The notes under the pieces are model-generated. The model searched no databases and was not told the origin of the DNA. It saw only the letters and a program-made list of their open reading frames with translations. Positions 1-64,000 of a stretch of DNA of 64,000 bases are shown here, piece by piece (position 1 is the first letter of the stretch; each line of letters starts with the position of its first letter). A program made the position numbers and the translations under genes. Origin of the DNA: Leclercia adecarboxylata (GTDB lineage Bacteria; Pseudomonadota; Gammaproteobacteria; Enterobacterales; Enterobacteriaceae); NCBI RefSeq assembly GCF_006171285.1, contig NZ_CP040889.1, positions 4,154,001 to 4,218,000 on the forward strand, written 5' to 3'.

Positions 1-726
1 GGTACGCGGGGACTGGATAAATTTGCCGTTGCCCACGTAAACGCCCACGTGGTCGGCGGTGCCGCGCCCACGGGTGCGGAAGAACACCAGATCGCCGCTT
101 TCGAGCTCGCCGCGATCGACCGGAGAGGCGTCACGCAGGTGGTACATTTCGTTCGCGGTGCGCGGAATACGGAATTTAACCAGGTCTTTATAGGCGTAAT
201 AAACCAGGCCGCTGCAGTCGAAACCGGTACGCGGCGAGGAACCGCCCCAGCGATAGGGTTTACCAATCTGGCCCATTAGTTTATTTAACGCCGTTTTTTG
301 CGCCTTTTGCACCCGGACTTTATGCGCTTCAGCAAGGGTCGTGGTTTTGCTGGTTTTGACGCACTGCGTTTTGCGTCCTTTACGGGTGGTGCATTTTTCT
401 GTCACAACGCGGGAGGCGGTTTGCGTGGTGCGGGTCGCGCTGCGGGAGGAAGTTTTGCTTTTCTTGCTGGAGGTGGCTGGCTGTGTTTTAGCGAGGCTAC
501 TTTTTTTGCTGCTGCTCTTTTTGCTGGTAGTGCTTTTTTTCGTGCTCTCTTTTTTGCTGGTTTTACTGGTGCTGCTTTTTTTCTTAGGTTCGGTTGCTTT
601 CGCCAGATGCGTTTTATGGGCGGCAGAAGGCCGCGCCTGCTCTGAGGCGTTTGCCACCGGCGTGAAGGTGAGAGATGAAAACAGCAAAGCACAGAGCGTG
701 ATCGAGAATTTATTTATTCGCGCCAC
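1..726 (-). CDS. mepH: MepH, murein DD-endopeptidase, NlpC/P60 family (3' end outside window)
   Basis: Periplasmic peptidoglycan hydrolase that cuts D-Ala-mDAP cross-links so that new strands can be inserted. 242 codons are present and the C-terminal tail runs off the left edge; the E. coli protein is about 271 residues. A signal peptide is followed by a Lys/Ser/Thr-rich low-complexity linker (roughly residues 25-110) and then the NlpC/P60 domain with the catalytic motif FDCSG (Cys171) and the ADHVG histidine (His226). The start is taken as GTG at 726 because it gives the family N-terminus VARIN and has an upstream GGGGA; no in-frame ATG fits. It is divergent from grxD. Identity rests on strong resemblance to E. 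coli MepH (YdhO) and on gene order. Confidence 0.93.
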   Translation of the reverse strand, partial: MARINKFSITLCALLFSSLTFTPVANASEQARPSAAHKTHLAKATEPKKKSSTSKTSKKESTKKSTTSKKSSSKKSSLAKTQPATSSKKSKTSSRSATRTTQTASRVVTEKCTTRKGRKTQCVKTSKTTTLAEAHKVRVQKAQKTALNKLMGQIGKPYRWGGSSPRTGFDCSGLVYYAYKDLVKFRIPRTANEMYHLRDASPVDRGELESGDLVFFRTRGRGTADHVGVYVGNGKFIQSPRT

Positions 727-1063
727 TGGGCATTCCCCTGGTAATCGCAGGATATAAATAACCCTGCGTATGATTTACAAAACTCGTCGATTCTAATCTA
801 TAAAAAGGCCCGACGTTAATAAACTTTTTGCATCTAAAACTGTGTTTCGTTAGCAAGTGCAAAAATATCAGAATTTCACAGGGGCATTCTGTACATTAGC
901 TGTGCAAAACCGCAGCTAATCTCGCGATAAGGTATGTTGTGAATGCATCTTTAAAGGACGCGCGGTAAAATCATAAAGGTGACGAAAATGTTATTTTCCG
1001 TAGTCGGCCTGAAACGCTACAATGTCAGACTATTGCCGTAACAGAAGTAAAAGGAAGCAAAAC
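727..1063. promoter_or_regulatory. mepH-grxD divergent intergenic region
   Basis: This 337-bp gap separates two divergent genes and must hold both promoters. It is A+T-rich near 780-900. I see no open frame with a ribosome site and no strong hairpin. A GGAAG precedes the grxD ATG by 9 bases. Individual promoter elements could not be assigned with confidence. Confidence 0.4.
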
Positions 1064-1411
1064 ATGAGCACTACTATTGAAAAAATTCAGCAACAAATCG
1101 CTGAAAACCCGATCCTGCTGTACATGAAAGGTTCTCCGAAACTGCCAAGCTGTGGTTTCTCCGCTCAGGCGGTCCAGGCGCTGTCTGCCTGTGGCGAACG
1201 TTTTGCTTACGTTGATATTCTGCAGAACCCGGATATCCGCGCTGAGCTGCCAAAATACGCTAACTGGCCGACCTTCCCGCAGCTGTGGGTTGACGGTGAA
1301 CTGGTTGGCGGTTGCGACATCCTGATTGAGATGTATCAGCGTGGCGAACTGCAACAGCTGATCAAAGAGACGGCTGCGAAATACAAATCAGAAGAGCCAG
1401 GCGCCGAATAA
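1064..1411 (+). CDS. grxD: Monothiol glutaredoxin GrxD (Grx4)
   Basis: Cytosolic CGFS-type monothiol glutaredoxin of 115 residues, the same length as E. coli Grx4. These proteins bind a [2Fe-2S] cluster at a dimer interface with glutathione and work in iron-sulfur delivery and iron sensing with BolA-type partners. The active-site motif CGFS begins at Cys30, and WPTFPQLWV and GGCDI are the expected glutathione-binding segments. The ATG at 1064 is chosen because it gives the family N-terminus MSTTIEKI; an earlier in-frame start at 1022 would add 14 unrelated residues. A bidirectional terminator follows. In E. coli lhr lies between grxD and rnt, but here the two genes are directly convergent. 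Confidence 0.97.
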   Translation: MSTTIEKIQQQIAENPILLYMKGSPKLPSCGFSAQAVQALSACGERFAYVDILQNPDIRAELPKYANWPTFPQLWVDGELVGGCDILIEMYQRGELQQLIKETAAKYKSEEPGAE

Positions 1412-1427
1412 TTCCGCGTCCCGGTAA

Positions 1428-1459
1428 ATAAAAAAGCGACCCTGAGGTCGCTTTTTTTA
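1428..1459. terminator. Bidirectional intrinsic terminator grxD/rnt
   Basis: Stem GCGACC/GGTCGC (1436-1441 and 1446-1451) with loop CTGA is flanked by an A-run on the left and T7 on the right, so it can stop grxD transcripts and, on the other strand, rnt transcripts. Confidence 0.88.
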
Positions 1460-2107
1460 TGCGTTGTTCTCGGCGTCCGGCAGCGGCCAGCCGCCGAGGC
1501 GTTTCCAGCGGTTAACGATTTCACAAAACAACTCCGCCGTGCGCTCGGTGTCATAAAGCGCCGAATGCGCCTGGGTACCGTCAAAATCGATACCGGCGGT
1601 AATACAGGCTTTAGAGAGGACGGTCTGCCCCAGCGCCAGTCCGCTTAAGGCGGCGGTATCGAAGGTCACAAACGGATGGAACGGGTTGCGCTTGAGCGAT
1701 GCGCGCTCGGCGGCAGCCATCATAAAACTGTGATCGAAGGTAGCATTGTGCGCCACCATGATCGCGCGGTTACAGTTCTGGTCTTTCATTCCCTTGCGCA
1801 CCATTTTGAAGATGGCATGCAGCGCGTCATATTCACTCACTGCCCCACGCAGCGGGTTATGGGGATCGATGCCATTAAACGCCAGCGCCTCAGGCTGCAG
1901 GTTCGCCCCTTCGAAAGGTTCGACGTGAAAGTGCAGCGTGGAGTCCTGCAGCAAATTGCCCTGTTCATCCATTTTCAACGTGATGGCGGCAATTTCCAGC
2001 AGCGCATCGGTTTTGGCATTAAATCCAGCGGTTTCGACATCTATCACAACAGGATAAAAACCACGAAAACGGTCGCACAGACCGGTAAGTTGAGCGTTAT
2101 CGGACAT
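1457..2107 (-). CDS. rnt: Ribonuclease T
   Basis: DEDDh-type 3'-5' exoribonuclease of 216 residues (E. coli 215) that trims the 3' ends of tRNA and other stable RNAs, including end turnover of tRNA CCA. The five catalytic residues are in the expected places: Asp23 and Glu25 in VIDVETAG, Asp125 in HNATFDHS, His181 and Asp186 in AHSALYD. The stop overlaps the shared terminator with grxD. gloA lies just upstream on the same strand, separated by a terminator. In E. coli rnt is followed by lhr, which is missing here. Confidence 0.97.
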
Positions 2108-2174
2108 CTGGATCTCTTACAAGGGGAAAAAAGCAGTGCGCATTATGGCAAATTTCGCAATGAGATGCAGTAAA

Positions 2175-2199
2175 ACAACGGGCGCATTGCGCGCCCGTT
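2175..2199 (-). terminator. Terminator downstream of gloA
   Basis: On the minus strand AACGGGCGC-GCAAT-GCGCCCGTT is followed by GTTTTA immediately after the gloA stop codon. The stem is a perfect 9 bp. It separates gloA from rnt. Confidence 0.75.
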
Positions 2200-2203
2200 A
2201 CAA

Positions 2204-2611
2204 TCAGTTGCCCAGACCGCGACCGGCGTCTTTGGCTTCAATCAGTTCGATTTTGTAACCGTCCGGATCTTCAACGAAGGCAATCACCGTGGTGCCGCCC
2301 TTAACCGGACCCGCTTCACGGGTGACGTTGCCGCCGTTGCTGCGAATGCGCTCGCAGGCTTCTGCGGCGTTATCCACTTCCAGCGCAATGTGACCGTAGG
2401 CGGTACCCAGCTCGTAGCTATCCACACCCCAGTTGTAGGTGAGTTCGATAACCGCTTCTTCGCTCTCTTCGCCGTAACCCACGAAGGCGAGGGAGTATTT
2501 GTACTCCGGGTTTTCGCTGGTGCGCAGCAGGGACATGCCCAGCACGTTGGTGTAAAACTCGATGGAACGTTGCAGATCGCCAACGCGCAGCATGGTGTGA
2601 AGTAGGCGCAT
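2204..2611 (-). CDS. gloA: Glyoxalase I (lactoylglutathione lyase)
   Basis: Converts the hemithioacetal of methylglyoxal and glutathione to S-lactoylglutathione, the first step of methylglyoxal detoxification. 135 residues (E. coli 135). The four Ni2+ ligands are all present: His5, Glu56, His74 and Glu122. It lies 83 bp downstream of nemA in the same direction, as in E. coli, where read-through from nemRA contributes to expression and links electrophile sensing to glyoxalase. No terminator is visible between nemA and gloA, consistent with that read-through. Confidence 0.97.
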
Positions 2612-2694
2612 ATTATCCTCTTAGCTTTTTATCATCTTGAACAGAAACGATGTTTTAGTATAGCGGCGAATTGTCGCCGCTATCAATGAAGGGA

Positions 2695-3792
2695 TTATAA
2701 AGAGGGATAATCGGTATAACCTTCTGCGCCGCCACCGTAGAAGCTCTCCGGACGCTGCGGGTTCAGCTCGGCTTTGTGCTTCAGGCGGGCCACCAGATCC
2801 GGGTTGGCGATGTAGGCGCGGCCAAAGGCCACGGCATCAATCAGCCCTTTGTTGATCAGATCTTCGGCTTTCTCCGGCGTGTACGCGCCCGCGCCGATAA
2901 TCACGCCCGGGAAGCGGTCACGCACTTTCTGACGGAAGGCATCAGAATACGGTTCACCGCCGGCCCAGTCTGGCTCGGACATGTGCAGATAGGCGATGCC
3001 GCGTTTGGCCAGCTCTTCGATCAGGTACAGGGCGTCGGCTTCTTCGTTCGGGCCGTTATCCACGTTCTGGAAAGAGCCAATCGGCGAGACGCGGATCCCG
3101 ATGCGATCTGCGCTCCACTCTTTCGAGACGGCATCAACCACTTCCAGCACCAGACGGGCGCGGTTCTCAACGCTGCCGCCGTACTGGTCGTTACGCTGGT
3201 TAGAAGACGGCGACAGGAACTGGTGCAGCAGATAGCCGTGGGCAGAGTGCAGCTCAACCAGGTCGAAACCGGCTTCGCGGGCATTGGCTACCGCCTGGCG
3301 GAAATCGTTAACGATCCCCGGGATTTCGTCCAGCTCCAGTGCGCGCGGGGTGGTGGTATCCGCACGGGTCGCATTGCCGTTTTCGTCACGCAGAGAGGTG
3401 CGGGTACCGGCGTTCAGGGCAGAGGCAGACACCGGCGCCTGACCGCCAGGCTGAAGGCTGCTGTGGGAGATGCGGCCGGTGTGCCACAGTTGCACCGCGA
3501 TGCGGCCATCTTCGGCATGCACGCCGTCGGTAATTTTCTTCCAGGCGGCGATCTGCTCCGGGCTGTGCAGACCAGGTGCGCCAGCATAGCCTTTGGCCTG
3601 GGCAGAGATCTGCGTGGCTTCAGAGATGATCAGGCCCGCGCTGACGCGCTGACGATAGTATTCACCCATCAGCGGGGTCGGGATATCGCCCGGCTCAATG
3701 CTGCGCAGACGGGTGAGGGGGGCCATAAAGACACGGTTGGGTGCTTCGATCGCGCCCACTTTGAGCGAGGTAAATAATTTTTCGGCTGACAT
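2695..3792 (-). CDS. nemA: N-ethylmaleimide reductase (Old Yellow Enzyme family)
   Basis: FMN-dependent NADPH oxidoreductase of 365 residues (E. coli 365) that reduces electrophilic alkenes, nitro compounds and maleimides. TIM-barrel OYE features are visible: MAPLTRLR near the N-terminus, the substrate-binding pair His182/His185 in LHSAHG, and the YGGSVENR segment. It sits 53 bp downstream of nemR on the same strand, forming the nemRA operon. A second NemR-like palindrome lies in the nemR-nemA gap, about 14 bp before the nemA start, which is unusual. Confidence 0.97.
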
Positions 3793-3805
3793 AGTGACTC
3801 CTGAG

Positions 3806-3820
3806 TAGACCGGTCGTCTA
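3806..3820. promoter_or_regulatory. Second NemR-like palindrome, upstream of nemA
   Basis: TAGAC-N5-GTCTA matches the half-sites of the NemR operator (TAGACC-N4-GGTCTA) but with the arms one base closer together, and the core CCGGTC lies inside. It is located between nemR and nemA rather than in the nemR promoter. It might be a weak internal operator or a relic. Confidence 0.4.
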
Positions 3821-3845
3821 GTGATTCGATAAATAAAAACGCCTG

Positions 3846-4445
3846 TTAATTGCCAGGCGTAGCAATGATGTTCTTAACATGATCCAGCGCGCTCTCCAGC
3901 GGCAGCGCGCTGCGGGACATTTTGGCCTGCAGGTTGGCGCCCAGCCACAGGGAATAAAGTACCTGCGCCTGGGTGAGCGGTTCGCCGATGAAGGTCAGGG
4001 ATTTTTCTTCCCGCCCCTTCGCCAGCGCCTGCGCCAGCAGGGTGATAACACCCGTGGCCCCTTTATCCATCGCCGTGCGCATATCTTCAGAGAGATCGCA
4101 CACTTCGGCAGAAAGTTTTACCGTCAGGCAGCCGCTGATAATGCCCTGCGCGCAGAACTGGGTCAGCGTCTCCTGATAATAAGCCAGAACACGATCGCGA
4201 CAGTTGCCCTTGCCGCTGGCGAAATGGCTGGCCAGACGCTGATGGTAGCCCGCATAGTGGCGCTCCAGCAGGGCCACGCCAAACGCCTCTTTGGAGCGGA
4301 AGTAGTGATAAAACGACCCCTTCGGCACATCGGCGGTTTTCAGCAGCTCGCTCAGACCCATCCCGGTAAACCCGCGGTGCATGCAAAGACGCTCGCCGGT
4401 CGCAAGGAGATGTTCGCGTGTATCGTGTTCAGTATGCTTGTTCAT
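3846..4445 (-). CDS. nemR: NemR, TetR-family repressor sensing electrophiles/bleach
   Basis: 199-residue TetR-type repressor of nemRA-gloA, inactivated by modification of cysteines by electrophiles and reactive chlorine. The helix-turn-helix lies in the first 55 residues ([22 protein letters not shown]). The ATG at 4445 gives the E. coli N-terminus MNKHTEHD; a longer reading from 4619 only adds sequence overlapping the neighbouring gene and its own operator. A perfect NemR box lies 13 bp upstream. Several cysteines are retained, including those in AQGIISGCL and SAEVCDL. Confidence 0.96.
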
Positions 4446-4458
4446 GTCGTCAATGTAG

Positions 4459-4474
4459 TAGACCAATCGGTCTA
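4459..4474. promoter_or_regulatory. NemR box (nemRA operator)
   Basis: TAGACC-AATC-GGTCTA is a perfect 6-bp inverted repeat directly upstream of nemR and matches the described NemR box of E. coli. Binding here autoregulates nemR and represses nemA/gloA. Confidence 0.85.
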
Positions 4475-4483
4475 ATGCAAGCC

Positions 4484-6118
4484 TTATGTTCGACGACAGT
4501 GGGTAAGCAGATCCATTTGCGACTGATAAACCGAGGTCTGGATATTCATCATCCCCAGCACCGTGGAGAAGAGGTTGTCCTGCGACACCGCCTCTTTCGC
4601 CGCCTGGTCGCGCAGGCACTGCTCGTCCACGCCAAAGTTCTTTTTATAATCCTGCGACAGCCAGAACATAAACGGAATGTGCGTCTGCTGTTCCGGGGCC
4701 AGCATGTACGGCGTGCCGTGCAGATAGAGTCCGTTTTCCCCCAGCGATTCGCCGTGATCCGAGAGATAGACCAGCGCCGTATTCATCGTCGCCTGACGCG
4801 CTTTCAGGGCGTCGATGGTTTTACTCAGCACGCTGTCGGTGTACAGAATGGTGTTGTCATAGGTGTTTATTAGCGCCTGATGATCGCAGTCCTGGATCTG
4901 GTTTGTGTCGCAGGTTGGGGTGAATTTGCGGTACTGCTCCGGATAGCGCTCGTAGTAGGCCGGACCGTGGCTGCCCATCAGGTGGATCACCAGCACCGTA
5001 TCCTGCTTCAGGCCATCAAGCGTGTCGTTCAGCCGATAGAGGTTAACGTCGTCAATGCAGGATTTGTCCTTACAGAACTGATCCAGCTTCCACTGCGTCA
5101 TGTCGGTGTGCGGGATGCGGTTGCAGGCACCTTTACACCCGCCGTCGTTATCCCGCCACAGCAGGTTGACCCCGGCGTGGCCCAGCACATCCAGCAGCCC
5201 TTCCTGATGATGGGCAAGGTCGGCATCGTATTTTTTGCGCGGCATGCCCGAGAACATGCAGGGCACGGAGACGGCGGTTTCGGTACCGCAGGAGGAGGCC
5301 TGCGGGAAGTTAATCACGTTCTGCTTTTCAAGTTCAGGATTGGTATCGCGACCATAGCCGTTAAGGGAGTAGTTTTCCGCCCTGGAGGCTTCACCGACCA
5401 CCAGCACCAGCACGGTCTTTTTCTGCTGCGCCATCAGCACCGGGCCTTTACGCGCGTCTTCACCGAGACGGATTAAGGTCTGGTCGCCTGCGAACCAGCG
5501 CGCCTTGCTGTACTTGGCGATGGCGCTGACGTAGTTGGCTGGCGTCACCATTTTGACGATGCCTTTGTTATTGCGAAACAGCGAGGCGTAGTCTTTATAG
5601 AAGACCGCCGCCACCAGAATAATCACCACCAGGCTTGCGAGGATAGCCGCCACGCGCATCAACAACGTCTGCCACCACTTACCTGGACGGATGCGGATCA
5701 TCGCCAGCACGACGGCAGGCACCAGACCGGCGACGGCCAGCCACAGCAGCAGCTGAGGCGTGATCAGCGCCGTCGCTTCCTGGGAGTTGGTCTCGAAGAC
5801 GTTGACCATCATATTCTGGTCAATCACCGCCCCGTAGGTAAACATAAACCAGGTCGCCGCCGCGCAGCCGAGGGTAAGCACCACCAGCAGCGGTTTGCGG
5901 ATCAACGGGATGTTCAGAATGCTGAAAACGATAACCCAGCCGCAGAACAGCACCAGCGGCACGGTAAGGGCGAAAAGAAAATCATGCAGCCGGGCCGGGG
6001 AGATCACCTGCCAGCTGCGGTGAATAAAGAGGGCGTTTAACAGGGTAAACAGCAGTGCGCAGCCCAGCGTAAATTTCGTGTCGTTACACTGTAACTTTTT
6101 GAGGGTCAGCATCATCAT
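4484..6118 (-). CDS. eptA: EptA-type (MCR-family) lipid A phosphoethanolamine transferase
   Basis: 544-residue inner-membrane enzyme with five N-terminal membrane segments (to about residue 175) and a periplasmic alkaline-phosphatase-type domain. The family transfers phosphoethanolamine from phosphatidylethanolamine to lipid A, lowering negative charge and polymyxin binding. Zn-site and nucleophile motifs are intact: Glu243 in VVGEASRAENY, Thr279 in SSCGTETAVS, the WRDNDGGCKGAC segment, HLMGSHG and YLSDHGES, with paired cysteines for disulfides. Its position between nemR and ydhL is not the E. coli eptA locus (basRS operon). The paralogue assignment is therefore by sequence only; it could be a second family member with different acceptor specificity. 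Three consecutive ATGs (6118, 6115, 6112) make the exact start uncertain. Confidence 0.8.
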   Translation of the reverse strand: MMMLTLKKLQCNDTKFTLGCALLFTLLNALFIHRSWQVISPARLHDFLFALTVPLVLFCGWVIVFSILNIPLIRKPLLVVLTLGCAAATWFMFTYGAVIDQNMMVNVFETNSQEATALITPQLLLWLAVAGLVPAVVLAMIRIRPGKWWQTLLMRVAAILASLVVIILVAAVFYKDYASLFRNNKGIVKMVTPANYVSAIAKYSKARWFAGDQTLIRLGEDARKGPVLMAQQKKTVLVLVVGEASRAENYSLNGYGRDTNPELEKQNVINFPQASSCGTETAVSVPCMFSGMPRKKYDADLAHHQEGLLDVLGHAGVNLLWRDNDGGCKGACNRIPHTDMTQWKLDQFCKDKSCIDDVNLYRLNDTLDGLKQDTVLVIHLMGSHGPAYYERYPEQYRKFTPTCDTNQIQDCDHQALINTYDNTILYTDSVLSKTIDALKARQATMNTALVYLSDHGESLGENGLYLHGTPYMLAPEQQTHIPFMFWLSQDYKKNFGVDEQCLRDQAAKEAVSQDNLFSTVLGMMNIQTSVYQSQMDLLTHCRRT

Positions 6119-6261
6119 TAAAACCAGGGATTATTTTGATGAGGCGAGTATAAAGAGCGAAGATTAGTGAAACCTTAATGCCACAATTCTGTGGTTGACC
6201 TCTTGCGTAACCCCGGCTTAAGGTCTTCACTTTACTAAATCTTGGGTCCGGGGAGGTACGT

Positions 6262-6501
6262 GTGGCTGAACAACTGGAGTTCTTTCCTGTCCAGAGCCCG
6301 TGCCGGGGTATTTGCCAGTCGGACGAGCGCGGATTTTGTCGCGGCTGTATGCGCAGCCGGGAAGAGCGCTTTAACTGGCAGTCCATGAGCGACGCCCAGA
6401 AACAGGAGATCCTGCGCCTGTGCCGCCAGCGTCTTTTGCGCAAATTGCGCGCAAACAAGCCCCCCGAAGCCGAAGAACCGCAGCAGCCCTCACTGTTTTA
6501 G
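6262..6501 (+). CDS. ydhL: YdhL, DUF1289 small cysteine-rich protein
   Basis: 79-residue protein, nearly identical to E. coli YdhL in length and sequence. It has four cysteines in CRGIC and CRGC, suggesting a small metal site; the function is unknown. The start is GTG at 6262 with GGGAGG six bases upstream. The C-terminus is Pro/Gln-rich. ydhF follows after 48 bp. Confidence 0.94.
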   Translation: MAEQLEFFPVQSPCRGICQSDERGFCRGCMRSREERFNWQSMSDAQKQEILRLCRQRLLRKLRANKPPEAEEPQQPSLF

Positions 6502-6549
6502 CCCCGTAAACGCGTATACTCTCCGCAGATTTTTTTAAAGGAAATAACT

Positions 6550-7446
6550 ATGGTTCAGCGTATTACCCTTGCCCCGCAGGGCCCGGAGTTTTCCCGTTTT
6601 GTGATGGGCTACTGGCGTCTGATGGACTGGAACATGTCCGCCCAACAGCTGGCGAGCTTTATTGAAGAGCATCTGGATCTGGGGATCACTACCGTCGATC
6701 ACGCCGATATTTATGGCGGCTACCAGTGTGAAGCGGCCTTCGGCGAGGCGATGAAGCTCTCCCCGGCGCTGCGCCAGCGGATGGAGATCGTCACCAAGTG
6801 CGGGATCGCCACCACCGCGAAGTCAGAGCATGCCCTCGGCCACTATATTACCGACCGCGACCACATTGTTCGCAGCGCCGAGCAGTCTCTCACCCATCTG
6901 GCGACCGATTACCTTGACCTGCTGCTGATCCACCGTCCCGACCCGCTGATGGATGCCGATGAGGTTGCTGAAGCCTTCCTCGCCCTGCATCAGAGCGGCA
7001 AGGTGCGCCACTTTGGCGTTTCTAACTTTACCCCGGCCCAGTTCGCGCTGCTGCAGTCGCGTCTGCCGTTTACGCTCGCGACCAACCAGGTTGAGATTTC
7101 GCCGGTTTATCAGCCGCTGCTGCTGGACGGCACCCTCGATCAGCTGCAGCAGCTGCGCATCCGCCCGATGGCCTGGTCCTGCCTCGGCGGTGGACGTCTG
7201 TTCAACGATGAATCCTTCCAGCCGCTGCGCGATGAGCTGGCGCAGGTGGCTCAGGAGCTGAACGCCGAAACCATCGAGCAGGTGGTATATGCGTGGATTT
7301 TACGCCTGCCATCCCAGCCGCTGCCGATCATCGGTTCCGGCAAAATCGAGCGCGTGCGTTCGGCGCTGGCGGCAGAGCAGCTGAACATGACCCGTCAGCA
7401 GTGGTTCCGCATCCGTAAAGCCGCGCTGGGTTACGACGTGCCGTAA
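6550..7446 (+). CDS. ydhF: YdhF, aldo/keto reductase family oxidoreductase
   Basis: 298-residue NADPH-dependent aldo/keto reductase with a (beta/alpha)8 barrel, the same length as E. coli YdhF; the substrate is not established. Family features visible are VDHADIYGGY (catalytic Asp and Tyr), TKCGI (catalytic Lys), LLLIHRPDPL (His) and the cofactor loop PIIGSGKIERV near the C-terminus. It follows ydhL in the same direction and precedes sodC. Confidence 0.94.
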   Translation: MVQRITLAPQGPEFSRFVMGYWRLMDWNMSAQQLASFIEEHLDLGITTVDHADIYGGYQCEAAFGEAMKLSPALRQRMEIVTKCGIATTAKSEHALGHYITDRDHIVRSAEQSLTHLATDYLDLLLIHRPDPLMDADEVAEAFLALHQSGKVRHFGVSNFTPAQFALLQSRLPFTLATNQVEISPVYQPLLLDGTLDQLQQLRIRPMAWSCLGGGRLFNDESFQPLRDELAQVAQELNAETIEQVVYAWILRLPSQPLPIIGSGKIERVRSALAAEQLNMTRQQWFRIRKAALGYDVP

Positions 7447-7478
7447 TTCTCTATTTATCTGACTTTCCGGTTAAAACC

Positions 7479-7506
7479 TTGCCCCTGGTATAAACTTAAG
7501 GGGCAA
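7479..7506. repeat. Inverted repeat in the ydhF-sodC gap
   Basis: TTGCCCCT-N12-AGGGGCAA forms a perfect 8-bp stem about 20 bp before the sodC start. A run of A, not T, follows on the plus strand, so it is a poor terminator for ydhF. It may be an operator or a leader hairpin for sodC. Confidence 0.4.
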
Positions 7507-7526
7507 AAAATAACCAAGGAGGTCAT

Positions 7527-8045
7527 ATGAAGCGATTTACTCTGGCAGTGTTGACGCTGGTGGTGTGCGCAGGTGCGCAGGCCGCCAGCGAAGAAGTCAA
7601 GATGAACCTCGTCACCTCTCAGGGGATCGGCCAGTCCATCGGGACGGTGAAAATCACCGAAACCGATAAAGGCCTGGAGTTTTCCCCGGATCTCAAAGCC
7701 CTCCCGCCGGGCGAACACGGTTATCACGTTCACGCCAAAGGCTCCTGCGAACCCGCCATGAAGGACGGCAAACCCTCCGCCGCTGAGGCCGCAGGCGGCC
7801 ACCTCGATCCTCATAACACCGGTAAACATGAAGGGCCGGAGGGCATGGGCCACTTAGGCGATCTCCCCGCGCTGGTGGTGAATAACGACGGTAAAGCCAC
7901 CGACCCGGTCGTCGCCCCGCGCCTCAAAAAGCTGGATGAGGTGAAGGGCAAGGCACTGATGATCCACGTCGGCGGCGATAATATGTCGGATCAGCCAAAA
8001 CCGCTTGGCGGTGGCGGGGCGCGTTACGCCTGCGGGGTGATCTGA
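7527..8045 (+). CDS. sodC: Periplasmic Cu/Zn superoxide dismutase
   Basis: 172-residue SodC with a cleavable signal peptide (hydrophobic stretch ending GAQA at residues 16-19). It dismutates superoxide in the periplasm. Copper/zinc ligands are seen in HGYHVHAKG (two His), [11 protein letters not shown] and GHLGDLP, and near the C-terminus LMIHVGGDN; the paired cysteines are in GSCEPAM and YACGVI. The start has AGGAGG seven bases upstream. Its last 22 bp overlap the convergent ydhK, so the two genes are in tail-to-tail overlap. Confidence 0.96.
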
Positions 8046-10042
8046 TCGCTCAGGGTGCCCGGCGCGGGCGCCTGTTCCAGCTGGGATAGCGAGCAGTGCA
8101 GTCGCCAGATCAGGGCTGCCAGCTCCTGCCCGGCCGGTTGCGGATGATGGGCCAGGGCATCACAGATGCGCTGAAGCTCGTCCAGGGTGGTGGCAAGGGG
8201 GCGCTGCTGGACGCCGCGCTCGCTCATGATGTCACGCAGCAGCGATACCGCGACGTCACGCACCCGGGAGAGCGGATCTGAGCGTGTCTCCCAGTCGCGA
8301 AGCTGCCAGACCACGTGGCTGCAGTTGAGCAATACCACGCCCCAGCGCAGCAGCCAGCGTCGCGCGAGCGCATCCTGGCTGCTGTTCAGCTGGTTCACAT
8401 GGTGATAGACCAGCGATTCGTATCCATTCTCGCTCAGCCGCGGCCTGCGGCTGAGCTGATCGACAAATCCCCGCCGCAGCTCCCGGATGTGACGACGGCT
8501 TTTCCGCGCGTCCGATCCCGGGCGCAGCACCGCAAAGGCCAGCCACGTCAGCCCCACGCCCAGAATTTTTGCCAGATCGTCATTGAGGAAATCGGCAAAG
8601 TCATACACCGGCGGGTTGGTCACCGAAATAAATGACCCCATAAACACAATCAGCTGACCCCACAGACCGGCCATGGCGGGCATCTGCTGCTTCAGCAGCT
8701 GCATGGTGGTCAGGAGCGGGAACAGAAACAGCAGGAACAGCCACAGATCCGAGATCTGCACCATCAGGCCAAACTTAACCACAAAGCTGAACAGCGACAG
8801 CAGAACCAGGGTACGCAGCAGCAGGGTGAGCGAGTTAAACGGCGAGGCCGCCACCGAATAGAGCACGCTGCTGATCGCCGCCAGGGTCAGAGCCGCTCCC
8901 CCGGCATCCCACTGGGCGGCAATGGTCCAGGCCCCCACCAGACTCAGGGCGCAGAAGGTGCGAAAGCCACTCCACAGCGCTTCAAGATTATCGGTATGGC
9001 GCGCCAGCGCCGGACTGCGGGGCACCGCAAACTCGGTAATCGGGGTGGCCATTTCCACAGCTTTAATCCAGCGGCTGCTGCGCAAATAGAGGCGGCTAAA
9101 GTAAATCAACCGCTGCCAGAAGGCGCGATGGCGATAATCGGCGCTATTTTCCGGCCTGAGCGGGGCGATAATCCGCGCCACGGTATAGAAGTCGGACTCT
9201 GGTCGGGCAAGGGCGGCGAGCAGCTGGTCGATGACCTCACGGGTGTGGGCGGGCGGGTTGGGCCAGTTCAACAGCATGCGGCGCAGGCTTGAGATGGCGC
9301 TGGTCATCCGCAGCTGCTGGTGAAGAAGATAGTTGAGCAGGGCATTCTGGCGGCGAAAACGGTAGTGGCTCCAGAAGGCCTGAATGCGCAGCAGGTTCAT
9401 GGTCAGGATCTGGGCGATCACCTTCTCATGGGCCAGGCGAATGGCATCGTTGCTCTCGGGCTGCCACAGCAGGCTGGCGTGCTCCAGAAGCCTGCTGTGC
9501 ATGGTTTTCAGCGCGGTAATCAGGGCGGTGCCGTCGGAGGTGCTGGGGAGGATCATCATCATCACCCCGCCGCTGAGAATACCGATAATAACTTCGCACA
9601 CCCGGGCCTGGGCGATATCCCACAGCTGGGTGGTGTCGAGGATATCGATGACCGGGAAGGCGATGATCGCCGCGGTATAACCGGCAAGCTGGAAGGCGTA
9701 GGCGACGTTGTTGGTGAAATGGGCGCAGGCCCAGGTACAGACGGCGAGCCAGGCAGCCATGCTGAACAGAAACAGCCAGGGATCGTTGAGCGTATGCCCG
9801 GCAATAATCAGCGCCGCCGTTGCGCCAAGCAGGCTGCCCGCCACGCGGCCGAGACTTTTACTGATTACGCCGCCCACGGTCGGGAAGCTGACCACCGCCG
9901 CCGAGGTCATCGCCCAGTAGGGTTCATCCAGGTTGAGACAGTAGGCGACGGTCAGGGCCAGGCACATCGCTATCCCGTTGCGCAGGGCATAGCGCCACTG
10001 CGCCGGGGACGCTTTAATCCACGGCAGGTTGTGCCAGTTCAC
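8024..10042 (-). CDS. ydhK: YdhK, FUSC-family inner-membrane efflux protein
   Basis: 672-residue membrane protein of the FUSC/AaeB type (E. coli YdhK 670) with two hydrophobic bundles, about residues 15-160 and 355-490, each followed by a cytosolic region. In the related aaeXAB system the AaeB-type protein works with an HlyD-like periplasmic adaptor to export aromatic acids; the YdhK substrate is not known. It overlaps the 3' end of ydhJ by 4 bp, so translation is likely coupled. The adaptor ydhJ is broken by an amber codon in this sequence, which may leave the pump incomplete. Confidence 0.92.
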
Positions 10043-10896
10043 GGCGCGGTGCCGATGGAAACGGTGCAGGTGGTGCCGGAGACCAGGTTCAGGTCCGCTG
10101 GCAGCTGGTCAAAAGCGATGCGCACCGGGATGCGCTGCGCCAGCCGCACCCACGGGATATTAGGCTTAACGTCCGGCACCAGGCCAGAGTCGGTCTCCAC
10201 GCTCTGATCGTAGATGGCGCGACCGATACTGGATACGTGACCCTGTAACCTTTGCGAACCGCTGTAGAGGACAATCTGCGCTGGCGCACCCTCACGGATA
10301 TGCCGGAGCTTGGTCTCTTCGAAATAGCCCACCACGTAAAAGGAGTGGCTATCGACCAGGGCAAACACCGGCTAGCCGGTGGTGGCATAATCGCCCACGC
10401 GGGTGGAGAGATTGGTCACCCAGCCGTCTACCGGGGCTTTAACCACCGTCTGGGTCAGCTGCCACTGGGCCTGTTTGAGGGTTGCTTCGGCTACCGCCAC
10501 GCTGGCCTGCATCGCCTTGACGTTAATGTTGGCGGTATCCAGATCTTCTGCGGAGATATACTTTTGCGACAGATGGCGGCGACGGTTGGCTTCGTTATTG
10601 GCTTTTGCCAGGTCGGACTGGGCTTTTGCCAGCTGGGCTTCGGCGTTCAGCACCGCAATATGGTAAGGCGTCTCATCAATCTGAAACAGCACCTCACCCG
10701 CATGCACAAACTGATTATCTTTAATCTTAAGAGTGGTAATGGTGCCGGAGACCTGGGGCGTTACGCTGACCTGTTCGGCGCGCACTTTTCCGTCCCGGGT
10801 CCAGGGTGACTGCATGTAATAGTTCCAGAGCCACCAGCCGGCAATCAGCGCCAGGGCCAGAACCAGCAATGATGAAAAATACTTAATTGTTTTCAT
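10039..10896 (-). pseudogene. ydhJ: YdhJ, HlyD-family periplasmic adaptor, interrupted by in-frame amber codon
   Basis: Homologue of E. coli YdhJ (285 residues); the interval encodes exactly 285 residues plus the stop if one internal TAG is read through. An N-terminal membrane anchor is followed by the biotinyl-lipoyl half-motif, coiled-coil hairpin and beta-barrel. The TAG is codon 175 (10374-10372), in DYATTG-stop-PVFALVDS, where E. coli has one sense residue between the Gly and Pro. The reading frame is unchanged on both sides, so this is a point change rather than a frameshift. A GTG two codons after the stop could allow a restart but without a visible ribosome site. The start ATG at 10896 gives MKTIKYFS. 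It could be a sequencing error, an amber allele in a suppressor host, or a decaying gene. Confidence 0.85.
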
Positions 10897-10904
10897 AATG
10901 TTAG

Positions 10905-11141
10905 TCACCACACAATCAACAGAACCAGTCCCAGGCATACTGCCAGGACAAACAGTGAAAGATCCATCAGCATGGGATGCCAGATTTCACCGGAATAGAT
11001 CCAGTCGCGCAGCAAGCGGTGGGTGACAAGCCAGAGAACAAAACCCAGCATCACCGCTTTAAACAGGGGAGGAAAGTAAACCGAGGCACCCACTATCAGA
11101 TCCTGAAGCGGTAACCCCGTGGCGTTAAGCGTGAAATTCAC
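10905..11141 (-). CDS. ydhI: YdhI, DUF1656 small membrane protein (AaeX-like)
   Basis: 78-residue protein with two membrane segments, first gene of the ydhIJK operon; DUF1656 proteins accompany HlyD/FUSC pairs. A GTG start at 11141 is chosen because it matches the E. coli length and N-terminus and has AAGGAA eight bases upstream; a longer reading from 11159 would place that ribosome site inside the gene. It is divergent from slyA. Confidence 0.88.
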
Positions 11142-11307
11142 GTGCCGGTTCCTTTGCAAATGGGGTAGTGGCCAAAAAGCGCGGCCGCATAACGCGCTGG
11201 GGCGTCATAACAAAGTGTAAAACAGACTGTCGTCAAGGTTGAATGCAGTATTGCATTTGTTTTGGCAATATAAATGCTGCACACTATTCTAAAATCAGTA
11301 TAATAAC

Positions 11308-11319
11308 TTAGCAAGCTAA
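11308..11319. promoter_or_regulatory. SlyA operator
   Basis: TTAGCAAGCTAA is a perfect 12-bp palindrome identical to the high-affinity SlyA binding sequence described for Salmonella. It lies 10 bp before the slyA ATG, in the divergent slyA/ydhI region, so it likely serves autorepression and possibly control of ydhIJK. Confidence 0.85.
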
Positions 11320-11329
11320 TTATAAGGAG

Positions 11330-11770
11330 ATGAAATTGGAATCGCCATTAGGTTCTGATCTGGCCAGGTTAGTACGCATCTGGCGTGCTCTGATTGACCA
11401 TCGCCTGAAACCTCTGGAATTGACACAGACGCATTGGGTCACGCTGCATAACATTCATCAGCTGCCGCCCGACCAGTCACAGATCCAACTGGCAAAAGCG
11501 ATAGGCATCGAGCAGCCTTCACTGGTACGTACGCTCGATCAACTGGAAGAGAAGGGGCTGATTTCACGCCAGACCTGTGCCAGCGATCGTCGTGCCAAGC
11601 GGATTAAACTCACTGAAAAAGCGACCCCCATCATCACAGAGATGGAGGCGGTCATCAGCAAAACGCGCAGTGAAATCCTCAGTGGGATCTCACCTGCTGA
11701 ACTGGAACTGCTGATCGCGCTGGTTGCCCGGCTCGAGCACAATATCAATGAGCTACAGTCCCGCGACTGA
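11330..11770 (+). CDS. slyA: SlyA, MarR-family transcriptional regulator
   Basis: 146-residue winged-helix MarR-type dimer (E. coli 144) that counteracts H-NS silencing and responds to small aromatic molecules. Residues 30-95 form the winged helix ([20 protein letters not shown] and [11 protein letters not shown]). The protein is almost identical to E. coli SlyA up to about residue 100. The ATG at 11330 is adjacent to AAGGAG; a TTG two codons later has better spacing and could be the real start. The gene carries its own operator upstream and a strong terminator downstream. Confidence 0.97.
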
Positions 11771-11774
11771 CCTT

Positions 11775-11805
11775 TAAAAAAGCCTTGCTGATGCAAGGCT
11801 TTTTC
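11775..11805. terminator. Bidirectional terminator slyA / diguanylate cyclase
   Basis: Stem AGCCTTGC/GCAAGGCT (11781-11788 and 11793-11800), loop TGAT, with A5 to the left and T4 to the right. It serves both convergent genes. Confidence 0.9.
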
Positions 11806-11806
11806 T

Positions 11807-13213
11807 TTACCCAAACACCACCACCCGGTTACGCCCGGTCTCTTTCGCCTCGTACATCGCCTTGTCTGCGTACCCGACGCACTCTTCAGCGCTGATTTTC
11901 GACGTGGCGGTAAACACCCCCATACTGATGGTGATGGGCTCGGGAAGCTGCCCGTCGGTACTGGCTTTATCAAAGCTGCTCAGTTTTAAGCGGATCCGCT
12001 CTGCCACCTGGCGTGCCGCCTCGGGAGGCGTATGGGTTAACAGCAGGACAAACTCCTCTCCGCCGATGCGTGCCGCAACGTCCTGCGGCCGAACCGAATC
12101 CATCAGCAGCTGGGCGACAAACTGCAACACCTTATCTCCCTGCAGATGCCCGTAGCAGTCGTTGATGCGCTTAAAACGATCGAGATCGCTGACGATAACC
12201 GAGACCGGCTCCGTCGGTTTTACCGTGCGCAGGGCATGATTGAGGGTGTCATAAAAATAGCTGCGATTATAAAGCCGCGTCAGCGGATCGCGAATGGAGT
12301 TCTGATAAGACTGCTGATACTTCAGATGCGACTCGCGATAAAGATTAAAGACGTCATACAGCAGAACGAAAATAATCAGCAGCGTGGCGACGGCTTCAAA
12401 TAACCGGGCGCGATACCAGGAGAGATCTTCCGCGTGCCCACCTAAAAACAGCATCGCAAGCGTGGCGATATAACAGATACATAAGAAGTTACCGCCAATC
12501 CAGAACAGGTTACGCACCCGCGTAATACTCATCAGAGTTGCTAATGAAATAACCCAGAGCGCAATAAGCGTGATGTTCGTTGGCTTTTTCCACAGCAACA
12601 TATATTGCCGGGTTTCATTGTCAACCAGGTCTAATGTTAATAAAGGCGAGTTGCTGGAATAGAGCCAGGCCAGGATCAATATCAGAGCCGTGAAAATAAA
12701 CATCCCGGAAATGACTGCCACATGGAAAGTGCGTGACAGCGAACGGTTGCGGAGAGCGAAAAGCACGGCCGAGACGATAAACAGCACGGCCATCAGCAGA
12801 TGGCGGAACGTAAAGTAGATCATGGCGTCGTTGTAGTTAACGACGTCAAACTGATATAGATCCAGCCAGGCCGGGTAGCTGGAGAGTGTGCCCACCATCA
12901 GCAGAGCCGAACCGGCGAAGGCGAATGAAAAGGCCATCAGATATAACCGCATCCTGTCACACCAGTATTTCATCGCCATAAAACTGGCAATGAAAAGGTG
13001 GAACACCAGTAAAAAGATGGTGAGCATGGGAAACAAAAGCGGTGAAAACGAGGGGATCTTTTCCACCAGTTCATTAAACAGAGAATGTAAGATCCCGATG
13101 ACAATAAAACAGCCCACAAAGAACTGAACATACTTGTTCTTAATATAATGATTTATCGCAAGCATATATAACTTTAAAATTAAAAATATCGAAGGATTTG
13201 CGAATAGTCTCAT
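11807..13213 (-). CDS. Membrane diguanylate cyclase (GGDEF domain)
   Basis: 468 residues. The first about 290 form roughly eight hydrophobic segments (a MASE-type sensor region whose subfamily I cannot name), followed by a GGDEF domain. The active-site motif is GGEEF at 384-388, and RPQD five residues before it is the inhibitory I-site, so feedback inhibition by c-di-GMP is expected. The product would be c-di-GMP made from two GTP. The gene lies between slyA and slyB, which are adjacent in E. coli, so it is an insertion relative to that order. Its 5' end (12,550-13,213) is clearly more A+T-rich than its neighbours. Confidence 0.88.
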   Translation of the reverse strand: MRLFANPSIFLILKLYMLAINHYIKNKYVQFFVGCFIVIGILHSLFNELVEKIPSFSPLLFPMLTIFLLVFHLFIASFMAMKYWCDRMRLYLMAFSFAFAGSALLMVGTLSSYPAWLDLYQFDVVNYNDAMIYFTFRHLLMAVLFIVSAVLFALRNRSLSRTFHVAVISGMFIFTALILILAWLYSSNSPLLTLDLVDNETRQYMLLWKKPTNITLIALWVISLATLMSITRVRNLFWIGGNFLCICYIATLAMLFLGGHAEDLSWYRARLFEAVATLLIIFVLLYDVFNLYRESHLKYQQSYQNSIRDPLTRLYNRSYFYDTLNHALRTVKPTEPVSVIVSDLDRFKRINDCYGHLQGDKVLQFVAQLLMDSVRPQDVAARIGGEEFVLLLTHTPPEAARQVAERIRLKLSSFDKASTDGQLPEPITISMGVFTATSKISAEECVGYADKAMYEAKETGRNRVVVFG

Positions 13214-13319
13214 ATGCGCAGGTGTAATACTTTGCGCAGGAACAAGAGATGGAAGTATTAAATATAAGTGCGGTGAATGTATTAAGTGAATATATTCACG
13301 TGAGTGCTACTAGAAGAGA

Positions 13320-13345
13320 ACGGACGTGGTCAGGAGACCACGTCC
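13320..13345 (-). terminator. Terminator downstream of slyB
   Basis: GGACGTGGTC/GACCACGTCC, a perfect 10-bp stem with a 4-base loop, followed on the minus strand by a T-rich but interrupted tail (GTTCTCTTCT). Confidence 0.7.
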
Positions 13346-13354
13346 ATAACGTTA

Positions 13355-13822
13355 TTAACGCGGAGAAACGGTAACCTGGCTGCCGTTGCTGGCCAGGACT
13401 ACGCGTTGACCTGCCGCGAATCGGGTGTTGCCCTGCTTCTGGACCACCATAATGGTGCTACCGTCGTCCTTGCGGATCTCCAGCTCAACGCCCTGGGATT
13501 TGTTCATCGCACCCTGGACGCCCTGACCTGCAACACCACCGGCTACGGCACCCGCAGCGGTTGCCAGAGAACGGCCTGTGCCGCCACCGACGGTGTTACC
13601 GAGGAAACCACCCAGTACCGCACCACCCAGTGCGCCGATCACGTTGTTCTCGTCACCGCCCTGAATCTGTACCGGGCGCGTGTTCACGATGGTGCCATAA
13701 GTGACATTCTGAACCTGTTTCGCCTCAGAGGCACTGTACACATCCCCGGAAAGGGAACTGTCATTCACACAGCCAGCCAGAGTAAATCCAACCAACGAAA
13801 CGGCCAGTACACGTAAAATCAT
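13355..13822 (-). CDS. slyB: SlyB outer-membrane lipoprotein
   Basis: 155-residue glycine-zipper lipoprotein, the same length as E. coli SlyB, part of the PhoPQ stress regulon in enterics, where it stabilises outer-membrane proteins. The lipobox LAGC places the lipidated Cys at residue 18; the glycine-zipper segment is near residues 60-105 (ALGGAVLGGFLGNTVGGG) and a C-terminal beta-rich region follows. A TATAAT lies about 55 bp upstream. No clean PhoP box was seen. Confidence 0.95.
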   Translation of the reverse strand: MILRVLAVSLVGFTLAGCVNDSSLSGDVYSASEAKQVQNVTYGTIVNTRPVQIQGGDENNVIGALGGAVLGGFLGNTVGGGTGRSLATAAGAVAGGVAGQGVQGAMNKSQGVELEIRKDDGSTIMVVQKQGNTRFAAGQRVVLASNGSQVTVSPR

Positions 13823-14107
13823 TTGAATCTCCTGTTCACCAAAAACGCTCTTTGAGCATCCGTTATGGCTAAATTATATGGCATCAATAGCCATAAATCC
13901 TATCTTTGCTCAAACACAATCAGAATGATACTCGAAACTCAATCAACCATAGCTATACAAGCGACGATATCACCCTGCGGGCGATGCGGATAATTCCTGG
14001 AATGATGCCCGGCGCCAGCTATTGTTAAAAAGTATTAGTCCGCCGTAGCATTGATAATCGGTTTATGGTGGAGTGAGTCATCAGCCCATACGGATAAAGG
14101 AAAACGG

Positions 14108-15232
14108 ATGAAATCGGGTCGCTACATTGGCGTAATGTCAGGAACCAGTCTGGATGGTGTGGATGTCGTTCTTGCGGCAATAGATGAGAATATGGTGGCG
14201 CAGCAGGCAAGCCTCAGCTGGCCTATTCCTCAGCACATGAAACAAGCGATCCTGAATATCTGTCAGGGCCAACAGCTGACGCTGTCGCAGCTGGGGCAGC
14301 TGGATACGCAGCTGGGACGCCTGTTCGGTGATGCCGTGCAGGCGTTGATGGATCAGGAGAACCTGCGCCCTCAGGATGTCGTGGCGATCGGCTGTCACGG
14401 GCAAACGGTCTGGCATGAGCCGGGCGGCGAGGCCCCGCATACCCTGCAGATTGGCGATAACAACCAGATCGTCGCCAAAACCGGCGTCACGGTGGTAGGG
14501 GATTTCCGCCGCCGCGACATCGCGCTTGGCGGGCAGGGCGCACCGCTGGTTCCCGCGTTCCACCATGCGCTGCTGGCGCATCCGACGGAGCGCCGCATGG
14601 TGCTGAACATCGGCGGCATCGCCAATCTCTCCTTATTGATCCCCGGCCAGCCGGTGCGCGGTTTCGACACCGGGCCGGGCAATATGCTGATGGACGCCTG
14701 GATCTGGCGTCAGGCGGGCAAACCCTACGATAAAGATGCCCAGTGGGCCTGCAGTGGCAAGGTCATTATCCCGCTGCTGCAAAGCATGCTGTGCGATCCC
14801 TATTTTGCCGCACCGGCGCCGAAAAGCACCGGCCGCGAATACTTCAACTACGGCTGGCTCGAACGTCAGCTGGCGAACTTCCCGGGCCTGGCTCCTGAGG
14901 ACGTGCAGGCCACGCTGGCGGAGCTCACTGCCGTTTCGGTGTCGGAACAGGTGTTGCTCAGCGGTGGCTGCGAGCGTCTGCTGGTGTGCGGCGGCGGCGG
15001 TCGTAACCCACTGGTGATGACGCGCCTCGCCGGTCTGCTGCCGGGTACGGAAGTGACCACCACCGACAAGGCGGGGATCAGCGGTGACGATATGGAAGCG
15101 CTGGCCTTCGCCTGGCTGGCGTGGCGCACGGTGGCGGGCCTGCCGGGAAACTTACCCTCAGTGACCGGTGCCCGTGAAGCCAGCGTCTTAGGTGCTGTTT
15201 TTCCAGCGAATCCGCGGCAAAATCAGAGTTAA
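14108..15232 (+). CDS. anmK: Anhydro-N-acetylmuramic acid kinase
   Basis: Phosphorylates and hydrolyses 1,6-anhydroMurNAc to MurNAc-6-phosphate in cell-wall recycling, upstream of MurQ. 374 residues (E. coli 369) of the ASKHA fold. Motifs: [12 protein letters not shown] at the N-terminus, [28 protein letters not shown] and GGGGRNPLV. The ATG at 14108 gives [13 protein letters not shown]; a reading from 14051 adds unrelated residues. Transcribed with mliC and pdxH downstream. Confidence 0.96.
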
Positions 15233-15327
15233 CCGAATTTCGCTTAAGCACGCCGTGGGTAAAAATACCGAAAAAAACGGGAGGGCGTTCGCGCTCTCCG
15301 GGACCAAAAAGTCTTCGGAATTTACCC

Positions 15328-15651
15328 ATGAAAAAACTGCTTCTTGCTTTTACCCCCTTCCTGCTGGCGAGCTGTAGCGTCTACAACCAGTTCGTCGAGC
15401 GCATGCAAACCGACACCCTGGCCTATCAGTGTGAAGAAAAACCGCTCACCGTTAAGCTCAATAATCCGCGCCAGGAAGTCAGCTTCGTCTATGACAATAA
15501 GCTGCTGACGCTGAAGCAGGGGATGTCGGCCTCCGGTACCCGTTACAGCGACGGCGTGTATGTCTTCTGGTCGAAAGGTGACAGTGCGACGGTTTACAAG
15601 CGCGATCGCATTGTGCTGAACAATTGTCAGATCGAAAATCCGAAGCGTTGA
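15328..15651 (+). CDS. mliC: MliC, membrane-bound lysozyme inhibitor lipoprotein
   Basis: 107-residue lipoprotein that inhibits C-type lysozyme. The lipobox LLASC places the lipidated Cys at residue 16. The MliC fold is indicated by [19 protein letters not shown] and [19 protein letters not shown]. The C-terminal NNCQ provides the disulfide partner. It sits between anmK and pdxH as in E. coli. Confidence 0.94.
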
Positions 15652-15708
15652 GATTTTGCAGGGGGCGGCGCACAATAGCGTCACCCATTGTCAACGTCAG
15701 CTAACGCC

Positions 15709-16365
15709 ATGTCAGATAACGATGAATTGCAGAAAATCGCGCACCTCCGGCGCGAATACACCAAAGGCGGCCTGCGTCGCCAGGATCTCCCCGCCGAGCC
15801 GCTGGTGCTGTTTGAACACTGGCTGAAACAGGCCTGTGAAGCAAAACTGGCCGATCCGACCGCCATGGTGGTCGCCACCGTCGATGAAAAGGGTCAACCC
15901 TACCAGCGCATTGTCCTGCTCAAGCATTACGACGATAAAGGACTGGTGTTTTACACCAACCTCGGCAGCCGCAAAGCGCAGCACCTCGAACACAACCCGC
16001 GTATCAGTCTGCTCTTCCCGTGGCATATGCTGGAGCGCCAGGTGATGGTCACTGGCACCGTTGAGCGTCTCTCCACGCTTGAGGTGGTGAAGTATTTCCA
16101 CAGCCGACCGCGCGACAGCCAGATTGGCGCCTGGGTCTCTAAACAGTCCAGCCGCATCTCTGCCCGCGGCGTGCTGGAAAGCAAGTTCCTCGAGCTGAAA
16201 CAGAAATTCCAGCAGGGCGAAGTGCCGCTGCCGAGCTTCTGGGGCGGTTTCCGCGTCCAGGTCCAGCAGATGGAGTTCTGGCAGGGCGGTGAACATCGAC
16301 TCCACGACCGCTTTTTATACCAGCGCGATAACGATGCCTGGAAAATCGATCGACTGGCACCTTAA
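15709..16365 (+). CDS. pdxH: Pyridoxine/pyridoxamine 5'-phosphate oxidase
   Basis: FMN enzyme of 218 residues (identical length in E. coli) that oxidises PNP or PMP to pyridoxal 5'-phosphate. Signature regions are [19 protein letters not shown] (FMN), [11 protein letters not shown] (substrate) and FWGGFR. The ATG at 15709 gives MSDNDELQ; a TTG seven codons earlier is not supported. A hairpin after the stop separates it from tyrS, while pdxY, a PLP salvage kinase, follows tyrS. Confidence 0.97.
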
Positions 16366-16385
16366 TCCCCGAAATTTGTTCTCTT

Positions 16386-16420
16386 AAGCGCTGGTACAAC
16401 GAGTGTCAGCGCTTTATTCT
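16386..16420 (+). terminator. Terminator-like hairpin pdxH-tyrS
   Basis: AAGCGCTG-N13-CAGCGCTT followed by TATTCT: an 8-bp perfect stem with a wide loop and weak T tail. Confidence 0.5.
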
Positions 16421-16491
16421 ATGTACCTTTCGCGTCTGGCGAAAAGTCGTGTACCGGCAAAGGTGCAGTCGTTTTATACATGGAGAATTTG

Positions 16492-17766
16492 ATGGCAAGC
16501 AGTAACTTGATTAAACAATTGCAAGAGCGGGGGCTGGTAGCCCAGGTGACGGACGAGGAAGCGTTAGCAGAGCGACTGGCGCAAGGCCCGATCGCGCTCT
16601 ATTGCGGCTTCGATCCTACCGCTGACAGCTTGCATTTGGGGCATCTGGTTCCTTTGTTATGCCTGAAACGCTTCCAGCTGGCAGGCCATAAGCCTGTGGC
16701 ACTGGTCGGCGGCGCAACGGGTCTGATTGGCGACCCGAGCTTCAAAGCCGCTGAGCGTAAACTGAATACGGCAGACACCGTGCAGGAGTGGGTGGCAAAA
16801 ATCCGCAAACAGGTTGCCCCATTCCTCGACTTCGACTGTGGTGAGAACTCAGCGATTGCCGCGAACAACTACGACTGGTTTGGCGGCATGAACGTGCTGA
16901 CCTTCCTGCGTGATATCGGCAAGCACTTCTCCGTTAACCAGATGATCAACAAAGAAGCGGTGAAGCAGCGTCTGAACCGTGACGATCAGGGCATCTCCTT
17001 TACCGAGTTCTCCTACAACCTGCTGCAGGGTTATGACTTCGCCTGCCTGAACGAGCTGCACGGCGTTGCCCTGCAGATTGGCGGCTCTGACCAGTGGGGT
17101 AACATCACCTCCGGTATCGATCTGACCCGTCGTCTGCACCAGAATCAGGTCTTTGGTCTCACCGTTCCGCTGATCACCAAAGCAGACGGCACCAAATTCG
17201 GTAAAACTGAAGGCGGCGCGGTATGGCTCGATCCGAAGAAAACCAGCCCGTACAAGTTCTACCAGTTCTGGATCAACACCGCGGATGCTGACGTCTATCG
17301 CTTCCTGAAGTTCTTCACCTTTATGGACATCGACGCGATCAATGCCCTGGAAGAAGAAGACAAGAACAGCGGCAAAGCCCCACGCGCCCAGTACGTGCTG
17401 GCAGATGAAGTGACGAAGCTGGTTCACGGTGAAGAGGGCCTGGCAGCGGCGAAGCGTATCACTGCCAGCCTGTTTAACGGCACCTTAAGCGATCTGAGCG
17501 AAGAAGACTTCGAACAGCTGGCGCAGGATGGTGTGCCGATGGTTGAGATGGACAAAGGCGCCGATCTGATGCAGGCCCTGGTGGATTCTGAGCTGCAGCC
17601 GTCCCGCGGTCAGGCACGTAAAACCATCGCCTCGAACGCCATCACCATTAACGGTGAAAAACAGTCTGACCCGGAGTACATCTTCACCGACAGTGATCGT
17701 CTGTTTGGTCTTTATACCTTACTGCGTCGCGGCAAGAAGAATTACTGTCTGGTTTGCTGGAAATAA
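16492..17766 (+). CDS. tyrS: Tyrosyl-tRNA synthetase
   Basis: Class I aminoacyl-tRNA synthetase of 424 residues (E. coli 424). The HIGH signature appears as HLGH near residue 48, the KMSKS loop as KFGKT, and a C-terminal S4-type RNA-binding domain covers roughly residues 355-424 ([19 protein letters not shown]). The ATG at 16492 ([10 protein letters not shown]) is chosen over an ATG four codons earlier, which has no family support. It is followed by a strong terminator and then pdxY, the usual order. Confidence 0.98.
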
Positions 17767-17779
17767 TCATAAAAGCACA

Positions 17780-17811
17780 GGGGCGTGGGAAACCACGCCC
17801 CTTTATTTTTT
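17780..17811 (+). terminator. Terminator downstream of tyrS
   Basis: GGGGCGTGG-GAAA-CCACGCCCC, a perfect 9-bp stem with a GAAA tetraloop, followed by TTTATTTTTT. Confidence 0.92.
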
Positions 17812-17829
17812 CAGGGTTGTGGTAAGAAC

Positions 17830-18690
17830 ATGAAGAATATCCTCGCCATCCAGTCCCACGTTGTCTTTGGGCATGCTGGCAACAGCGCCGCTGAGTTTCC
17901 GATGCGTCGTCTCGGGGCCAACGTCTGGCCGTTAAACACCGTTCAGTTTTCCAACCATACGCAATACGGCAAGTGGACCGGTTGCGTGATGCCGCCCGCT
18001 CATCTTACGGAGATTGTTCAGGGCATCGCCGATATCGACAAACTGAAAACCTGCGATGCCGTGCTGAGCGGCTACCTGGGTTCTGCAGAGCAGGGCGAGC
18101 ATATTCTCGGTATCGTCCGCCAGGTGAAGGCGGCGAACCCGGCGGCGAAATACTTCTGTGACCCGGTGATGGGCCATCCGGAAAAGGGCTGTATCGTGGC
18201 GCCGGGCGTGGCGGAGTTCCACGTGCGTCACGCTTTACCGGCCAGCGACATTATCGCCCCGAACCTTATCGAGCTGGAGATCCTCTGCGAGCACCCGGTG
18301 AACAGCGTGGAAGAGGCCGTGGCGGCGTCCCGCGAACTGATTGCGATGGGGCCTGAGATCGTGCTGGTGAAGCATCTGGCCCGCGCCGGATTAAGCCCGG
18401 ATCGCTTTGAAATGCTGCTGGTAACCAAAGATGAAGCCTGGCACATCAGCCGTCCGCTGGTGGATTTCGGCAGCCGCCAGCCGGTAGGCGTAGGCGATGT
18501 CACCAGCGGTCTGCTGCTGGTGAAACTGCTGCAGGGTGCAACGGTGCGTGATGCGCTGGAGCACGTCACGGCGGCGGTGTATGAGATTATGATCGCCACA
18601 AAAGAGATGCAGGAGTACGAACTGCAGGTGGTGGCCGCCCAGGATCGTATCGCGAAGCCAGAACACGTCTTTAGCGCGACCCAGCTCTGA
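17830..18690 (+). CDS. pdxY: Pyridoxal kinase PdxY
   Basis: Phosphorylates pyridoxal in the PLP salvage route. 286 residues (E. coli 287), ribokinase fold. Visible motifs are [14 protein letters not shown] near the N-terminus, [12 protein letters not shown], and the anion-hole region [12 protein letters not shown] with the catalytic Asp. The ATG at 17830 gives [11 protein letters not shown]; earlier in-frame ATG codons fall in the tyrS terminator. It is followed by a REP pair. Confidence 0.96.
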
Positions 18691-18698
18691 CAAAAAAA

Positions 18699-18766
18699 GC
18701 CGGGTGGCGCTTCGCTAACCCGGCCTACGGAATCTGTAGGCCCGGCAAGCGAAGCGCCGCCGGGCA
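18699..18766. repeat. Pair of inverted REP (BIME-type) elements
   Basis: GCCGGGTGGCGCTTCGC..CCGGCCTAC and GTAGGCCCGGC..GCGAAGCGCCGCCGGGC are two palindromic REP units in inverted orientation separated by GGAATCT. They lie in the convergent pdxY/gstA gap and probably also act as a 3' mRNA stabiliser or terminator. Confidence 0.9.
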
Positions 18767-18777
18767 AAAAAATCCTC

Positions 18778-19383
18778 TTACTTCAACCCTTCCGCTTCCA
18801 GCGCTGCCGCCACGGCAGGACGCTCCGCCATACGCTGCATATAAGCGTCAATATGGCTTAACCCTTCCATGTTCAGCTTCACGGCGCGTGCCCAGCGCAG
18901 GACGGTAAACAGATACGCATCGGCGATGGTAAAGCGCTGACCGCAGATCCACTGCTCATCTTTCAGTGATTCGTTGACGTACTGCAGCTTTTTCTCCAGC
19001 AGGGCGCGGACGGTCGGCTTGTACTCTTCCGGAGTATCCGGGCGGAACAGCGGGGTAAAGCCCTTGTGCAGTTCGGTGGCGATGTAGTTCATCCACTCGA
19101 TGGTCTTATAGCGGGCAATGCTGCCGGTAGGGGCCAGCAGCTGGCGGTCTGCCACGCTGTCGGCGAGGTATTGCATGATGGCAACCCCTTCGGTCAGCAG
19201 GGTACCGTCTTCCAGCAGCAGGGCCGGAACCTGGCCTTTAGGATTCACCGCGAAAAAATCATCGCCGTTTTCCAGACGCTTTTTCATCAGATCAACACCG
19301 TTAAGGGTGAAGTCTTTACCGCTCTCGCGCAGCGTAATGTGGGAGGCAAGAGAGCAGGCGCCTGGTTTATAGAACAGTTTCAT
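18778..19383 (-). CDS. gstA: Glutathione S-transferase GstA
   Basis: Beta-class GST of 201 residues (E. coli 201). The thioredoxin-like N-terminal domain has the family [12 protein letters not shown] segment with the active-site Cys10, and [14 protein letters not shown] for glutathione binding; an all-helical C-terminal domain follows with the N-capping motif FTIADAYLF. It conjugates or peroxidatically reduces electrophiles. Confidence 0.95.
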
Positions 19384-19432
19384 CGGTCACTCCTGTTTAC
19401 GTAGGTTTACTCTATGTTAGTGCGCCACAAGG

Positions 19433-19465
19433 TAAAAAAAAAGCCGCTAACGCACAGTTAGCGGC
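19433..19465 (-). terminator. Terminator downstream of dtpA
   Basis: On the minus strand GCCGCTAAC-TGTGC-GTTAGCGGC is followed by a run of ten T. Perfect 9-bp stem. Confidence 0.92.
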
Positions 19466-19491
19466 TTCCGTTCAGTCGTTTCCCGATGACA

Positions 19492-21000
19492 TTACGCGGT
19501 GGCGGTTTTGCTCGCTTTAGCGGTAGTGTCGTCGTCCTGAGTCATGCGGTTCAGTTTCGGCGCAGTCAGCATCATCAGCGCAGCGATGACCGCGGTGGCG
19601 ATACCAATCTGCAGGAACACGTCGCCGTAGACATGCAGGGACTGCAGCGGATCGGTCACGTCAGATGGCACGGCCATCAGGTTCGCGATTTTACCGGCGA
19701 TGATGGCAGCACCGGCAGTGGTCAGGAACCAGCTACCCATGATGAAGCCCATCAGACGCTGTGGAACCAGCTGTGCAACCATCGCGAGGCCCAGACCGGA
19801 GATCATCAGCTCACCGATAGACTGCAGCGCGTAGCTCAGGATCAGCCAGTTAACGGAGACGATACCCGCGTCGCTGGCGAACTTCGCACCCAGCGGCAGC
19901 ACGAGGAACGCACCAGAGCACAGCACCATACCGACAGCAAACTTGTGCGGCATTGGCAGGCGGTCGCCCATCTTGTTGTAGATAGCAGCCAGAATCGGGC
20001 TACCAATCATGATCCAGAACGGGTTCAGGGCCTGGAACTGCTCAGGTTCGAACGCGATACCCAGGATAGAGTGCTCAACGTTACGGATCGCGAAGAAGTT
20101 CAGAGAAGTCGGCATCTGGCTGTAGAGCACGAAGAAGACAATGGCTTCAACCATCAGGATGAAGGCAACGATCATCTTACGGCGCGCTGCGCCCTGCATA
20201 GAGAAAGCTTCTTTCGCGAAGATGCAGACGATACCCAGCGCAACCACGCCCAGCACCGCACGGGCGATACCCTGGTTGTGCAGCAGCCAGGTCGCAATAG
20301 CAACCAGCACCACAACACCGACGATAGTTGCCAGCAGTTTGCCTTTCTGCACCGGGGCAAAGTCAGGTTTTGAACCGTAGTCTTTAACCCAGCTGCGGCA
20401 GAACAGGAAGTTCACCACGGTAATCAGCATACCGACGAAGCTCAGGGCAAACGCCACGCTCCAGCCGAATTTCGCTGCCAGCCACGGGGTTGCCAGCATA
20501 GAGAAGAAGGAACCGATGTTGATGGACATGTAGTACATGGTGAATGCACCGTCCAGACGTGGGTCATCTTTCTTATAGCAGGTAGAAAGCAGGGAAGACG
20601 GGTTCGCTTTGAACAGGCCGTTACCGACCGCGATGGTCGCCATACCCATATACACTACGCCGGCATCGTGACCGGACCATGCCACCAGACCATAACCGAT
20701 AGCCAGAACGATGGCGCCCAGCAGGATGACACGTTTGGTACCCAGCACTTTATCGCCCAGCCAGCCGCCAATCGCGACCAGACCGTACACCAGAGCACTG
20801 AAGGAAGAGAACAGCGTGATGGAATCGGCTTCGGACATACCCAGTTGTTTAACCAGGTAAACCGCCATGATCCCTTGCAGACCGTAGTAACCAAAACGCT
20901 CCCACAGCTCAATAGAGAAAATGAGATAGAACGATTTCGGTTGTTTGAAAGCGTTAAGACTTACGCTCTCTTCAGCTGGTTTATTGTTTGCAGTAGACAC
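19492..21000 (-). CDS. dtpA: DtpA, di-/tripeptide:proton symporter (POT family)
   Basis: 502-residue inner-membrane transporter (E. coli DtpA/TppB 500) with about 14 membrane segments. The POT signature ExxERFxYYG occurs near residue 33 ([14 protein letters not shown]), and the second motif region is near residues 155-165 ([14 protein letters not shown]). It imports di- and tripeptides with protons. The long 615-bp upstream region likely carries its control elements; E. coli tppB is OmpR-dependent. A strong terminator follows the gene. Confidence 0.96.
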
Positions 21001-21591
21001 ATATACCTCTTTTTTTACATCCCATATTAACGGGGGTGTTCACAGCGTGATGACCGTAGTCCATCCGCTTTATAGTTATAGTGGGAGGGGAAACGGCGGG
21101 TAATGTTCACTATCCTGACCCATCTGGCAAGGTGTTTGTAATAGTCTGTTACATTTAACTCTTGCCCTATAATGCGCCAGAAACCTAAATGTTATTTAGC
21201 GTTAAATTTTACCGTTGCGTTGAAACTGGTTTTTTTCACTGTCAGTAAGGGGAAAAAATCGCCATGTGGCGATATGTTCTGCTGTAAAAGGTGTTAAGCA
21301 GTGATATGGCCTGCATTCTGAAAAATACCCGGACATATCTACGGGCATAAAGGGGATAATTATTGATGCTGTAAGGCCTTGATAGCCTTTTTGACACATA
21401 AAATTAACAGCGTGTGAACAGGGTGATCTCGATCACATTTATATAGAAAATTTCGCTGACGAAAAAACAATTAACCTGTTTGATTGTTATATAGCCGCAC
21501 AATGCGCGAAGCATGCACTTTAGCTCAGCTGGAAAAACTGCAAAAGGCGAGGGAAAAAGATAGTCATGCTTAGTGTAAGGGATTTACATCA
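21001..21591. promoter_or_regulatory. Long regulatory region upstream of dtpA
   Basis: About 590 bp between the nth terminator and dtpA with no convincing gene. A 65-codon frame at 21202-21399 on the minus strand has no ribosome site. The part nearest dtpA has a TATAAC about 70 bp before the start and GTAACAGACTATTACAAAC about 125 bp upstream, compatible with OmpR control known for tppB. A CRP-like site is described separately. Confidence 0.45.
21422..21437. promoter_or_regulatory. CRP-like palindrome
   Basis: GTGA-TCTCGA-TCAC flanked by G and A matches the TGTGA-N6-TCACA consensus in all core positions. It lies about 430 bp upstream of dtpA, so its target is unclear; an unannotated transcript in this gap is possible. 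Confidence 0.5.
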
Positions 21592-21616
21592 TGAAAAAAC
21601 CGTCGGATGACGGTTT
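21592..21616 (-). terminator. Terminator of the rsx-nth operon
   Basis: Minus strand AAACCGTC-ATCC-GACGGTTT followed by T tract; the stem overlaps the nth stop codon. Confidence 0.85.
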
Positions 21617-22251
21617 CAGGCATCGGTTTTCTCTTTATATTCACAGAGATCTTCAATAATACAGGAGCCGCAGCGGGGCTTACGCGCAATGCAGGTGTAA
21701 CGCCCGTGCAGGATCAGCCAGTGGTGGCAGTCGACCTTAAACTCCGCCGGAACCACCTTCAGCAGCTTATCTTCAACCTGCTCCACGTTTTTGCCCGGGG
21801 CGAAATTCGTCCGGTTGCAGACGCGGAAGATGTGGGTATCCACGGCAATGGTCGGCCAGCCAAAGGCGGTATTCAGCACCACGTTGGCGGTTTTGCGGCC
21901 CACGCCGGGCAGGGCTTCCAGCGCAGCGCGATCTTCCGGTACTTCGCCACCGTGCAGTTCTATCAGCATCCGGCAGGTTTTAATCACGTTCTCGGCTTTG
22001 CTGTTAAACAGGCCGATGGTCTTGATGTACGACTTTACCCCCTCGACGCCCAGCTCCAGCATCGCCTGGGGCGTGTTGGCTACGGGATAGAGCTTGGCGG
22101 TGGCTTTGTTCACGCTCACGTCCGTAGCCTGCGCGGAGAGCAGGACCGCGATCAGCAGCTCAAACGGCGAGGTGAAGTTCAGTTCGGTCGTCGGGTGCGG
22201 GTTGTTATCCCGCAGGCGCTGCAAAATAGTTAAACGCTTCTCTTTGTTCAT
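21616..22251 (-). CDS. nth: Endonuclease III
   Basis: Bifunctional DNA glycosylase/AP lyase for oxidised pyrimidines, 211 residues as in E. coli. The HhH motif LPGVGRKTANVV carries the catalytic Lys120, with Asp138 in VDTHIFRV. The C-terminal [4Fe-4S] loop has the pattern C-x6-C-x2-C-x5-C. The nth start overlaps the rsxE stop (TGATG), so it is translationally coupled to the rsx operon. Confidence 0.98.
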   Translation of the reverse strand: MNKEKRLTILQRLRDNNPHPTTELNFTSPFELLIAVLLSAQATDVSVNKATAKLYPVANTPQAMLELGVEGVKSYIKTIGLFNSKAENVIKTCRMLIELHGGEVPEDRAALEALPGVGRKTANVVLNTAFGWPTIAVDTHIFRVCNRTNFAPGKNVEQVEDKLLKVVPAEFKVDCHHWLILHGRYTCIARKPRCGSCIIEDLCEYKEKTDA

Positions 22252-22934
22252 CAGGCCTTCTCAGGGATCCCTTCCTCTGCGCTGCGAGCGGCAGCGCGGC
22301 GTTTGCGCTTCTCATCAATCAGGTATTTCACCGCCAGCATCATGCCGAGGCCAATAAACGCGCCAGGGGGCAGCATCGCCAGCAGGAACGGCGTATCGGT
22401 GTGGAACACTTCAATGCGCAGGGCTTTGGCCCAGCCGCCCAGCAGCGCGTCCGCGCCGTCGAACAGGGTGCCGTTGCCGAGGATTTCGCGCATCGAGCCC
22501 AGCACGAACATCGCTCCGGTTGCCCCCATCCCGATGGCAAAGCCATCAAGGGCGGAAATGAGCGGATCGTTTTTCACCGCAAAGGCTTCGGCGCGTCCCA
22601 CCACAATACAGTTGGTCACGATCAGCGGGATAAAAATCCCCAGCGACTGATAAAGACCAAAGGCGTAAGCGTTGATCAGCATCTGCACGACGCTTACCAC
22701 CGAGGCGATGATCATCACGTAGATCGGAATACGAATTTCTGACGGCGTCCAGCGACGCAGGGCAGAGATCGACAGATTGGTCAGGGTCAGCACCAGCGTA
22801 GTGGCAAGGCCCAGACCCAGGGCGTTGGTGGCGGTCGAAGTGACGGCCAGCAGCGGACACATCCCCAGCAGCTGCACCAGGGCGGAGTTGTTCTTCCACA
22901 GCCCCTGGACAATAACCTCTTTAACCTGGCTCAT
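22251..22934 (-). CDS. rsxE: RsxE, membrane subunit of the SoxR-reducing complex
   Basis: 227-residue integral membrane protein (NqrD/RnfE family, about six segments), homologous to E. coli RsxE. With the other Rsx proteins it forms an Rnf-type membrane redox complex that passes electrons to keep SoxR reduced. Conserved segments include [17 protein letters not shown] and [13 protein letters not shown]. The ATG at 22934 gives [11 protein letters not shown]; two extra residues from an earlier start are not supported. The C-terminal tail is Lys/Arg/Ala-rich. Confidence 0.95.
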
Positions 22935-22936
22935 GA

Positions 22937-23557
22937 TCACTCCTCACAGGCGGGCAGATTGTTAATTTGCGCAGGCAGCGTTTGCGCGTAGACGCCCGCG
23001 CGCTTAACGGCATTCACCACCGCTCGCGGGGTGATGGTCGCACCGGTAAACTGATCGAATTCGCCGCCATCTTTTTTCACTGCAAACGCCGGATCGTCAA
23101 TACCGTGGATGGTTTTACCAGCGAAATGCAAAATCCAGTCGCTTAAGCGGGTTTCGATTTTATCCCCAAGCCCTGGCGTTTCGTGATGCTGAGTCACGCG
23201 CGTGCCCAGCACGGTGCCGGAGAAATCGGTGCCGACCAGCAGTTGAATAGCGCCAGAGTAACCGTCCGGGGCCGTCGCTTCCATCACCACGCCGACCGGG
23301 GTATCGCCTTTACGGGCAATATAGATACGGTGAGTACCTTTGCCCAGCGCCGGAGCCTGAACAAGGTAGCAGCTCTTCTGCAGTTCGTTGTCGTACAAAT
23401 CGGCCGGAATAACCTGGTCAAACAGTGCCTTCTGCTGACGGGCCGCCTGTTCATCAATGGTGGATTTGGTTAACCCGTTGACCAGTGCGGTCAGGCCGGT
23501 CAGCACAGCGGCAAAGAGCGCCAGGGTCATGCCGTGTTTTTGCATCGTTTTTAACAT
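22937..23557 (-). CDS. rsxG: RsxG, FMN-carrying subunit of the SoxR-reducing complex
   Basis: 206 residues (E. coli 206), one N-terminal membrane anchor and a periplasmic domain. FMN is covalently bound through a phosphoester on the threonine of the motif TGATIT (in [15 protein letters not shown]). The ATG at 23557 gives MLKTMQKHG, chosen over a much longer frame that overlaps rsxD. The gap to rsxE is 2 bp. Confidence 0.96.
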
Positions 23558-23567
23558 GACGTATTCC

Positions 23568-24620
23568 TTAGCGATGGCCGTACACGCGCGGACGAGTGTA
23601 GTAGTCGATGAGCGGTACGGTAATGTTCGCCAGCAGCACGGCGAAGGCCACGCCGTCCGGATAACCGCCAAAGCTGCGGATCAGCCATACCAGCAGACCG
23701 GCCAGCGCACCAAAAATCAGGCGACCACGGTTCGTGGTGGAGGCCGTCACCGGGTCGGTCAGAATAAAGAATGCGCCCAGCATGGTGGCACCAGAGAGCA
23801 GATGGATCTGCGGCGATGCCAGCGACTCCGGCGAGAACGCCCAGCCCAGCCCGGAACAGACCGCCAGAGTGACCAGGAAGCTCACCGGGATATGCCAGCG
23901 GATTGCTTTCTGCCACAGCAGAAACAGCCCGCCCGCCAGATAAGCGAGGTTAACCCACTGCCAGCCTGCGCCCGCCAGCACACCGCTGTAAATCGGGTAC
24001 TGCAGGATCTGCTCCACGCTATGACCCGCGTGCAGGGAGGTTTTGAAGGTATCGAGCGGTGTTGCCTGGCTGATGCCGTCCACGCCCATGCGCAGGCTGT
24101 TCATATCAGCGCCGCTGGCGGTATGGCCAGAGAAGATCACCTGCACGGCATCCAGTAAACCTGGCACCGTTGCGGCGATGTCATGCGGCGGCAGCCAACT
24201 GGTCATCTGCACCGGGAAGGAGATCAGCAGCACCACGTAGCCAATCATCGCCGGGTTAAAGGGGTTGTGCCCCAGGCCGCCATACAGCTGCTTGGCGATG
24301 ATCACCGCAAATACGGTGCCGAGCACCACCATCCACCAGGGGGCGAAGGGGGGAATACTGATAGCCAGCAGCAGACCGGTAAGCAGGGCGGAGTTGTCCG
24401 CCAGAATTTTGCTTACCGCCATTTTACGCAGCTTAAGCACCAGCGCTTCAGCCGCCAGGGCGCTGACACAGCCGAGGATAATTTGCAGCAGCGTACCCCA
24501 GCCGAAAAACCAGAACTGAACGGCAATGCCCGGCAGCGCGGCCAGGCAAACCAGCATCATAATGCGCGATGTCTGGCGCTGGTTATGGGTATAAGGGGAG
24601 CTTGCGATTCTGAAAACCAT
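23568..24620 (-). CDS. rsxD: RsxD, membrane flavin subunit
   Basis: 350-residue integral membrane protein (NqrB/RnfD family; E. coli 352) with about ten segments. The flavinylation motif SGAT is present in [13 protein letters not shown]. It begins directly after the rsxC stop codon, with no gap, so coupling is expected. Confidence 0.96.
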
Positions 24621-26738
24621 TTAATCCTCGTTAACTGCCTGCTGTGCGGCTTTCTTCGCCTGAACGCGCGCGATGGCGGCAGCAACTGCCGCCTTGCGTG
24701 GATCGTCATTGGCTGCCGGTTCTTCTTCCTGCTGCGCCGCCTTGCGTGCTTTGGCACGAGCGATGGCCGCCTCGACCGCGGCTTTACGCGGATCGACAGG
24801 GGATTTTTCTTCCGGGGTCGTTTCCGGCTGCGCCGCTTTACGGGCTTTGGCGCGGGCAATGGCCGCTTCGACCGCGGCTTTGCGTGGGTCGACCGGCGTC
24901 TGTTCGATCTGAATGTCGTCCGGCTGCGCCGCTTTGCGGGCTTTCGCGCGGGCAATCGCCGCTTCGACGGCGGCTTTACGTGGATCGACCGGAGCCGGTT
25001 CGGCCTGGCTTTCTTCCGGCTGGGCCGCTTTACGGGCTTTGGCGCGGGCAATCGCCGCTTCCACCGCCGCTTTACGCGGATCGGCTTCCGGCTGCGCTGC
25101 GGCTGCCTGGGCTTTTTCTGCCTGCCGCGCCCGGGCCTCGGCTTTACGCGCTTCGCGGGCGGCAATCATCTCGCTGTTATCCGGGCGCTGACCTGCCGGG
25201 ATCACCACATCTTCGGTAGCAGTGGCTTTCTTCTCGCGCACGCGGGCCAGGGCGGCGTTGATGGCGTCCTGATCTTTCGCCGCAGGCTGAACCGCGGCTT
25301 TCTTGTGGCGCTCCTCGCGGGCGGCTTTCTCACGCTCAAGACGCTGCTGGCGCGCTTCAAAACGTGCTTTGGCTTCGGCAGCACGCTTCTCTTCCTGGGC
25401 GATGGCGTAAATTTCGGCTTTCTCGACGCGGAAATACTGCACCAGCGGAATATTGCTCGGACAAACCCAGGCGCAGGCACCGCACTCGATACAGTCGGCG
25501 AGGTTGTGGGATTTTGCTTTGTCGTGGATCTGCCCTTTGCTGTACCAGTACAGCTGCTGGGGCAGCAGATCTGCCGGACAGGCGTCGGCGCAGGCGCTAC
25601 AGCGAATGCAGCCTTTCTCTTCCTGCTCTTCGCCCATTTCGCTGGCGGACGGTGCCAGCAGGCAGTTGGTAATTTTTACGACCGGGACATCGAGCCACGG
25701 CAGGGTAAAGCCCATCAGCGGCCCGCCCATGATCACCATCTGCTCAGCGCTCGGGCAGAAACCGGCCTGATCGAGCAGGTGGCGGACAGGAGTGCCGAGA
25801 CGCGCCCAGACGTTGCCCGGACGGCTGACGGCTTCACCGGTGAGGGTAACGACGCGCTCGGTGAGCGGTTCGCCGTCAATGACCGCACGTTTCACGGCAT
25901 AGGCGGTGCCGACGTTCTGCATCAGCACGCCGATATCAGACGAACGACCGCCGTGGGGAACCTGCTTGCCGGTTAAGATCTGGGTCAGCTGCTTCGCACC
26001 GCCCGAAGGGTATTTGGTCGGGATCACGCGCAGGCCGATGTCGTGGCTACCCGCCAGCACCGCACGCAGCATGGAGATGGCCTGCGGCTTGTTATCTTCG
26101 ATGCCGATCAGGACTTCCTGCGGCTGCAGAATGTGCGCGAGGATACGAATACCCTCGACGATTTGCGCCGCGCAGTCCTGCATCAGACGATCGTCCGCTG
26201 TAATGTAGGGTTCGCACTCGGCGGCGTTGATGATCAGGGTCTTAATCTTATCGCCGCCGCCCTGCAGTTTGTTGCCGGTCGGGAAGCCTGCGCCGCCCAG
26301 ACCGGCGACGCCGGACTGATGGATGCGGGCGATCAGCTCTTCCCGGCTGTGGCTGCGGTAGTCGCTCCAGCCGTCGCGCTCGATCCAGCGATCTTCGCCA
26401 TCGGCTTCAATCACGATGCACATTTCAGACAGCGCGGAAGGGTGGGCCACCGTATGGGGGGCAATCGCCACCACGGTGCCGGAGGTCGGGGCATGTACAG
26501 GCAGCATACGCCCGCGCCCGAAGGTCAGGGGCTGGCCGCGTAACACGCTGTCGCCGGGCTTCACGCACAGCTCACCCTCAGCGCCGATGTGCTGTTTCAG
26601 AGGGATAATAAAACGGTTGGCCAGCGGTATCTGGCGCAGCGGCGTGCCGCTGGACTGGGTTTTCATCTCCGGCGGGTGAATACCGCCGTCGAAATCCCAG
26701 ATCTTCTCTTTTCTGAAGGCAGAAAATAACTTAAGCAT
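24621..26738 (-). CDS. rsxC: RsxC, NADH-binding/iron-sulfur subunit with Ala-rich C-terminal repeats
   Basis: 705 residues (E. coli 740). The NqrA/RnfC-like N-terminal part contains a flavin/NADH region ([13 protein letters not shown]), followed by two [4Fe-4S] motifs, [12 protein letters not shown] and [12 protein letters not shown], and a C-terminal tail made of five near-identical repeats of about 32 residues each starting DPRKAAV. The repeat number varies between strains, which explains the length difference from E. coli. The start overlaps the rsxB end by 8 bp. Confidence 0.96.
24624..25082 (-). repeat. In-frame tandem repeats, five copies of about 96 bp in rsxC
   Basis: Residues 553-705 of RsxC consist of three units of 32, one of 30 and a terminal one of 27 residues. 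Each has a conserved [20 protein letters not shown] half and a variable acidic/Pro half. Charge alternation suggests long amphipathic helices. The high identity makes the region prone to slippage and to assembly error. Confidence 0.92.
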
Positions 26739-27309
26739 GTCGTTCCACAGGAATAATGCGCACCGGAATGGTCTGAAGATCCCATTTCCAGCTGTCAGTT
26801 GTGGTTGCTACCGGGCGTAACTCAATGCACTGGGTCGGGCAGGGGGCAACACAGAGGTTACAGCCGGTACACAGATCTTCCATCACGGTATGCATGGCGC
26901 GCGTGGCGCCCACGATGGCATCCACCGGGCAGGCCTGAATACATTTGGTGCAGCCGATGCAGTTGGGCTCATCAATCACCGCCAGCATGCGCACCGGCTC
27001 CTGGGCGCTTTCGTCACCGTCGACCGGCTGGGGTTCCACGTTCAGCAGTCCGGCAATTTTGAGCATTACCGCTTCGCCGCCAGGGGCACAGCGGTTAATT
27101 TTCTCGCCGCCGGTGCCCACCGCCTCGGCGTAAGGGCGACAGCCAGGGTAGCCGCACTGCCCGCACTGGCTTTGCGGCAGCAGCTCATCAATTTTCTCGA
27201 CAACCGGATCGTCCTCCACCGCAAAGCGGCGTGAGGCGTAACCGAGAATAACGCCAAACAGCAGCCCCAGAACGCCGAGGACAGCAATGGCAATCCAGAT
27301 TGCATTCAT
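26731..27309 (-). CDS. rsxB: RsxB, iron-sulfur subunit
   Basis: 192 residues (E. coli 192). An N-terminal membrane helix is followed by a 4Fe-4S motif ([15 protein letters not shown]) and two ferredoxin motifs, [12 protein letters not shown] and [12 protein letters not shown]. It transfers electrons within the Rsx complex. It overlaps rsxA by 1 bp and rsxC by 8 bp. Confidence 0.97.
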
Positions 27310-27890
27310 TACAACTTCACCAGACCACTAAAGCCCATAAAGGCCAGAGACATAAGACCGGCGGTAACCAGCGCGATAGCGTTACCGCGAAACGGTGCCG
27401 GGATATCGGCCGCGACCAGGCGTTCGCGGATCGCCGCAAACAGTACCATCACCAGCGAGAAGCCGACCGCTGCGGAAAAGCCGTACAGCGCCGACTGCAG
27501 GAAATTGTGCCCAAGGTTAATGTTGAGCAGCGCCACGCCGAGCACAGCACAGTTGGTGGTGATCAGCGGCAGGAAGATGCCGAGCAGGCGGTAGAGCGCC
27601 GGGCTGGTTTTACGCACCACCATTTCGGTGAACTGCACCACCACAGCGATAACCAGAATAAAGGCCAGCGTGCGCAGATAGGTCAGACCAAGGGGGATTA
27701 AGATCCAGGTATCTACCCACCAGGCGCAGATCGAGGCCAGGGTCAGCACGAAGGTGGTTGCCAGCCCCATCCCCATCGCCGTTTCCAGCTTTTTGGAGAC
27801 GCCCATAAACGGGCACAGGCCAAGGAACTTCACGAGAACGAAGTTGTTTACCAGCACCGTGCCGACAAAGAGCAGTAAGTAATCGGTCAT
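27309..27890 (-). CDS. rsxA: RsxA, membrane subunit of the SoxR-reducing complex
   Basis: 193-residue integral membrane protein (NqrE/RnfA family, six segments), the first gene of rsxABCDGE-nth. Conserved regions [18 protein letters not shown] and [13 protein letters not shown] are visible, each with the Cys that in homologues coordinates a membrane-embedded iron-sulfur cluster with RsxE. A terminator-like hairpin lies between it and ydgK. Confidence 0.97.
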
Positions 27891-27904
27891 TATTTAGCCT
27901 GACA

Positions 27905-27945
27905 TAAAAAAGCCGCCTATTATCGGATAAACCGCCGCAGGCGAC
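27905..27945 (-). terminator. Terminator between ydgK and rsxA
   Basis: Minus strand GTCGCCT...AGGCGGC followed by TTTTTT, with an internal loop of about 20 bases that can also pair. It separates ydgK transcripts from the rsx operon. Confidence 0.6.
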
Positions 27946-27966
27946 AACAGGTTAACTGTATGGTTA

Positions 27967-28407
27967 TTACGGGTTCACAAAGGTGTTCTTCACGCGTGCC
28001 GAGCGCTTAAAGTAGGGCACAAACAGCGCGGTCACCAGCAGTGGGAAGAGAAGTTGTCTCAGCGCCAGCGCATCGGAGACCGGCGAAAAAGCGAAGGCCT
28101 TCACGGCCAGCAATACGGAGACAAGCAGCCAGATAATATAGTGCTTAGGCACACTGCGGCGGCGTTTGAAAAACGCAATGGTCAGCCACAGCGTGTAGTA
28201 CCACATGGCAATCGCGAAGGCGAAGGAAATAAACCACATGACAATAGCAGTCGTATTTTGCGCACCAAGCGTCTTTAACGCGTGCGGCGTAATTAACGCA
28301 GTAGAGTAAAGTACCAGGGCCAGCGAGGCACTTAATAATGCAACCAGCAGCCAGGCAAGCGGAGCAAGTAACCAGCCGCCAATTCTTTCTCCAGCCGTAG
28401 TGGTCAT
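27967..28407 (-). CDS. ydgK: YdgK, DUF2569 inner-membrane protein
   Basis: 146-residue protein with four predicted membrane segments, homologous to E. coli YdgK (136). Function unknown. The ATG at 28407 gives MTTTAGERIGGWL; six residues upstream from an alternative start are less likely. Located between cnu and rsxA as in E. coli. Confidence 0.9.
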   Translation of the reverse strand: MTTTAGERIGGWLLAPLAWLLVALLSASLALVLYSTALITPHALKTLGAQNTTAIVMWFISFAFAIAMWYYTLWLTIAFFKRRRSVPKHYIIWLLVSVLLAVKAFAFSPVSDALALRQLLFPLLVTALFVPYFKRSARVKNTFVNP

Positions 28408-28490
28408 GTTCTCTCCCGAAGTCATTAAAGCGCGAACCGCAAATTAGCAGGGGCGAGAGTATATAACATTTCCGGGGAATGAGTATCCTT

Positions 28491-28706
28491 TTAGAGCACG
28501 TAACGCCACACTGACTTAGGCACTTCGCCGACGTTGAACAGGCGTCCACCAGAGACCAGCTCTGCGCGACGGTGATCGGCGGCGCGGTACATGCTGATAA
28601 TCTCCTGATTATCATTCAGGGTATAATTCAGATGATCAAAGAGCTTTTCCAGACTTTCAAGGGAATTAATTTTGCGAAACTTTAATAAATAGTCCTGAAC
28701 TGTCAT
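28491..28706 (-). CDS. cnu: Cnu (YdgT), Hha-family H-NS partner and oriC-binding protein
   Basis: 71-residue small helical protein, same length as E. coli Cnu. It binds the H-NS/StpA N-terminal domain, and in E. coli the cnb site in oriC. Near-identical segments are [31 protein letters not shown] and VPKSVW. The internal ATG at 28706 is used; the longer frame from 28811 reads through an A+T-rich promoter region. Confidence 0.96.
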
Positions 28707-28908
28707 TTTAATAATTTTCCATATACGAGTGAGTAATACCAAAGGAGTAATTCGGTCGAATAATAAACGGTTCAAATAAGACGTAAACATTTTGCAGAAA
28801 CGCATCGGCAAAATTAAGAATATTCTTTGCTGACGAAATCAGGCGTCGGCCGACGCCTGGCGAAGAAGGGTAACGCTGTTCATGACGGCTGGCAATAAGC
28901 AACTGACA

Positions 28909-29079
28909 TCATATGTCACTATTTTTGATCAGTGCATGAGGCTTGGCTTGATTGACCGTATTCACCGGTTCTGGCGGCTGGTAGTTATCAATATGGCTGG
29001 CAATGCCCAGCAATATCACCGACACGCCCAGCACAATCCACCCTGCTAACTCGATAATTCGATTAATTATTGTCGTCAT
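28909..29079 (-). CDS. blr: Blr-like small membrane protein of the divisome
   Basis: 56-residue protein with one membrane helix (residues about 12-27) and the strongly conserved block HIDNYQPPE seen in E. coli Blr (41 residues). Blr joins the cell division machinery and affects resistance to inhibitors of wall synthesis. The homologue here is longer at both ends (MTTII and a tail after QPPE). The genomic position, between cnu and ydgJ and divergent from ydgJ, matches E. coli. Confidence 0.85.
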   Translation of the reverse strand: MTTIINRIIELAGWIVLGVSVILLGIASHIDNYQPPEPVNTVNQAKPHALIKNSDI

Positions 29080-29142
29080 GATTCGTTATTTGTTTTATCC
29101 ATAAATACAGATCCAGAATTTTACAGCGCGCTATGCCTTCCG

Positions 29143-29155
29143 GCAAGCGCTTTGC
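29143..29155. promoter_or_regulatory. LacI/GalR-type operator-like palindrome upstream of ydgJ
   Basis: GCAAGCGCTTTGC resembles the GCAAnCGnTTGC palindrome of LacI/GalR-family operators with one extra base. It lies in the divergent blr/ydgJ region. The regulator is not known. Confidence 0.3.
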
Positions 29156-29311
29156 ATTGATGTTTTACGATTGTATTCAGCGAGTTATAAATGTTAATCA
29201 GAAATTACTGATTGCTTGTGTTGCTTTAAAGCGAGGAGTGCCAGATTAATCTATTGTGAGGTGAGAAGAGATAGTGTGAAATATGAGTGTCAAAAGATGA
29301 GAGGCGATTTC

Positions 29312-30352
29312 ATGAGCGACAAAATCCGTGTTGGATTAATAGGTTATGGTTATGCGAGTAAAACGTTTCACGCCCCGCTGATTGATGGCACTCCGGGGAT
29401 GGAGCTGGCAGCAATTTCCAGCAGCGATGCGACAAAAGTCCACGCCGACTGGCCAAACGTGCCGGTGGTTTCCGAGCCGAAGCATCTTTTTAACGATCCG
29501 ACTATCGATCTGATCGTCATCCCGACGCCGAACGACACCCACTTCCCGCTGGCGAAAGCGGCCCTGGAAGCAGGCAAGCATGTGGTCGTGGACAAACCGT
29601 TCACCGTGACGTTGTCACAGGCGCGCGAGCTGGATGCGCTGGCGAAAAGCCTGGGTAAACTGCTCTCCGTGTTCCACAACCGTCGTTGGGACAGCGATTT
29701 CCTCACCGTTAAGGCATTGATTGCCGACGGCTCCCTCGGGGAAGTGGCATTCTTTGAATCCCATTTCGACCGTTTCCGTCCCCAGGTGCGTAACCGCTGG
29801 CGTGAGCAGGCGGGCCCGGGCAGCGGCATCTGGTACGATCTGGCCCCGCATCTTCTCGACCAGGCCGTTAACCTGTTTGGTCTGCCGGTGAGCCTGAACG
29901 TCGATCTGGCCCAGCTGCGTCCTGGCGCGCAGGCGACGGACTATTTCCATGCGGTGCTGAGCTACCCGCAGCGTCGCGTTGTGCTGCACGGCACCATGGT
30001 GGCCGCGGCGGAATCCGCGCGTTACATCGTCCACGGCACCCGCGGCAGCTATGTGAAGTTTGGTCTCGACCCGCAGGAAGATCGTCTGAAGAACGGCGAA
30101 CGTCTGCCGCAGGAGGACTGGGGTTACGACATGCGTGATGGTGTGCTGACCCGCGTCGAAGGCGAAGAACTCGTGGAAGAGACCTGGCTGACGCTGCCGG
30201 GCAACTATCCGGCCTATTACGCCGGTATTCGCGATGCGCTGAACGGCGACGGGGAAAACCCGGTTCCGGCCAGTCAGGCGATTCAGATTATGGAGCTGAT
30301 TGAGCTGGGTATCGAGTCGGCGAAACATCGCGCGACTCTCTGTCTGGCATAA
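29312..30352 (+). CDS. ydgJ: YdgJ, Gfo/Idh/MocA-family oxidoreductase
   Basis: 346-residue NAD(P)-dependent oxidoreductase (E. coli 346): Rossmann motif GLIGYGYASKTFH, the family EKP-like motif VVVDKPFTVT (catalytic Lys), and a C-terminal substrate domain. The natural substrate is unclear. The ATG at 29312 gives MSDKIRVGLIG; the frame extends 32 codons further up but has no family support. Convergent with add across a shared terminator. Confidence 0.94.
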   Translation: MSDKIRVGLIGYGYASKTFHAPLIDGTPGMELAAISSSDATKVHADWPNVPVVSEPKHLFNDPTIDLIVIPTPNDTHFPLAKAALEAGKHVVVDKPFTVTLSQARELDALAKSLGKLLSVFHNRRWDSDFLTVKALIADGSLGEVAFFESHFDRFRPQVRNRWREQAGPGSGIWYDLAPHLLDQAVNLFGLPVSLNVDLAQLRPGAQATDYFHAVLSYPQRRVVLHGTMVAAAESARYIVHGTRGSYVKFGLDPQEDRLKNGERLPQEDWGYDMRDGVLTRVEGEELVEETWLTLPGNYPAYYAGIRDALNGDGENPVPASQAIQIMELIELGIESAKHRATLCLA

Positions 30353-30353
30353 A

Positions 30354-30386
30354 AAACAACGCCCGGCAGTGCCGGGCGTTTTCTTA
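30354..30386. terminator. Bidirectional terminator ydgJ/add
   Basis: AACGCCCGGC-AGT-GCCGGGCGTT with A-run to the left and TTTTCTTA to the right; the right edge overlaps the add stop codon. Confidence 0.9.
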
Positions 30387-31385
30387 TCCGCGTGCGACCT
30401 TGTCGCGCAGCGCCTGCTTCTCGGCCGGCGTTAAAAATGCCATCTCCAGCCCGTTGATCTGCGCCTGGCGGATCTGCTCCCGGCTCAGTCCTGCCAGCGA
30501 GGCAGCCACGTTGTACTCATGAATGATATCCACACCCTGAACCGCCGGATCGTCGGTGTTCAAGGACGCCAGTACCCCATGCTCGAGGAAGGTTTTCAGC
30601 GGATGGTGCGCCAGCGTCGCCACGGTGCTGGTCTGAATGTTGGAGGTTAAACAGGATTCGATCCCGATGCGCTGTTCGGCGAGGAAATCCATCAGAGCCC
30701 TGTCTTCCACCGCCTTCACGCCGTGACCGATTCGCTCGGCACCCAGCTCACGAATAGCCTGCCAGATGCTCTCCGGACCCGCCGCTTCACCGGCATGCAC
30801 GGTGATGTGCCAGCCAGCATCGCGGGCGCGGTTGAAGTGGGAAAGGAACAGGCTGCCCGGGAAGCCCAGCTCATCGCCGGCCAGATCCACCGCGGTAATA
30901 CCGTCCCGGTGCGCCAGCAGGGCTTCAAGCTCCTGCAGGCAGGCGGCTTCGCCGAAGGTGCGGCTCATGATCCCGATCAGACGCGCTTCAACGTTAAAGG
31001 TTTTGCACCCTTCGCGAACCCCTGCGATCACCGCTTCTACTACACCGTCGACCGGCAAGTTATGGGTCATCGCCATATAGCCTGGGGAGAAACGCAGCTC
31101 GACGTAGTGCAGACCGTTGCGCGCGGCATCTTCGATATTTTCAAAGGCGACGCGACGGCAGGCGTCCAGCGAGGCGAGAACTTTTACCCCCCAGTCGAGT
31201 TTGCTCAAAAAGCTGACCAGATCCGGCTCGTTTTCCGTAACCTGCACATGCGGGATCAGTGTCTCCAGGGTTTGTGCGGGCAGGGTTAAATTATACTGAC
31301 GACCAAGGTCCAGAATGGTCTGGGCGCGGATGTTGCCGTCAAGGTGGCGGTGAACGTCAGTTAGCGGGAGGGTGGTATCAATCAT
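30384..31385 (-). CDS. add: Adenosine deaminase
   Basis: Converts adenosine and deoxyadenosine to inosine forms in purine salvage. 333 residues (E. coli 333). Zn ligands are in [10 protein letters not shown] (His12, His14), VHAGEA and the later NTDDPAV (catalytic Asp pair). A perfect inverted repeat abuts the start codon and could fold over the ribosome site. Confidence 0.97.
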
Positions 31386-31386
31386 G

Positions 31387-31415
31387 GTCGCACTCTTTAT
31401 TAGTAGAAGTGCGAC
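31387..31415 (-). promoter_or_regulatory. Hairpin at the add translation start
   Basis: GTCGCACT-N13-AGTGCGAC, a perfect 8-bp stem, ends two bases before the add ATG. The only purine-rich ribosome site (AAAGAG) falls at the junction of loop and stem, so the hairpin may limit initiation. Confidence 0.45.
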
Positions 31416-31481
31416 ACATTATAAAAACAAAACCGATGAAAAAGCTATTTGCGCAAGATAAATATCCGTTGCGCAACAAAA

Positions 31482-32654
31482 TCACCGCAGGGCGTTGATC
31501 CCGGCAATCAGGCGTTCGACGCCTTGCTCCAGCTTGCTGCGCGGGCATCCGGCGTTAAGGCGGATAAAACCGTTACCCTCTTCGCCGTAAGTATAGCCCG
31601 GCATAATCGCAACCTTTTGCTGCTCAATCAGCACCTTTTGCAGCGCCTTGTCATCAATGTTGAGCGGGCGGAGATCGACCCACGCCAGATAGGTCGCTTC
31701 CGGCGGCTGCCAGTTTAACGCGGGGAAGGCGGCGTTGAGCCTGTCGGCCACATACTGCAAATTAGCCTCCAGATACCCGCGCAGCGCATCCAGCCAGGCC
31801 TCACCCTGCTCATAAGCGGCAATGTGCGCCACCAGCGCCAGTACCGACGGCGAAGAGAGCCCGTCGCGCCCCTTCAGCGCCTGAAGATAGGCCGTGCGGC
31901 TGGCCTCGTCGCCGATAAGCCCGTAAGCCCCGGTGAGGGCGGGAATGTTAAAGCTCTTGGAGCCGGAGGTCAGCAGGGCCCATTTGCTGCGGGCCACCTC
32001 GCACCACGGGGTATGCCGGTGGTTGCCCCAGACCATATCCATATGGATCTCATCGCTGATCACCGCTACGCCGTAACGCGCGCACAGATCCGCCATGGTG
32101 TTCAGCTCATCCCGGGTCCAGACCTTGCCGGTGGGGTTGTGCGGGCTGCAAAGCAGTAAAACAGTGTTCTGCGGCTGGGCCAGCACCGCTTCCAGTTCCG
32201 CCATGTCGCACTGCCATCCCGCAGGCGCTTTATGCAGGCCAACGGAGACCACCTGACGCTGATTGCCCGCCACGGCATTGTAAAACGCGTCGTAGGCCGG
32301 GGTGTGGATCACCACGCCGTCGCCGGGCGCTGACCACTGGCGGATCAGCTCCGACACCATATAGATCACCGACGGGCCGTAGACGATGGCGTTGGTGTCG
32401 ATGGTGCTGTTAAAGCGCTGGCGGAACCAGTGTGCCACCGCGGCAAGGAATTCGTCGTTTTTCCAGCGGCTGTAGCCAAACACCCCGTGGCCGATGCGCG
32501 ATTGCAGGGCCTCGATGATGCAGGGGGCGGTGGCGAAGTCCATATCCGAGATGGTAAAGGGCAGCAGATCGGCGGCGCCGAAGCGGTCCGCAATGTAATC
32601 CCACTGGGTACACCAGGTGCCGTGACGATCCACGACGGCTGAAAAATCAAACAT
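31482..32654 (-). CDS. malY: MalY, PLP-dependent cystathionine beta-lyase and MalT antagonist
   Basis: 390 residues (E. coli 390), fold-type I aminotransferase family. The PLP lysine is Lys233 in TSGSKSFN; CSPHNPTGKVW and SDEIHMDMVW are the cofactor-ring segments. In E. coli it cleaves C-S bonds and also binds the maltose activator MalT. It is the second gene of malXY, separated here from malX by a strong hairpin. Its native promoter, upstream of malX, has been displaced by the prophage. Confidence 0.96.
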   Translation of the reverse strand: MFDFSAVVDRHGTWCTQWDYIADRFGAADLLPFTISDMDFATAPCIIEALQSRIGHGVFGYSRWKNDEFLAAVAHWFRQRFNSTIDTNAIVYGPSVIYMVSELIRQWSAPGDGVVIHTPAYDAFYNAVAGNQRQVVSVGLHKAPAGWQCDMAELEAVLAQPQNTVLLLCSPHNPTGKVWTRDELNTMADLCARYGVAVISDEIHMDMVWGNHRHTPWCEVARSKWALLTSGSKSFNIPALTGAYGLIGDEASRTAYLQALKGRDGLSSPSVLALVAHIAAYEQGEAWLDALRGYLEANLQYVADRLNAAFPALNWQPPEATYLAWVDLRPLNIDDKALQKVLIEQQKVAIMPGYTYGEEGNGFIRLNAGCPRSKLEQGVERLIAGINALR

Positions 32655-32664
32655 AACGTGTCCT

Positions 32665-32692
32665 TAAAAGAAAACCCCCTCAGGTGAGGGGG
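32665..32692 (-). terminator. Hairpin between malX and malY
   Basis: Minus strand CCCCCTCA-CC-TGAGGGGG followed by TTTTCTTTT, about 20 bp before the malY start. It is an intrinsic terminator or attenuator that would lower malY relative to malX. Confidence 0.8.
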
Positions 32693-32700
32693 CTGAGGCA

Positions 32701-34107
32701 TCAGGCTTCTACTGTACGCATCAGGGTCGCCAGCTCATCTTTCACTGACTGTACCTGCGGGCCGATCACCACCTGCAAATTGTGCTGGTTAAGCTGCACT
32801 ACGCCGATGGCGCGGTTGGCCTTCAGGGCGTTGGTATCCACTTTGGACATGTCCGCCACCGACAGACGCAGACGGGTGATGCAGTTGTCCAGCGAGGTAA
32901 TGTTATCCGCACCGCCCAGCGCCGCGAGGATTGCCGGGGTATTGTAGCCAGATTTGCCGGTGACGCCTGCCACGGCCTGTTCCACGCTTGCCGCGTTATC
33001 GATATCGCGTCCCGGCGTTTTAAGGTTAAAGCGGGTGATGGCGAAGCGGAAGATGCCGTAGTACACCGCAAACCAGATAGCGGCCACTACCGGTACCAGA
33101 TACCACTTGGTCGACAGACCGTGCAGAATACCGAACACCACGAAGTCGATCACGTTGCCGTCGGTGTTGCCGATGGTTACGCCCAGCACCGCCATGGTGG
33201 TGAAGCCCAGACCGGTCAGCACGGCGTGAATCAGATACAGCACCGGCGCCACGAACAGGAACAGGAACTCGATCGGCTCGGTGGTGCCGCCAACCACGCA
33301 GGCAATAACGCCGGAGATCAGCAGGCCTTTAATCTTATGACGGTTTTCCGGACGGGCGCAGTGGTACATTGCCAGTGCGGCACCCGGCAAGCCACCGAGG
33401 AAGGCAGGCATTTTACCCTGGGAGAGGAAGCGGGTGGCGCTCTCCGAGAAGCCGTGGGTGGTCGGGCAGCTCAGCTGAGCCTGGAAGATGGTCAGCGCGC
33501 CGCTCACATCGTGACCGCATACGTCCATGGTGCCGCCCGCTTCGGTGAAGCGGATCAGGGCGACAAGAATATGCTGGAGTCCAAACGGCAGCAGCAGGCG
33601 TTCCCCGGTGCCGAAGATCATCGGACCGAAATCCCCCGCGCTGTTAATGATACGGCCAATGCCGGTAATGCCCATGGCAAAGACAGGCCAAATCAGCGGA
33701 ATGATCAGACCAAACAGACCCATTACCACGAGGGTGATAATCGGCACAAAGCGGGTACCGCCGAAGAAGGCCAGCGCGTCCGGCAGGCGGATATTGTGGA
33801 AACGCTCGTGCAGCATCCAGATGATCACGCCCGCGATCACCGCCCCGAGGATCCCGGTATCAATAGACTGAATACCAATCACGCTCTGGATGTTATTGGC
33901 TTTGAGTACCGCCGCGTCGGTGGTCGGCAGAATACCTTTCGCGGTCAGCCAGAAGTTGACCGCCAGGTTCATCACCGCATAGCCAACGAAACCGGCAAAC
34001 GCCGCCACGCCCTTGTTTTCACGGGCCAGCCCCAGCGGGATAGCGATACAGAACATCACCGGCAGGAAGCTAAAGGCAAAGGAGCCGACCTTGCTCATCC
34101 AGATGAA
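32701..34107 (-). pseudogene. malX: malX, PTS maltose/glucose EIICB, 5' end removed by prophage insertion
   Basis: 465 residues remain from Met66 of the 530-residue E. coli protein to the C-terminus, including most of the EIIC domain and the EIIB domain with its phosphorylated cysteine in LDNCITRLRL. Homology continues three codons upstream (F-I-W versus F-T-W in E. coli) and then meets TGA. The first about 62 codons, with the first membrane helix, and the MalI-controlled promoter are therefore missing here and expected beyond the far prophage end. No ribosome site precedes the ATG at 34098. Excision would restore the gene. Confidence 0.9.
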
Positions 34108-34151
34108 TCACGATTGAAGTGATATTGATATGTTAAATCAGATAGTTAAGG
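34095..34151. other. Prophage attachment junction in malX (att site region)
   Basis: malX homology ends between about 34,095 and 34,110 and the integrase gene ends at 34,152, the usual arrangement at one end of a lambdoid prophage. The core repeat cannot be defined because the other prophage end is outside the window. Confidence 0.75.
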
Positions 34152-35432
34152 TTATGCGGTTTTTCTATGGGGCATCAGTGGGGCATTTTGAGTAAATGAT
34201 GCGTTCAAAATGCCCACCTGGTCATGGTTATTCTCGGTCATCCATTTGCCGTAAACCGTGAATAGCATTTGCGCTGACGAATGGCCCATCTGGTGCGCAA
34301 CGAAATTTGGGTTCGCTCCGGCGACCAGTGCCCAGCACGCATATGTGTTTCTTGTTTCATAAGACCGTCTTTGCCGGACGCCTGCACGACGCAGGGCAGT
34401 GCGCCAGGCTGAATTAATGGATCCAGGAACGTAGCACATCGTCTTCTTACCATTCATTGAAGTAATGGACGGCGAGAATATAAAGGTGCATTCATCGGTT
34501 CTCTTTTTTTTGTATTCCCGTAGGCTGACGCTTACCTTGTGGGATGCCATCATTCTGGTCAGTGGCATTTGCGCCTTGAGGGCATCAATTGCTGGCTGGG
34601 TAAGCTGTATGGTTCGAATTCCGGCGTTGGTTTTTGGCAGGGTGAAGTTACCCTTCAGGGAATAGTTCCGTGACACCGTAACAGTCCAGTTAACAGTATC
34701 CACATCCTCCCAGGCTAACGCGCTTAGTTCGCCGTGCCTGACGCCTGTATTTACCGCAAAGATAACCATATTCTGAAACTGCAGCGTTGGGCAGGCCGCA
34801 ACCACTCGCTGATACTCATCAGAAGTAAGTGGATCTGGAACGGGCCTTTCTTTTGCAAGTGGGGTGATGCCTGCCATCAGATCGGTTTTCAGATAGCCAC
34901 TTTTGAAAGCAAAGCCCAGCATCCCGCCAAGACATGCCATATAGCTATTAACTGTAGGAACGCTTCTTCCCTTTTTTGGTGGATGATTTAGGCCATGTCT
35001 GGTCTTCTGCCAGCCGTTCAGTAGCTCCTTCCTGGCACTAAGGATATCTTCAGTGTTCAGGCTACCGATGTACCTGTTCTCACCAATTGTTTCGATAGTG
35101 GTTGTGAGGTGGCAATCGTAACGCCTCAACGTCCCGAGACTAAGCTCCATCTCCTTAAGCCCAAGCCATTTCGATTTCAGTTCAAGTAGTGAGATTTGCT
35201 TTCTGACGGTACTGAATTTCTCTGAGTTCGATGAATCCGGGAATTGTGAGGCATAGTTGAATGTGCCTGTCTTTATCGCAAAGCAGACCGAAGCCCGAAG
35301 CTCACCTGCCATTTTCCTGTTTTTCGGCGTGTCAGGAACGCCGAGATTTTCCCTGACACGCTTCCCCTGATATATGAACCATATGCGTAACGATTCTCCA
35401 TGAACCTCTACGCCTGTTGGGTATGCTGCCAT
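34152..35432 (-). CDS. int: Prophage tyrosine integrase
   Basis: 426 residues. The N-terminal about 75 residues form a DUF3596-type arm-binding domain, followed by a SAM-like core-binding domain and the catalytic domain. Catalytic residues: Arg in NTGVRHGELSAL, the YETR box (Tyr in place of the common His before Arg), His in MGHSS, and nucleophile Tyr in LFTVYGKW. The second ATG (35432) is preferred because GAGG lies seven bases before it; the first ATG at 35438 abuts that site. It faces the malX junction and lies 32 bp downstream of xis. Confidence 0.94.
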   Translation of the reverse strand: MAAYPTGVEVHGESLRIWFIYQGKRVRENLGVPDTPKNRKMAGELRASVCFAIKTGTFNYASQFPDSSNSEKFSTVRKQISLLELKSKWLGLKEMELSLGTLRRYDCHLTTTIETIGENRYIGSLNTEDILSARKELLNGWQKTRHGLNHPPKKGRSVPTVNSYMACLGGMLGFAFKSGYLKTDLMAGITPLAKERPVPDPLTSDEYQRVVAACPTLQFQNMVIFAVNTGVRHGELSALAWEDVDTVNWTVTVSRNYSLKGNFTLPKTNAGIRTIQLTQPAIDALKAQMPLTRMMASHKVSVSLREYKKKRTDECTFIFSPSITSMNGKKTMCYVPGSINSAWRTALRRAGVRQRRSYETRNTYACWALVAGANPNFVAHQMGHSSAQMLFTVYGKWMTENNHDQVGILNASFTQNAPLMPHRKTA

Positions 35433-35464
35433 AATCATTCCTCGTTTGATGTGCCAAAGGACAT

Positions 35465-35713
35465 TTAAGCAGATATTCTCCGGCGTTTCGCTGGGCTTTG
35501 GTGCTCGATCCAGTGGTTTATCTCATCGCGGTTATACATGATTGGGCTGTTTTGCTTGGGTGCCATATCAGGTGAAACATGACGATAATGCTTTCCCTCC
35601 ATCCAGGTTGACCGGCGGGCATGCTGAATCATGTGCTTTGACATGCCGGTTGTCGCAGTTAAAAGTTCCTCTGTGACCCATTTATTCGGTACCAGCTGAA
35701 TAATGTCGCTCAT
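35465..35713 (-). CDS. xis: Excisionase-family protein
   Basis: 82-residue basic protein with the excisionase helix-turn-helix pattern: NKWVTEELLTATTGMSKHM near the N-terminus and a YNRDEINHWI segment near the C-terminus. It would direct prophage excision together with Int. The ATG at 35713 has GGAG upstream; longer frames pass through an intrinsic terminator. It is separated from the early operon by two hairpins. Confidence 0.82.
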   Translation of the reverse strand: MSDIIQLVPNKWVTEELLTATTGMSKHMIQHARRSTWMEGKHYRHVSPDMAPKQNSPIMYNRDEINHWIEHQSPAKRRRISA

Positions 35714-35726
35714 GGTTTTCTCCAGG

Positions 35727-35752
35727 CAAAAGAACCCGGCACTATGGCCGGG
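35727..35752 (-). terminator. Terminator between the early-left operon and xis
   Basis: Minus strand CCCGGC-CATAGT-GCCGGG followed by TTCTTTT, ending shortly before the xis ribosome site. Read-through by an antiterminated complex would be needed for PL transcripts to reach xis-int. Confidence 0.65.
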
Positions 35753-35786
35753 AAAGGGGGATAACGTGGCAGTGCATTCGCACCCA

Positions 35787-35809
35787 ATAGCCAGCTCATA
35801 ACTGGCTAT
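35787..35809. repeat. Perfect inverted repeat upstream of xis
   Basis: ATAGCCAG-CTCATAA-CTGGCTAT, 8-bp arms with a 7-base loop, about 80 bp before xis. There is no T tail; it is a possible RNase III site or protein-binding site controlling int/xis. Confidence 0.4.
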
Positions 35810-35817
35810 CAGTTGCG

Positions 35818-36003
35818 TCATGTGGCCGGTGGCTCAGGTAGTGGCTGCCAGTGGGTGATGTTCTGGATATCATCGAAGAAATCACCATCATCCCAGGTCA
35901 TCGCTCTGTTCAGCGCCGCGATGTATCGGCTTCCATCGTCAGAACAAACCAGCACCTCGACATACTGATCTGGCATCCTGTCGCTACACTTAATCCAGTC
36001 CAT
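35818..36003 (-). CDS. DUF551 phage protein
   Basis: 61 residues beginning MDWIKCSDRMPD and ending HWQPLPEPP, the characteristic DUF551 pattern common in lambdoid early regions. Function unknown. Short and acidic. It is the last small gene of the early-left operon before the hairpins ahead of xis. Confidence 0.75.
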   Translation of the reverse strand: MDWIKCSDRMPDQYVEVLVCSDDGSRYIAALNRAMTWDDGDFFDDIQNITHWQPLPEPPAT

Positions 36004-36012
36004 AATCTCTCC

Positions 36013-36252
36013 TCAATGCATCTGCATGGCTCTCAGCCGTTTAATGTGCTCGCTCGTCTCCAGTTCGGCGCGGATCTGCTCCGCCTCCCGGTGGTCGAGC
36101 GGTTCGAAATCGTTATTAAGTCGGTAGATTGATGCGTAACCAATCCTGCCGTTTCTTCTGTAGCGCACGACATCATTCCTGACCCCTTCAATGATGACGG
36201 GCCACCCATGACGATCAGCGAATATCTGGCCGCGCTGGATTAGTTTGAACAT
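36013..36252 (-). CDS. DUF4222-type small phage protein
   Basis: 79 residues with a beta-rich core (FADRHGWPVIIEGVRNDVVRY followed by RIGYASIYRL) and a charged helical tail; this resembles DUF4222 proteins of lambdoid phages. Function unknown. The ATG at 36252 lies inside the 3' end of the upstream methyltransferase-like gene. Confidence 0.6.
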   Translation of the reverse strand: MFKLIQRGQIFADRHGWPVIIEGVRNDVVRYRRNGRIGYASIYRLNNDFEPLDHREAEQIRAELETSEHIKRLRAMQMH

Positions 36253-36934
36253 TGGCTGACTCCAGATGCTGATGGTTAGCGTCAAAAACCGCTCTGGCAA
36301 ATCCGCGAGGCGTGAGGGAGCGGAGTTGCTTGGTTTTAGGTGAGTTGCCGCCTAATGACTTCCACCCCCAAAAACAACCGATGTTTATCGGGCCTGGCCT
36401 TCTCTCAGGCATGACAAAACCACCTCCGGCCCAAATGCACGTTTTCTTTGTGTAACCGTCACAGACTGGCATTTTCGGATGATAAGATCCCTCGGCGGGG
36501 TGAAGATGTGCCCCGTATTCGTGTGGGTCAAAGTAATAATCCGGCTTGCGCCAGTGGGTCGACATTTTTCCCACCGGATTCTCCACCATCCACGCTGCGC
36601 CAAACCCCTCAGCCATTTTCTCCACCATCTGCGCATGCTCCACTGACGCCAGTGACGTATGCCCCTCATGCTTTGCGCCCGACACGGCTAAATCCGTGCA
36701 ATCAGGGAAGGCGAAAATCATCTGCGGCTTGGGGATTCCTGTCAGCTCTGGCTTATATGGGAAATTCTGGCTAATCCAGCAATTCACGTAGCGCAGATTT
36801 TCATGCTTCATTTTGACGTGATAAGCACCGTGATTCCCCTCGTCAGCGTTAAAGCAGTAAACCGTATGCCCTGCCTCAGCCCATGGCAGGCCCATGATTC
36901 CAGAGCCGTCAAACAGTGACCAGATAACCATCAT
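36215..36934 (-). CDS. C5-cytosine methyltransferase-like phage protein
   Basis: 239 residues. The N-terminus SLFDGSGIMGLPWAEAGH matches motif I of C5-cytosine methyltransferases (FxGxG), and VENPVGKM resembles the ENV region. The catalytic PCQ motif is not found; at the expected place stands FPDCTDLAVSGA, with a Cys but different neighbours, so catalytic activity is uncertain. Proteins of this type recur in lambdoid early regions. Its start overlaps the end of the restored TraR frame by four bases (ATGA), indicating coupled translation. Confidence 0.65.
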   Translation of the reverse strand: MMVIWSLFDGSGIMGLPWAEAGHTVYCFNADEGNHGAYHVKMKHENLRYVNCWISQNFPYKPELTGIPKPQMIFAFPDCTDLAVSGAKHEGHTSLASVEHAQMVEKMAEGFGAAWMVENPVGKMSTHWRKPDYYFDPHEYGAHLHPAEGSYHPKMPVCDGYTKKTCIWAGGGFVMPERRPGPINIGCFWGWKSLGGNSPKTKQLRSLTPRGFARAVFDANHQHLESANVQTNPARPDIR

Positions 36935-37160
36935 CCCGCCCTCTGCTTATTCCGCAATTCCTGCTCACCATGACAATCAACGCACATCGTGCATCCCGGA
37001 TACGCTTTCCGGCGAGCCTCCGGCGAGCCTCCGGCAACTCTTCTTCGCACTCAACACAGTGCGTTGCCGATACCGCATCACGGTTAATCCGGTGAGCACT
37101 CAACGCAGCATTACGCTGCAACTCTTCGACGGCTGATGCGTCGTCTGCAAAATCTGCCAT
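36931..37160 (-). pseudogene. TraR/DksA-type zinc-finger protein, frameshifted by an 11-bp tandem duplication
   Basis: The N-terminal 45 residues read MADFADDASAVEELQ...CVECEEELPEARR, the start of a C4 zinc finger of the TraR/DksA family. Then an 11-bp unit is present twice (37011-37021 and 37022-37032) and shifts the frame. Deleting one copy joins a frame that continues RKAYPGC..CVDCHGEQELRN and ends at 36931, overlapping the next ATG by four bases. The corrected protein is 72 residues with both CxxC pairs. As given, the translated frame runs to 36909 without the second pair. Confidence 0.88.
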
Positions 37161-37162
37161 GG

Positions 37163-37255
37163 TCAGCGCTCCCTGAACTGTTCATTGATGCGGCTGACGG
37201 CAAACGCCAGCAATAAAAAAGGCCGCATTAGCGACCCGGTGATTTGTGCTGTCAT
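37163..37255 (-). CDS. Very small phage protein, 30 residues
   Basis: ATG at 37255 overlaps the stop of the preceding DUF4406 gene (ATGA), and the stop lies two bases before the TraR start. The peptide has a hydrophobic middle (PFLLLAFAV) flanked by polar ends, so it could be membrane-active. No family recognised; support is the tight operon packing. Confidence 0.45.
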   Translation of the reverse strand: MTAQITGSLMRPFLLLAFAVSRINEQFRER

Positions 37256-37548
37256 GCGGCTCGATCCTCTTCCTGGTAGATGACCTGCAACTCCAGTTTC
37301 TCAGCTAGTGCCTTTTCCGCTCTGGCTCCGGGCGAAGATTCCCATCCCTTAAGCAGGTAGATAACATCAGCGCAACGCAGCATTGCCAGGCAGATGTCCA
37401 TGTATTCGGCCTGTGAAAGCCCGTCAGGCAGGATTGCTGGGTTAAGTGCCACATGCCCACGGCCGGTAAGCTTTGCCGCGGTGAACAAGAAGGCCGGGCG
37501 GTTAAATTCGACCAGGCCGCTCATTGGACCGGCGATGTAAATTTTCAT
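37252..37548 (-). CDS. DUF4406 protein (nucleoside deoxyribosyltransferase-like)
   Basis: 98 residues beginning KIYIAGPMSGL, the signature of DUF4406 and the wider nucleoside 2-deoxyribosyltransferase fold, with a CADVIYLLKGWESSPGA segment matching the second half of the active site. In phages such proteins may modify or salvage nucleotides; substrate unknown. ATGA overlaps with both neighbours indicate coupled translation. Confidence 0.75.
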   Translation of the reverse strand: MKIYIAGPMSGLVEFNRPAFLFTAAKLTGRGHVALNPAILPDGLSQAEYMDICLAMLRCADVIYLLKGWESSPGARAEKALAEKLELQVIYQEEDRAA

Positions 37549-37763
37549 GACTCCACTCCATATCGACCCTGCATGCGGCCAATTTTGCTGATGAATCCAA
37601 GCTTATCGATGCCGATGGCGGCTATCTTCTGATAGTGCTTGTCGAGGATGGCTGGAACCACGGCGTTCCATTTTGGTTTTGGTCTGAACTTCATCGCCTG
37701 GCGGATTTCAGCCACGCATTTTTTGCACTGTGACCGGATAGCGTTTTCATCTTCTGGCTTCAT
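37545..37763 (-). CDS. Hypothetical phage protein, 72 residues
   Basis: Basic protein starting MKPEDENAIRSQCKKC with two Cys near the N-terminus and a predicted helical remainder. No function recognised. It overlaps the DUF4406 start and the methylase stop by four bases each. The ATG at 37763 is preferred to a longer frame reading back into the methylase gene. Confidence 0.6.
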   Translation of the reverse strand: MKPEDENAIRSQCKKCVAEIRQAMKFRPKPKWNAVVPAILDKHYQKIAAIGIDKLGFISKIGRMQGRYGVES

Positions 37764-38419
37764 GCCGCCTCCGTTTTCATCACGTCGATCGCGCAGCCTG
37801 GCAGCAACTGAACAGCCGATGTTGGGCATTGATTGCCCCAATGATCCCACCCCGGCGCACCGCAGCGGCTGAACAACTCGATGCGCGGCACGTCGCCATA
37901 CAGCAACTCAAGCCGGTGGCGAACTTCCCACGGCTTTTCACTGTGGGCACCGAGCGGGCTGTAAACCACCTGCTTGATACCGGCATTCATCCTCTCAAGT
38001 CCCGCACCGCGGGTGGCGATCAGCAGATCTTCCGTGTTCGCCCGGGTGTGATTGCCTCCGTTCATGCGCGTTTCGGCGTTCAGCAGGTCGAGGAAGTCGT
38101 AGAAGTCAGTGACCTCACCATCGGCCAGCGCCGTGTTGATGCGACCCTCTGCCAGCTGGTTCAGCTTGACCCACGTAAAACCATTCATGGTGCGCACCGT
38201 AAATCCCCACGCCTCAGCCAGCTCAATGGCCTCCTGGTTGTGGGTGCCGGTGTACCACATCGCCAGCACGGAGTTTTCAGCGGCCAAATCCCATACTGCC
38301 AGGCGCTTGATGTCGATCAGCTTCATGGTGCCGTAATGGTTTTCCGCAGCGCCGTTGCTGATCGTGTTTCCGTAAGACCATGGCGGATCGGCGTAGATAA
38401 GAGAATATTTGCCGGTCAT
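37760..38419 (-). CDS. MT-A70-family adenine methyltransferase
   Basis: 219 residues. The catalytic DPPW motif is in LIYADPPWSYGN near residue 12, followed by the MT-A70 pattern (LAVWDLAAENSVLAMWYT) and a C-terminal VPRIELFSR segment. It would make N6-methyladenine in phage or host DNA, often protecting against restriction. The start at 38419 overlaps the preceding gene by four bases. Confidence 0.85.
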   Translation of the reverse strand: MTGKYSLIYADPPWSYGNTISNGAAENHYGTMKLIDIKRLAVWDLAAENSVLAMWYTGTHNQEAIELAEAWGFTVRTMNGFTWVKLNQLAEGRINTALADGEVTDFYDFLDLLNAETRMNGGNHTRANTEDLLIATRGAGLERMNAGIKQVVYSPLGAHSEKPWEVRHRLELLYGDVPRIELFSRCGAPGWDHWGNQCPTSAVQLLPGCAIDVMKTEAA

Positions 38420-38892
38420 GCCGCCTCCCACTTAGTCGCCGCGCCGGGGTCTTCCCTATCCCACCCGTTGCGCTCCAGATTTGCCTGCAGGCGACGATCT
38501 CCTACCTCTTTGATGCTACGACCAGTAATTTCCGCAACTTCCTCGTTGCTGTGGCGCCATAACAGCGCCAGTTCCTCAGCCGTCCATTCACGCATAATCT
38601 TTCCTCCTGACGCGCGGGTCAGTGATTTGATCTTCCATCGCACTGAGGCCAGGGATCGGCCTGTCGCCTGAGCTATCTCTTGCGGACTGAATCGCCCCAG
38701 GAGGAATAGCTCTGCCTGCGTCCATTCACGACCGCGCGGCCTGACCATTAGCGGTATCTTCAACAGGTGGGCCATGCTGATGATGGCCTTCTCGGTGCGC
38801 TCCAACTTCTCTGCGATGACCGGGATCGGCATGGTGCTGCCGACCTCGTACAGGAACAGCTTCTCCCATGACTCCCACAGGGTGTATTTCAT
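38416..38892 (-). CDS. Phage protein with three SANT/Myb-like DNA-binding repeats
   Basis: 158 residues built from three helical repeats of about 45 residues: WEKLFLYEVGSTMPIPVIA.., WTQAELFLLGRFSPQEIA.. and WTAEELALLWRHSNEEVA... Each starts with Trp and ends with a basic recognition-helix-like stretch. The pattern is that of tandem helix-turn-helix or Myb-like domains, so DNA binding is likely. The ATG at 38892 (MKYTLWESWE) is used. No specific function known to me. Confidence 0.65.
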   Translation of the reverse strand: MKYTLWESWEKLFLYEVGSTMPIPVIAEKLERTEKAIISMAHLLKIPLMVRPRGREWTQAELFLLGRFSPQEIAQATGRSLASVRWKIKSLTRASGGKIMREWTAEELALLWRHSNEEVAEITGRSIKEVGDRRLQANLERNGWDREDPGAATKWEAA

Positions 38893-38905
38893 TTCGACCC
38901 CGCGG

Positions 38906-39388
38906 CTATTTGATGATGAGAGAGGGTTTGCCAATCTTGATGCGCGCGCCGGGGATATCGATTCCGGCGTCGAGCTTATGCTTGATAGCCAACTTGTCCG
39001 CTTTGATGGTGGTTTCATATTCGACATATTCAGCGGGTAGGGCGGCGGCATCGGTAATCTCAACTGACTTCGACGGCGCCCGGATGGTTACCTGGTGGAT
39101 GCCAGCTTTGATGGTAGTCTTGCCTGCAGTATCGAGAGACCGGGCAACATACTCCTTCATGCTAACCACTCGGTTCTCTGCAGCCTTTGCACGCTCAGCC
39201 AGTTTGCGGGACTCCTCCTTAAGAGTCTCCGCATAGGCCTGCTCGTTTTTGCAGGCCGCCAGGATCTGCTCCACTTTCGCTTCAAGCTCCCATTCGATGC
39301 CGTCCAGGGTATCTGCGATTAGTTCCGGGTCCATATCGGCGTCGGTCAGCTTGGCGAAGTCATTCGCTATCTGGTAGAGAGCAGTCAT
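38906..39388 (-). CDS. Siphovirus Gp157-family protein
   Basis: 160 residues matching the Gp157 family: N-terminal helix MTALYQIANDFAKL, a long coiled coil (about residues 30-85), and a conserved C-terminal beta region ending GIDIPGARIKIGK. In Streptococcus phages the family has been linked to phage resistance; in lambdoid phages it accompanies recombination genes. It overlaps the recT stop by four bases. Confidence 0.8.
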   Translation of the reverse strand: MTALYQIANDFAKLTDADMDPELIADTLDGIEWELEAKVEQILAACKNEQAYAETLKEESRKLAERAKAAENRVVSMKEYVARSLDTAGKTTIKAGIHQVTIRAPSKSVEITDAAALPAEYVEYETTIKADKLAIKHKLDAGIDIPGARIKIGKPSLIIK

Positions 39389-40284
39389 TGCGCCACCTCC
39401 TCAAGCTTCATTTTGCACTCGGCATAGATGGCCTGTACGTTCTGCTGCAGCTTCATGCCGGCCGTCATTCTGTAGGCCGCCTGGAAGTGCATTTTCAGGT
39501 CGTGCATGGTTTCAGCGCGTTCCATTTCATCGCACAGCGCCGACACCTTGTCGTGAAGTTCTTGCTTTCTCTGCTCTTCAGACAGGATTACTTCGCTTTC
39601 TGGCGTGTGGGTCATAACCGGCTCCTGGTGGATTCCCTCATCTTCGTTGATGACGTGGATCGCGTTATCCAGACGCTCAGCGCGGGGCCAGTATTTGCTG
39701 GCGCGCTTAACGATGGTCTTGCGCGCCATTTCCTCCCAGAAGTTCTTCCATGGGCCATTCTTGGCCTTACTGGTAGCTTCCGTCGCCTTAATCTCAGCCA
39801 GGCTCATTTCTTCCGTCAGGTAGTCACCATCCGGGGTTTTCACTGTGCAGTAGCCACCAACCACCGCGCCTCGGTCACCGAAGGCGTTATATTTGTGGGT
39901 CGGCGCAGTATCGAGGCCATTCGACTCGTAAGTGTCGTTTGAGTAGACCAGTTTGCACTGGCCCCACTTAATGGATCCGGTAGCCTGTGCGAGATGAAGC
40001 AGGCCCATATAGCTGATATCGAGACACACCATGCCGTCGCGCGGCACCAGATAAGCCAGTTTGCTCGCCGGGTTCAGCGTGATGCCGATGGCGGCCACGT
40101 TGATGATCGCGTTCTGCGCGCTGGCCGGGTTGCTGATTGCCGTTGTAGCAAGCCTGTCGTTTCGCTGAAATGCCTGAATTGCGAACTGGCTTTCTTTCGC
40201 CCACGTTACGGACTGATCGGTGACCGCCCCGGCAAAGAGCGGCTCCTGCTGTTTAACGAACTCAACGATGCTGAAGCTCATCAT
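39385..40284 (-). CDS. recT: RecT-family single-strand annealing protein
   Basis: 299 residues with RecT hallmarks: SNPASAQNAIINVAAIGITLNPASKLAYLVPR in the N-terminal half, ISYMGLLHLAQATG, and WEEMARKTIVKRASKYWP. It anneals complementary single strands in phage recombination. No RecE/exo-type nuclease gene lies next to it, which is unusual; a host nuclease or one of the unknown small genes may supply ends. Two adjacent ATGs (40284 and 40281) both fit the AGGAG site. Confidence 0.92.
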   Translation of the reverse strand: MMSFSIVEFVKQQEPLFAGAVTDQSVTWAKESQFAIQAFQRNDRLATTAISNPASAQNAIINVAAIGITLNPASKLAYLVPRDGMVCLDISYMGLLHLAQATGSIKWGQCKLVYSNDTYESNGLDTAPTHKYNAFGDRGAVVGGYCTVKTPDGDYLTEEMSLAEIKATEATSKAKNGPWKNFWEEMARKTIVKRASKYWPRAERLDNAIHVINEDEGIHQEPVMTHTPESEVILSEEQRKQELHDKVSALCDEMERAETMHDLKMHFQAAYRMTAGMKLQQNVQAIYAECKMKLEEVAQ

Positions 40285-40304
40285 TTACTCCTGATAATTT
40301 GTTT

Positions 40305-40589
40305 TCAGAACGGGCAGCCTGTGCGGTGCTCCCAGTCGTGCTCCGCCTGGGCGTAGGCCACTGCCGAAACGAAGTCGTTGTATTCCTCGGCAGCTTTATC
40401 GCTGCGAAGTCCTTCGTATGGGCTGGAGTCGATCGGTACGGAGAAGTGGAAGAGGCCGGACGGCTCTTTTGGCATCATGTCGATGATTTCCTGCGCCCGG
40501 TCGTCGATCCACTTCTCTTTCTCGTCGGTTAACTGCTGCTCGACCCAGCGACGATCCTCTATGTGGTCGTATGCGCGATATGCGGCCAT
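40305..40589 (-). CDS. Hypothetical early phage protein, 94 residues
   Basis: Acidic, helix-rich protein (MAAYRAYDHIEDRRW...), with a WIDDRAQEIIDMMPKEP stretch and a C-terminal HDWEHRTGCPF. No family recognised. It lies directly upstream of recT with a 20-bp gap and an AGGAGTT ribosome site. Confidence 0.6.
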   Translation of the reverse strand: MAAYRAYDHIEDRRWVEQQLTDEKEKWIDDRAQEIIDMMPKEPSGLFHFSVPIDSSPYEGLRSDKAAEEYNDFVSAVAYAQAEHDWEHRTGCPF

Positions 40590-40661
40590 GGTTAACTCCT
40601 GAAATCTGCTTGTGCGACACCCGGCACCGATTGGCTGCCAGATGTGAAATGGGGTGGGGTA

Positions 40662-40883
40662 TTACTGGATTTCGCGGACTACTTCGAAAGCACCGCATCG
40701 GGAATTTCCTGATGCGTCCTCACTGGTTACCGGAGCGCGTACAAGAAATGCGCCCATATCTCCCCAGTCTCGCTGCAGGCTCTTTTTCGACGGTTCTTTT
40801 TGGCCCAGCGCTTCGAACACTGCGGCTCGCTCAAGGTCATATTGAGCACGACCATCCATCACGAAATATTCAAACTTCTGCAT
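40662..40883 (-). CDS. Hypothetical early phage protein, 73 residues
   Basis: Begins MQKFEYFVMDGRAQYDLERA. The ATG at 40883 has GAGGT eight bases upstream. The sequence around residues 5-30 suggests a mixed alpha/beta small domain. No function recognised; operon position only. Confidence 0.55.
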   Translation of the reverse strand: MQKFEYFVMDGRAQYDLERAAVFEALGQKEPSKKSLQRDWGDMGAFLVRAPVTSEDASGNSRCGAFEVVREIQ

Positions 40884-40890
40884 AATCACC

Positions 40891-41100
40891 TCAGTGCTGA
40901 ATTGGTTGGCCGGTGCCGTCGAGCAGCACGTCGATCACACGATCGTTAACACGGATGATTTCTGCGTCGGTGTGCAGATACACCCATTTGCGTTCGTGGA
41001 TGACAGCTGACACACGGTAGGTGCGGCCTTCATGCAGCGCCATCATTCCAGGCTCGATACACTGGCGAATGATGGGGGTGGTGCCGTAGTGGGCAATCAT
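40891..41100 (-). CDS. Hypothetical early phage protein, 69 residues
   Basis: Mainly beta-strand pattern (GRTYRVSAVIHERKWVYLHT, then IIRVNDRVIDVLLDG), possibly a small SH3- or OB-like barrel. It starts by ATGA overlap with the preceding gene. Function unknown. Confidence 0.6.
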   Translation of the reverse strand: MIAHYGTTPIIRQCIEPGMMALHEGRTYRVSAVIHERKWVYLHTDAEIIRVNDRVIDVLLDGTGQPIQH

Positions 41101-41255
41101 GATTGTTTCTCCACCTGCTCAAGTAACCCGGCAAACGCCATCTGCGCCCGGTCTAACGTGATTGACTCGCGAGGTTTATCGACCGATGAGAGTTTCCACT
41201 CGTTCTCGTTTAACTTCGATGCGGTGTACTGCTTGCCGTTGTGGGTGACTGTCAT
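41097..41255 (-). CDS. Hypothetical early phage protein, 52 residues
   Basis: MTVTHNGKQYTASKLNENEW..., beta hairpin followed by a helical C-terminus. The ATG at 41255 overlaps the stop of the zinc-ribbon gene by four bases and has GGGAGG upstream, which supports this short start over the longer frame. Confidence 0.55.
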   Translation of the reverse strand: MTVTHNGKQYTASKLNENEWKLSSVDKPRESITLDRAQMAFAGLLEQVEKQS

Positions 41256-41425
41256 GAGGCCTCCCGGTTGCGACTCTCGGAATCCTGCTGGAATGCAGTT
41301 CGCATAAACTCTTCGCTGAACTCCATTTCGGGAGCCTGGACGAAGGCGATATACGCCTCTTCCTGGCAGTTGGTGCAATAACCGGAGCGGATAGCACATC
41401 CGCAATTTTCACAATGTCTGGACAT
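41252..41425 (-). CDS. Zinc-ribbon small phage protein, 57 residues
   Basis: Starts MSRHCENCGC and continues to YCTNCQEEA: two CxxC pairs 9-10 residues apart form a rubredoxin-type zinc knuckle, followed by an acidic helix (APEMEFSEEF). ATGA coupling to the next gene supports it. Likely nucleic-acid or protein binding; function unknown. Confidence 0.6.
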   Translation of the reverse strand: MSRHCENCGCAIRSGYCTNCQEEAYIAFVQAPEMEFSEEFMRTAFQQDSESRNREAS

Positions 41426-41556
41426 AATCATCTCCGCGCTTAAGCCGCGCCGCTGAACGTAAAAACCCCTGCGCCTGGATGCGCGAAAACTTACGGGTGG
41501 CGGTGGATGGCCGCCGTCTCATAACTGAGTCGCCTACTTGAAGCGACTGAGGTATG

Positions 41557-41581
41557 AAAAAAGCCGCTGGTTAGGCGGCTT
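41557..41581 (-). terminator. Leftward terminator in the early operon (tL1-like)
   Basis: Minus strand AAGCCGC-CTAACCA-GCGGCTT followed by TTTTTT. It lies between the two first PL genes and the rest of the early-left operon, so PL transcription must be antiterminated to express recT and downstream genes. Confidence 0.8.
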
Positions 41582-41635
41582 CGCGATGATTGGTGCCGGG
41601 ATGTTTAGCCACGCCCGGCGCGTGATTTCCTTTAC

Positions 41636-41682
41636 TTTCCACAGTCAAAGGAATGCCGTAGACTGCTGTTTCCACAGTCAAA
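41636..41682. repeat. 14-bp direct repeats 33 bp apart
   Basis: TTTCCACAGTCAAA occurs at 41636-41649 and 41669-41682, just upstream of a rightward small gene. A spacing of 33 bp start to start (about three helical turns) suggests binding of a regulator to one DNA face. Confidence 0.7.
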
Positions 41683-41695
41683 ACAAGGAAATAAA

Positions 41696-41869
41696 ATGTC
41701 AGATACAATTGCCCCTAGCACCAATCGCTCTGGTGCCGCGCAACAGGTTATTATCGAGCTGATCCGCGCTGGTAAAATTACATTTTACGATGCCGAAACC
41801 ACCGCAAAAGAAATCAACGAGCTCTATTCGAAGCTGCTTGACGGGTACCGTGAAAAACACAACAGCTAA
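41696..41869 (+). CDS. Small rightward phage protein opposing the early-left operon, 57 residues
   Basis: MSDTIAPSTNRSGAAQQ..., a disordered Ser/Thr start followed by an amphipathic helical region (QQVIIELIRAGKI, ETTAKEINELYSKLLDG). AAGGAA lies eight bases before the ATG. It reads against the PL operon and its stop shares bases with the stop of the convergent gene. The upstream direct repeats suggest its own regulated promoter. No family recognised. Confidence 0.6.
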   Translation: MSDTIAPSTNRSGAAQQVIIELIRAGKITFYDAETTAKEINELYSKLLDGYREKHNS

Positions 41870-42030
41870 TCACTGAATAGTGACTCAAACGCCTCCCGGA
41901 CGGTTTCTGCTACTTGCTTTGCCGACTCCGTCCGGTCATCCGCCATCAGATTTACCCTTTCCCGTAAGGCCGTAGCCAGCGACTCAGCTGCAACCGCCTG
42001 CACACTTTCGTGCATATCAATTAATTTCAT
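41866..42030 (-). CDS. Small early phage protein, 54 residues
   Basis: MKLIDMHESVQAVAAES..., almost entirely helical and acidic, with a GAGAGGTGGG ribosome site. Second gene after PL, before the tL1-like terminator. By position it could be a Kil- or antiterminator-class regulator, but no sequence motif supports a specific call. Confidence 0.55.
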   Translation of the reverse strand: MKLIDMHESVQAVAAESLATALRERVNLMADDRTESAKQVAETVREAFESLFSD

Positions 42031-42054
42031 ACCCACCTCTCTGTTTGTTTACCG

Positions 42055-42213
42055 TCAGCCTCTGGGGAGCTGGTTGAAATGCTGACGCCGTGCATCGCGT
42101 ATCTTCTCCAGCTCGCAGTTCTTCGCTGACTGGTGATACTTGCTGATGTGGCAGACCGGTGTGCGTGGATCGAAGTCTCTACCGCATACCGGGCACTTGA
42201 TGATGTTCTTCAT
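42055..42213 (-). CDS. Small zinc-finger phage protein, 52 residues
   Basis: MKNIIKCPVCGRDFDPRTPVCHISKYHQ: CPVC followed by CH-x5-H gives a C2HxH-type zinc finger, then a basic helical tail. The ATG at 42213 has GAGGTGG upstream; a longer frame starts in the leader hairpin. First gene after PL. Confidence 0.6.
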   Translation of the reverse strand: MKNIIKCPVCGRDFDPRTPVCHISKYHQSAKNCELEKIRDARRQHFNQLPRG

Positions 42214-42236
42214 GGGCCACCTCACTATCAGGTTTG

Positions 42237-42272
42237 AATTACGCATCGCTCTCGCAAAAGCGATCTGTAATT
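42237..42272 (-). promoter_or_regulatory. Extended hairpin in the PL leader RNA
   Basis: AATTAC-(2)-ATCGCT-loop 8-AGCGAT-(2)-GTAATT folds into a 12-bp stem with one symmetric internal loop, about 100 nt after the PL start and before the first gene. No T tail. Candidate antitermination (nut- or put-like) or translation-control element. Confidence 0.45.
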
Positions 42273-42380
42273 CGCTTGTGAGCAGCATTGCCGTTCATCC
42301 TGAACCCGCCGCGCTCCCGACGCAGGATTTACTGTCGCGCCGTTCGACTGACCGAAACGCTGTGTTGTTTCGATGGGCTT

Positions 42381-42409
42381 ATTAAAAACCATAGTTGTTT
42401 TATCGTCAA
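42381..42409 (-). promoter_or_regulatory. Early leftward promoter PL
   Basis: Minus strand TTGACG - 17 bp - TTTAAT, with both operator sites overlapping it. Drives the early-left operon. Confidence 0.8.
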
Positions 42410-42422
42410 CAACAATAGTTGT
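42385..42422. promoter_or_regulatory. Left operator: two repressor sites
   Basis: AAAACCATAGTTGT (42385-42398) and ACAACAATAGTTGT (42409-42422) share the pattern ACAAC-N4-GTTGT found at the right operator. Their centres are 24 bp apart. One lies in the PL spacer and the other overlaps the -35 element. Confidence 0.8.
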
Positions 42423-42520
42423 ATTTAATGGCGCATTGGTTTTATTTGGTTGTTTTAAAACGGAATTTATTTTTCATTTCAGTGGTGGTATGTTTAAAAA
42501 AACATCAGAAGGGGTGAACC

Positions 42521-42718
42521 ATGAACATCAACGAAGATAATGCTGGCCTGATTCTCAACGCCTTAGGGCTGGCGGTGGTGGATCTGATAATTAGCGGCAC
42601 CCCGATCAGCAGGGATAACCTGGTGGAGAGGCTGGAGCGTACCCGGCATGAAACCAGCAATGTGATAGGAAAGGGGGCGAACAGGGATGCGGCAGAGTTG
42701 GTGCGGAAAGGGCAATAA
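42521..42718 (+). CDS. Small rightward phage protein between PL and the immunity operon, 65 residues
   Basis: MNINEDNAGLILNALGLAVVDLI..., a hydrophobic helix then a polar helical part (ISRDNLVERLERTRHETSN). AAGGGGTG precedes the ATG. It points away from PL and into the 3' end of the DUF3037 gene, with a shared terminator. Function not recognised; it could be expressed in the lysogen. Confidence 0.55.
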   Translation: MNINEDNAGLILNALGLAVVDLIISGTPISRDNLVERLERTRHETSNVIGKGANRDAAELVRKGQ

Positions 42719-42738
42719 AAAAGCCCGCACGGGCGGGC
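42716..42738 (-). terminator. Second terminator after the immunity operon
   Basis: Minus strand GCCCGC-CCGT-GCGGGC followed by TTTTTTATTGCCC. It repeats the tail sequence of the first terminator (GGGCAATAAAAA on the plus strand), forming a tandem pair. Confidence 0.8.
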
Positions 42739-42821
42739 AGGTAGTGTTGCGATAGTTATTATTATCAGCTTCAGGCTGGATAGTTATCGGCAGAATGGGG
42801 GGATAGCTTTATGGGTGGGCA

Positions 42822-42847
42822 ATAAAAACCCGGCTCGGTGGCCGGGT
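42822..42847 (-). terminator. First terminator after the DUF3037 gene
   Basis: Minus strand ACCCGGC-CACCGA-GCCGGGT followed by TTTTATT, 17 bp after the DUF3037 stop. It closes the cI-HipA-DUF3037 operon. Confidence 0.88.
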
Positions 42848-42863
42848 AAGAGGGATTCAGAAT

Positions 42864-43673
42864 TTATGCAGCCATTCCTGCGGCCGTAAGCATATGTTCG
42901 AAGTAAACAGACATTTCCTCATTACTGAGTAAGTTAAACATTCTATCTGCATAATTATCAACAAGGGCTAGTTGTTGCGAGTGCATGCGCACTTGAGACA
43001 TATCAGCAGCATAAACAAGGAATGTATTTACTTGCCCGCTCCAGATAGTCTTGGCCGTGCTCATTGTTATCGCCTTGAATGCGCTATCACCAATTTTTTG
43101 TTTTGCATTTGTAGTCCTGAGATCTAGCGTTTCAGTAAGATGATAAACACCATTTTTCAGTAAAAGTTCGGCATACAAACCCTGTTGAGCAGAGAGAGGG
43201 TACCCCTGAACAACCTTGTGATCGTTAAGGTCATCAAATCCTTTCCCCATAATCCCATAGTGAGAAAACTGATTCTTTAGCTCAGTGATTATTCTCTTCT
43301 GGGTAATCGGCTCCTTTTTGTTAGATCTCTCAGGTGTTATGTAGGTTTTGTTCAAGAATTCTACATTACTTTCATACTCGTATTCAGTATTTGCTGAAAA
43401 ATTACCTGTATTAGAAAGGCTTATGCTTCCCTGGAAAAAACTAACAGCCTCTTCAAGCGTTAATTTTTCGGTTAGTAGGAATTCTAATCTTGACTTTAGA
43501 TCCTCAAGATTTTCCATGCTAAACGTTTTAGTTATCGCTTTTATCTTTGTAGATGTTTCAAGGACCCGGATGTCTGGGCCGCCTGGTGTAGCTACAACAA
43601 GACCAATATTGATAGATTCTGCTCGAACTGGATTTGGGGTAATCCTTATGATGCTGTAGTTATATACTGTCAT
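42864..43673 (-). CDS. DUF3037-family protein, partner of the HipA-like kinase
   Basis: 269 residues. The N-terminus MTVYNYSIIRITPNPVRAESINIGLVV has the DUF3037 pattern (YxxIRxxPxxxRxExxNIGxVV). The remainder is mixed alpha/beta with no signal peptide or membrane segment. It starts by ATGA overlap with the HipA-like gene, so the two are made together. DUF3037 genes commonly neighbour HipA-type kinase genes in bacteria; the biochemical role is not known to me. The region is more A+T-rich than flanking phage genes, a sign of recent acquisition. Position downstream of cI implies expression in the lysogen. Confidence 0.78.
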   Translation of the reverse strand: MTVYNYSIIRITPNPVRAESINIGLVVATPGGPDIRVLETSTKIKAITKTFSMENLEDLKSRLEFLLTEKLTLEEAVSFFQGSISLSNTGNFSANTEYEYESNVEFLNKTYITPERSNKKEPITQKRIITELKNQFSHYGIMGKGFDDLNDHKVVQGYPLSAQQGLYAELLLKNGVYHLTETLDLRTTNAKQKIGDSAFKAITMSTAKTIWSGQVNTFLVYAADMSQVRMHSQQLALVDNYADRMFNLLSNEEMSVYFEHMLTAAGMAA

Positions 43674-44497
43674 CTCAACACCTCTTTCCGAACAACATCT
43701 ATTCGCGTTTGCCTATTGTTACTCGCCCACCATGACGTTAAAGCCGATTTTTGAAGGGGGTTGAGCCAGGATTCTGGCATATCATTACATATGGACTCAA
43801 TCGTTCCTGGCTGAATTCTTGAAAGCTTATCAAGTATAGCTAGGCCTGATTCTCTACAGGAAGGATGATCTCCTGTCAACTTTCTAATGCTTACCCACTT
43901 ATCGGTTGTCGGGCACCCATAAGGCAGCAGCGCGTCACCAGTTCTATTTGGCCACCCCATCACCAGTGAGGAAAAACCAAAATCAAAAGGCTGGACGATC
44001 ACATGTCCATCACGACCAACAGAATACAGATAGTTCGACAAGTTCCTATCGACATTGAATATAAACTGATCAAATGCGTAGATAGCCCAAACCTGATTCT
44101 TAAGAGCTGTCGACGTACACAAATGCTCTGCAAAGGTTATTTCATCCATCGGAGTGGAGGTAGCAGACAAATCATATCTCGACCCAAAGTAATCAACTCC
44201 AGTGCTCTCATCATGAATTATTTTGCAGTGCGGAGTTGCTATACCACACATGTCAGCAAGTTTAGTGCATAGCCATTCGCTTGCCGGTACTAGCATTGGG
44301 TTGTGGGCAATCTTGGCTAGGGAATCGGCTCCATCTTGGCAGCATTTAACTGCATATTCCCATCCATCAGTTGCAATCACAGTGTGTCTAAGATGAGCGG
44401 TCCTTTTTCCTAAAACAGGACGCATACTTACTACATCTAAGCCAAATAAATTATCTTGGTCAGTAATCTGTCCTTCACTCTGATGATCGTCCTGCAT
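43670..44497 (-). CDS. HipA-like kinase in the immunity operon
   Basis: 275 residues from the ATG at 44497 (GAGG five bases upstream); an ATG one codon earlier and a TTG at 44560 are alternatives. HipA/PI3-4-kinase-like features: a possible ATP-binding Lys51 in EYAVKCC, the catalytic loop FNVDRNLSNYL (Asp150, Asn155) and the metal-binding Asp172 in PFDFGFSS. It lacks the HipB-binding N-terminal subdomain of full-length HipA (about 440 residues), so it belongs to the short HipA-like class. It follows cI by about 115 bp on the same strand and is coupled to DUF3037. No HipB-type antitoxin is adjacent, unless cI itself fills part of that role. Confidence 0.8.
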   Translation of the reverse strand: MQDDHQSEGQITDQDNLFGLDVVSMRPVLGKRTAHLRHTVIATDGWEYAVKCCQDGADSLAKIAHNPMLVPASEWLCTKLADMCGIATPHCKIIHDESTGVDYFGSRYDLSATSTPMDEITFAEHLCTSTALKNQVWAIYAFDQFIFNVDRNLSNYLYSVGRDGHVIVQPFDFGFSSLVMGWPNRTGDALLPYGCPTTDKWVSIRKLTGDHPSCRESGLAILDKLSRIQPGTIESICNDMPESWLNPLQKSALTSWWASNNRQTRIDVVRKEVLR

Positions 44498-44614
44498 CAT
44501 TTCCTCGTGAATGCAATTAATAGGTAGCTTACCTTTTCGCCTAGATCTTGATGTTCGCAATCGCAGTTGCTACCAGCTATGCGCCGACCAGAACACCTTG
44601 CCGAAGCCCCAGCC

Positions 44615-45307
44615 TCAAAGCTTGTTGTAAGCAATGGACTCATGGATCAGCGCCTTACCCATGATGTACAGCTGGTCCTGATTTTCTTCTGTCACATACC
44701 AGTCTTTGTACGCCGGGTTATCGGAAAGTACAGCCAGCTGCAGGCCCTGCATTTGCAGGCGCTTGACGTGGAAGTGCTGCCCGAAGACAAACGCATACAC
44801 CCCGTCAACCTTGAAGTTCCTCACTGAAACGTCGAAGAAGAGGCGATCGCCAGACTGTATTGTCGGGCACATGCTGTCGCCATCAACAGTCATTACCTTC
44901 ACATCATGCTGAGTGCGGTTTCCAAAGAGGGATCGCGCGTGCTCAGTAGTGAACTCAATGGCGTGCAGAACTTCTACAAATTCCGAAATCATGAAAGAGC
45001 CTGGCCCCGCACTAACAGTCAGGTCGAGAACGTCGACGCGGAAAACGTCAGAGGCCGGATGTGCTGTTAAAGCGGCCACTGGGTATTTTGCGCCGTTATG
45101 CATAGATCCTTCGCCTGAGCTAAGCCAGTCAGGCATTACCCCAAGAGCGTTAGCAATATCAACAAGCTTGGTGGTCTGATTGGCCTTGCCAGTTTCAATC
45201 TTCTGAATGGCCGCTTGGCTAACCCCAACCAGATCCCCGAGAGCCTTTTGAGTAAGCCCCCGCGCAGATCGCGCTTCTTTAAGTCTTTCAGCAAGTGTCG
45301 TTTTCAT
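44615..45307 (-). CDS. cI: CI-type prophage repressor (HTH + S24 peptidase)
   Basis: 230 residues. An N-terminal XRE helix-turn-helix (LTQKALGDLVGVSQAAIQKIE, residues 18-38) is joined to a LexA-like self-cleavage domain. The scissile bond is Ala100-Gly101 in VSAGPGS, with nucleophile Ser145 in DGDSM and Lys182 in HVKRL, so RecA-stimulated cleavage and SOS induction are expected. It is transcribed from PRM toward the HipA-like gene. There is no ribosome site and the PRM -10 lies 7-8 bp upstream, so the message should be leaderless as in lambda. Confidence 0.95.
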   Translation of the reverse strand: MKTTLAERLKEARSARGLTQKALGDLVGVSQAAIQKIETGKANQTTKLVDIANALGVMPDWLSSGEGSMHNGAKYPVAALTAHPASDVFRVDVLDLTVSAGPGSFMISEFVEVLHAIEFTTEHARSLFGNRTQHDVKVMTVDGDSMCPTIQSGDRLFFDVSVRNFKVDGVYAFVFGQHFHVKRLQMQGLQLAVLSDNPAYKDWYVTEENQDQLYIMGKALIHESIAYNKL

Positions 45308-45314
45308 AATTTCA

Positions 45315-45343
45315 AATGTACAACCGTGGTTTTAATCCATCAA
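45315..45343 (-). promoter_or_regulatory. Repressor-maintenance promoter PRM
   Basis: Minus strand TTGATG - 17 bp - TACATT, with the -10 ending 7 bases before the A of the cI ATG. Transcription would begin at or next to the start codon. Confidence 0.8.
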
Positions 45344-45380
45344 ACGAAAATGGTTGTTGACTAAATACAACCATAGTTTT
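45320..45380. promoter_or_regulatory. Right operator: three repressor sites
   Basis: ACAACCGTGGTTTT (45320-45333), ACGAAAATGGTTGT (45344-45357) and ACAACCATAGTTTT (45367-45380) share ACAAC-N4-GTTkT, with centres 24 and 23 bp apart. The first lies in the PRM spacer, the last in the PR spacer, and the middle between the two promoters, as for OR3, OR2 and OR1 of lambda. Confidence 0.82.
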
Positions 45381-45385
45381 ATTCT
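45357..45385 (+). promoter_or_regulatory. Early rightward promoter PR
   Basis: TTGACT - 17 bp - TATTCT, back-to-back with PRM and overlapped by two operator sites. Drives cro, ydaT and the replication genes. Confidence 0.82.
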
Positions 45386-45412
45386 TCTTTCATATTCACT
45401 ACGGAGGTTGTT

Positions 45413-45643
45413 ATGAACCCAGTAATTAAAACCGCGATCAGTATCGTTGGTTCTCAGAAAAAACTGGGCGATGCCTGCGAAGTATCACAGCAGGCCGTTT
45501 ACAAGTGGCTGCACAACAAAGCAAAGGTCTCCCCTGAGCACGTTGGGAGCATTGTAAGCGCCACCGGTGGGGCGATTAAGGCTCACCAGATTCGCCCAGA
45601 CCTGCCGACTCTCTTCCCGAAGGTCGAGCAGTCAGCAGCTTAA
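45413..45643 (+). CDS. Cro-like regulator, YdaS family
   Basis: 76 residues: helix-turn-helix SQKKLGDACEVSQQAVYKWL followed by HVGSIVSATGG and a short tail. It resembles YdaS of the Rac prophage and other Cro-type proteins. First gene from PR, with GGAGG upstream, divergent from cI. Expected to bind the same operators and favour lytic growth. Confidence 0.88.
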   Translation: MNPVIKTAISIVGSQKKLGDACEVSQQAVYKWLHNKAKVSPEHVGSIVSATGGAIKAHQIRPDLPTLFPKVEQSAA

Positions 45644-45769
45644 TACCCAAAGCATTAACCGAACGGCCCGGTATATGGTCGGGTGCCCGGCGTGGTCAAG
45701 GTTGACTGTCAATGGTGCACGATAAACAACACCAATAAACATTAACTATTTCAAACAAATGGAACGTAT

Positions 45770-46309
45770 ATGCACTCACTTACTTATCAACAGAGTATCG
45801 GATTTTCTCCGGGCGTGATGATAAATCGCGCTCAGCAAAAACAAGAAGATAACCACGACGCGATCCGCAATGCGATCCGCTCATGGGCAGCGTCTCAGGG
45901 TCAGGACGTGGTGACGATGCTGATCGTCAATGAGTACCGGGAGCAGGGCGGGGTGGATATCACATTCCCCAAAGATGTAAGCAGGCAGCGCCAGAAGCTG
46001 TTCCGCTTCCTCGATAACCGCTTCGACTCCGAGCAGTACCGCGAGAACGTGCGCCAGCTGACACCGGCAATCATGGCCGTTCTGCCTATCGAGTACCGCA
46101 CAAAGCTGATTGGCGCTGACTGCAAACTGGTCAGGCTGGCTGAGGCTGAGAAGGAAATATCGGAAGCGAAGCAGGCCGTCATGCTGGACGCACCAGAGCA
46201 TCAGAAGCTGAAAGAGGTAAGCGAGGGTATAGCTGCACTGTTCAGGCTCATGCCGGACCAGGTAGGCCCGCTGATGACGATGGTCACATCAATGCTGGGA
46301 GTTATGTGA
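45770..46309 (+). CDS. YdaT-family protein (CII-position regulator/toxin family)
   Basis: 179 residues resembling Rac YdaT (AIRSWAASQGQDVVTMLIVNEY, then RQKLFRFLDNRF and LTPAIMAVLPIEYRTKL). YdaT has been described as a toxin whose production affects cell division, and by position it takes the place of CII. It follows the YdaS-like Cro gene, forming the usual ydaS-ydaT pair. The N-terminal about 25 residues before the conserved part are variable. Confidence 0.78.
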   Translation: MHSLTYQQSIGFSPGVMINRAQQKQEDNHDAIRNAIRSWAASQGQDVVTMLIVNEYREQGGVDITFPKDVSRQRQKLFRFLDNRFDSEQYRENVRQLTPAIMAVLPIEYRTKLIGADCKLVRLAEAEKEISEAKQAVMLDAPEHQKLKEVSEGIAALFRLMPDQVGPLMTMVTSMLGVM

Positions 46310-46405
46310 TGGGAAGTATCAAAAAAGCGAAAGCCCTTGAAGCGGTCACTTCAAAGGCCTTCTCAACACTGTGTTACGTCAACACATCCAACAGGAGTCA
46401 GTTTA

Positions 46406-46570
46406 ATGGTTAAGCGCAGAAAGTACCAGGAAAAAGAGGAACGACGCCATCCAGATTCACCAGACGGTCTTATCGTAGCAGCGTCCAAGAACCAGGCATT
46501 CGCAGAGCGCCTGATTGGAGTTATCCGCATCGCAATGGCTAAGTCAGGGGTGAAGCATGGGCGTCGTTAA
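46406..46570 (+). CDS. Small basic phage protein, 54 residues
   Basis: MVKRRKYQEKEERRHPDSPDG..., highly charged start and a helical second half (NQAFAERLIGVIRIAMAKSG). AGGAG precedes the ATG. It overlaps the start of the replication gene by 14 bp. Function unknown. Confidence 0.5.
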   Translation: MVKRRKYQEKEERRHPDSPDGLIVAASKNQAFAERLIGVIRIAMAKSGVKHGRR

Positions 46571-47387
46571 GTTAGCGGACTACAGGCCGTCTGAATCGGC
46601 CGTGGAGCGTCAGGTGGCAGATCTCGATGATGGGTATACCCGCATCGCTAACGAGCTGCTGGAAGCGGTTATGGCTGCCGATTTAACGGCTCGCCAGCTG
46701 AAGGTTGTTCTGGCGGTGATTCGCAAAACCTACGGGTTCGGTAAGAAGTTCGACCGCATCACCAATACCCAGATCGCGATGATGACCGGTATACACCACA
46801 CCCACGTATGCAAAGCCAAAAACGAGATGATCGCCATGAGCATCATCGTGACAAACGGCCATGCAATTGGCGTGAACAAGATAATTTCTGAGTGGAATTT
46901 CGAGGTTAGCCAAGTTAGCGAATCATTAGCTAAAACGGCTAACAAAACATTAGCCAAGTTAGCTAATGGGTATAAGCCAACTCAGCTAAACACAAAAGAA
47001 ACTATTCAAAAGAAAGAAAAGAAAGAAACCCCCTTACCCCCTGACGGGGGCGACGCTGGAAGTGAAAAACTTACAGCCAGAACCAAAGTCAGCATCGACT
47101 ACGAATCCTTCCTGGCAGCCTACAACACCGAAGTTGGCGAAAGGCTCCCACACGCGGTTACGGTCAACGAGAAACGCAAGCGTCGTCTGAAGAAAATCAT
47201 CCCCCAGCTCAAGACGCCAAACGTCGAAGGGTTCAGGGCGTACGTCCGGGCGTTCGTGCATCAGGCCAAGCCGTTTTACTTCGGGGATAACAACACAGGC
47301 TGGACAGCAGACTTCGATTTTCTGCTGAGAGACGACACGCTTACCGGAGTTCGGGAAGCAAAATTCGCTGACAGGGGGATGGCATGA
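46557..47387 (+). CDS. Phage replication protein O-like
   Basis: 276 residues. The N-terminal half is the phage replication protein O domain, a winged helix ([54 protein letters not shown]). A low-complexity linker at about residues 118-170 covers the DNA iterons, and the C-terminal half would contact the helicase. It initiates phage replication by binding the origin within its own gene and loading the DnaB-type helicase encoded next. Confidence 0.88.
46903..47032. other. Putative phage replication origin (iterons plus A/T-rich tract)
   Basis: TTAGCCAAGTTAGC occurs twice (46906-46919 and 46950-46963) with TTAGCTAA and inverted GGCTAAC units between them, followed by an A-rich purine tract (46986-47032). 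The layout of iterons next to an easily melted tract inside the O gene is that of lambda ori. Confidence 0.75.
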
Positions 47388-48751
47388 GACAGGATATCGA
47401 AGCAAGTGTGATTGGCGGGTTACTCCTCGGCGGCCTGACCCCGTCCGCAAGTGACGTTCTCGCCCGGATGGAAGCGGACGCTTTCACAATACCGGTCTAC
47501 CGGAAAGCCTTTGAGGTGATCCGCAAGCAGGCCCGGAACCGCAAACTGATTGACGCCCTGATGGTTGCCGAAGAGTGCGGTGACGCGCATTTCGCTGACA
47601 TCATGGAAACGGCCAGATCATGCCCCAGCGCCGCCAACCTGCGCGGATACGCCGGGATGCTTAGCGATCAGCATCAGCGCCGCATGTTCCTGAGCGCAAT
47701 CGACGAGCTGCGAGGCGACGTGAGCAACGGAACGCTGGATAACGCAGCCTCGGCAATGGACGAGCTTATGCGTCGCCTGAGCATCATCAGGAAGCCCAAA
47801 ACTGAGGTTGCCCCGGTACGGCTCGGTGATGTGCTGGACGACTACACCGACACGCTGGAGAACCGGCTGAAGAACGGCGATGAGTCCGACACCCTGAAAA
47901 CCGGAATCGACGAGCTGGACGCCATCACTGGCGGGATGAATGCGGAAGACCTGGTGATTATCGCGGCTCGCCCGGGCATGGGTAAGACCGAGCTGGCGCT
48001 GAAGATTGCGGAAGGGGTGGCAAGCCGTCCTATGCCTGGCACCGACAGTCTGCGTGGTGTGCTGATTTTCAGCATGGAGATGAGCAACCTGCAAATTGCC
48101 GAGCGCAGCATTGCCGGACGGGAAAATATGTCCGTCAGCGTTCTGCGTAACCCGTCAAACATGGACGACGAAGGCTGGGCGCGGGTTTATAACGCCATCT
48201 GCCACCTGAAAGACCTCGATGTCTGGATGGTCGATGCGTCGAAACTGACCGTTGAAGAGATCCGCAGCATTGCCGAACGGCACAAGCAGGAACATCCGTC
48301 ACTGTCGCTTATCCTGGTTGACTATCTCGGCCTGATATCCAAGCCGAAAGCCGACCGTAACGACCTGGCGATCGCCCATATCTCCGGCAGCCTGAAAGCA
48401 ATGGCGAAGGATTTAAAGTGTCCGGTCATCTCTCTGAGCCAGCTTTCCCGTTACGTTGAGAAGCGCCCAAACAAGCGCCCGACCAACGCCGACCTGCGCG
48501 ACTCCGGCAGCATTGAGCAGGACGCAGACAGCATCATCATGCTCTACCGCGAGGCTGTGTACGACGAGCATTCTCCGGCAGCGCCATATGCCGAGGTCAT
48601 CGTGACCAAAAACCGCTTCGGTACGCTCGGCACCGTTTACCAGAAATTCGTGAACGGTCACTTCATGCCATGCGATCAGGACGAAGTTCGCCGTATCTCA
48701 ACCAGCAAGCCATCTACCAGCAAGCGCTACACGAAAGGGGCTGACGTATGA
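47384..48751 (+). CDS. DnaB-type replicative helicase
   Basis: 455 residues. An N-terminal DnaB-like domain ([13 protein letters not shown], about residues 1-120) and a RecA-like helicase core: Walker [11 protein letters not shown], Walker [17 protein letters not shown] and [17 protein letters not shown]. It makes the phage independent of host DnaB for unwinding, unlike lambda P, which recruits the host enzyme. ATGA overlap with the O-like gene. Confidence 0.94.
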
Positions 48752-49080
48752 ACACAGCAATGCAAATCATCATGAACTCAGATTATCGCGAGTTCCCTGA
48801 AACCCTCCTGACGCTGGAGTTATGCCGCGCCACTGCCCGTGCTGACGGTCGCAAGATTGGCGAATCACTCCGGGCCTGCGCAAAGGTGAAGGCTCGCCAG
48901 GCGAAGAACCGCAATCTCTACAACACGCTGATCGAGATGTCCCGCAGCCAGTTCCCGGAAGTGCAGATGACCCGCATCCGCGGCTGCGTAGACCGGATGG
49001 AGAAGGCGCTGAGCCGTGAAGTCGGCAACATGACCCTGACCGAGGATAACTTGCGCGAACTGCGCGGGGAGGCTGCATGA
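48748..49080 (+). CDS. Hypothetical phage protein after the helicase, 110 residues
   Basis: Helical protein with [22 protein letters not shown] and a long C-terminal helix. No motif recognised. Overlaps both neighbours by four bases; expressed with the replication genes. Confidence 0.65.
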
Positions 49081-49397
49081 AACACTCCAGCCAATACGCT
49101 GAAATCATCCAGTACATAACCAAACACCCCGGCTGCTACATGTCTGATATCCGTCGCGACACATCCATCCAGAAAGGGGCGATAGCTTCGGCGTTATGTG
49201 AACTCACCAGGGTTAAGACTCTGCGTCGCGAGGGCTTCGAGAAGCGATACCGCTACTTCATTGCTCGCCCGGAAAGCCTGCCAATTATCGGGCCGAAGCG
49301 GATTCCAAAGCAGCCAAACCGTGACACAGCCAACCCTTTAACCAACCTATTCAATCAGTGCCTGGCATCAGTCAGGGGCGGGAGAGCAGAAGTATGA
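49077..49397 (+). CDS. Winged-helix-like phage protein, 106 residues
   Basis: The first 65 residues look like a winged helix-turn-helix (EIIQYITKHPGCYMSDIRRDT, GAIASALCELTRV, then the wing RREGFEKRYRYFIA). The tail is Pro/Asn-rich. Likely a DNA-binding accessory factor; exact role unknown. A terminator lies about 50 bp downstream. Confidence 0.6.
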   Translation: MKHSSQYAEIIQYITKHPGCYMSDIRRDTSIQKGAIASALCELTRVKTLRREGFEKRYRYFIARPESLPIIGPKRIPKQPNRDTANPLTNLFNQCLASVRGGRAEV

Positions 49398-49443
49398 GCG
49401 TGAAACGTTATAATGTTGAGCAGGCGGCGCCGCAGTAACAACA

Positions 49444-49470
49444 ACAGGCCTCTCCGGAGGCCTTTTTCTC
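49444..49470 (+). terminator. Terminator upstream of the nin region
   Basis: AGGCCTC-TCCG-GAGGCCT followed by TTTTCTC. It resembles a tR2-type stop inside the early-right operon that is passed by antiterminated polymerase. Confidence 0.85.
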
Positions 49471-49558
49471 GCGTTGATAATTCAATATCAGTGAGCGATA
49501 ATAACAACGCACCGGCCTGAACACCCGGTGTCCCCTGCGCATATAATGGGGACGTTAT

Positions 49559-49654
49559 ATGCGACCACAATCTGAACATCTTCACCTGTCACCGATGCAT
49601 AAATGCACCGGCGATTTTCTGCATTCTGCGTTACCTCTCGGGGGTGGCGTATGA
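49559..49654 (+). CDS. Possible 31-residue leader peptide of ninB
   Basis: MRPQSEHLHLSPMHKC..., with GGGGA six bases upstream and a TGA that overlaps the ninB ATG. The coupling and spacing are those of a real small gene, but there is no homologue I recognise. Confidence 0.3.
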   Translation: MRPQSEHLHLSPMHKCTGDFLHSALPLGGGV

Positions 49655-50088
49655 AGCAGCCAATTTTCTACCTCCGCGACGAACGCGTTCGCAATAACCT
49701 CATCGACTACATCAGGAAGCTGCCCGTTAACGACGCTATGCCGCTCGTGGTGAAGTTTTCTGAGGCTGACCGCACTCTCGCCCAAAACGACCTCTTCCAC
49801 GCTCTCTGCGGCGATACAGCGAAGCAATTGCAGTGGGCTGGCAAGTCACGCGACCTCGCTTCCTGGAAAGTCCTGTACGTCTCAGGCCATGCCATTGCTA
49901 CCGGAAAGCCGGGCGAAGTAGTGCCGGGTCTGGAAGGGGAGTTCTGCGCCATCCGTGAAAGCACCGCTAAGATGGGCATCCGCCGCATGACCAGCCTCAT
50001 CGAATACAGCCAGGCGTTTGCCGTGCAGAACGGCGTGCAGCTCCGCGAGGTTCGCTACTCAGGTGATTACTTCGGGAGGGTTGCGTAA
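49651..50088 (+). CDS. ninB: NinB recombination protein
   Basis: 145 residues of the NinB/Orf family (MKQPIFYLRDERVRNNLIDY, SEADRTLAQNDLFHALCGD, GEFCAIRESTAKMGIRRMTSLIEY). Lambda Orf is a single-strand DNA-binding recombination mediator replacing RecFOR. The ATG at 49651 is used; the frame extends 16 codons upstream without support. Confidence 0.92.
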   Translation: MKQPIFYLRDERVRNNLIDYIRKLPVNDAMPLVVKFSEADRTLAQNDLFHALCGDTAKQLQWAGKSRDLASWKVLYVSGHAIATGKPGEVVPGLEGEFCAIRESTAKMGIRRMTSLIEYSQAFAVQNGVQLREVRYSGDYFGRVA

Positions 50089-50258
50089 TGGCTAGTCCTC
50101 TCGCTCGCATCATCACCAATGAAATCTACCGAGTCCGGACACGCCGCAAGCGTAAGCCGGAACTCAAACCATCCGAAATCCCAACCCTCAGGGGCTACAC
50201 CGCCCGTCTCGTCGATCAGAAATGGCTGCGCCTGGCAGCAAGGAGGAATCATGCGTAA
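50088..50258 (+). CDS. ninE: NinE-family protein
   Basis: 56 residues; the second half (KRKPELKPSEIPTLRGYTA followed by QKWLRLAARR) aligns with lambda NinE. Function unknown. The ATG overlaps the ninB stop (TAATG) and the end overlaps ninG by eight bases. Confidence 0.75.
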   Translation: MASPLARIITNEIYRVRTRRKRKPELKPSEIPTLRGYTARLVDQKWLRLAARRNHA

Positions 50259-50850
50259 GCCAGCCCGCCGCAAGTGCAAAGTATGCGGAGAGAAATTCAT
50301 CCCGCAATACGACAACATCCGTTGGTGCTGCCCGGCTCACGGCGCTATCTACGCGCTGGAGCTGCGAGCTAAGGAGAAGATTAAGGCTGAGGCGAAGCAC
50401 ATCAGGGAGAAGCATCAGGCTGAGAAAGAAAGCCGGGATCGGCAGGCCAAAAAACGCCTCGAGGTTAAGCCGCTAAGTTACTTCGCAAAGCAGGCGCAGC
50501 AAGCGTTCAACGAGTTTATCCGGTACCGGGATCGGCATCTGCCGTGCATCAGCTGCGGTCGCCACCATGACGGGCAATACCACGCAGGACATTACCGCAC
50601 GACAGGCGCTAACCCTGAGTTGCGCTTCAATGAGGATAACTGCCATCGCCAGTGCGCCCCCTGCAATAACCACCTCTCCGGTAACCTGACGGCATATCGC
50701 CCAGCGCTGATCGCCAAAATTGGTCAGGCCCGTTTTGAGGCCCTCATGGGCCCGCACGAATTACCGAAATGGAAGCGTGACGACTACATCCGGATCCGCG
50801 ATGAGTATCGCGCAAAACTCAAAGAACTTAAGCAGCAGGAGGCAGCATGA
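50251..50850 (+). CDS. ninG: NinG (Rap) recombination nuclease
   Basis: 199 residues. An N-terminal zinc finger (CKVCGEKFIPQ..RWCCPAHG), a charged coiled coil, and an HNH-like C-terminal domain with CISCGRHHDGQYHAGHYR and NCHRQCAPCNNHLSGN. Rap is a structure-specific endonuclease acting on D-loops and Holliday junctions in Red recombination. ATG at 50251 with AGGAGG upstream. Confidence 0.94.
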   Translation: MRKPARRKCKVCGEKFIPQYDNIRWCCPAHGAIYALELRAKEKIKAEAKHIREKHQAEKESRDRQAKKRLEVKPLSYFAKQAQQAFNEFIRYRDRHLPCISCGRHHDGQYHAGHYRTTGANPELRFNEDNCHRQCAPCNNHLSGNLTAYRPALIAKIGQARFEALMGPHELPKWKRDDYIRIRDEYRAKLKELKQQEAA

Positions 50851-51230
50851 GCACAGAAACCGAAATAGAACTGGGTAAGGTTGTCGCATTCCCGACAAAG
50901 AATAACGACCTGCAGGATGGGTTGGTAATTCAGCGTGAAGGCCAAAAGGTGATGTGCATGCATTCCGCTGTTTGGGTGAACGAAAAGGACAGGACGCTAC
51001 GCTGCCGTAAGTGCGAAACGTTAATTGACCCCTTTGACTACCTGATGACGCTCTGCGACCAGGAGTCTCGCTACTGGGAAAGCGTTAAGTATCTTCGCCG
51101 GGAAGAAAAGCAGCGCCGCCAGAATATCGAGAAGCTGATTCAGATCGAGAAGAACGCCAAATCACGGATCCGCCGCGCTGGTGAGAAGTCACCGCTACCG
51201 CTCTGGCAGAACGAGAGGGTAGAGGAATGA
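50847..51230 (+). CDS. Hypothetical nin-region protein with a zinc-binding motif, 127 residues
   Basis: MCMHSAVWV..LRCRKCETLIDP carries a C-x-H and C-x2-C arrangement that could bind zinc, followed by a coiled-coil tail rich in Arg/Glu/Lys. Function unknown. ATGA overlap with ninG. Confidence 0.6.
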   Translation: MSTETEIELGKVVAFPTKNNDLQDGLVIQREGQKVMCMHSAVWVNEKDRTLRCRKCETLIDPFDYLMTLCDQESRYWESVKYLRREEKQRRQNIEKLIQIEKNAKSRIRRAGEKSPLPLWQNERVEE

Positions 51231-51343
51231 CCCGTGACCAGATAGCCCGATACCAGGCCGAAAGCGTCATGCGCGCCAAACAGCCGCCAGTAGCAAAGCA
51301 CAGCCAGACCGAAACCAAACAGCCGATTAAGGAAGCCGCATGA
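51227..51343 (+). CDS. Small protein upstream of Q, 38 residues
   Basis: MTRDQIARYQAESVMRAKQP..., helical start and polar tail. GAGG precedes the ATG and both ends overlap neighbouring genes by four bases, which supports it despite its size. No function recognised. Confidence 0.5.
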   Translation: MTRDQIARYQAESVMRAKQPPVAKHSQTETKQPIKEAA

Positions 51344-52119
51344 ACCTTGAAAGCACAGTGAAATTCCATTCTCCTAAATCGCCGCAGCTGTCGGACTCTC
51401 CAAGGGCTACCGCGTCTGATGCGCTAACAGGTACTGATGTCATGGCGGCGTTCGGAATGGTTCAAAGCCGCTCTCCCCTTGGATTCAGTGCTTTTAGCGG
51501 AAAGATGGATCTGAGCGATGCCGATAAAAAGAAAGCCGTTCAGCTGCTAATGCAATACGGGCTGAAGCACTGCGATAAGGTTGCTGCCTTCCGAAAGATC
51601 GAAGCCAATGTTAAGGGCAAGGTTCTGCAAACGCTCGCAACTTTTGCGTACCAGGATTATTGCCGCTCGGCCGCAAGTGAAGTCGCCTGCTCATGCTGTA
51701 AAGGGCGTGGCGTAATCAGGAAAGAGGCGTTGGTGGTTAAGCATCCCGGCTGCGGAGAGAAAACACCGGCAAAAACAGCTAATGAACAGGTAGAAGAGAC
51801 GTGCACCAAATGCAGAGGGCGCGGAGTCATATCAACATCCTGCGTTAAGTGCAGAGGAAGGGGTGTTGCAATGGATCGCAAGAAGTCAGAGGAGCAGGGC
51901 GTGCCAGTTATGAGCGCATGCCGCCAATGCTCAGGAAGAGGTTACGAGCGCCTTCCTGCGTCGTCCTGCTACCGAGCCATCTGTCAATTTACTGATGCCA
52001 TATCACCTGGTGTATGGGACAAGGCCGTTAAGCCATTCTATGAGGCTCTGATTGCCGAGATTGAAAAAGCGGAATCCTCAGCAAATGCGATTTTATCGAA
52101 AGTTACCAGCAAAGTTTGA
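51340..52119 (+). CDS. Antitermination protein Q (Antiterm family, DnaJ-like zinc fingers)
   Basis: 259 residues. The middle contains four CxxCxGxG-type motifs (CSCCKGRGV, CTKCRGRGV, SCVKCRGRGV, CRQCSGRGY) as in one class of lambdoid Q proteins; flanking helical parts (KKKAVQLLMQYGLKHCDK, and the C-terminal YRAICQFTDAI) match the family. It would bind near the late promoter just downstream and allow RNA polymerase through the tR'-like terminator into the lysis and head genes. Confidence 0.85.
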   Translation: MNLESTVKFHSPKSPQLSDSPRATASDALTGTDVMAAFGMVQSRSPLGFSAFSGKMDLSDADKKKAVQLLMQYGLKHCDKVAAFRKIEANVKGKVLQTLATFAYQDYCRSAASEVACSCCKGRGVIRKEALVVKHPGCGEKTPAKTANEQVEETCTKCRGRGVISTSCVKCRGRGVAMDRKKSEEQGVPVMSACRQCSGRGYERLPASSCYRAICQFTDAISPGVWDKAVKPFYEALIAEIEKAESSANAILSKVTSKV

Positions 52120-52138
52120 TTCCGATAACGATTGCAGC

Positions 52139-52167
52139 TTGCACAATGACGAAAGTTAGAATATCAT
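52139..52167 (+). promoter_or_regulatory. Candidate late promoter PR'
   Basis: TTGCAC - 17 bp - TATCAT between Q and a terminator. A second possibility with TATAAA as -10 lies about 30 bp further. Either would start the late transcript just before the terminator, as in lambda. Confidence 0.5.
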
Positions 52168-52211
52168 CGCCCTAACACTATAAATCCGTGAATTGTTACG
52201 GTAAAGAATTC

Positions 52212-52242
52212 AAGCCTGAGGTTAACGCCTCGGGCTTTTTAT
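52212..52242 (+). terminator. tR'-like terminator before the late genes
   Basis: AAGCCTGAGG-TTAACG-CCTCGGGCTT (10-bp stem, one G-T pair) followed by a T run. It directly precedes the tRNA and is the expected target of Q antitermination. Confidence 0.85.
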
Positions 52243-52318
52243 TTGCCTGTAGCTCAGTGGAAAGAGCAACCGCCTTCTAAGCGGTTGGTCGCTGGTTCGA
52301 ATCCAGCCAGGCGAACCA
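52243..52318 (+). tRNA. tRNA-Arg(UCU)
   Basis: 76 nt including encoded CCA. Acceptor TTGCCTG/CAGGCGA (one wobble), D-arm GCTC-AGTGGAAA-GAGC, anticodon arm ACCGC-CTTCTAA-GCGGT with anticodon TCT, variable TGGTC, T-arm GCTGG-TTCGAAT-CCAGC. It reads AGA codons, rare in enterobacteria. It is transcribed as the first element of the late operon. Confidence 0.95.
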
Positions 52319-52472
52319 GAACCCACTACCTGGGACTATAAGCGCATAGCGCAACGCAGCACCCATCGATTGGCGTACCAGAACCCGCCTTTTTTATTCA
52401 GGCCGCAGGCAATCACCCTCAAATGCCACGTAGCCCTCGTGTCTGACGGCCTTCTCTACACATGGACCACCT
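52319..52472 (+). other. Late leader between tRNA and holin with a tRNA 3'-end remnant
   Basis: The sequence GGCGTACCAGAACCCGCC near 52372-52389 repeats the end of the tRNA and its flank (GGCGAACCAGAACCC at 52310-52324) with one change. There is no second cloverleaf between them. This looks like the leftover of a deleted tandem tRNA. Otherwise nothing is seen. Confidence 0.45.
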
Positions 52473-52871
52473 ATGTCTGAACCTCTAACCATTGCTGGCG
52501 GTGTAACGTCCGCAACAATCGGAGTGACGTTCGCATCTCTGTTCCCCGAGGCAACGCCCGGCGTAATGCTGTGCGCGCTGGCTGGCGCAGCAATGTACGT
52601 TCTGACATCCGATCCACACCAACTGTGGAAGCAGTTCCTGTTCGCCGTCATCAGCTTTGTCGGCGGGGTATTCTTCTCGGTGCCTATGGCGAAGATACTG
52701 GCCGGGGTGATTAACACCGCCCTTGGCCTGTTGCAGCCACCAGTAAGCATCGAAGTATCCCCGAACATTGGCGCGCTGGTTTCCGCTTCCATCTCTGTCG
52801 CAGTCCTGCTTCGCATCCTCGCAAAATCAAAACGGGGGAAAATGCCGGGACTGGAGGAGGAAGGTAAATGA
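52473..52871 (+). CDS. Holin-like membrane protein
   Basis: 132 residues with three or four hydrophobic segments (about residues 8-45, 53-75 and 98-115) and a charged C-terminus (KSKRGKMPGLEEEGK). Placed directly before a second small membrane protein and the endolysin, so it most likely forms the membrane lesion that starts lysis. It overlaps the next gene by four bases. Confidence 0.8.
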   Translation: MSEPLTIAGGVTSATIGVTFASLFPEATPGVMLCALAGAAMYVLTSDPHQLWKQFLFAVISFVGGVFFSVPMAKILAGVINTALGLLQPPVSIEVSPNIGALVSASISVAVLLRILAKSKRGKMPGLEEEGK

Positions 52872-53149
52872 CATGGCAAGCCATCGTTCTTGATGTAAAC
52901 GCCATTATCTGCGCACTGATCGCCATCAGGCTGATGTTCTTCAGTAAGAGTGGGAAGAGACACCGTCCTGCTGTGGCATGGATGGCGTACATGATGATCC
53001 TCGCAGCTGGATTTACGGCGTTCCGCATCCTCTACGGCAAATATCTGCAGGTTGACCCGGGCGAGCTGATGCTGAACATCGCTATCTGCATCGCCGTGTG
53101 GCGCTCCCGCGGCAATCTCGCAAAAGTATTCCAGAAGGCCGGGCAATGA
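52868..53149 (+). CDS. Second holin/antiholin-like membrane protein
   Basis: 93 residues with three hydrophobic segments (VLDVNAIICALIAIRLMFF, AWMAYMMILAAGFTAF, MLNIAICIAVW) and a basic tail. Phage holin family. It may act as holin or antiholin together with the preceding protein. ATGA coupling to both neighbours. Confidence 0.75.
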   Translation: MTWQAIVLDVNAIICALIAIRLMFFSKSGKRHRPAVAWMAYMMILAAGFTAFRILYGKYLQVDPGELMLNIAICIAVWRSRGNLAKVFQKAGQ

Positions 53150-53541
53150 CTAAAAATTTCAAATTCTCTCAGCGCAGCGAGAACAACCTTAAAGGCGTTA
53201 ACCCGACCCTGGTGAAAGTGATCCGCCGCGCGCTGGAAATCACACCGGTAGACTTCATCGTTATTGAAGGTCTGAGAACGCAGGCCCGACAGAAAGAACT
53301 GGTCGCCACCGGGAAATCTCAGACGATGAACAGCCGTCACCTGACCGGTCATGCCGTCGACATCATCCCGGTTAACACCACCTGGAAGATTGAAGAGTTC
53401 AAGCCTTTGCTCAAAGCGGTTAAGCAGGCAGCTGACGAACAGGGCCTGAAACTCCGCTTCGGCATCAACTGGAAAAATGACCCGGCGCTGCCCATCGAAA
53501 CCAAATTCATCGACGCGCCTCACGTTGAGATCCCCGCATGA
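53146..53541 (+). CDS. Endolysin, M15-family peptidase
   Basis: 131 residues. Zn-dependent D-Ala-D-Ala/L-Ala-D-Glu-type peptidase: SRHLTGHAVDII carries the HxxxxxxD zinc motif and PHVEI near the C-terminus the last His. It cleaves peptidoglycan stem peptides, in contrast to lambda's transglycosylase. No signal peptide, so release depends on the holin. ATG at 53146. Confidence 0.9.
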   Translation: MTKNFKFSQRSENNLKGVNPTLVKVIRRALEITPVDFIVIEGLRTQARQKELVATGKSQTMNSRHLTGHAVDIIPVNTTWKIEEFKPLLKAVKQAADEQGLKLRFGINWKNDPALPIETKFIDAPHVEIPA

Positions 53542-53996
53542 ACATCAGCCTGAAGTCGCTGATTGTGCCGGGAGTGATTCTCCTGCTGGCGCTGGCGTCG
53601 TGGCTTTCGTATGCCAGCTACAAGAGCGAGAGGAAGCGCGCTAATGACGCCGAGCAAAGCCTCTCACTGGCTACCGCCACCATCACCGACATGCAAACCC
53701 GTCAGCGTGATGTCGCTGCACTGGATGCCAAATACACGAAGGAGCTAGCTGATGCGCAAAACACCATTAGCGATCTGCGTCGGGATGTCGATTCTGGCGC
53801 TAAACGGCTGCGTGTCGCCGCAACCTGCACTGGAGTGCATCAAGCCGCCACCGCCTCCGGCATGGATGCTCTTGCCGAGCCCGAACTTACTGGAGCCGCT
53901 CGACGGGATTATTTCACCCTCAGAGAGCGAATCGCCAGCGTCACAAAGCAACTGACCGGCCTGCAGGAATATGTCCGGACTCAGTGCCTGAAATAA
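53538..53996 (+). CDS. Rz, inner-membrane spanin
   Basis: 152 residues: N-terminal membrane anchor (residues about 8-27) and a periplasmic coiled-coil region; C-terminal Cys in RTQCLK. Together with Rz1 it spans the periplasm and fuses inner and outer membranes at the end of lysis. The Rz1 gene is nested within it. Confidence 0.88.
   Translation: MNISLKSLIVPGVILLLALASWLSYASYKSERKRANDAEQSLSLATATITDMQTRQRDVAALDAKYTKELADAQNTISDLRRDVDSGAKRLRVAATCTGVHQAATASGMDALAEPELTGAARRDYFTLRERIASVTKQLTGLQEYVRTQCLK
53752..53955 (+). CDS. Rz1, outer-membrane spanin lipoprotein nested in Rz
   Basis: 67 residues in the +1 frame relative to Rz. The lipobox LNGC puts the lipidated Cys at residue 20; the mature part is Pro-rich (KPPPPPAWMLLPSP), typical of Rz1. 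The entire gene lies inside Rz. Confidence 0.87.
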   Translation: MRKTPLAICVGMSILALNGCVSPQPALECIKPPPPPAWMLLPSPNLLEPLDGIISPSESESPASQSN

Positions 53997-54090
53997 TACG
54001 GAGGTGAGCATGTATTCGTATGGCGAAAGACCGCCTACGCATTCCCCACTGCAATGCCGGGGTCATGCATCCGTTACCACATGAATAACC

Positions 54091-54117
54091 AAGCCTCGCA
54101 ATAGCGGGGCTTTTTTA
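54091..54117 (+). terminator. Terminator downstream of the lysis genes
   Basis: AAGCCTCGC-AATA-GCGGGGCTT followed by TTTTAT (one G-T pair). It follows Rz by about 95 bp. Confidence 0.75.
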
Positions 54118-54156
54118 TGCCTGCAGCAAACCCGCGCATCTCACGCGCATTCCATC

Positions 54157-54263
54157 ACGAGAGCCTTTCAGTAAGCGAGCCTGAGAACAGCCGTTATAGG
54201 TGGCGACCTCTCTCGGGCGGCTTTTCTGTGAGACAGGCTCACTTTCTAAAAGGTAAAAACGCT
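54157..54263 (+). ncRNA. Structured leader upstream of rha, C4-type antisense RNA candidate
   Basis: About 105 nt with GAGCCTTTCAGTAAGC, AACAGCCG..GGTGGCGACCTCTC and CGGGCGGCTTTTCTGTGAGACAGGC. The CAGCCG/CGGGCGGCT complementarity and the CTGTGAGACA element recall the C4 antisense RNA family that controls antirepressor-type genes in phages. Assignment from memory of the motif; no covariance search was possible. Confidence 0.45.
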
Positions 54264-54788
54264 ATGAATAATCCGTCAGTTATTCCGGCCTTCGACTTCC
54301 GCGAAATGGTTATGCCATCTAACGGGAAGGTCATCACTACATCTGTGAAGATTGCCCGCTATTTCGGGAAGGCGCATAAGAACGTTCTGCGCACTATCAA
54401 GCGGCTAGAGACTGATTGCACATCTGAATTTAACCGGCTCAATTTTGAGCCCGTTGAATACCTCGATAAAAAAGGCGAGATGCGGCTGATGTACAACATC
54501 ACGAAAGACGGATGGATGATGCTTGTGATGGGCTTCACCGGGAAGGCGGCGACCGCGATTAAAGAGCAATACATCGCCGCTTTTAACTGGATGGCTGAGC
54601 GGTTGAGTCGGCGCATGGCGATGGGTGAAGAAATGCAGCACCGCTACGCCATCAAAGAAACCCGCTCAAAGCTGAAAGGTACGATCGGCAGCCGATTGAT
54701 GAACGAGCGGAAGAAAGAGAAGCGAGTTCTGGCCGTTGAGCATGAGCACATCATGCAGGTGACTCAACCAGACCTGCTGATCGGGTAA
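54264..54788 (+). CDS. Rha-family phage regulatory protein
   Basis: 174 residues. The N-terminal Rha domain (FDFREMVMPSNGKVITTSVKIARYFGKAHKNVLRTIKRL, with YNITKDGWMMLVMGFTGKAA) is complete; the C-terminal half is basic and helical. Rha proteins of lambdoid phages interfere with growth in hosts lacking IHF and resemble antirepressors. The ATG at 54264 is used and a structured leader precedes it. Confidence 0.85.
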   Translation: MNNPSVIPAFDFREMVMPSNGKVITTSVKIARYFGKAHKNVLRTIKRLETDCTSEFNRLNFEPVEYLDKKGEMRLMYNITKDGWMMLVMGFTGKAATAIKEQYIAAFNWMAERLSRRMAMGEEMQHRYAIKETRSKLKGTIGSRLMNERKKEKRVLAVEHEHIMQVTQPDLLIG

Positions 54789-54872
54789 GCCATTCCAAAG
54801 CTCATCTCTGGGTGGGCTTGATAATGGCTATAGCGGATAAATCGGGGATAGGCCCTATAGGGGATAAATCAC

Positions 54873-54897
54873 AGCCTCCGCACGCGGGGCTTTTTAT
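54873..54897 (+). terminator. Terminator downstream of rha
   Basis: AGCCTCCGC-AC-GCGGGGCT with one bulge, followed by TTTTATT. The tight loop makes it a weaker candidate. Confidence 0.5.
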
Positions 54898-54910
54898 TGG
54901 AGCCAACAAT

Positions 54911-55267
54911 ATGCCAGCAGCTATCCCGCGCGCCTGCCGTAAACGCGGGTGCTCCGGCACTACCACAGACCGTTCCGGCTACTGTGATGACCATCGCAAC
55001 GAAGGCTGGCAGCAACATCAGCGCGGGCAGAGCCGACATCAGCGCGGCTACGGCAGTAAGTGGGACATCATCAGAGCCCGCATCCTGACGCGTGATCGAC
55101 ACATCTGCCAGCAGTGCCTGCGCAACAGCAGACCACGCCCAGCGGAAACGGTCGACCACGTTATCCCGAAAGCTCACGGCGGCACCGATGAAGATCGGAA
55201 TCTGGAGTCTCTTTGTTACTCCTGCCACTACCGTAAGACAGCCAAAGAACGGCTGAACCGCCAGTAA
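54911..55267 (+). CDS. HNH endonuclease of the packaging module
   Basis: 118 residues. Cys-rich N-terminus (ACRKRGCSG..GYCDDHR) and the HNH core ICQQCLRN...TVDHVIPKAHGGTDEDRNLESLCYSCHYRKT. In HK97-like phages such a protein (gp74 type) sits upstream of terminase and assists DNA cleavage at cos. The ATG at 54911 follows a terminator. Confidence 0.88.
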   Translation: MPAAIPRACRKRGCSGTTTDRSGYCDDHRNEGWQQHQRGQSRHQRGYGSKWDIIRARILTRDRHICQQCLRNSRPRPAETVDHVIPKAHGGTDEDRNLESLCYSCHYRKTAKERLNRQ

Positions 55268-55283
55268 TCAAAGGTAAATTAAA

Positions 55284-55838
55284 ATGACTGAGTCGTTAAA
55301 TGATTCAGGGCTGCCGCGCGCCTGTCTTAAAGACATTCCCGGCTACCCAGGGTATCAGGCGAGCGATGACGGATTTATTTACTCTCTTCGCTCAGGCAAG
55401 CCTCGGCAACTCTCAATGCGGCTACATAACGGCTACTGGCATGTGAATGTTAATACCGGCTTTAGCCGAGCGACGAAAGTTAAAAAGCAAGTGCATCAGT
55501 TGGTGTTGTTTGCATTCGCCGGAGTTAAACCATCGGACATACATGTTACTCGTCATCTTGATGGCAACCCGCTAAATAACAACAGGTCAAATCTTGCATG
55601 GGGAACACCCAAAGAGAACGCCGCCGATAGTCTTAACCACGGCACGGCTGTATGCCTCAGAAGAGGACAGAGCGCCTCGGCCACAAAGTTAGCACCAGCG
55701 ACCATCGTGAGCATTGAGCGAGACGCGAAGGCTGGAATGAAACTGGTCGATGTTGCAAAGCGCTATGGCGTCACACATACGCACGTACGCCGCATCAGGG
55801 ATCATGAATGCCACCCTGACATGTGGTCAAGGGGATAG
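55284..55838 (+). CDS. HNH homing endonuclease (NUMOD4-type) inserted in the packaging module
   Basis: 184 residues. N-terminal NUMOD4-like block (DIPGYPGYQASDDGFIYSL), an HNH_3 domain with VHQLVLFAFAG, HLDGNPLNNNRSNLAWGT, and a C-terminal helix-turn-helix (KLVDVAKRYGVTHTHVRRI). This is the structure of free-standing homing endonucleases. It separates the HNH gene from terminase small subunit, which are normally adjacent, so it is probably a selfish insertion. Codon use and GC are somewhat lower than its neighbours. Confidence 0.85.
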   Translation: MTESLNDSGLPRACLKDIPGYPGYQASDDGFIYSLRSGKPRQLSMRLHNGYWHVNVNTGFSRATKVKKQVHQLVLFAFAGVKPSDIHVTRHLDGNPLNNNRSNLAWGTPKENAADSLNHGTAVCLRRGQSASATKLAPATIVSIERDAKAGMKLVDVAKRYGVTHTHVRRIRDHECHPDMWSRG

Positions 55839-55962
55839 GGCGGGTGAAAACTTCAGGGCATTTGCCCCAAAGGACCGCCGCCTAACCTCTTTTCACATCG
55901 CCGCAGGTTAGAAACCTTTTTTATGGGTGCCCCCAAAGTACCATTTTACTGGAGTTTTCCCA
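55839..55962. other. Non-coding region before terminase, probable cos region
   Basis: 124 bp between the homing endonuclease and terS. Contains CTAACCtc...gcaGGTTAG as an inverted repeat followed by a CCTTTTTTAT tract. In phages with this packaging module the cos site lies in this interval; the cut point cannot be read directly. Confidence 0.4.
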
Positions 55963-56436
55963 ATGTCCGGACCACCGAAAACCCCGTCACACCTGGTTTT
56001 GGTGAGGGGGAACCCATCCAAGCGCCCGATAAACCAGAATGAGCCTAAGCCGGAGAAAGGGATACCCAATACTCCGAAGCACCTCGACAAGATGGGTAAA
56101 TACTGGTTCCAGCAAATAGCGCAGGAGCTGGACAATATCGGCGTACTGACGCAGCTTGATGCGAAGGCGCTGGAGCTGCTGATTGAAGCCTATACCGAAT
56201 ACCGGCGCCACTGCGAAACGCTCGATACGGAAGGTTATACGTACCGGGTGGAGACACAAACCGGTGACGTAATGATAAAAGCGCATCCGGCAGCCGCGAT
56301 GAAGGCCGATGCCTGGAAGCGAATTCGCGCCATGCTGTCAGAGTTCGGTATGACCCCTGCCTCGCGCAGCAAAGTTAACGCTGGCGGTCCTGATAAGGTA
56401 GATCCGCTGGAAGAATTCCTGAAAGCGAGGGACTGA
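55963..56436 (+). CDS. Terminase small subunit (P27 family)
   Basis: 157 residues. N-terminal basic region (SHLVLVRGNPSKRP) and helical core (YWFQQIAQELDNIGVLTQLDAKALELL), ending DPLEEFLKARD, the P27-family pattern. It recognises phage DNA for packaging. The ATG at 55963 has TGGAG upstream; the stop overlaps the terL ATG (TGATG). Confidence 0.92.
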   Translation: MSGPPKTPSHLVLVRGNPSKRPINQNEPKPEKGIPNTPKHLDKMGKYWFQQIAQELDNIGVLTQLDAKALELLIEAYTEYRRHCETLDTEGYTYRVETQTGDVMIKAHPAAAMKADAWKRIRAMLSEFGMTPASRSKVNAGGPDKVDPLEEFLKARD

Positions 56437-58166
56437 TGGCTAAAGTGGCAGACGGAATCCGCTATGCCGAGCGCGTGGTCGGCGGAGAAATTGTTGCGTG
56501 CAAATATGTGAAGCAGGCCTGCGCCCGTTTCCTTGATGACCTGCAGGAAGGGGAGAAGCGCAACATTTTCTTTAGCGAGAGTCGCGCGCAGCACATCCTG
56601 AATTTCTACAAGTTCGTGCCGCATGTTAAAGGCGACCTGGCCGGTAAGCCGATTGAGCTGATGGACTGGCACATCTTCATCCTGATTAATATTTTTGGCT
56701 TCGTTGTTCCGCTGGTAAACGAGCAAACCGGGGAGCAGGTGCTGAGCGACAAAGGCCGCCCGGTAATGGTAAGGCGTTTCCGTACGGCTTATAACGAGGT
56801 GGCGCGTAAGAACGCCAAATCAACGCTCTCATCTGGCATCGGACTGTATATGGCCGGCGCTGATGGTGAAGGCGGCGCTGAGGTTTACTCAGCTGCAACG
56901 ACCCGCGACCAGGCCCGCATCGTATTCAACGACGCAGTAAACATGATTAAGCAGTCACGCGCCGCGCTGGGCAGGCTGTTTGACTACAATAAGCTCGCGA
57001 TCTTCCAGGAGCGCACGGCCTCCAAGTTTGAGCCGCTTTCCAGCGACGCCAACAACCTGGATGGCCTGAATATCCACTGCGCGATCGTGGATGAGCTGCA
57101 CGCGCACCGCACCCGTGACGTGTGGGATGTTCTGGAGACCGCGACCGGCGCCCGTTCGCAATCCCTGCTGTTCGCCATTACCACGGCAGGCTTTAACCGT
57201 GAAGGTATCTGCTATGAGCTGCGTGATTACGCAGTAAAGGTGCTGAGTGGCGTGGTAGAGGATGACACTTTTTTTGGAATTATCTTCACGCTCGATGAGG
57301 GAGACGAGCCGTTCGACGAAAAGGTGTGGCAGAAAGCCAATCCGGGGCTGGGTATATGTAAGCGCTGGGATGACCTTCGCCGCCTGGCGAAAAAGGCGCA
57401 GGAGCAGGTCTCAGCCCGCAATAACTTCTTTACCAAGCACCTGAATATCTGGGTAAGTGCCGAATCGGCCTGGATGGATATGATGAAGTGGGAGTCCTGT
57501 GAGCCTCTGGCGCCAGTTCATGAGCTGAAAACCTATCCAATGTGGGCAGGTGTTGACCTGGCGAACAAAATCGATATCTGTGCGGCGGTAAAAGTCTGGC
57601 GCGCGCCCGCCGGCCATGTACATGCGGATTTTAAATTCTGGCTGCCGGAAGGTCGCCTGGAGCGCTGCTCACGGCAGATGGCTGAGTTGTACCAGAAATG
57701 GAGTGACAGCGGACACCTGACGCTGACCGATGGCGACGTGGTGGATCACGCTGTTATCAAAGAAGACCTTCTGGCGTGGATTGCTGGTGAAAACCTGCGT
57801 GAAATTGGATTCGACCCATGGGGCGCGACGCAATTCAGCCTTTCTCTGGCAGAAGAGGGCGTGCCGATGGTGGAGGTGGCGCAGACGGTCCGTAACCTGT
57901 CAGAAGCGATGAAGGAAACTGAGGCACTGGCTTACGCCGGGCGCCTGCATCATAACAATCACCCGGTAATGACCTGGATGATGAGCAACGTCACCGCAAA
58001 GGTGGATAAAAACGACAACATCTTCCCCAACAAATCGACGCCGGAGGCGAAGATAGACGGCCCGGTTGCCATGTTTACCGGGCTCAGTCGTCTAATCCTC
58101 AACGGCGGAGAAGAGCCGCAGGATTTAAGCGGCTTCTTTGATAATCCGATAATGGTAGGTTTCTGA
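56436..58166 (+). CDS. Terminase large subunit
   Basis: 576 residues. The ATPase domain has a Walker A-like NEVARKNAKST and Walker B HCAIVDELHAH; the C-terminal nuclease domain begins AGVDLANKIDICAAV with its catalytic Asp. It cuts concatemers and drives DNA into proheads. HK97-type gene. Overlaps both neighbours by one base. Confidence 0.95.
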   Translation: MAKVADGIRYAERVVGGEIVACKYVKQACARFLDDLQEGEKRNIFFSESRAQHILNFYKFVPHVKGDLAGKPIELMDWHIFILINIFGFVVPLVNEQTGEQVLSDKGRPVMVRRFRTAYNEVARKNAKSTLSSGIGLYMAGADGEGGAEVYSAATTRDQARIVFNDAVNMIKQSRAALGRLFDYNKLAIFQERTASKFEPLSSDANNLDGLNIHCAIVDELHAHRTRDVWDVLETATGARSQSLLFAITTAGFNREGICYELRDYAVKVLSGVVEDDTFFGIIFTLDEGDEPFDEKVWQKANPGLGICKRWDDLRRLAKKAQEQVSARNNFFTKHLNIWVSAESAWMDMMKWESCEPLAPVHELKTYPMWAGVDLANKIDICAAVKVWRAPAGHVHADFKFWLPEGRLERCSRQMAELYQKWSDSGHLTLTDGDVVDHAVIKEDLLAWIAGENLREIGFDPWGATQFSLSLAEEGVPMVEVAQTVRNLSEAMKETEALAYAGRLHHNNHPVMTWMMSNVTAKVDKNDNIFPNKSTPEAKIDGPVAMFTGLSRLILNGGEEPQDLSGFFDNPIMVGF

Positions 58167-59470
58167 TGAAAGAGAACAAACAGCCCGGCAGGGTCAAAAG
58201 CGCGCTGCTGAACTGGCTGGGCGTGCCGATCGGACTGACGACGGGAACCTTCTGGCAGGAATGGATGGGCATGAGCAGTAGTGGAAAGGTGGTGTCGGCT
58301 GATAAAGCGATCCACCTTTCTGCCGTCTGGGCCTGTGTCAGGCTGCTGAGTGAGTCTGTATCCACGCTGCCGCTAAAGATTTACGCACGGCAGCCGGACG
58401 GATCACGCAAGCCCGCCACTGACCATCCGGCATACCAGGTTCTTTGTCGCCGGCCAAACCTCGAAATGACACCATCCCGTTTCATGCTGATGCTGGTCGC
58501 CAGTATCTGCCTGCGCGGTAATGCCTTTGTCGAAAAGAAGATGATCGGTAATCGCCTGGTGGCACTGGTTCCGCTGTTGCCTCAGAACATGGTGGTTAAG
58601 CGACTGGATAACGGCAGCCTGGAATACACCTATACCGAAGTGGCAACGCAACGCGTTATCCCGGTAAAAAACATTATGCATATTCGCGGGTTTGGCCTGG
58701 ATGGCATCTGCGGCATGATGCCGATGATGGCCGGGCGCGATGTGATCGGTTCGGCTATGGCGGTCGAAGAATCGGCAGCGAAGATATTTGAGAATGGGCT
58801 GCAAAGCTCGGGCTTTTTATCAGCAGAGGCAGCGCTGGATGCAGAGCAGCGTGAACGGTTGCGTGGTTATATGCAGGCATTCACTGGCTCACGCAATGCT
58901 GGACGGATTATGGTCCTGGAAGGCGGTCTGAAATATCAGAACGTCACCATGAACCCCGAAGCGGCTCAGATGCTGGAGTCCCGCGCGTTCAGCATTGAGG
59001 AAATCTGCCGCTGGTTTCGCGTGCCGCCGTTTATGGTTGGCCATGCTGATAAACAGAGTAGCTGGGCGTCGAGCGTTGAGGGAATGAACCTGCAGTTCCT
59101 GACAAACACGCTGCGTCCGTTGCTGGTAAACATCGAGCAGGAGATTTCCCGCTGCCTGCTGGATGGTGATGATGACCTGTTTGCTGAATTCTCCGTTGAA
59201 GGGTTGCTTCGTGCTGACAGTGCCGGACGGGCCGCTTACTACACCACGGCGCTTCAGAACGGCTGGATGTCCCGCAATGATGTCCGGCGTCTGGAGAACA
59301 TGCCGCCGATTGAAGGCGGTGAGCTTTATACCGTTCAGCTGAACCTGACGCCGCTGGAAGATTTGAAGCAGAACAGCAAGGCAGCACAGGCCGCACAGAT
59401 GCGTAAGCTGCACAGCTACCTTTTCCCTGACGTACCTTTCGAGCAATCCCCGCTGAAACAGGCGGCTTAG
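58166..59470 (+). CDS. Portal protein (HK97 family)
   Basis: 434 residues. HK97-like portal pattern: AIHLSAVWACVRLLSESVSTLPL near the N-terminus, FRVPPFMVGHADKQSSWASSVEG in the middle, and a Gln/Ala-rich C-terminal helix. Forms the dodecameric DNA channel at one capsid vertex. Confidence 0.95.
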   Translation: MKENKQPGRVKSALLNWLGVPIGLTTGTFWQEWMGMSSSGKVVSADKAIHLSAVWACVRLLSESVSTLPLKIYARQPDGSRKPATDHPAYQVLCRRPNLEMTPSRFMLMLVASICLRGNAFVEKKMIGNRLVALVPLLPQNMVVKRLDNGSLEYTYTEVATQRVIPVKNIMHIRGFGLDGICGMMPMMAGRDVIGSAMAVEESAAKIFENGLQSSGFLSAEAALDAEQRERLRGYMQAFTGSRNAGRIMVLEGGLKYQNVTMNPEAAQMLESRAFSIEEICRWFRVPPFMVGHADKQSSWASSVEGMNLQFLTNTLRPLLVNIEQEISRCLLDGDDDLFAEFSVEGLLRADSAGRAAYYTTALQNGWMSRNDVRRLENMPPIEGGELYTVQLNLTPLEDLKQNSKAAQAAQMRKLHSYLFPDVPFEQSPLKQAA

Positions 59471-59481
59471 GAGCTATCCCC

Positions 59482-60330
59482 ATGACACTGAAAAGCCTTC
59501 CGGAAGCACCGGCGGGGCGGCCTTCTGCACTCTCAAAACGGGATTTGCCGTCCGCCACCATGGAGCGCTGGAACGGCGGCATCAAAGCCGCAAACACTGA
59601 TGAAAACAGCATCTCTATTTTTGACGTTATCGGTGCCGATTACTGGGGTGAAGGCGTAACGGCCAGTCGTATCGCCGGTGCGCTCCGCTCAATGAATGGC
59701 GCTGACGTGACGGTGAATATCAACTCGCCGGGCGGCGACATGTTTGAAGGCCTGGCCATCTACAACCTTTTGCGCGAGTACAAAGGCAAAGTCACCGTGA
59801 AGGTGCTGGGGCTGGCAGCATCTGCTGCCTCCATCATTGCCATGGCCGGAGACGACGTGCAAATCGGACGTGGTGCCTTCCTGATGATTCATAACTGTTG
59901 GGTCTATGCGATGGGCAACCGTCATGACCTGGCGCAAATCGCCGCAGACATGGAGCCTTTCGATAAAGCGATGGGTGACATCTACTCTGCGCGAACGGGA
60001 CTCAGTAAGGAAGAGGTGGCCACGATGATGGATGGCGAAACCTATATCGGCGGCAGTGATGCGGTTGATAAAGGTTTTGCCGATCGCCTGCTTTCCGCTG
60101 ATGAAATTTCTGATGACGACGACAGTCCGGCGGCAGCATTGCGCAAGCTCGACGCGTTGCTGGCGAAAGCGGATACCCCGCGCTCTGAGCGTCGCAAACT
60201 TCTGAAAGCTTTAACCGGCAGCAAGCCAGGCGCTGCTGCCGATCATGATGGTACGCCGGGCGCTACCGAAGAAATCAACCCTGAAAATATTGCACAACTT
60301 GAAAACGCCCTGGCGGCGTTCGGCAAATAA
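59482..60330 (+). CDS. ClpP-like head maturation protease
   Basis: 282 residues. ClpP/SppA-type serine protease: INSPGGDMFEGLAIYN, nucleophile Ser in LAASAASIIAMAG, and His in FLMIHNCW. It cleaves the scaffold-like N-terminus of the capsid protein. HK97 itself uses a different (U35) protease; the ClpP-like type is found in related phages. An acidic C-terminal extension follows residue about 215. Confidence 0.93.
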   Translation: MTLKSLPEAPAGRPSALSKRDLPSATMERWNGGIKAANTDENSISIFDVIGADYWGEGVTASRIAGALRSMNGADVTVNINSPGGDMFEGLAIYNLLREYKGKVTVKVLGLAASAASIIAMAGDDVQIGRGAFLMIHNCWVYAMGNRHDLAQIAADMEPFDKAMGDIYSARTGLSKEEVATMMDGETYIGGSDAVDKGFADRLLSADEISDDDDSPAAALRKLDALLAKADTPRSERRKLLKALTGSKPGAAADHDGTPGATEEINPENIAQLENALAAFGK

Positions 60331-60339
60331 GGAAAAACC

Positions 60340-61560
60340 ATGTCTGAAGTTAACGATTTACTGAAAAAAGTCTCCGCTAAGCTGGAAGAAGTGTCCGGCA
60401 CCTTCAGCCAGAAGGCCGAGGATGCGCTGAAAGAGGCTAAAAACTCCGGCCAGCTGTCTGCGCAGACCAAAGAAGCGGTGGATAAAATCGCTACCGAATT
60501 CAACGCTCTGACTGAAGCCAATAAGTCTCTGAAAGCGTCTCTGGGCGAACTGGAGCAGCACGTTGCCAGCATGCCGCTGAACAACGCTAAAAAGGTGATC
60601 GAGACCGTTGGCCAGACCGTTATCAGCAGTGAAGCGCTGAAAGCGTTCGCGGCAAGCGTTGAAGGCGGGAAGCGCGTCAGCGTTCCGGTGAATGCTGCGC
60701 TGATCTCCACTGACGTGGCAACCGGCGTGGTTGAGCCGCAGCGCCTGCCGGGTATTGATACCGCGCCGAAGCAGCGCCTCTTCATCCGGGATCTGATTGC
60801 GCCGGGCCGCACCTCTGCACCGGCCATCTTCTGGGTGCAGCAGACCGGATTCACCAATGCGGCGAAAGTCGTGCCGGAAGGTACCGCCAAACCGTACAGT
60901 GATATTCAGTTCGCCACGCAGATCACTCCGGTGACCACCATCGCGCACATGTTCAAGGCGTCCAAACAGATCCTGGATGATTTTGCACAGCTGCAGTCCA
61001 CTATCGACGCTGAAATGCGTTACGGCCTGAAATATGTCGAAGAGCAGGAGATTCTCTTCGGCGATGGTACCGGCGCGCACCTGAAAGGCATCGTCCCACA
61101 GGCATCTGCTTATGACGCTGCCTTTACCGTTGAGCAGCAGAACGGCATCGATGATCTCCGCCTCGCAATGCTGCAGGCGCAGCTGGCGCGCTTCCCGGCT
61201 TCCGGCCACGTCCTGCACTTCATCGACTGGGCGAAGATTGAACTCACCAAAGACACGCTGGGCCGCTATATCCTGGCGAACCCGGCGGCCCTGACCGGGC
61301 CTACCCTGTGGGGCCTTCCTGTGGTGGCGACCGAAGCTGCAGCATTCCAGGGCAAATTCCTGACCGGTGCATTCAACGCCGCTGCCCAGCTGTTCGACCG
61401 TGAAGATGCCAACGTGGTGATCTCCACCGAGAACGCCGACGACTTCGAGAAGAACATGATCTCGATTCGCTGCGAAGAGCGCCTGGCGCTGGCGGTGAAA
61501 CGCCCGGAAGCTTTCATCTACGGATCCTTCACTGCGCCTGCTGCTGGTGGCGGCGCGTAA
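60340..61560 (+). CDS. Major capsid protein (HK97 fold)
   Basis: 406 residues. Residues 1-100 are a charged coiled coil (scaffolding delta domain), expected to be removed by the protease; the HK97 core follows (LIAPGRTSAPAIFWVQQTGF, ILDDFAQLQSTIDAEMRYGL, FGDGTGAHLKGIVPQ). The C-terminus ERLALAVKRPEAFIYGSF is typical. Highly biased, GC-rich codon use suggests strong expression. Confidence 0.95.
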   Translation: MSEVNDLLKKVSAKLEEVSGTFSQKAEDALKEAKNSGQLSAQTKEAVDKIATEFNALTEANKSLKASLGELEQHVASMPLNNAKKVIETVGQTVISSEALKAFAASVEGGKRVSVPVNAALISTDVATGVVEPQRLPGIDTAPKQRLFIRDLIAPGRTSAPAIFWVQQTGFTNAAKVVPEGTAKPYSDIQFATQITPVTTIAHMFKASKQILDDFAQLQSTIDAEMRYGLKYVEEQEILFGDGTGAHLKGIVPQASAYDAAFTVEQQNGIDDLRLAMLQAQLARFPASGHVLHFIDWAKIELTKDTLGRYILANPAALTGPTLWGLPVVATEAAAFQGKFLTGAFNAAAQLFDREDANVVISTENADDFEKNMISIRCEERLALAVKRPEAFIYGSFTAPAAGGGA

Positions 61561-61569
61561 TCCTTAACG

Positions 61570-61595
61570 GCGGCCTGCGGGCCGCTTTTCGTTTT
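61570..61595 (+). terminator. Terminator-like hairpin after the capsid gene
   Basis: GCGGCC-TGCG-GGCCGC followed by TTTTCGTTTT. It may reduce transcription of the connector genes relative to capsid. Confidence 0.7.
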
Positions 61596-61612
61596 CCTTT
61601 AAGGAGACAGCC

Positions 61613-61798
61613 ATGAAGCTGATCGCTATCAAGCCCATTTACTTTGAAGGCAATGTACTTACTGAAGGTACTGAGTTCGAAACGCTGGAGCAGCATGGTC
61701 GCGAGCTGGTGGCACGCGGTTATGCCTCAGAGCCCGGTGCCAAAAAAACGGAACCGGATAAAGACCCCGATCCAAAAGGAAAGAGCAAAGGTAAGTAA
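61613..61798 (+). CDS. Small head-region protein, 61 residues
   Basis: MKLIAIKPIYFEGNVLTEGTEF..., a small beta domain followed by a Lys/Pro/Asp-rich tail. AAGGAG precedes the ATG. Proteins like this often lie between capsid and connector genes; role unknown. Confidence 0.7.
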   Translation: MKLIAIKPIYFEGNVLTEGTEFETLEQHGRELVARGYASEPGAKKTEPDKDPDPKGKSKGK

Positions 61799-61807
61799 GG
61801 AGCGCGC

Positions 61808-62134
61808 ATGCTTACTAAAGAGCAGGTGAAGCATCACTGCAATATCGAACAGGACTTCACGGAAGACGACGCCTGGATCGATACGGGCATAAAAGCTGCG
61901 GAACGCTACGTTGAAAAATGGACCCGCCGTCGGCTTTATGAAAAAGCTGATGATCCGCTTTTTATGGCCGATCCCGACGCGCTGCTTTATGGCGAGGATG
62001 TTGAAATGGCTATGTTGATGCTGATTGCCCACTGGTACACCAACCGTGAAACGGTCAGCACCGGCAGCACGACATCTGCGCTGGCTTTCTCTACTGAAGC
62101 ACTCCTTCAGCCCTACCGGATTTATGGCCTATGA
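61808..62134 (+). CDS. Head-tail connector protein (gp6-like)
   Basis: 108 residues, helical adaptor of the HK97 gp6 family (MLTKEQVKHHCNIEQDFTEDDAWI, AAERYVEKWTRRRL, AMLMLIAHWYTNRET). It forms the ring under the portal. Overlaps the next gene by four bases. Confidence 0.9.
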   Translation: MLTKEQVKHHCNIEQDFTEDDAWIDTGIKAAERYVEKWTRRRLYEKADDPLFMADPDALLYGEDVEMAMLMLIAHWYTNRETVSTGSTTSALAFSTEALLQPYRIYGL

Positions 62135-62472
62135 AAGCGGGACGTCTGCGGCACAGGGTAATCCTTCAGAAACCGGCAACCGGGCGATTACCGTCCGGAC
62201 AGCCTGCAACCGGCTGGGTGGATGTTGCTTCGGTTCGGGCAGAAGTCGCGGATGTATCGGGCCGGGAGATGATGGACGGCGGCGCAGAGTTGAGCAGCAC
62301 CACAACCCGGATCTGGATGCGTCGTTATCCAGGCATTCCCGTAACCACGGGATGGCGAGCCGTTCATCTGCCGCCAACCGGAGGCGGTGAGATATATGAC
62401 ATCAAGTCGGCTATCTCAGCAGAGAACGGCACCAGGCTCGAATTGCTTTGCGAGAAGGGGGTGAAACAGTGA
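62131..62472 (+). CDS. Head closure protein (SPP1 gp16 family)
   Basis: 113 residues of beta-barrel type (MKAGRLRHRVILQKP, WVDVASVRAEVADVSGREMMDGGAE, YDIKSAISAENGTRLELLC). It closes the connector after packaging. Confidence 0.9.
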   Translation: MKAGRLRHRVILQKPATGRLPSGQPATGWVDVASVRAEVADVSGREMMDGGAELSSTTTRIWMRRYPGIPVTTGWRAVHLPPTGGGEIYDIKSAISAENGTRLELLCEKGVKQ

Positions 62473-62918
62473 TTTCAACGAGTCTTGATTTTTCCGGTCT
62501 GGCCGATATCGCGAAGGATCTGGAGACGCTCAGCAGGGCTGAAAATAATAAGGTTCTGCGCGATGCCACACGTGCTGGTGCAGAAGTTCTGCGACAGGAG
62601 GTAGAAGATCGTGCGCCCGTCCTTACCGGGAAACTGAAAAAAAACGTGGTGGTGGTGACCAAAAAGGGTCGCCGCCGCGGCGAAATCGCTTCCGGCGTGC
62701 ATATCCGGGGCGTTAACCCGGACACCGGCAACAGCGACAACAAAATGAAGGCCAGCAATCCGCGCAACGCTTTTTACTGGCGCTTCGTTGAGCTCGGTAC
62801 ATCGAATATGCCTGCGCACCCCTTTGTTCGTCCTGCGTTTGACGCCCGGCAGGAAGAGGCTACGCAGGCAGCGCTGGCCCGCATGAATCAGGCCATTGAT
62901 GAGGTGCTGGCGAAATGA
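62469..62918 (+). CDS. Tail completion protein, HK97 gp10 family
   Basis: 149 residues: ISTSLDFSGLADIAKDLETLS, VEDRAPVLTGKLKKNVVV and FVELGTSNMPAHPFVRPA are the gp10-family hallmarks. The start is GTG at 62469, overlapping the previous stop (GTGA), with GAAGGGG upstream; the longer frame from 62448 lies inside the neighbour and lacks a site. Confidence 0.9.
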   Translation: MISTSLDFSGLADIAKDLETLSRAENNKVLRDATRAGAEVLRQEVEDRAPVLTGKLKKNVVVVTKKGRRRGEIASGVHIRGVNPDTGNSDNKMKASNPRNAFYWRFVELGTSNMPAHPFVRPAFDARQEEATQAALARMNQAIDEVLAK

Positions 62919-63244
62919 CAGAGGCTGACATTTATCAGCGGCTCAGAGCGCTGGCAGGCGGAAATGTTTTTCCGTACGTTACGCCGCAGGGTACCACGGC
63001 GCCGTGGGTGATTTATCTGCTCCCGGGTTCAGTCAGCGAGGATGTTTTCTGCGGTCCGGCAGAAACAGCAAGCACGGTTCAGGTTGATGCCTGGGCCTCG
63101 TCGATTGATGATGCCCGGGCGCTACGTGATCAGGTTAAAGCGGCTCTGGCCGATCTGCATCCTGTCGGACTAAACGAGATTAACGACTACGAGCCGGATA
63201 CCGGGCTTTACCGGGCCACGCTTGAAGTTCAGATCTGGCAATAA
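62915..63244 (+). CDS. Tail terminator/completion protein, DUF3168 family
   Basis: 109 residues. DUF3168 pattern: DIYQRLRALAGGNVFPYVTPQGTTAPWVIY, STVQVDAWASSIDDARALRDQV and the end YRATLEVQIWQ. Caps the tail tube before head joining. Confidence 0.88.
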   Translation: MTEADIYQRLRALAGGNVFPYVTPQGTTAPWVIYLLPGSVSEDVFCGPAETASTVQVDAWASSIDDARALRDQVKAALADLHPVGLNEINDYEPDTGLYRATLEVQIWQ

Positions 63245-63264
63245 ATCATCATCACATTAACTCT

Positions 63265-63288
63265 GCCGCCTCCAGGCGGCTTTTTTAT
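63265..63288 (+). terminator. Terminator before the tail tube gene
   Basis: GCCGCC-TCCA-GGCGGC followed by TTTTTTAT. In the late operon it would need Q-modified polymerase or act as a processing site. Confidence 0.8.
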
Positions 63289-63302
63289 ATCCGGAGATCA
63301 CT

Positions 63303-63758
63303 ATGTCCTCTAAGTATGAAAAAACGCAGGGTACGAAAATTAACATTTCGGAAAATCCTGCAACCGAACCAAACCCCACTGGCGCCACCTGGCAATCCAT
63401 CAACTGCTCGACCAAGGAGCTTAGCTACACCGGTGGGCAAAAGTCAGACATCGACACCACCACGCTATGTTCCACCGAGCAGGAAATGACAAACGGCCTG
63501 GCCGCGCCAGGTGAAATGACGGTTTCCGGGAACTGGTCTGCTGATGAAGAGGGGCAGAACACATTACGCACCGCTTACGACACTGATGCGTTGCACGCTT
63601 TTCAGGTGATCTTCCCATCCGGCAACGGTTATGCATTCCTGGCTGAAGTTCGTCAGAACAGCTGGAGCCTGGGCACTGCCGGGGTGGTGACCGCATCGTT
63701 TACGCTGCGCATCAAAGGTAAGCCCGTCCCGATCGTTCCGGCACCTTCTGCAGGCTAA
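63303..63758 (+). CDS. Major tail tube protein
   Basis: 151 residues, phage tail tube family: TWQSINCSTKELSYTGGQKSDIDTTTLCSTEQEM, MTVSGNWSADEEGQNTLRTAYD and the beta-rich end. It polymerises around the tape measure to form the long non-contractile (siphovirus) tail. Confidence 0.9.
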   Translation: MSSKYEKTQGTKINISENPATEPNPTGATWQSINCSTKELSYTGGQKSDIDTTTLCSTEQEMTNGLAAPGEMTVSGNWSADEEGQNTLRTAYDTDALHAFQVIFPSGNGYAFLAEVRQNSWSLGTAGVVTASFTLRIKGKPVPIVPAPSAG

Positions 63759-63808
63759 TAACAGCGGCGAAAGCCGCTATTCCTGATTACAAACTGAGAA
63801 AAAATGAA

Positions 63809-64000
63809 ATGGGAAAACAGGTTTCACAGAGTTCACTTCGCTCGCTCGCGTTGGCACCTATGGCAGGCTTTCGCACAAAAATCGTCACCGTTCCGGAGTG
63901 GGAAAACGCCAGGGTAAAACTGCGTGAGCCATCAGCGCAGGCCTGGCTTGAATGGCAGCAGGTGCTTAATCCGATGCAGGGAGAAAGCGAGCCAGAAAAT
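63809..64000 (+). CDS. Tail assembly chaperone (3' end outside window)
   Basis: 64 codons to the right edge. It resembles the lambda gpG/HK97 gp13 tail assembly chaperone by position and content (Trp/Glu/Gln-rich: VTVPEWENARVKLREPS, AWLEWQQVL). In this family a programmed -1 frameshift near the 3' end produces a longer G-T fusion; the slippery site would lie beyond the window. Confidence 0.7.
   Translation, partial: MGKQVSQSSLRSLALAPMAGFRTKIVTVPEWENARVKLREPSAQAWLEWQQVLNPMQGESEPEN

What the first reader, a model, noticed from the sequence alone, without database searches (positions are those of the whole stretch)
42816..44614. HipA-like kinase + DUF3037 pair in the rexAB position of the immunity operon
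Directly downstream of cI and on the same strand lie a short HipA-like kinase gene (43670-44497) and a DUF3037 gene (42864-43673) that overlap by ATGA, then two tandem terminators. Lambda puts rexA-rexB, its superinfection-exclusion system, in this slot, where PRM expresses it in the lysogen while other phage genes are silent. The kinase has its catalytic-loop Asp/Asn and metal-binding Asp. It has no HipB-type antitoxin beside it. The segment is visibly more A+T-rich than the flanking phage genes. I infer an accessory two-gene module, perhaps abortive infection, in which the DUF3037 protein senses infection or restrains the kinase. The pairing of these families is known to me; a demonstrated function in this position is not.
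Basis: partly seen in the sequence, partly recalled or inferred. Interest (0 to 1): 0.85.

Follow-up and report, generated by a model that had tools for sequence, protein, structure and literature searches.

The report
Kinase–DUF3037 cassette in lambda's rex slot
A dormant virus in a gut-type bacterium carries, exactly where phage lambda keeps its rexAB exclusion genes, a swappable two-gene cassette (a HipA-like kinase and its DUF3037 partner) that most likely makes infected cells stop growing and so blocks rival phages; related pairs were recently shown to defend bacteria, so this looks like a distinct branch of a known kind of system.

Summary
A HipA_2-type kinase gene (43670-44497, -) overlaps a DUF3037 gene (42864-43673, -) by ATGA, directly behind cI, before two hairpin terminators, in the most A+T-rich stretch of the window. 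The position is lambda's rexAB slot at DNA level. Against lambda's immunity region two matches have E below 0.1: 38 bp starting at the base after lambda's cI stop (94.7%, E 1e-11) and the terminator directly after rexB (82%, E 0.032). They bracket the pair here and rexAB in lambda, although the cI proteins are barely alike. Operator-like palindromes flank the operon. The pair moves as a unit: pairs identical to rounding sit behind repressors 17% alike, and prophages with an identical cI protein carry a BstA-family or other genes there. Related HipA+DUF3037 pairs (DS-6/HipAD, Retron-Sda1) are published anti-phage systems; the window's pair is a divergent branch, hence a new variant. Best reading: DUF3037 restrains a growth-arresting kinase, expressed with cI in the lysogen and released on infection. 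Expression, toxicity and defence of this branch are untested. A nuclease-like fold in DUF3037 is suggested only.

The parts
43670..44497 (-). HipA-like (HipA_2) kinase, putative toxin/effector; start may be 44500
42864..43673 (-). DUF3037 protein, putative antitoxin/sensor; overlaps the kinase by ATGA
   Evidence: PF11236 27.7 bits; DUF3037 matched in 20 of 20 aligned proteins; model pLDDT 88.3, pTM 0.54
44615..45307 (-). cI-type repressor (HTH + S24 peptidase), first gene of the operon
   Evidence: PF00717, PF01381
44567..44604 (-). left cassette joint: 38 bp shared with lambda immediately after cI
   Evidence: 94.7% to lambda 37226-37189, E 1e-11; exact 30-mer in 24 viral stretches, 23 behind a repressor
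42815..42847 (-). right cassette joint: t_imm-like terminator hairpin, similar to the one directly after lambda rexB
   Evidence: 82% to lambda 35825-35792, E 0.032; terminator prediction; found downstream of the repressor in 164 of 221 survey loci
42723..42738 (-). second hairpin terminator
42385..42422 (.). putative OL: two operator-like palindromes (42385, 42409)
   Evidence: ACAACCATAGTTGT-like, 3 mismatches or fewer, on both strands (pattern chosen after reading the sequence)
45320..45380 (.). putative OR: palindromes at 45320 and 45367, weaker one-strand site at 45344
45413..45643 (+). divergent Cro/YdaS-like regulator
   Evidence: PF15943 YdaS_toxin, phrog_35
42521..42718 (+). convergent small ORF (phrog_3975) at the edge of the slot

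Best explanation
The pair is a mobile toxin-antitoxin-type superinfection-exclusion cassette. It occupies the rexAB slot of a lambdoid prophage and is co-transcribed with cI in the lysogen. The DUF3037 protein keeps the HipA-like kinase inactive. Infection by another phage releases the kinase, which phosphorylates a host target, probably in translation as HipA does, so growth stops and the incoming phage is not multiplied. Shown here: anatomy, position, co-inheritance of the two genes, exchange as a unit between short shared DNA joints, conserved kinase residues and predicted kinase fold. Shown by others for related pairs: defence, dependence on the kinase, toxicity when DUF3037 is deleted. 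Inferred: co-transcription with cI, toxicity and defence of this branch, trigger and target.
For: Kinase and DUF3037 are adjacent with a 4-base overlap in the loci tabulated; L413, from another family of the order, overlaps by 14 bases. The two proteins co-diverge (Pearson r 0.98 over pairs of 18 loci) while kinase and repressor hardly do (0.18). In 31 of 32 loci the pair directly follows a repressor (loci not independent, and the reference repressors were mostly taken from these loci, 18 of 19 of them with HTH_3). Slot joints are shared with lambda rexAB. RexA and a BstA-family protein occupy the same slot in relatives. Kinase fold like CtkA, HipA and HipT. Published relatives: in Retron-Sda1, kinase deletion abolishes defence and DUF3037 deletion is toxic (PMC12548924, passages); in DS-6/HipAD, a catalytic mutant loses defence (PMC13092281, passages). 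bstA in the same position is transcribed from the cI promoter (PMC7067206, passages).
Confidence: 0.68

Rival explanations
1. The DUF3037 protein is the effector or DNA sensor: its C-terminal domain has a PD-(D/E)XK-like (restriction-endonuclease) fold and acts on or binds phage DNA, and the kinase regulates it by phosphorylation.
Confidence: 0.12
2. The pair tunes the lysis-lysogeny decision of its own phage, as has been proposed for lambda RexA, and any exclusion is a side effect.
For: Position in the repressor operon; RexA is reported to bias the lambda switch (PMC11077077, start of abstract and passages).
Against: The pair is found behind many unrelated repressors and is replaced by unrelated genes behind the same repressor, so it is not tied to one switch.
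Confidence: 0.1
3. Neutral or decaying cargo: an inactive remnant of a transferred defence module.
For: Rare (2 of 394 genomes of the order, own included; 2 of 5426 E. coli genomes match the window's pair DNA, one only in part), low GC.
Against: Both frames intact; active-site residues invariant in 65 aligned sequences and both proteins co-vary over wide divergence, which implies selection on both.
Confidence: 0.05

Closest known systems
DS-6 / HipAD (DefensePredictor paper PMC13092281; found earlier by Brenes and Laub 2025, not held) and PADLOC candidate PDC-M66
   Same: Two genes, HipA-like kinase and DUF3037 protein, no HipB; HipAD comes from a paper on E. coli prophage defences (title seen as a reference only). 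The window's proteins weakly hit PDC-M66A and B.
   Different: Low sequence identity: 24% over part of the kinase, only an N-terminal stretch shared in DUF3037, relative to a canonical E. coli pair. Whether that E. coli pair (L280) is DS-6 itself could not be checked. DS-6B is described with DUF1829, not found here.
HipA+DUF3037 of Retron-Sda1 (PMC12548924)
   Same: Same pairing; kinase needed for defence against Bas51, DUF3037 deletion toxic.
   Different: Lies in a retron operon, not behind a prophage repressor; sequences not compared here.
Lambda RexAB
   Same: Same slot, similar left and right DNA joints, two genes downstream of cI.
   Different: Different proteins: a DNA-binding sensor and a reported ion channel (PMC8585504, PMC11077077, passages).
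BstA (PMC8585504)
   Same: Same slot behind cI; a BstA-family gene (cluster c14, whose scanned member L173 hits BstA at 380 bits) follows a cI protein identical to the window's in L042, the same contig as L430.
   Different: One unrelated protein with a DNA self-immunity element (aba); such an element was not looked for here.
HipBA and HipBST toxin-antitoxin systems
   Same: HipA/HipT-like kinase fold.
   Different: No HipB or HipS; the partner is DUF3037, encoded downstream of the kinase.

Membership tests
HipA/DUF3037 (HipAD, PDC-M66) defence pair | adjacent HipA_2 kinase and DUF3037 genes without HipB | tested here: met
   Pfam above both cut-offs; DUF3037 matched in 20 of 20 aligned proteins; PDC-M66A in 20 of 20 kinases at E 0.1 or better, best 3.7e-5, but PDC-M03A in 19 of 20 with best 6.8e-7
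HipA/DUF3037 (HipAD, PDC-M66) defence pair | full-length similarity to the canonical pair | tested here: not met
   kinase aligned over 110 profile columns, DUF3037 over 35; hence 'divergent branch'
HipA/DUF3037 (HipAD, PDC-M66) defence pair | kinase-dependent phage defence; DUF3037 neutralises toxicity | not testable with these tools
   needs plaque and growth assays
HipA-type kinase fold | ATP-Lys, catalytic-loop Asp/Asn, metal-binding Asp, HipA-like fold | tested here: met
HipBA | HipB-type HTH antitoxin encoded beside the kinase | tested here: not met
   neighbours are cI and DUF3037
RexAB (as a location) | between cI and t_imm, inside OL-OR | tested here: met
RexAB (as a family) | RexA/RexB protein homology | tested here: not met
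   no RexA or RexB hit in Pfam, PADLOC or PHROG scans of the pair, though RexA is called in a relative's slot
PD-(D/E)XK nuclease fold (DUF3037 C-terminal domain) | fold similarity | tested here: inconclusive

The most novel reading that the evidence does not exclude
The region behind the lambdoid repressor is a defined cassette-exchange site. A 38-bp joint after the repressor stop (in a subset of phages) and a conserved terminator frame it in phages with otherwise unrelated immunity genes, lambda included. Unrelated exclusion systems (RexAB, BstA, HipA/DUF3037, PDC-M11 and many unnamed gene pairs) are swapped through these joints, probably by phage recombinases. The window holds a prophage-specialised HipA/DUF3037 branch whose DUF3037 protein uses a nuclease-like domain to sense foreign phage DNA and free the kinase. 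If so, any cassette between these joints is a candidate exclusion system.
Probability: 0.3. Interest if true: 0.7.

Novelty: new variant of a known kind. Interest (0 to 1): 0.5.

Why it matters
It places a recently recognised defence architecture in the best-known exclusion locus of temperate phages and shows, by shared DNA joints and near-isogenic swaps, that the slot works as a plug-in site. The two joints give a simple handle for finding untested exclusion systems: 100 different gene arrangements were seen in 221 slots (ORF-based, so an upper figure). The divergent branch also lets one ask which parts of the kinase/DUF3037 interface and trigger are conserved.

Tried and rejected
Rejected: 'part of repressor function'. 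The same pair follows unrelated repressors, and the same repressor occurs with other genes or, for a second lineage, with an empty slot. Rejected: HipB-like antitoxin. cI's HTH weakly matches HipB-type models below their cut-offs, but the pair follows many unrelated repressors. Rejected: kinase-DUF3037 fusion. P0188 (326 aa) looks like a frameshifted record. Led nowhere: tblastn of both proteins against the phage collection (no match at 1e-5); single-sequence searches of solved structures (no match); profile search of DUF3037 (five weak hits, none convincing). The class-wide profile search gave, besides the own genome, only five weak N-terminal matches among 369 genomes. BFVD hits for DUF3037 were not informative. 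Rows left out before counts: 35 of the 99 kinase relatives (fragments, P0188 and others close to rows kept) were not aligned in A4, and 57 of the 127 DUF3037 relatives were not aligned in A5; 19 of 240 survey loci were dropped because under 2 kb followed the repressor. Brenes and Laub 2025, the probable first report of HipAD, is not held, so whether its prophage position was described there is unknown to me; the hotspot between cI and N is in any case described in PMC7067206 and PMC8585504, the latter citing Degnan 2007. 'Boundary sequences' at lambdoid mosaic joints are recalled from older literature (Clark et al. 2001, seen only in a reference list). One search on this listed 15 of 71 papers; I read new passages of one (PMC2327257) and had read passages of two others in it, so I do not claim that the joints are new. 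[quoted passage not shown] Not done: complex prediction of the pair, superposition of the putative nuclease active site.

Full report
What is there. On the - strand, cI (44615-45307; HTH plus S24 peptidase) is followed after 117 bp by a kinase gene (43670-44497, perhaps from 44500) that overlaps a DUF3037 gene (42864-43673) by ATGA, then by hairpin terminators at 42828-42847 and 42723-42738. Pfam calls are modest but above cut-off: HipA_2 30 bits, DUF3037 27.7 bits. PADLOC gives partial hits to the two members of the candidate system PDC-M66. GC is 0.419, the lowest of 624 windows of that size. The surroundings are a prophage: of ten larger ORFs scanned against PHROGs, five were named, integrase 34152-35438, RecT 39385-40284, DnaB-like helicase 47384-48751, terminase 56436-58166 and portal 58166-59470.

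The rexAB position, tested. A 14-bp palindrome close to ACAACCATAGTTGT occurs on both strands (3 mismatches or fewer) at 42385 and 42409 and at 45320 and 45367, and at no other place in the window on both strands; single-strand hits lie at 45344 and at four places elsewhere, and shuffled sequence gave 2.25 hits per window. The pattern was chosen after reading the sequence. These sites look like OL and OR, so the operon lies between them as in lambda. Blastn of the window's immunity region against lambda's gave three matches with E up to 1: window 44604-44567 with lambda 37226-37189 (38 bp, 94.7%, E 1e-11), starting at the first base after lambda's cI stop; window 42847-42815 with lambda 35825-35792 (34 columns, 82%, E 0.032), starting at the last base of rexB; and a 16-bp match (E 0.41). 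The second is borderline by itself and gains weight from its exact place and from the survey below. The cI proteins are barely alike (best 25% over 68 residues, E 0.065). The window's pair therefore sits between the same two short sequences that frame rexAB.

How general the joints are. The exact 30-base left joint was found in 24 stretches of the viral collection. In 23 of 24 it lies behind a repressor of my reference set (lambda cI and four other types), and in 21 of 24 a terminator with 5 mismatches or fewer follows within 3.5 kb; the other three have under 820 bp held. The cassettes between are RexAB in 9, BstA-type in 1, a P63C-type protein in 3, cluster c35 with or without c3 in 4, c37+c38 in 2, three others, and none seen in two with little sequence held (named by cluster, one member of each named cluster scanned, RexB by lambda's own record). 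None of these 24 holds a HipA/DUF3037 pair. The exception without a repressor, L426, has an integrase-like ORF upstream. In a survey of relatives of three repressor types (best 80 kept of 353, 133 and 198 relatives), 221 of 240 loci had 2 kb or more after the repressor. They show 100 different arrangements of ORFs of 85 aa or more, 19 loci with none, and the window-type kinase+DUF3037 pair in 9 of 221, behind all three repressor types. ORF calling is mechanical, so some arrangements will include spurious ORFs. The terminator (4 mismatches or fewer) follows the repressor within 4 kb in 164 of 221 loci, against 1 hit in the upstream sequence (up to 6 kb, both strands) of the same loci. The left joint, with up to 7 mismatches in 30, was found in only 24 of 221 loci (15 of 73, 9 of 72, 0 of 76), with 1 control hit in 3.8 million bases, strands summed, so it marks a subset. 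In the own genome the terminator occurs once exactly and once with 3 mismatches.

Exchange as a unit. L040, with an identical cI protein, is 98.0% identical to the window from 47000 to 44569 and 96.8% from 42847 to 42078, with unrelated genes between. L042, also with an identical cI protein, is 96.5% and 95.9% on the two sides (breaks at 44571 and 42846) and carries a BstA-family gene. Conversely E. coli OW1E2 (L001) shares the pair at 94.3% DNA identity from window 44603 to 42817, behind a repressor 20% identical to the window's. L001 and L013 have pairs identical to rounding, behind repressors 17% alike. Over pairs of 18 loci kinase and DUF3037 identity correlate at r 0.98, kinase and repressor at 0.18; the p-values ignore relatedness. 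A second, canonical HipA_2/DUF3037 pair (258 and 85 bits) uses the same slot in E. coli: strains 800 and 98201 carry the same two proteins behind different repressors, while B1.H1.39 has the repressor of 98201 and no annotated cassette. That pair is in 283 of 5426 E. coli genomes. The DNA of the window's pair matches 2 of 5426 (one fully, one over 29% at 67%). The repressor-and-pair stretch of L020, whose pair is about 40% identical to the window's, is covered to 80% or more in 24 of 5426.

Distribution. In unnamed species genomes, own genome included, the window's type is rare: kinase in 1 of 60 of the genus, DUF3037 in 3 of 392 of the family and 2 of 394 of the order. Of 32 loci with the pair (duplicates included), 31 have a repressor directly upstream; the exception is the Rahnella plasmid L038. 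The reference repressors for that count came mostly from the same loci; 18 of the 19 match HTH_3. The locus from another family of the order (L413) follows a distant relative of these repressors (28% identity).

What is known. Passages read in PMC12548924: HipA+DUF3037 of Retron-Sda1 defends against Bas51 without the retron parts, kinase deletion abolishes defence and DUF3037 deletion is toxic. PMC13092281 (passages): DS-6, renamed HipAD, two proteins with a catalytic residue required; credited to Brenes and Laub 2025, which I could not read. PMC7067206 and PMC8585504 (passages): the cI-N interval is a known mosaic site, and bstA there is transcribed from the cI promoter. PMC2327257 (passages): lambda Red recombines diverged DNA efficiently, and borders of mosaic patches show no particular signal in general. 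The kind of system and the hotspot are therefore known. What I did not find described in my ten paper searches (open-licence papers only, listings and passages) is this divergent prophage branch and its framing by joints shared with lambda.

How it most likely works. Transcription from PRM would carry through cI into the pair (no terminator predicted between them; inference). DUF3037 would hold the kinase inactive (shown for a relative, inferred here). Infection would release it, and phosphorylation of a host target would stop growth (inference from HipA). Toxicity, trigger, target and defence in this branch are untested.

Noticed in passing
window 42521-42718 (+): A 65-aa convergent ORF (phrog_3975, unknown function) sits at the edge of the slot; small ORFs of similar size follow the slot on the opposite strand in several relatives.
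   Followed up: no
window 52243-52318 (+): A tRNA-Arg (tct) gene inside the prophage region, possibly phage-borne.
   Followed up: no
window 45413-46309 (+): The Cro-position gene matches the YdaS_toxin family, and the next gene corresponds to one annotated as YdaT-domain protein in E. coli relatives: a regulator pair that I recall from the Rac prophage, here with an S24-type repressor.
   Followed up: partly
L266:6466-7527, L259:7501-7878, L095:7291-8106, L109:6789-7331, L275:6635-7531, L214:6838-7707, L136:6843-7814: Other slot occupants look like exclusion candidates: PDC-M11A/B (ASCH), DUF6978 and DUF1828 (PDC-M24-like, weak), DUF6414, DUF7946/7947, P63C protein.
   Followed up: partly
L417, L419: Prophages with a repressor 99% or more identical to lambda cI carry genes other than rexAB after the same left joint.
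   Followed up: partly
L038 (Rahnella aceris pRAHAQ01): A HipA/DUF3037 pair 52% (kinase) and 62% identical to the window's on a large plasmid, a few kb from tail-fibre genes and without a repressor upstream.
   Followed up: no
L003:3233-4698: In E. coli R1 the same slot holds a protein kinase plus a PP2C phosphatase pair.
   Followed up: no
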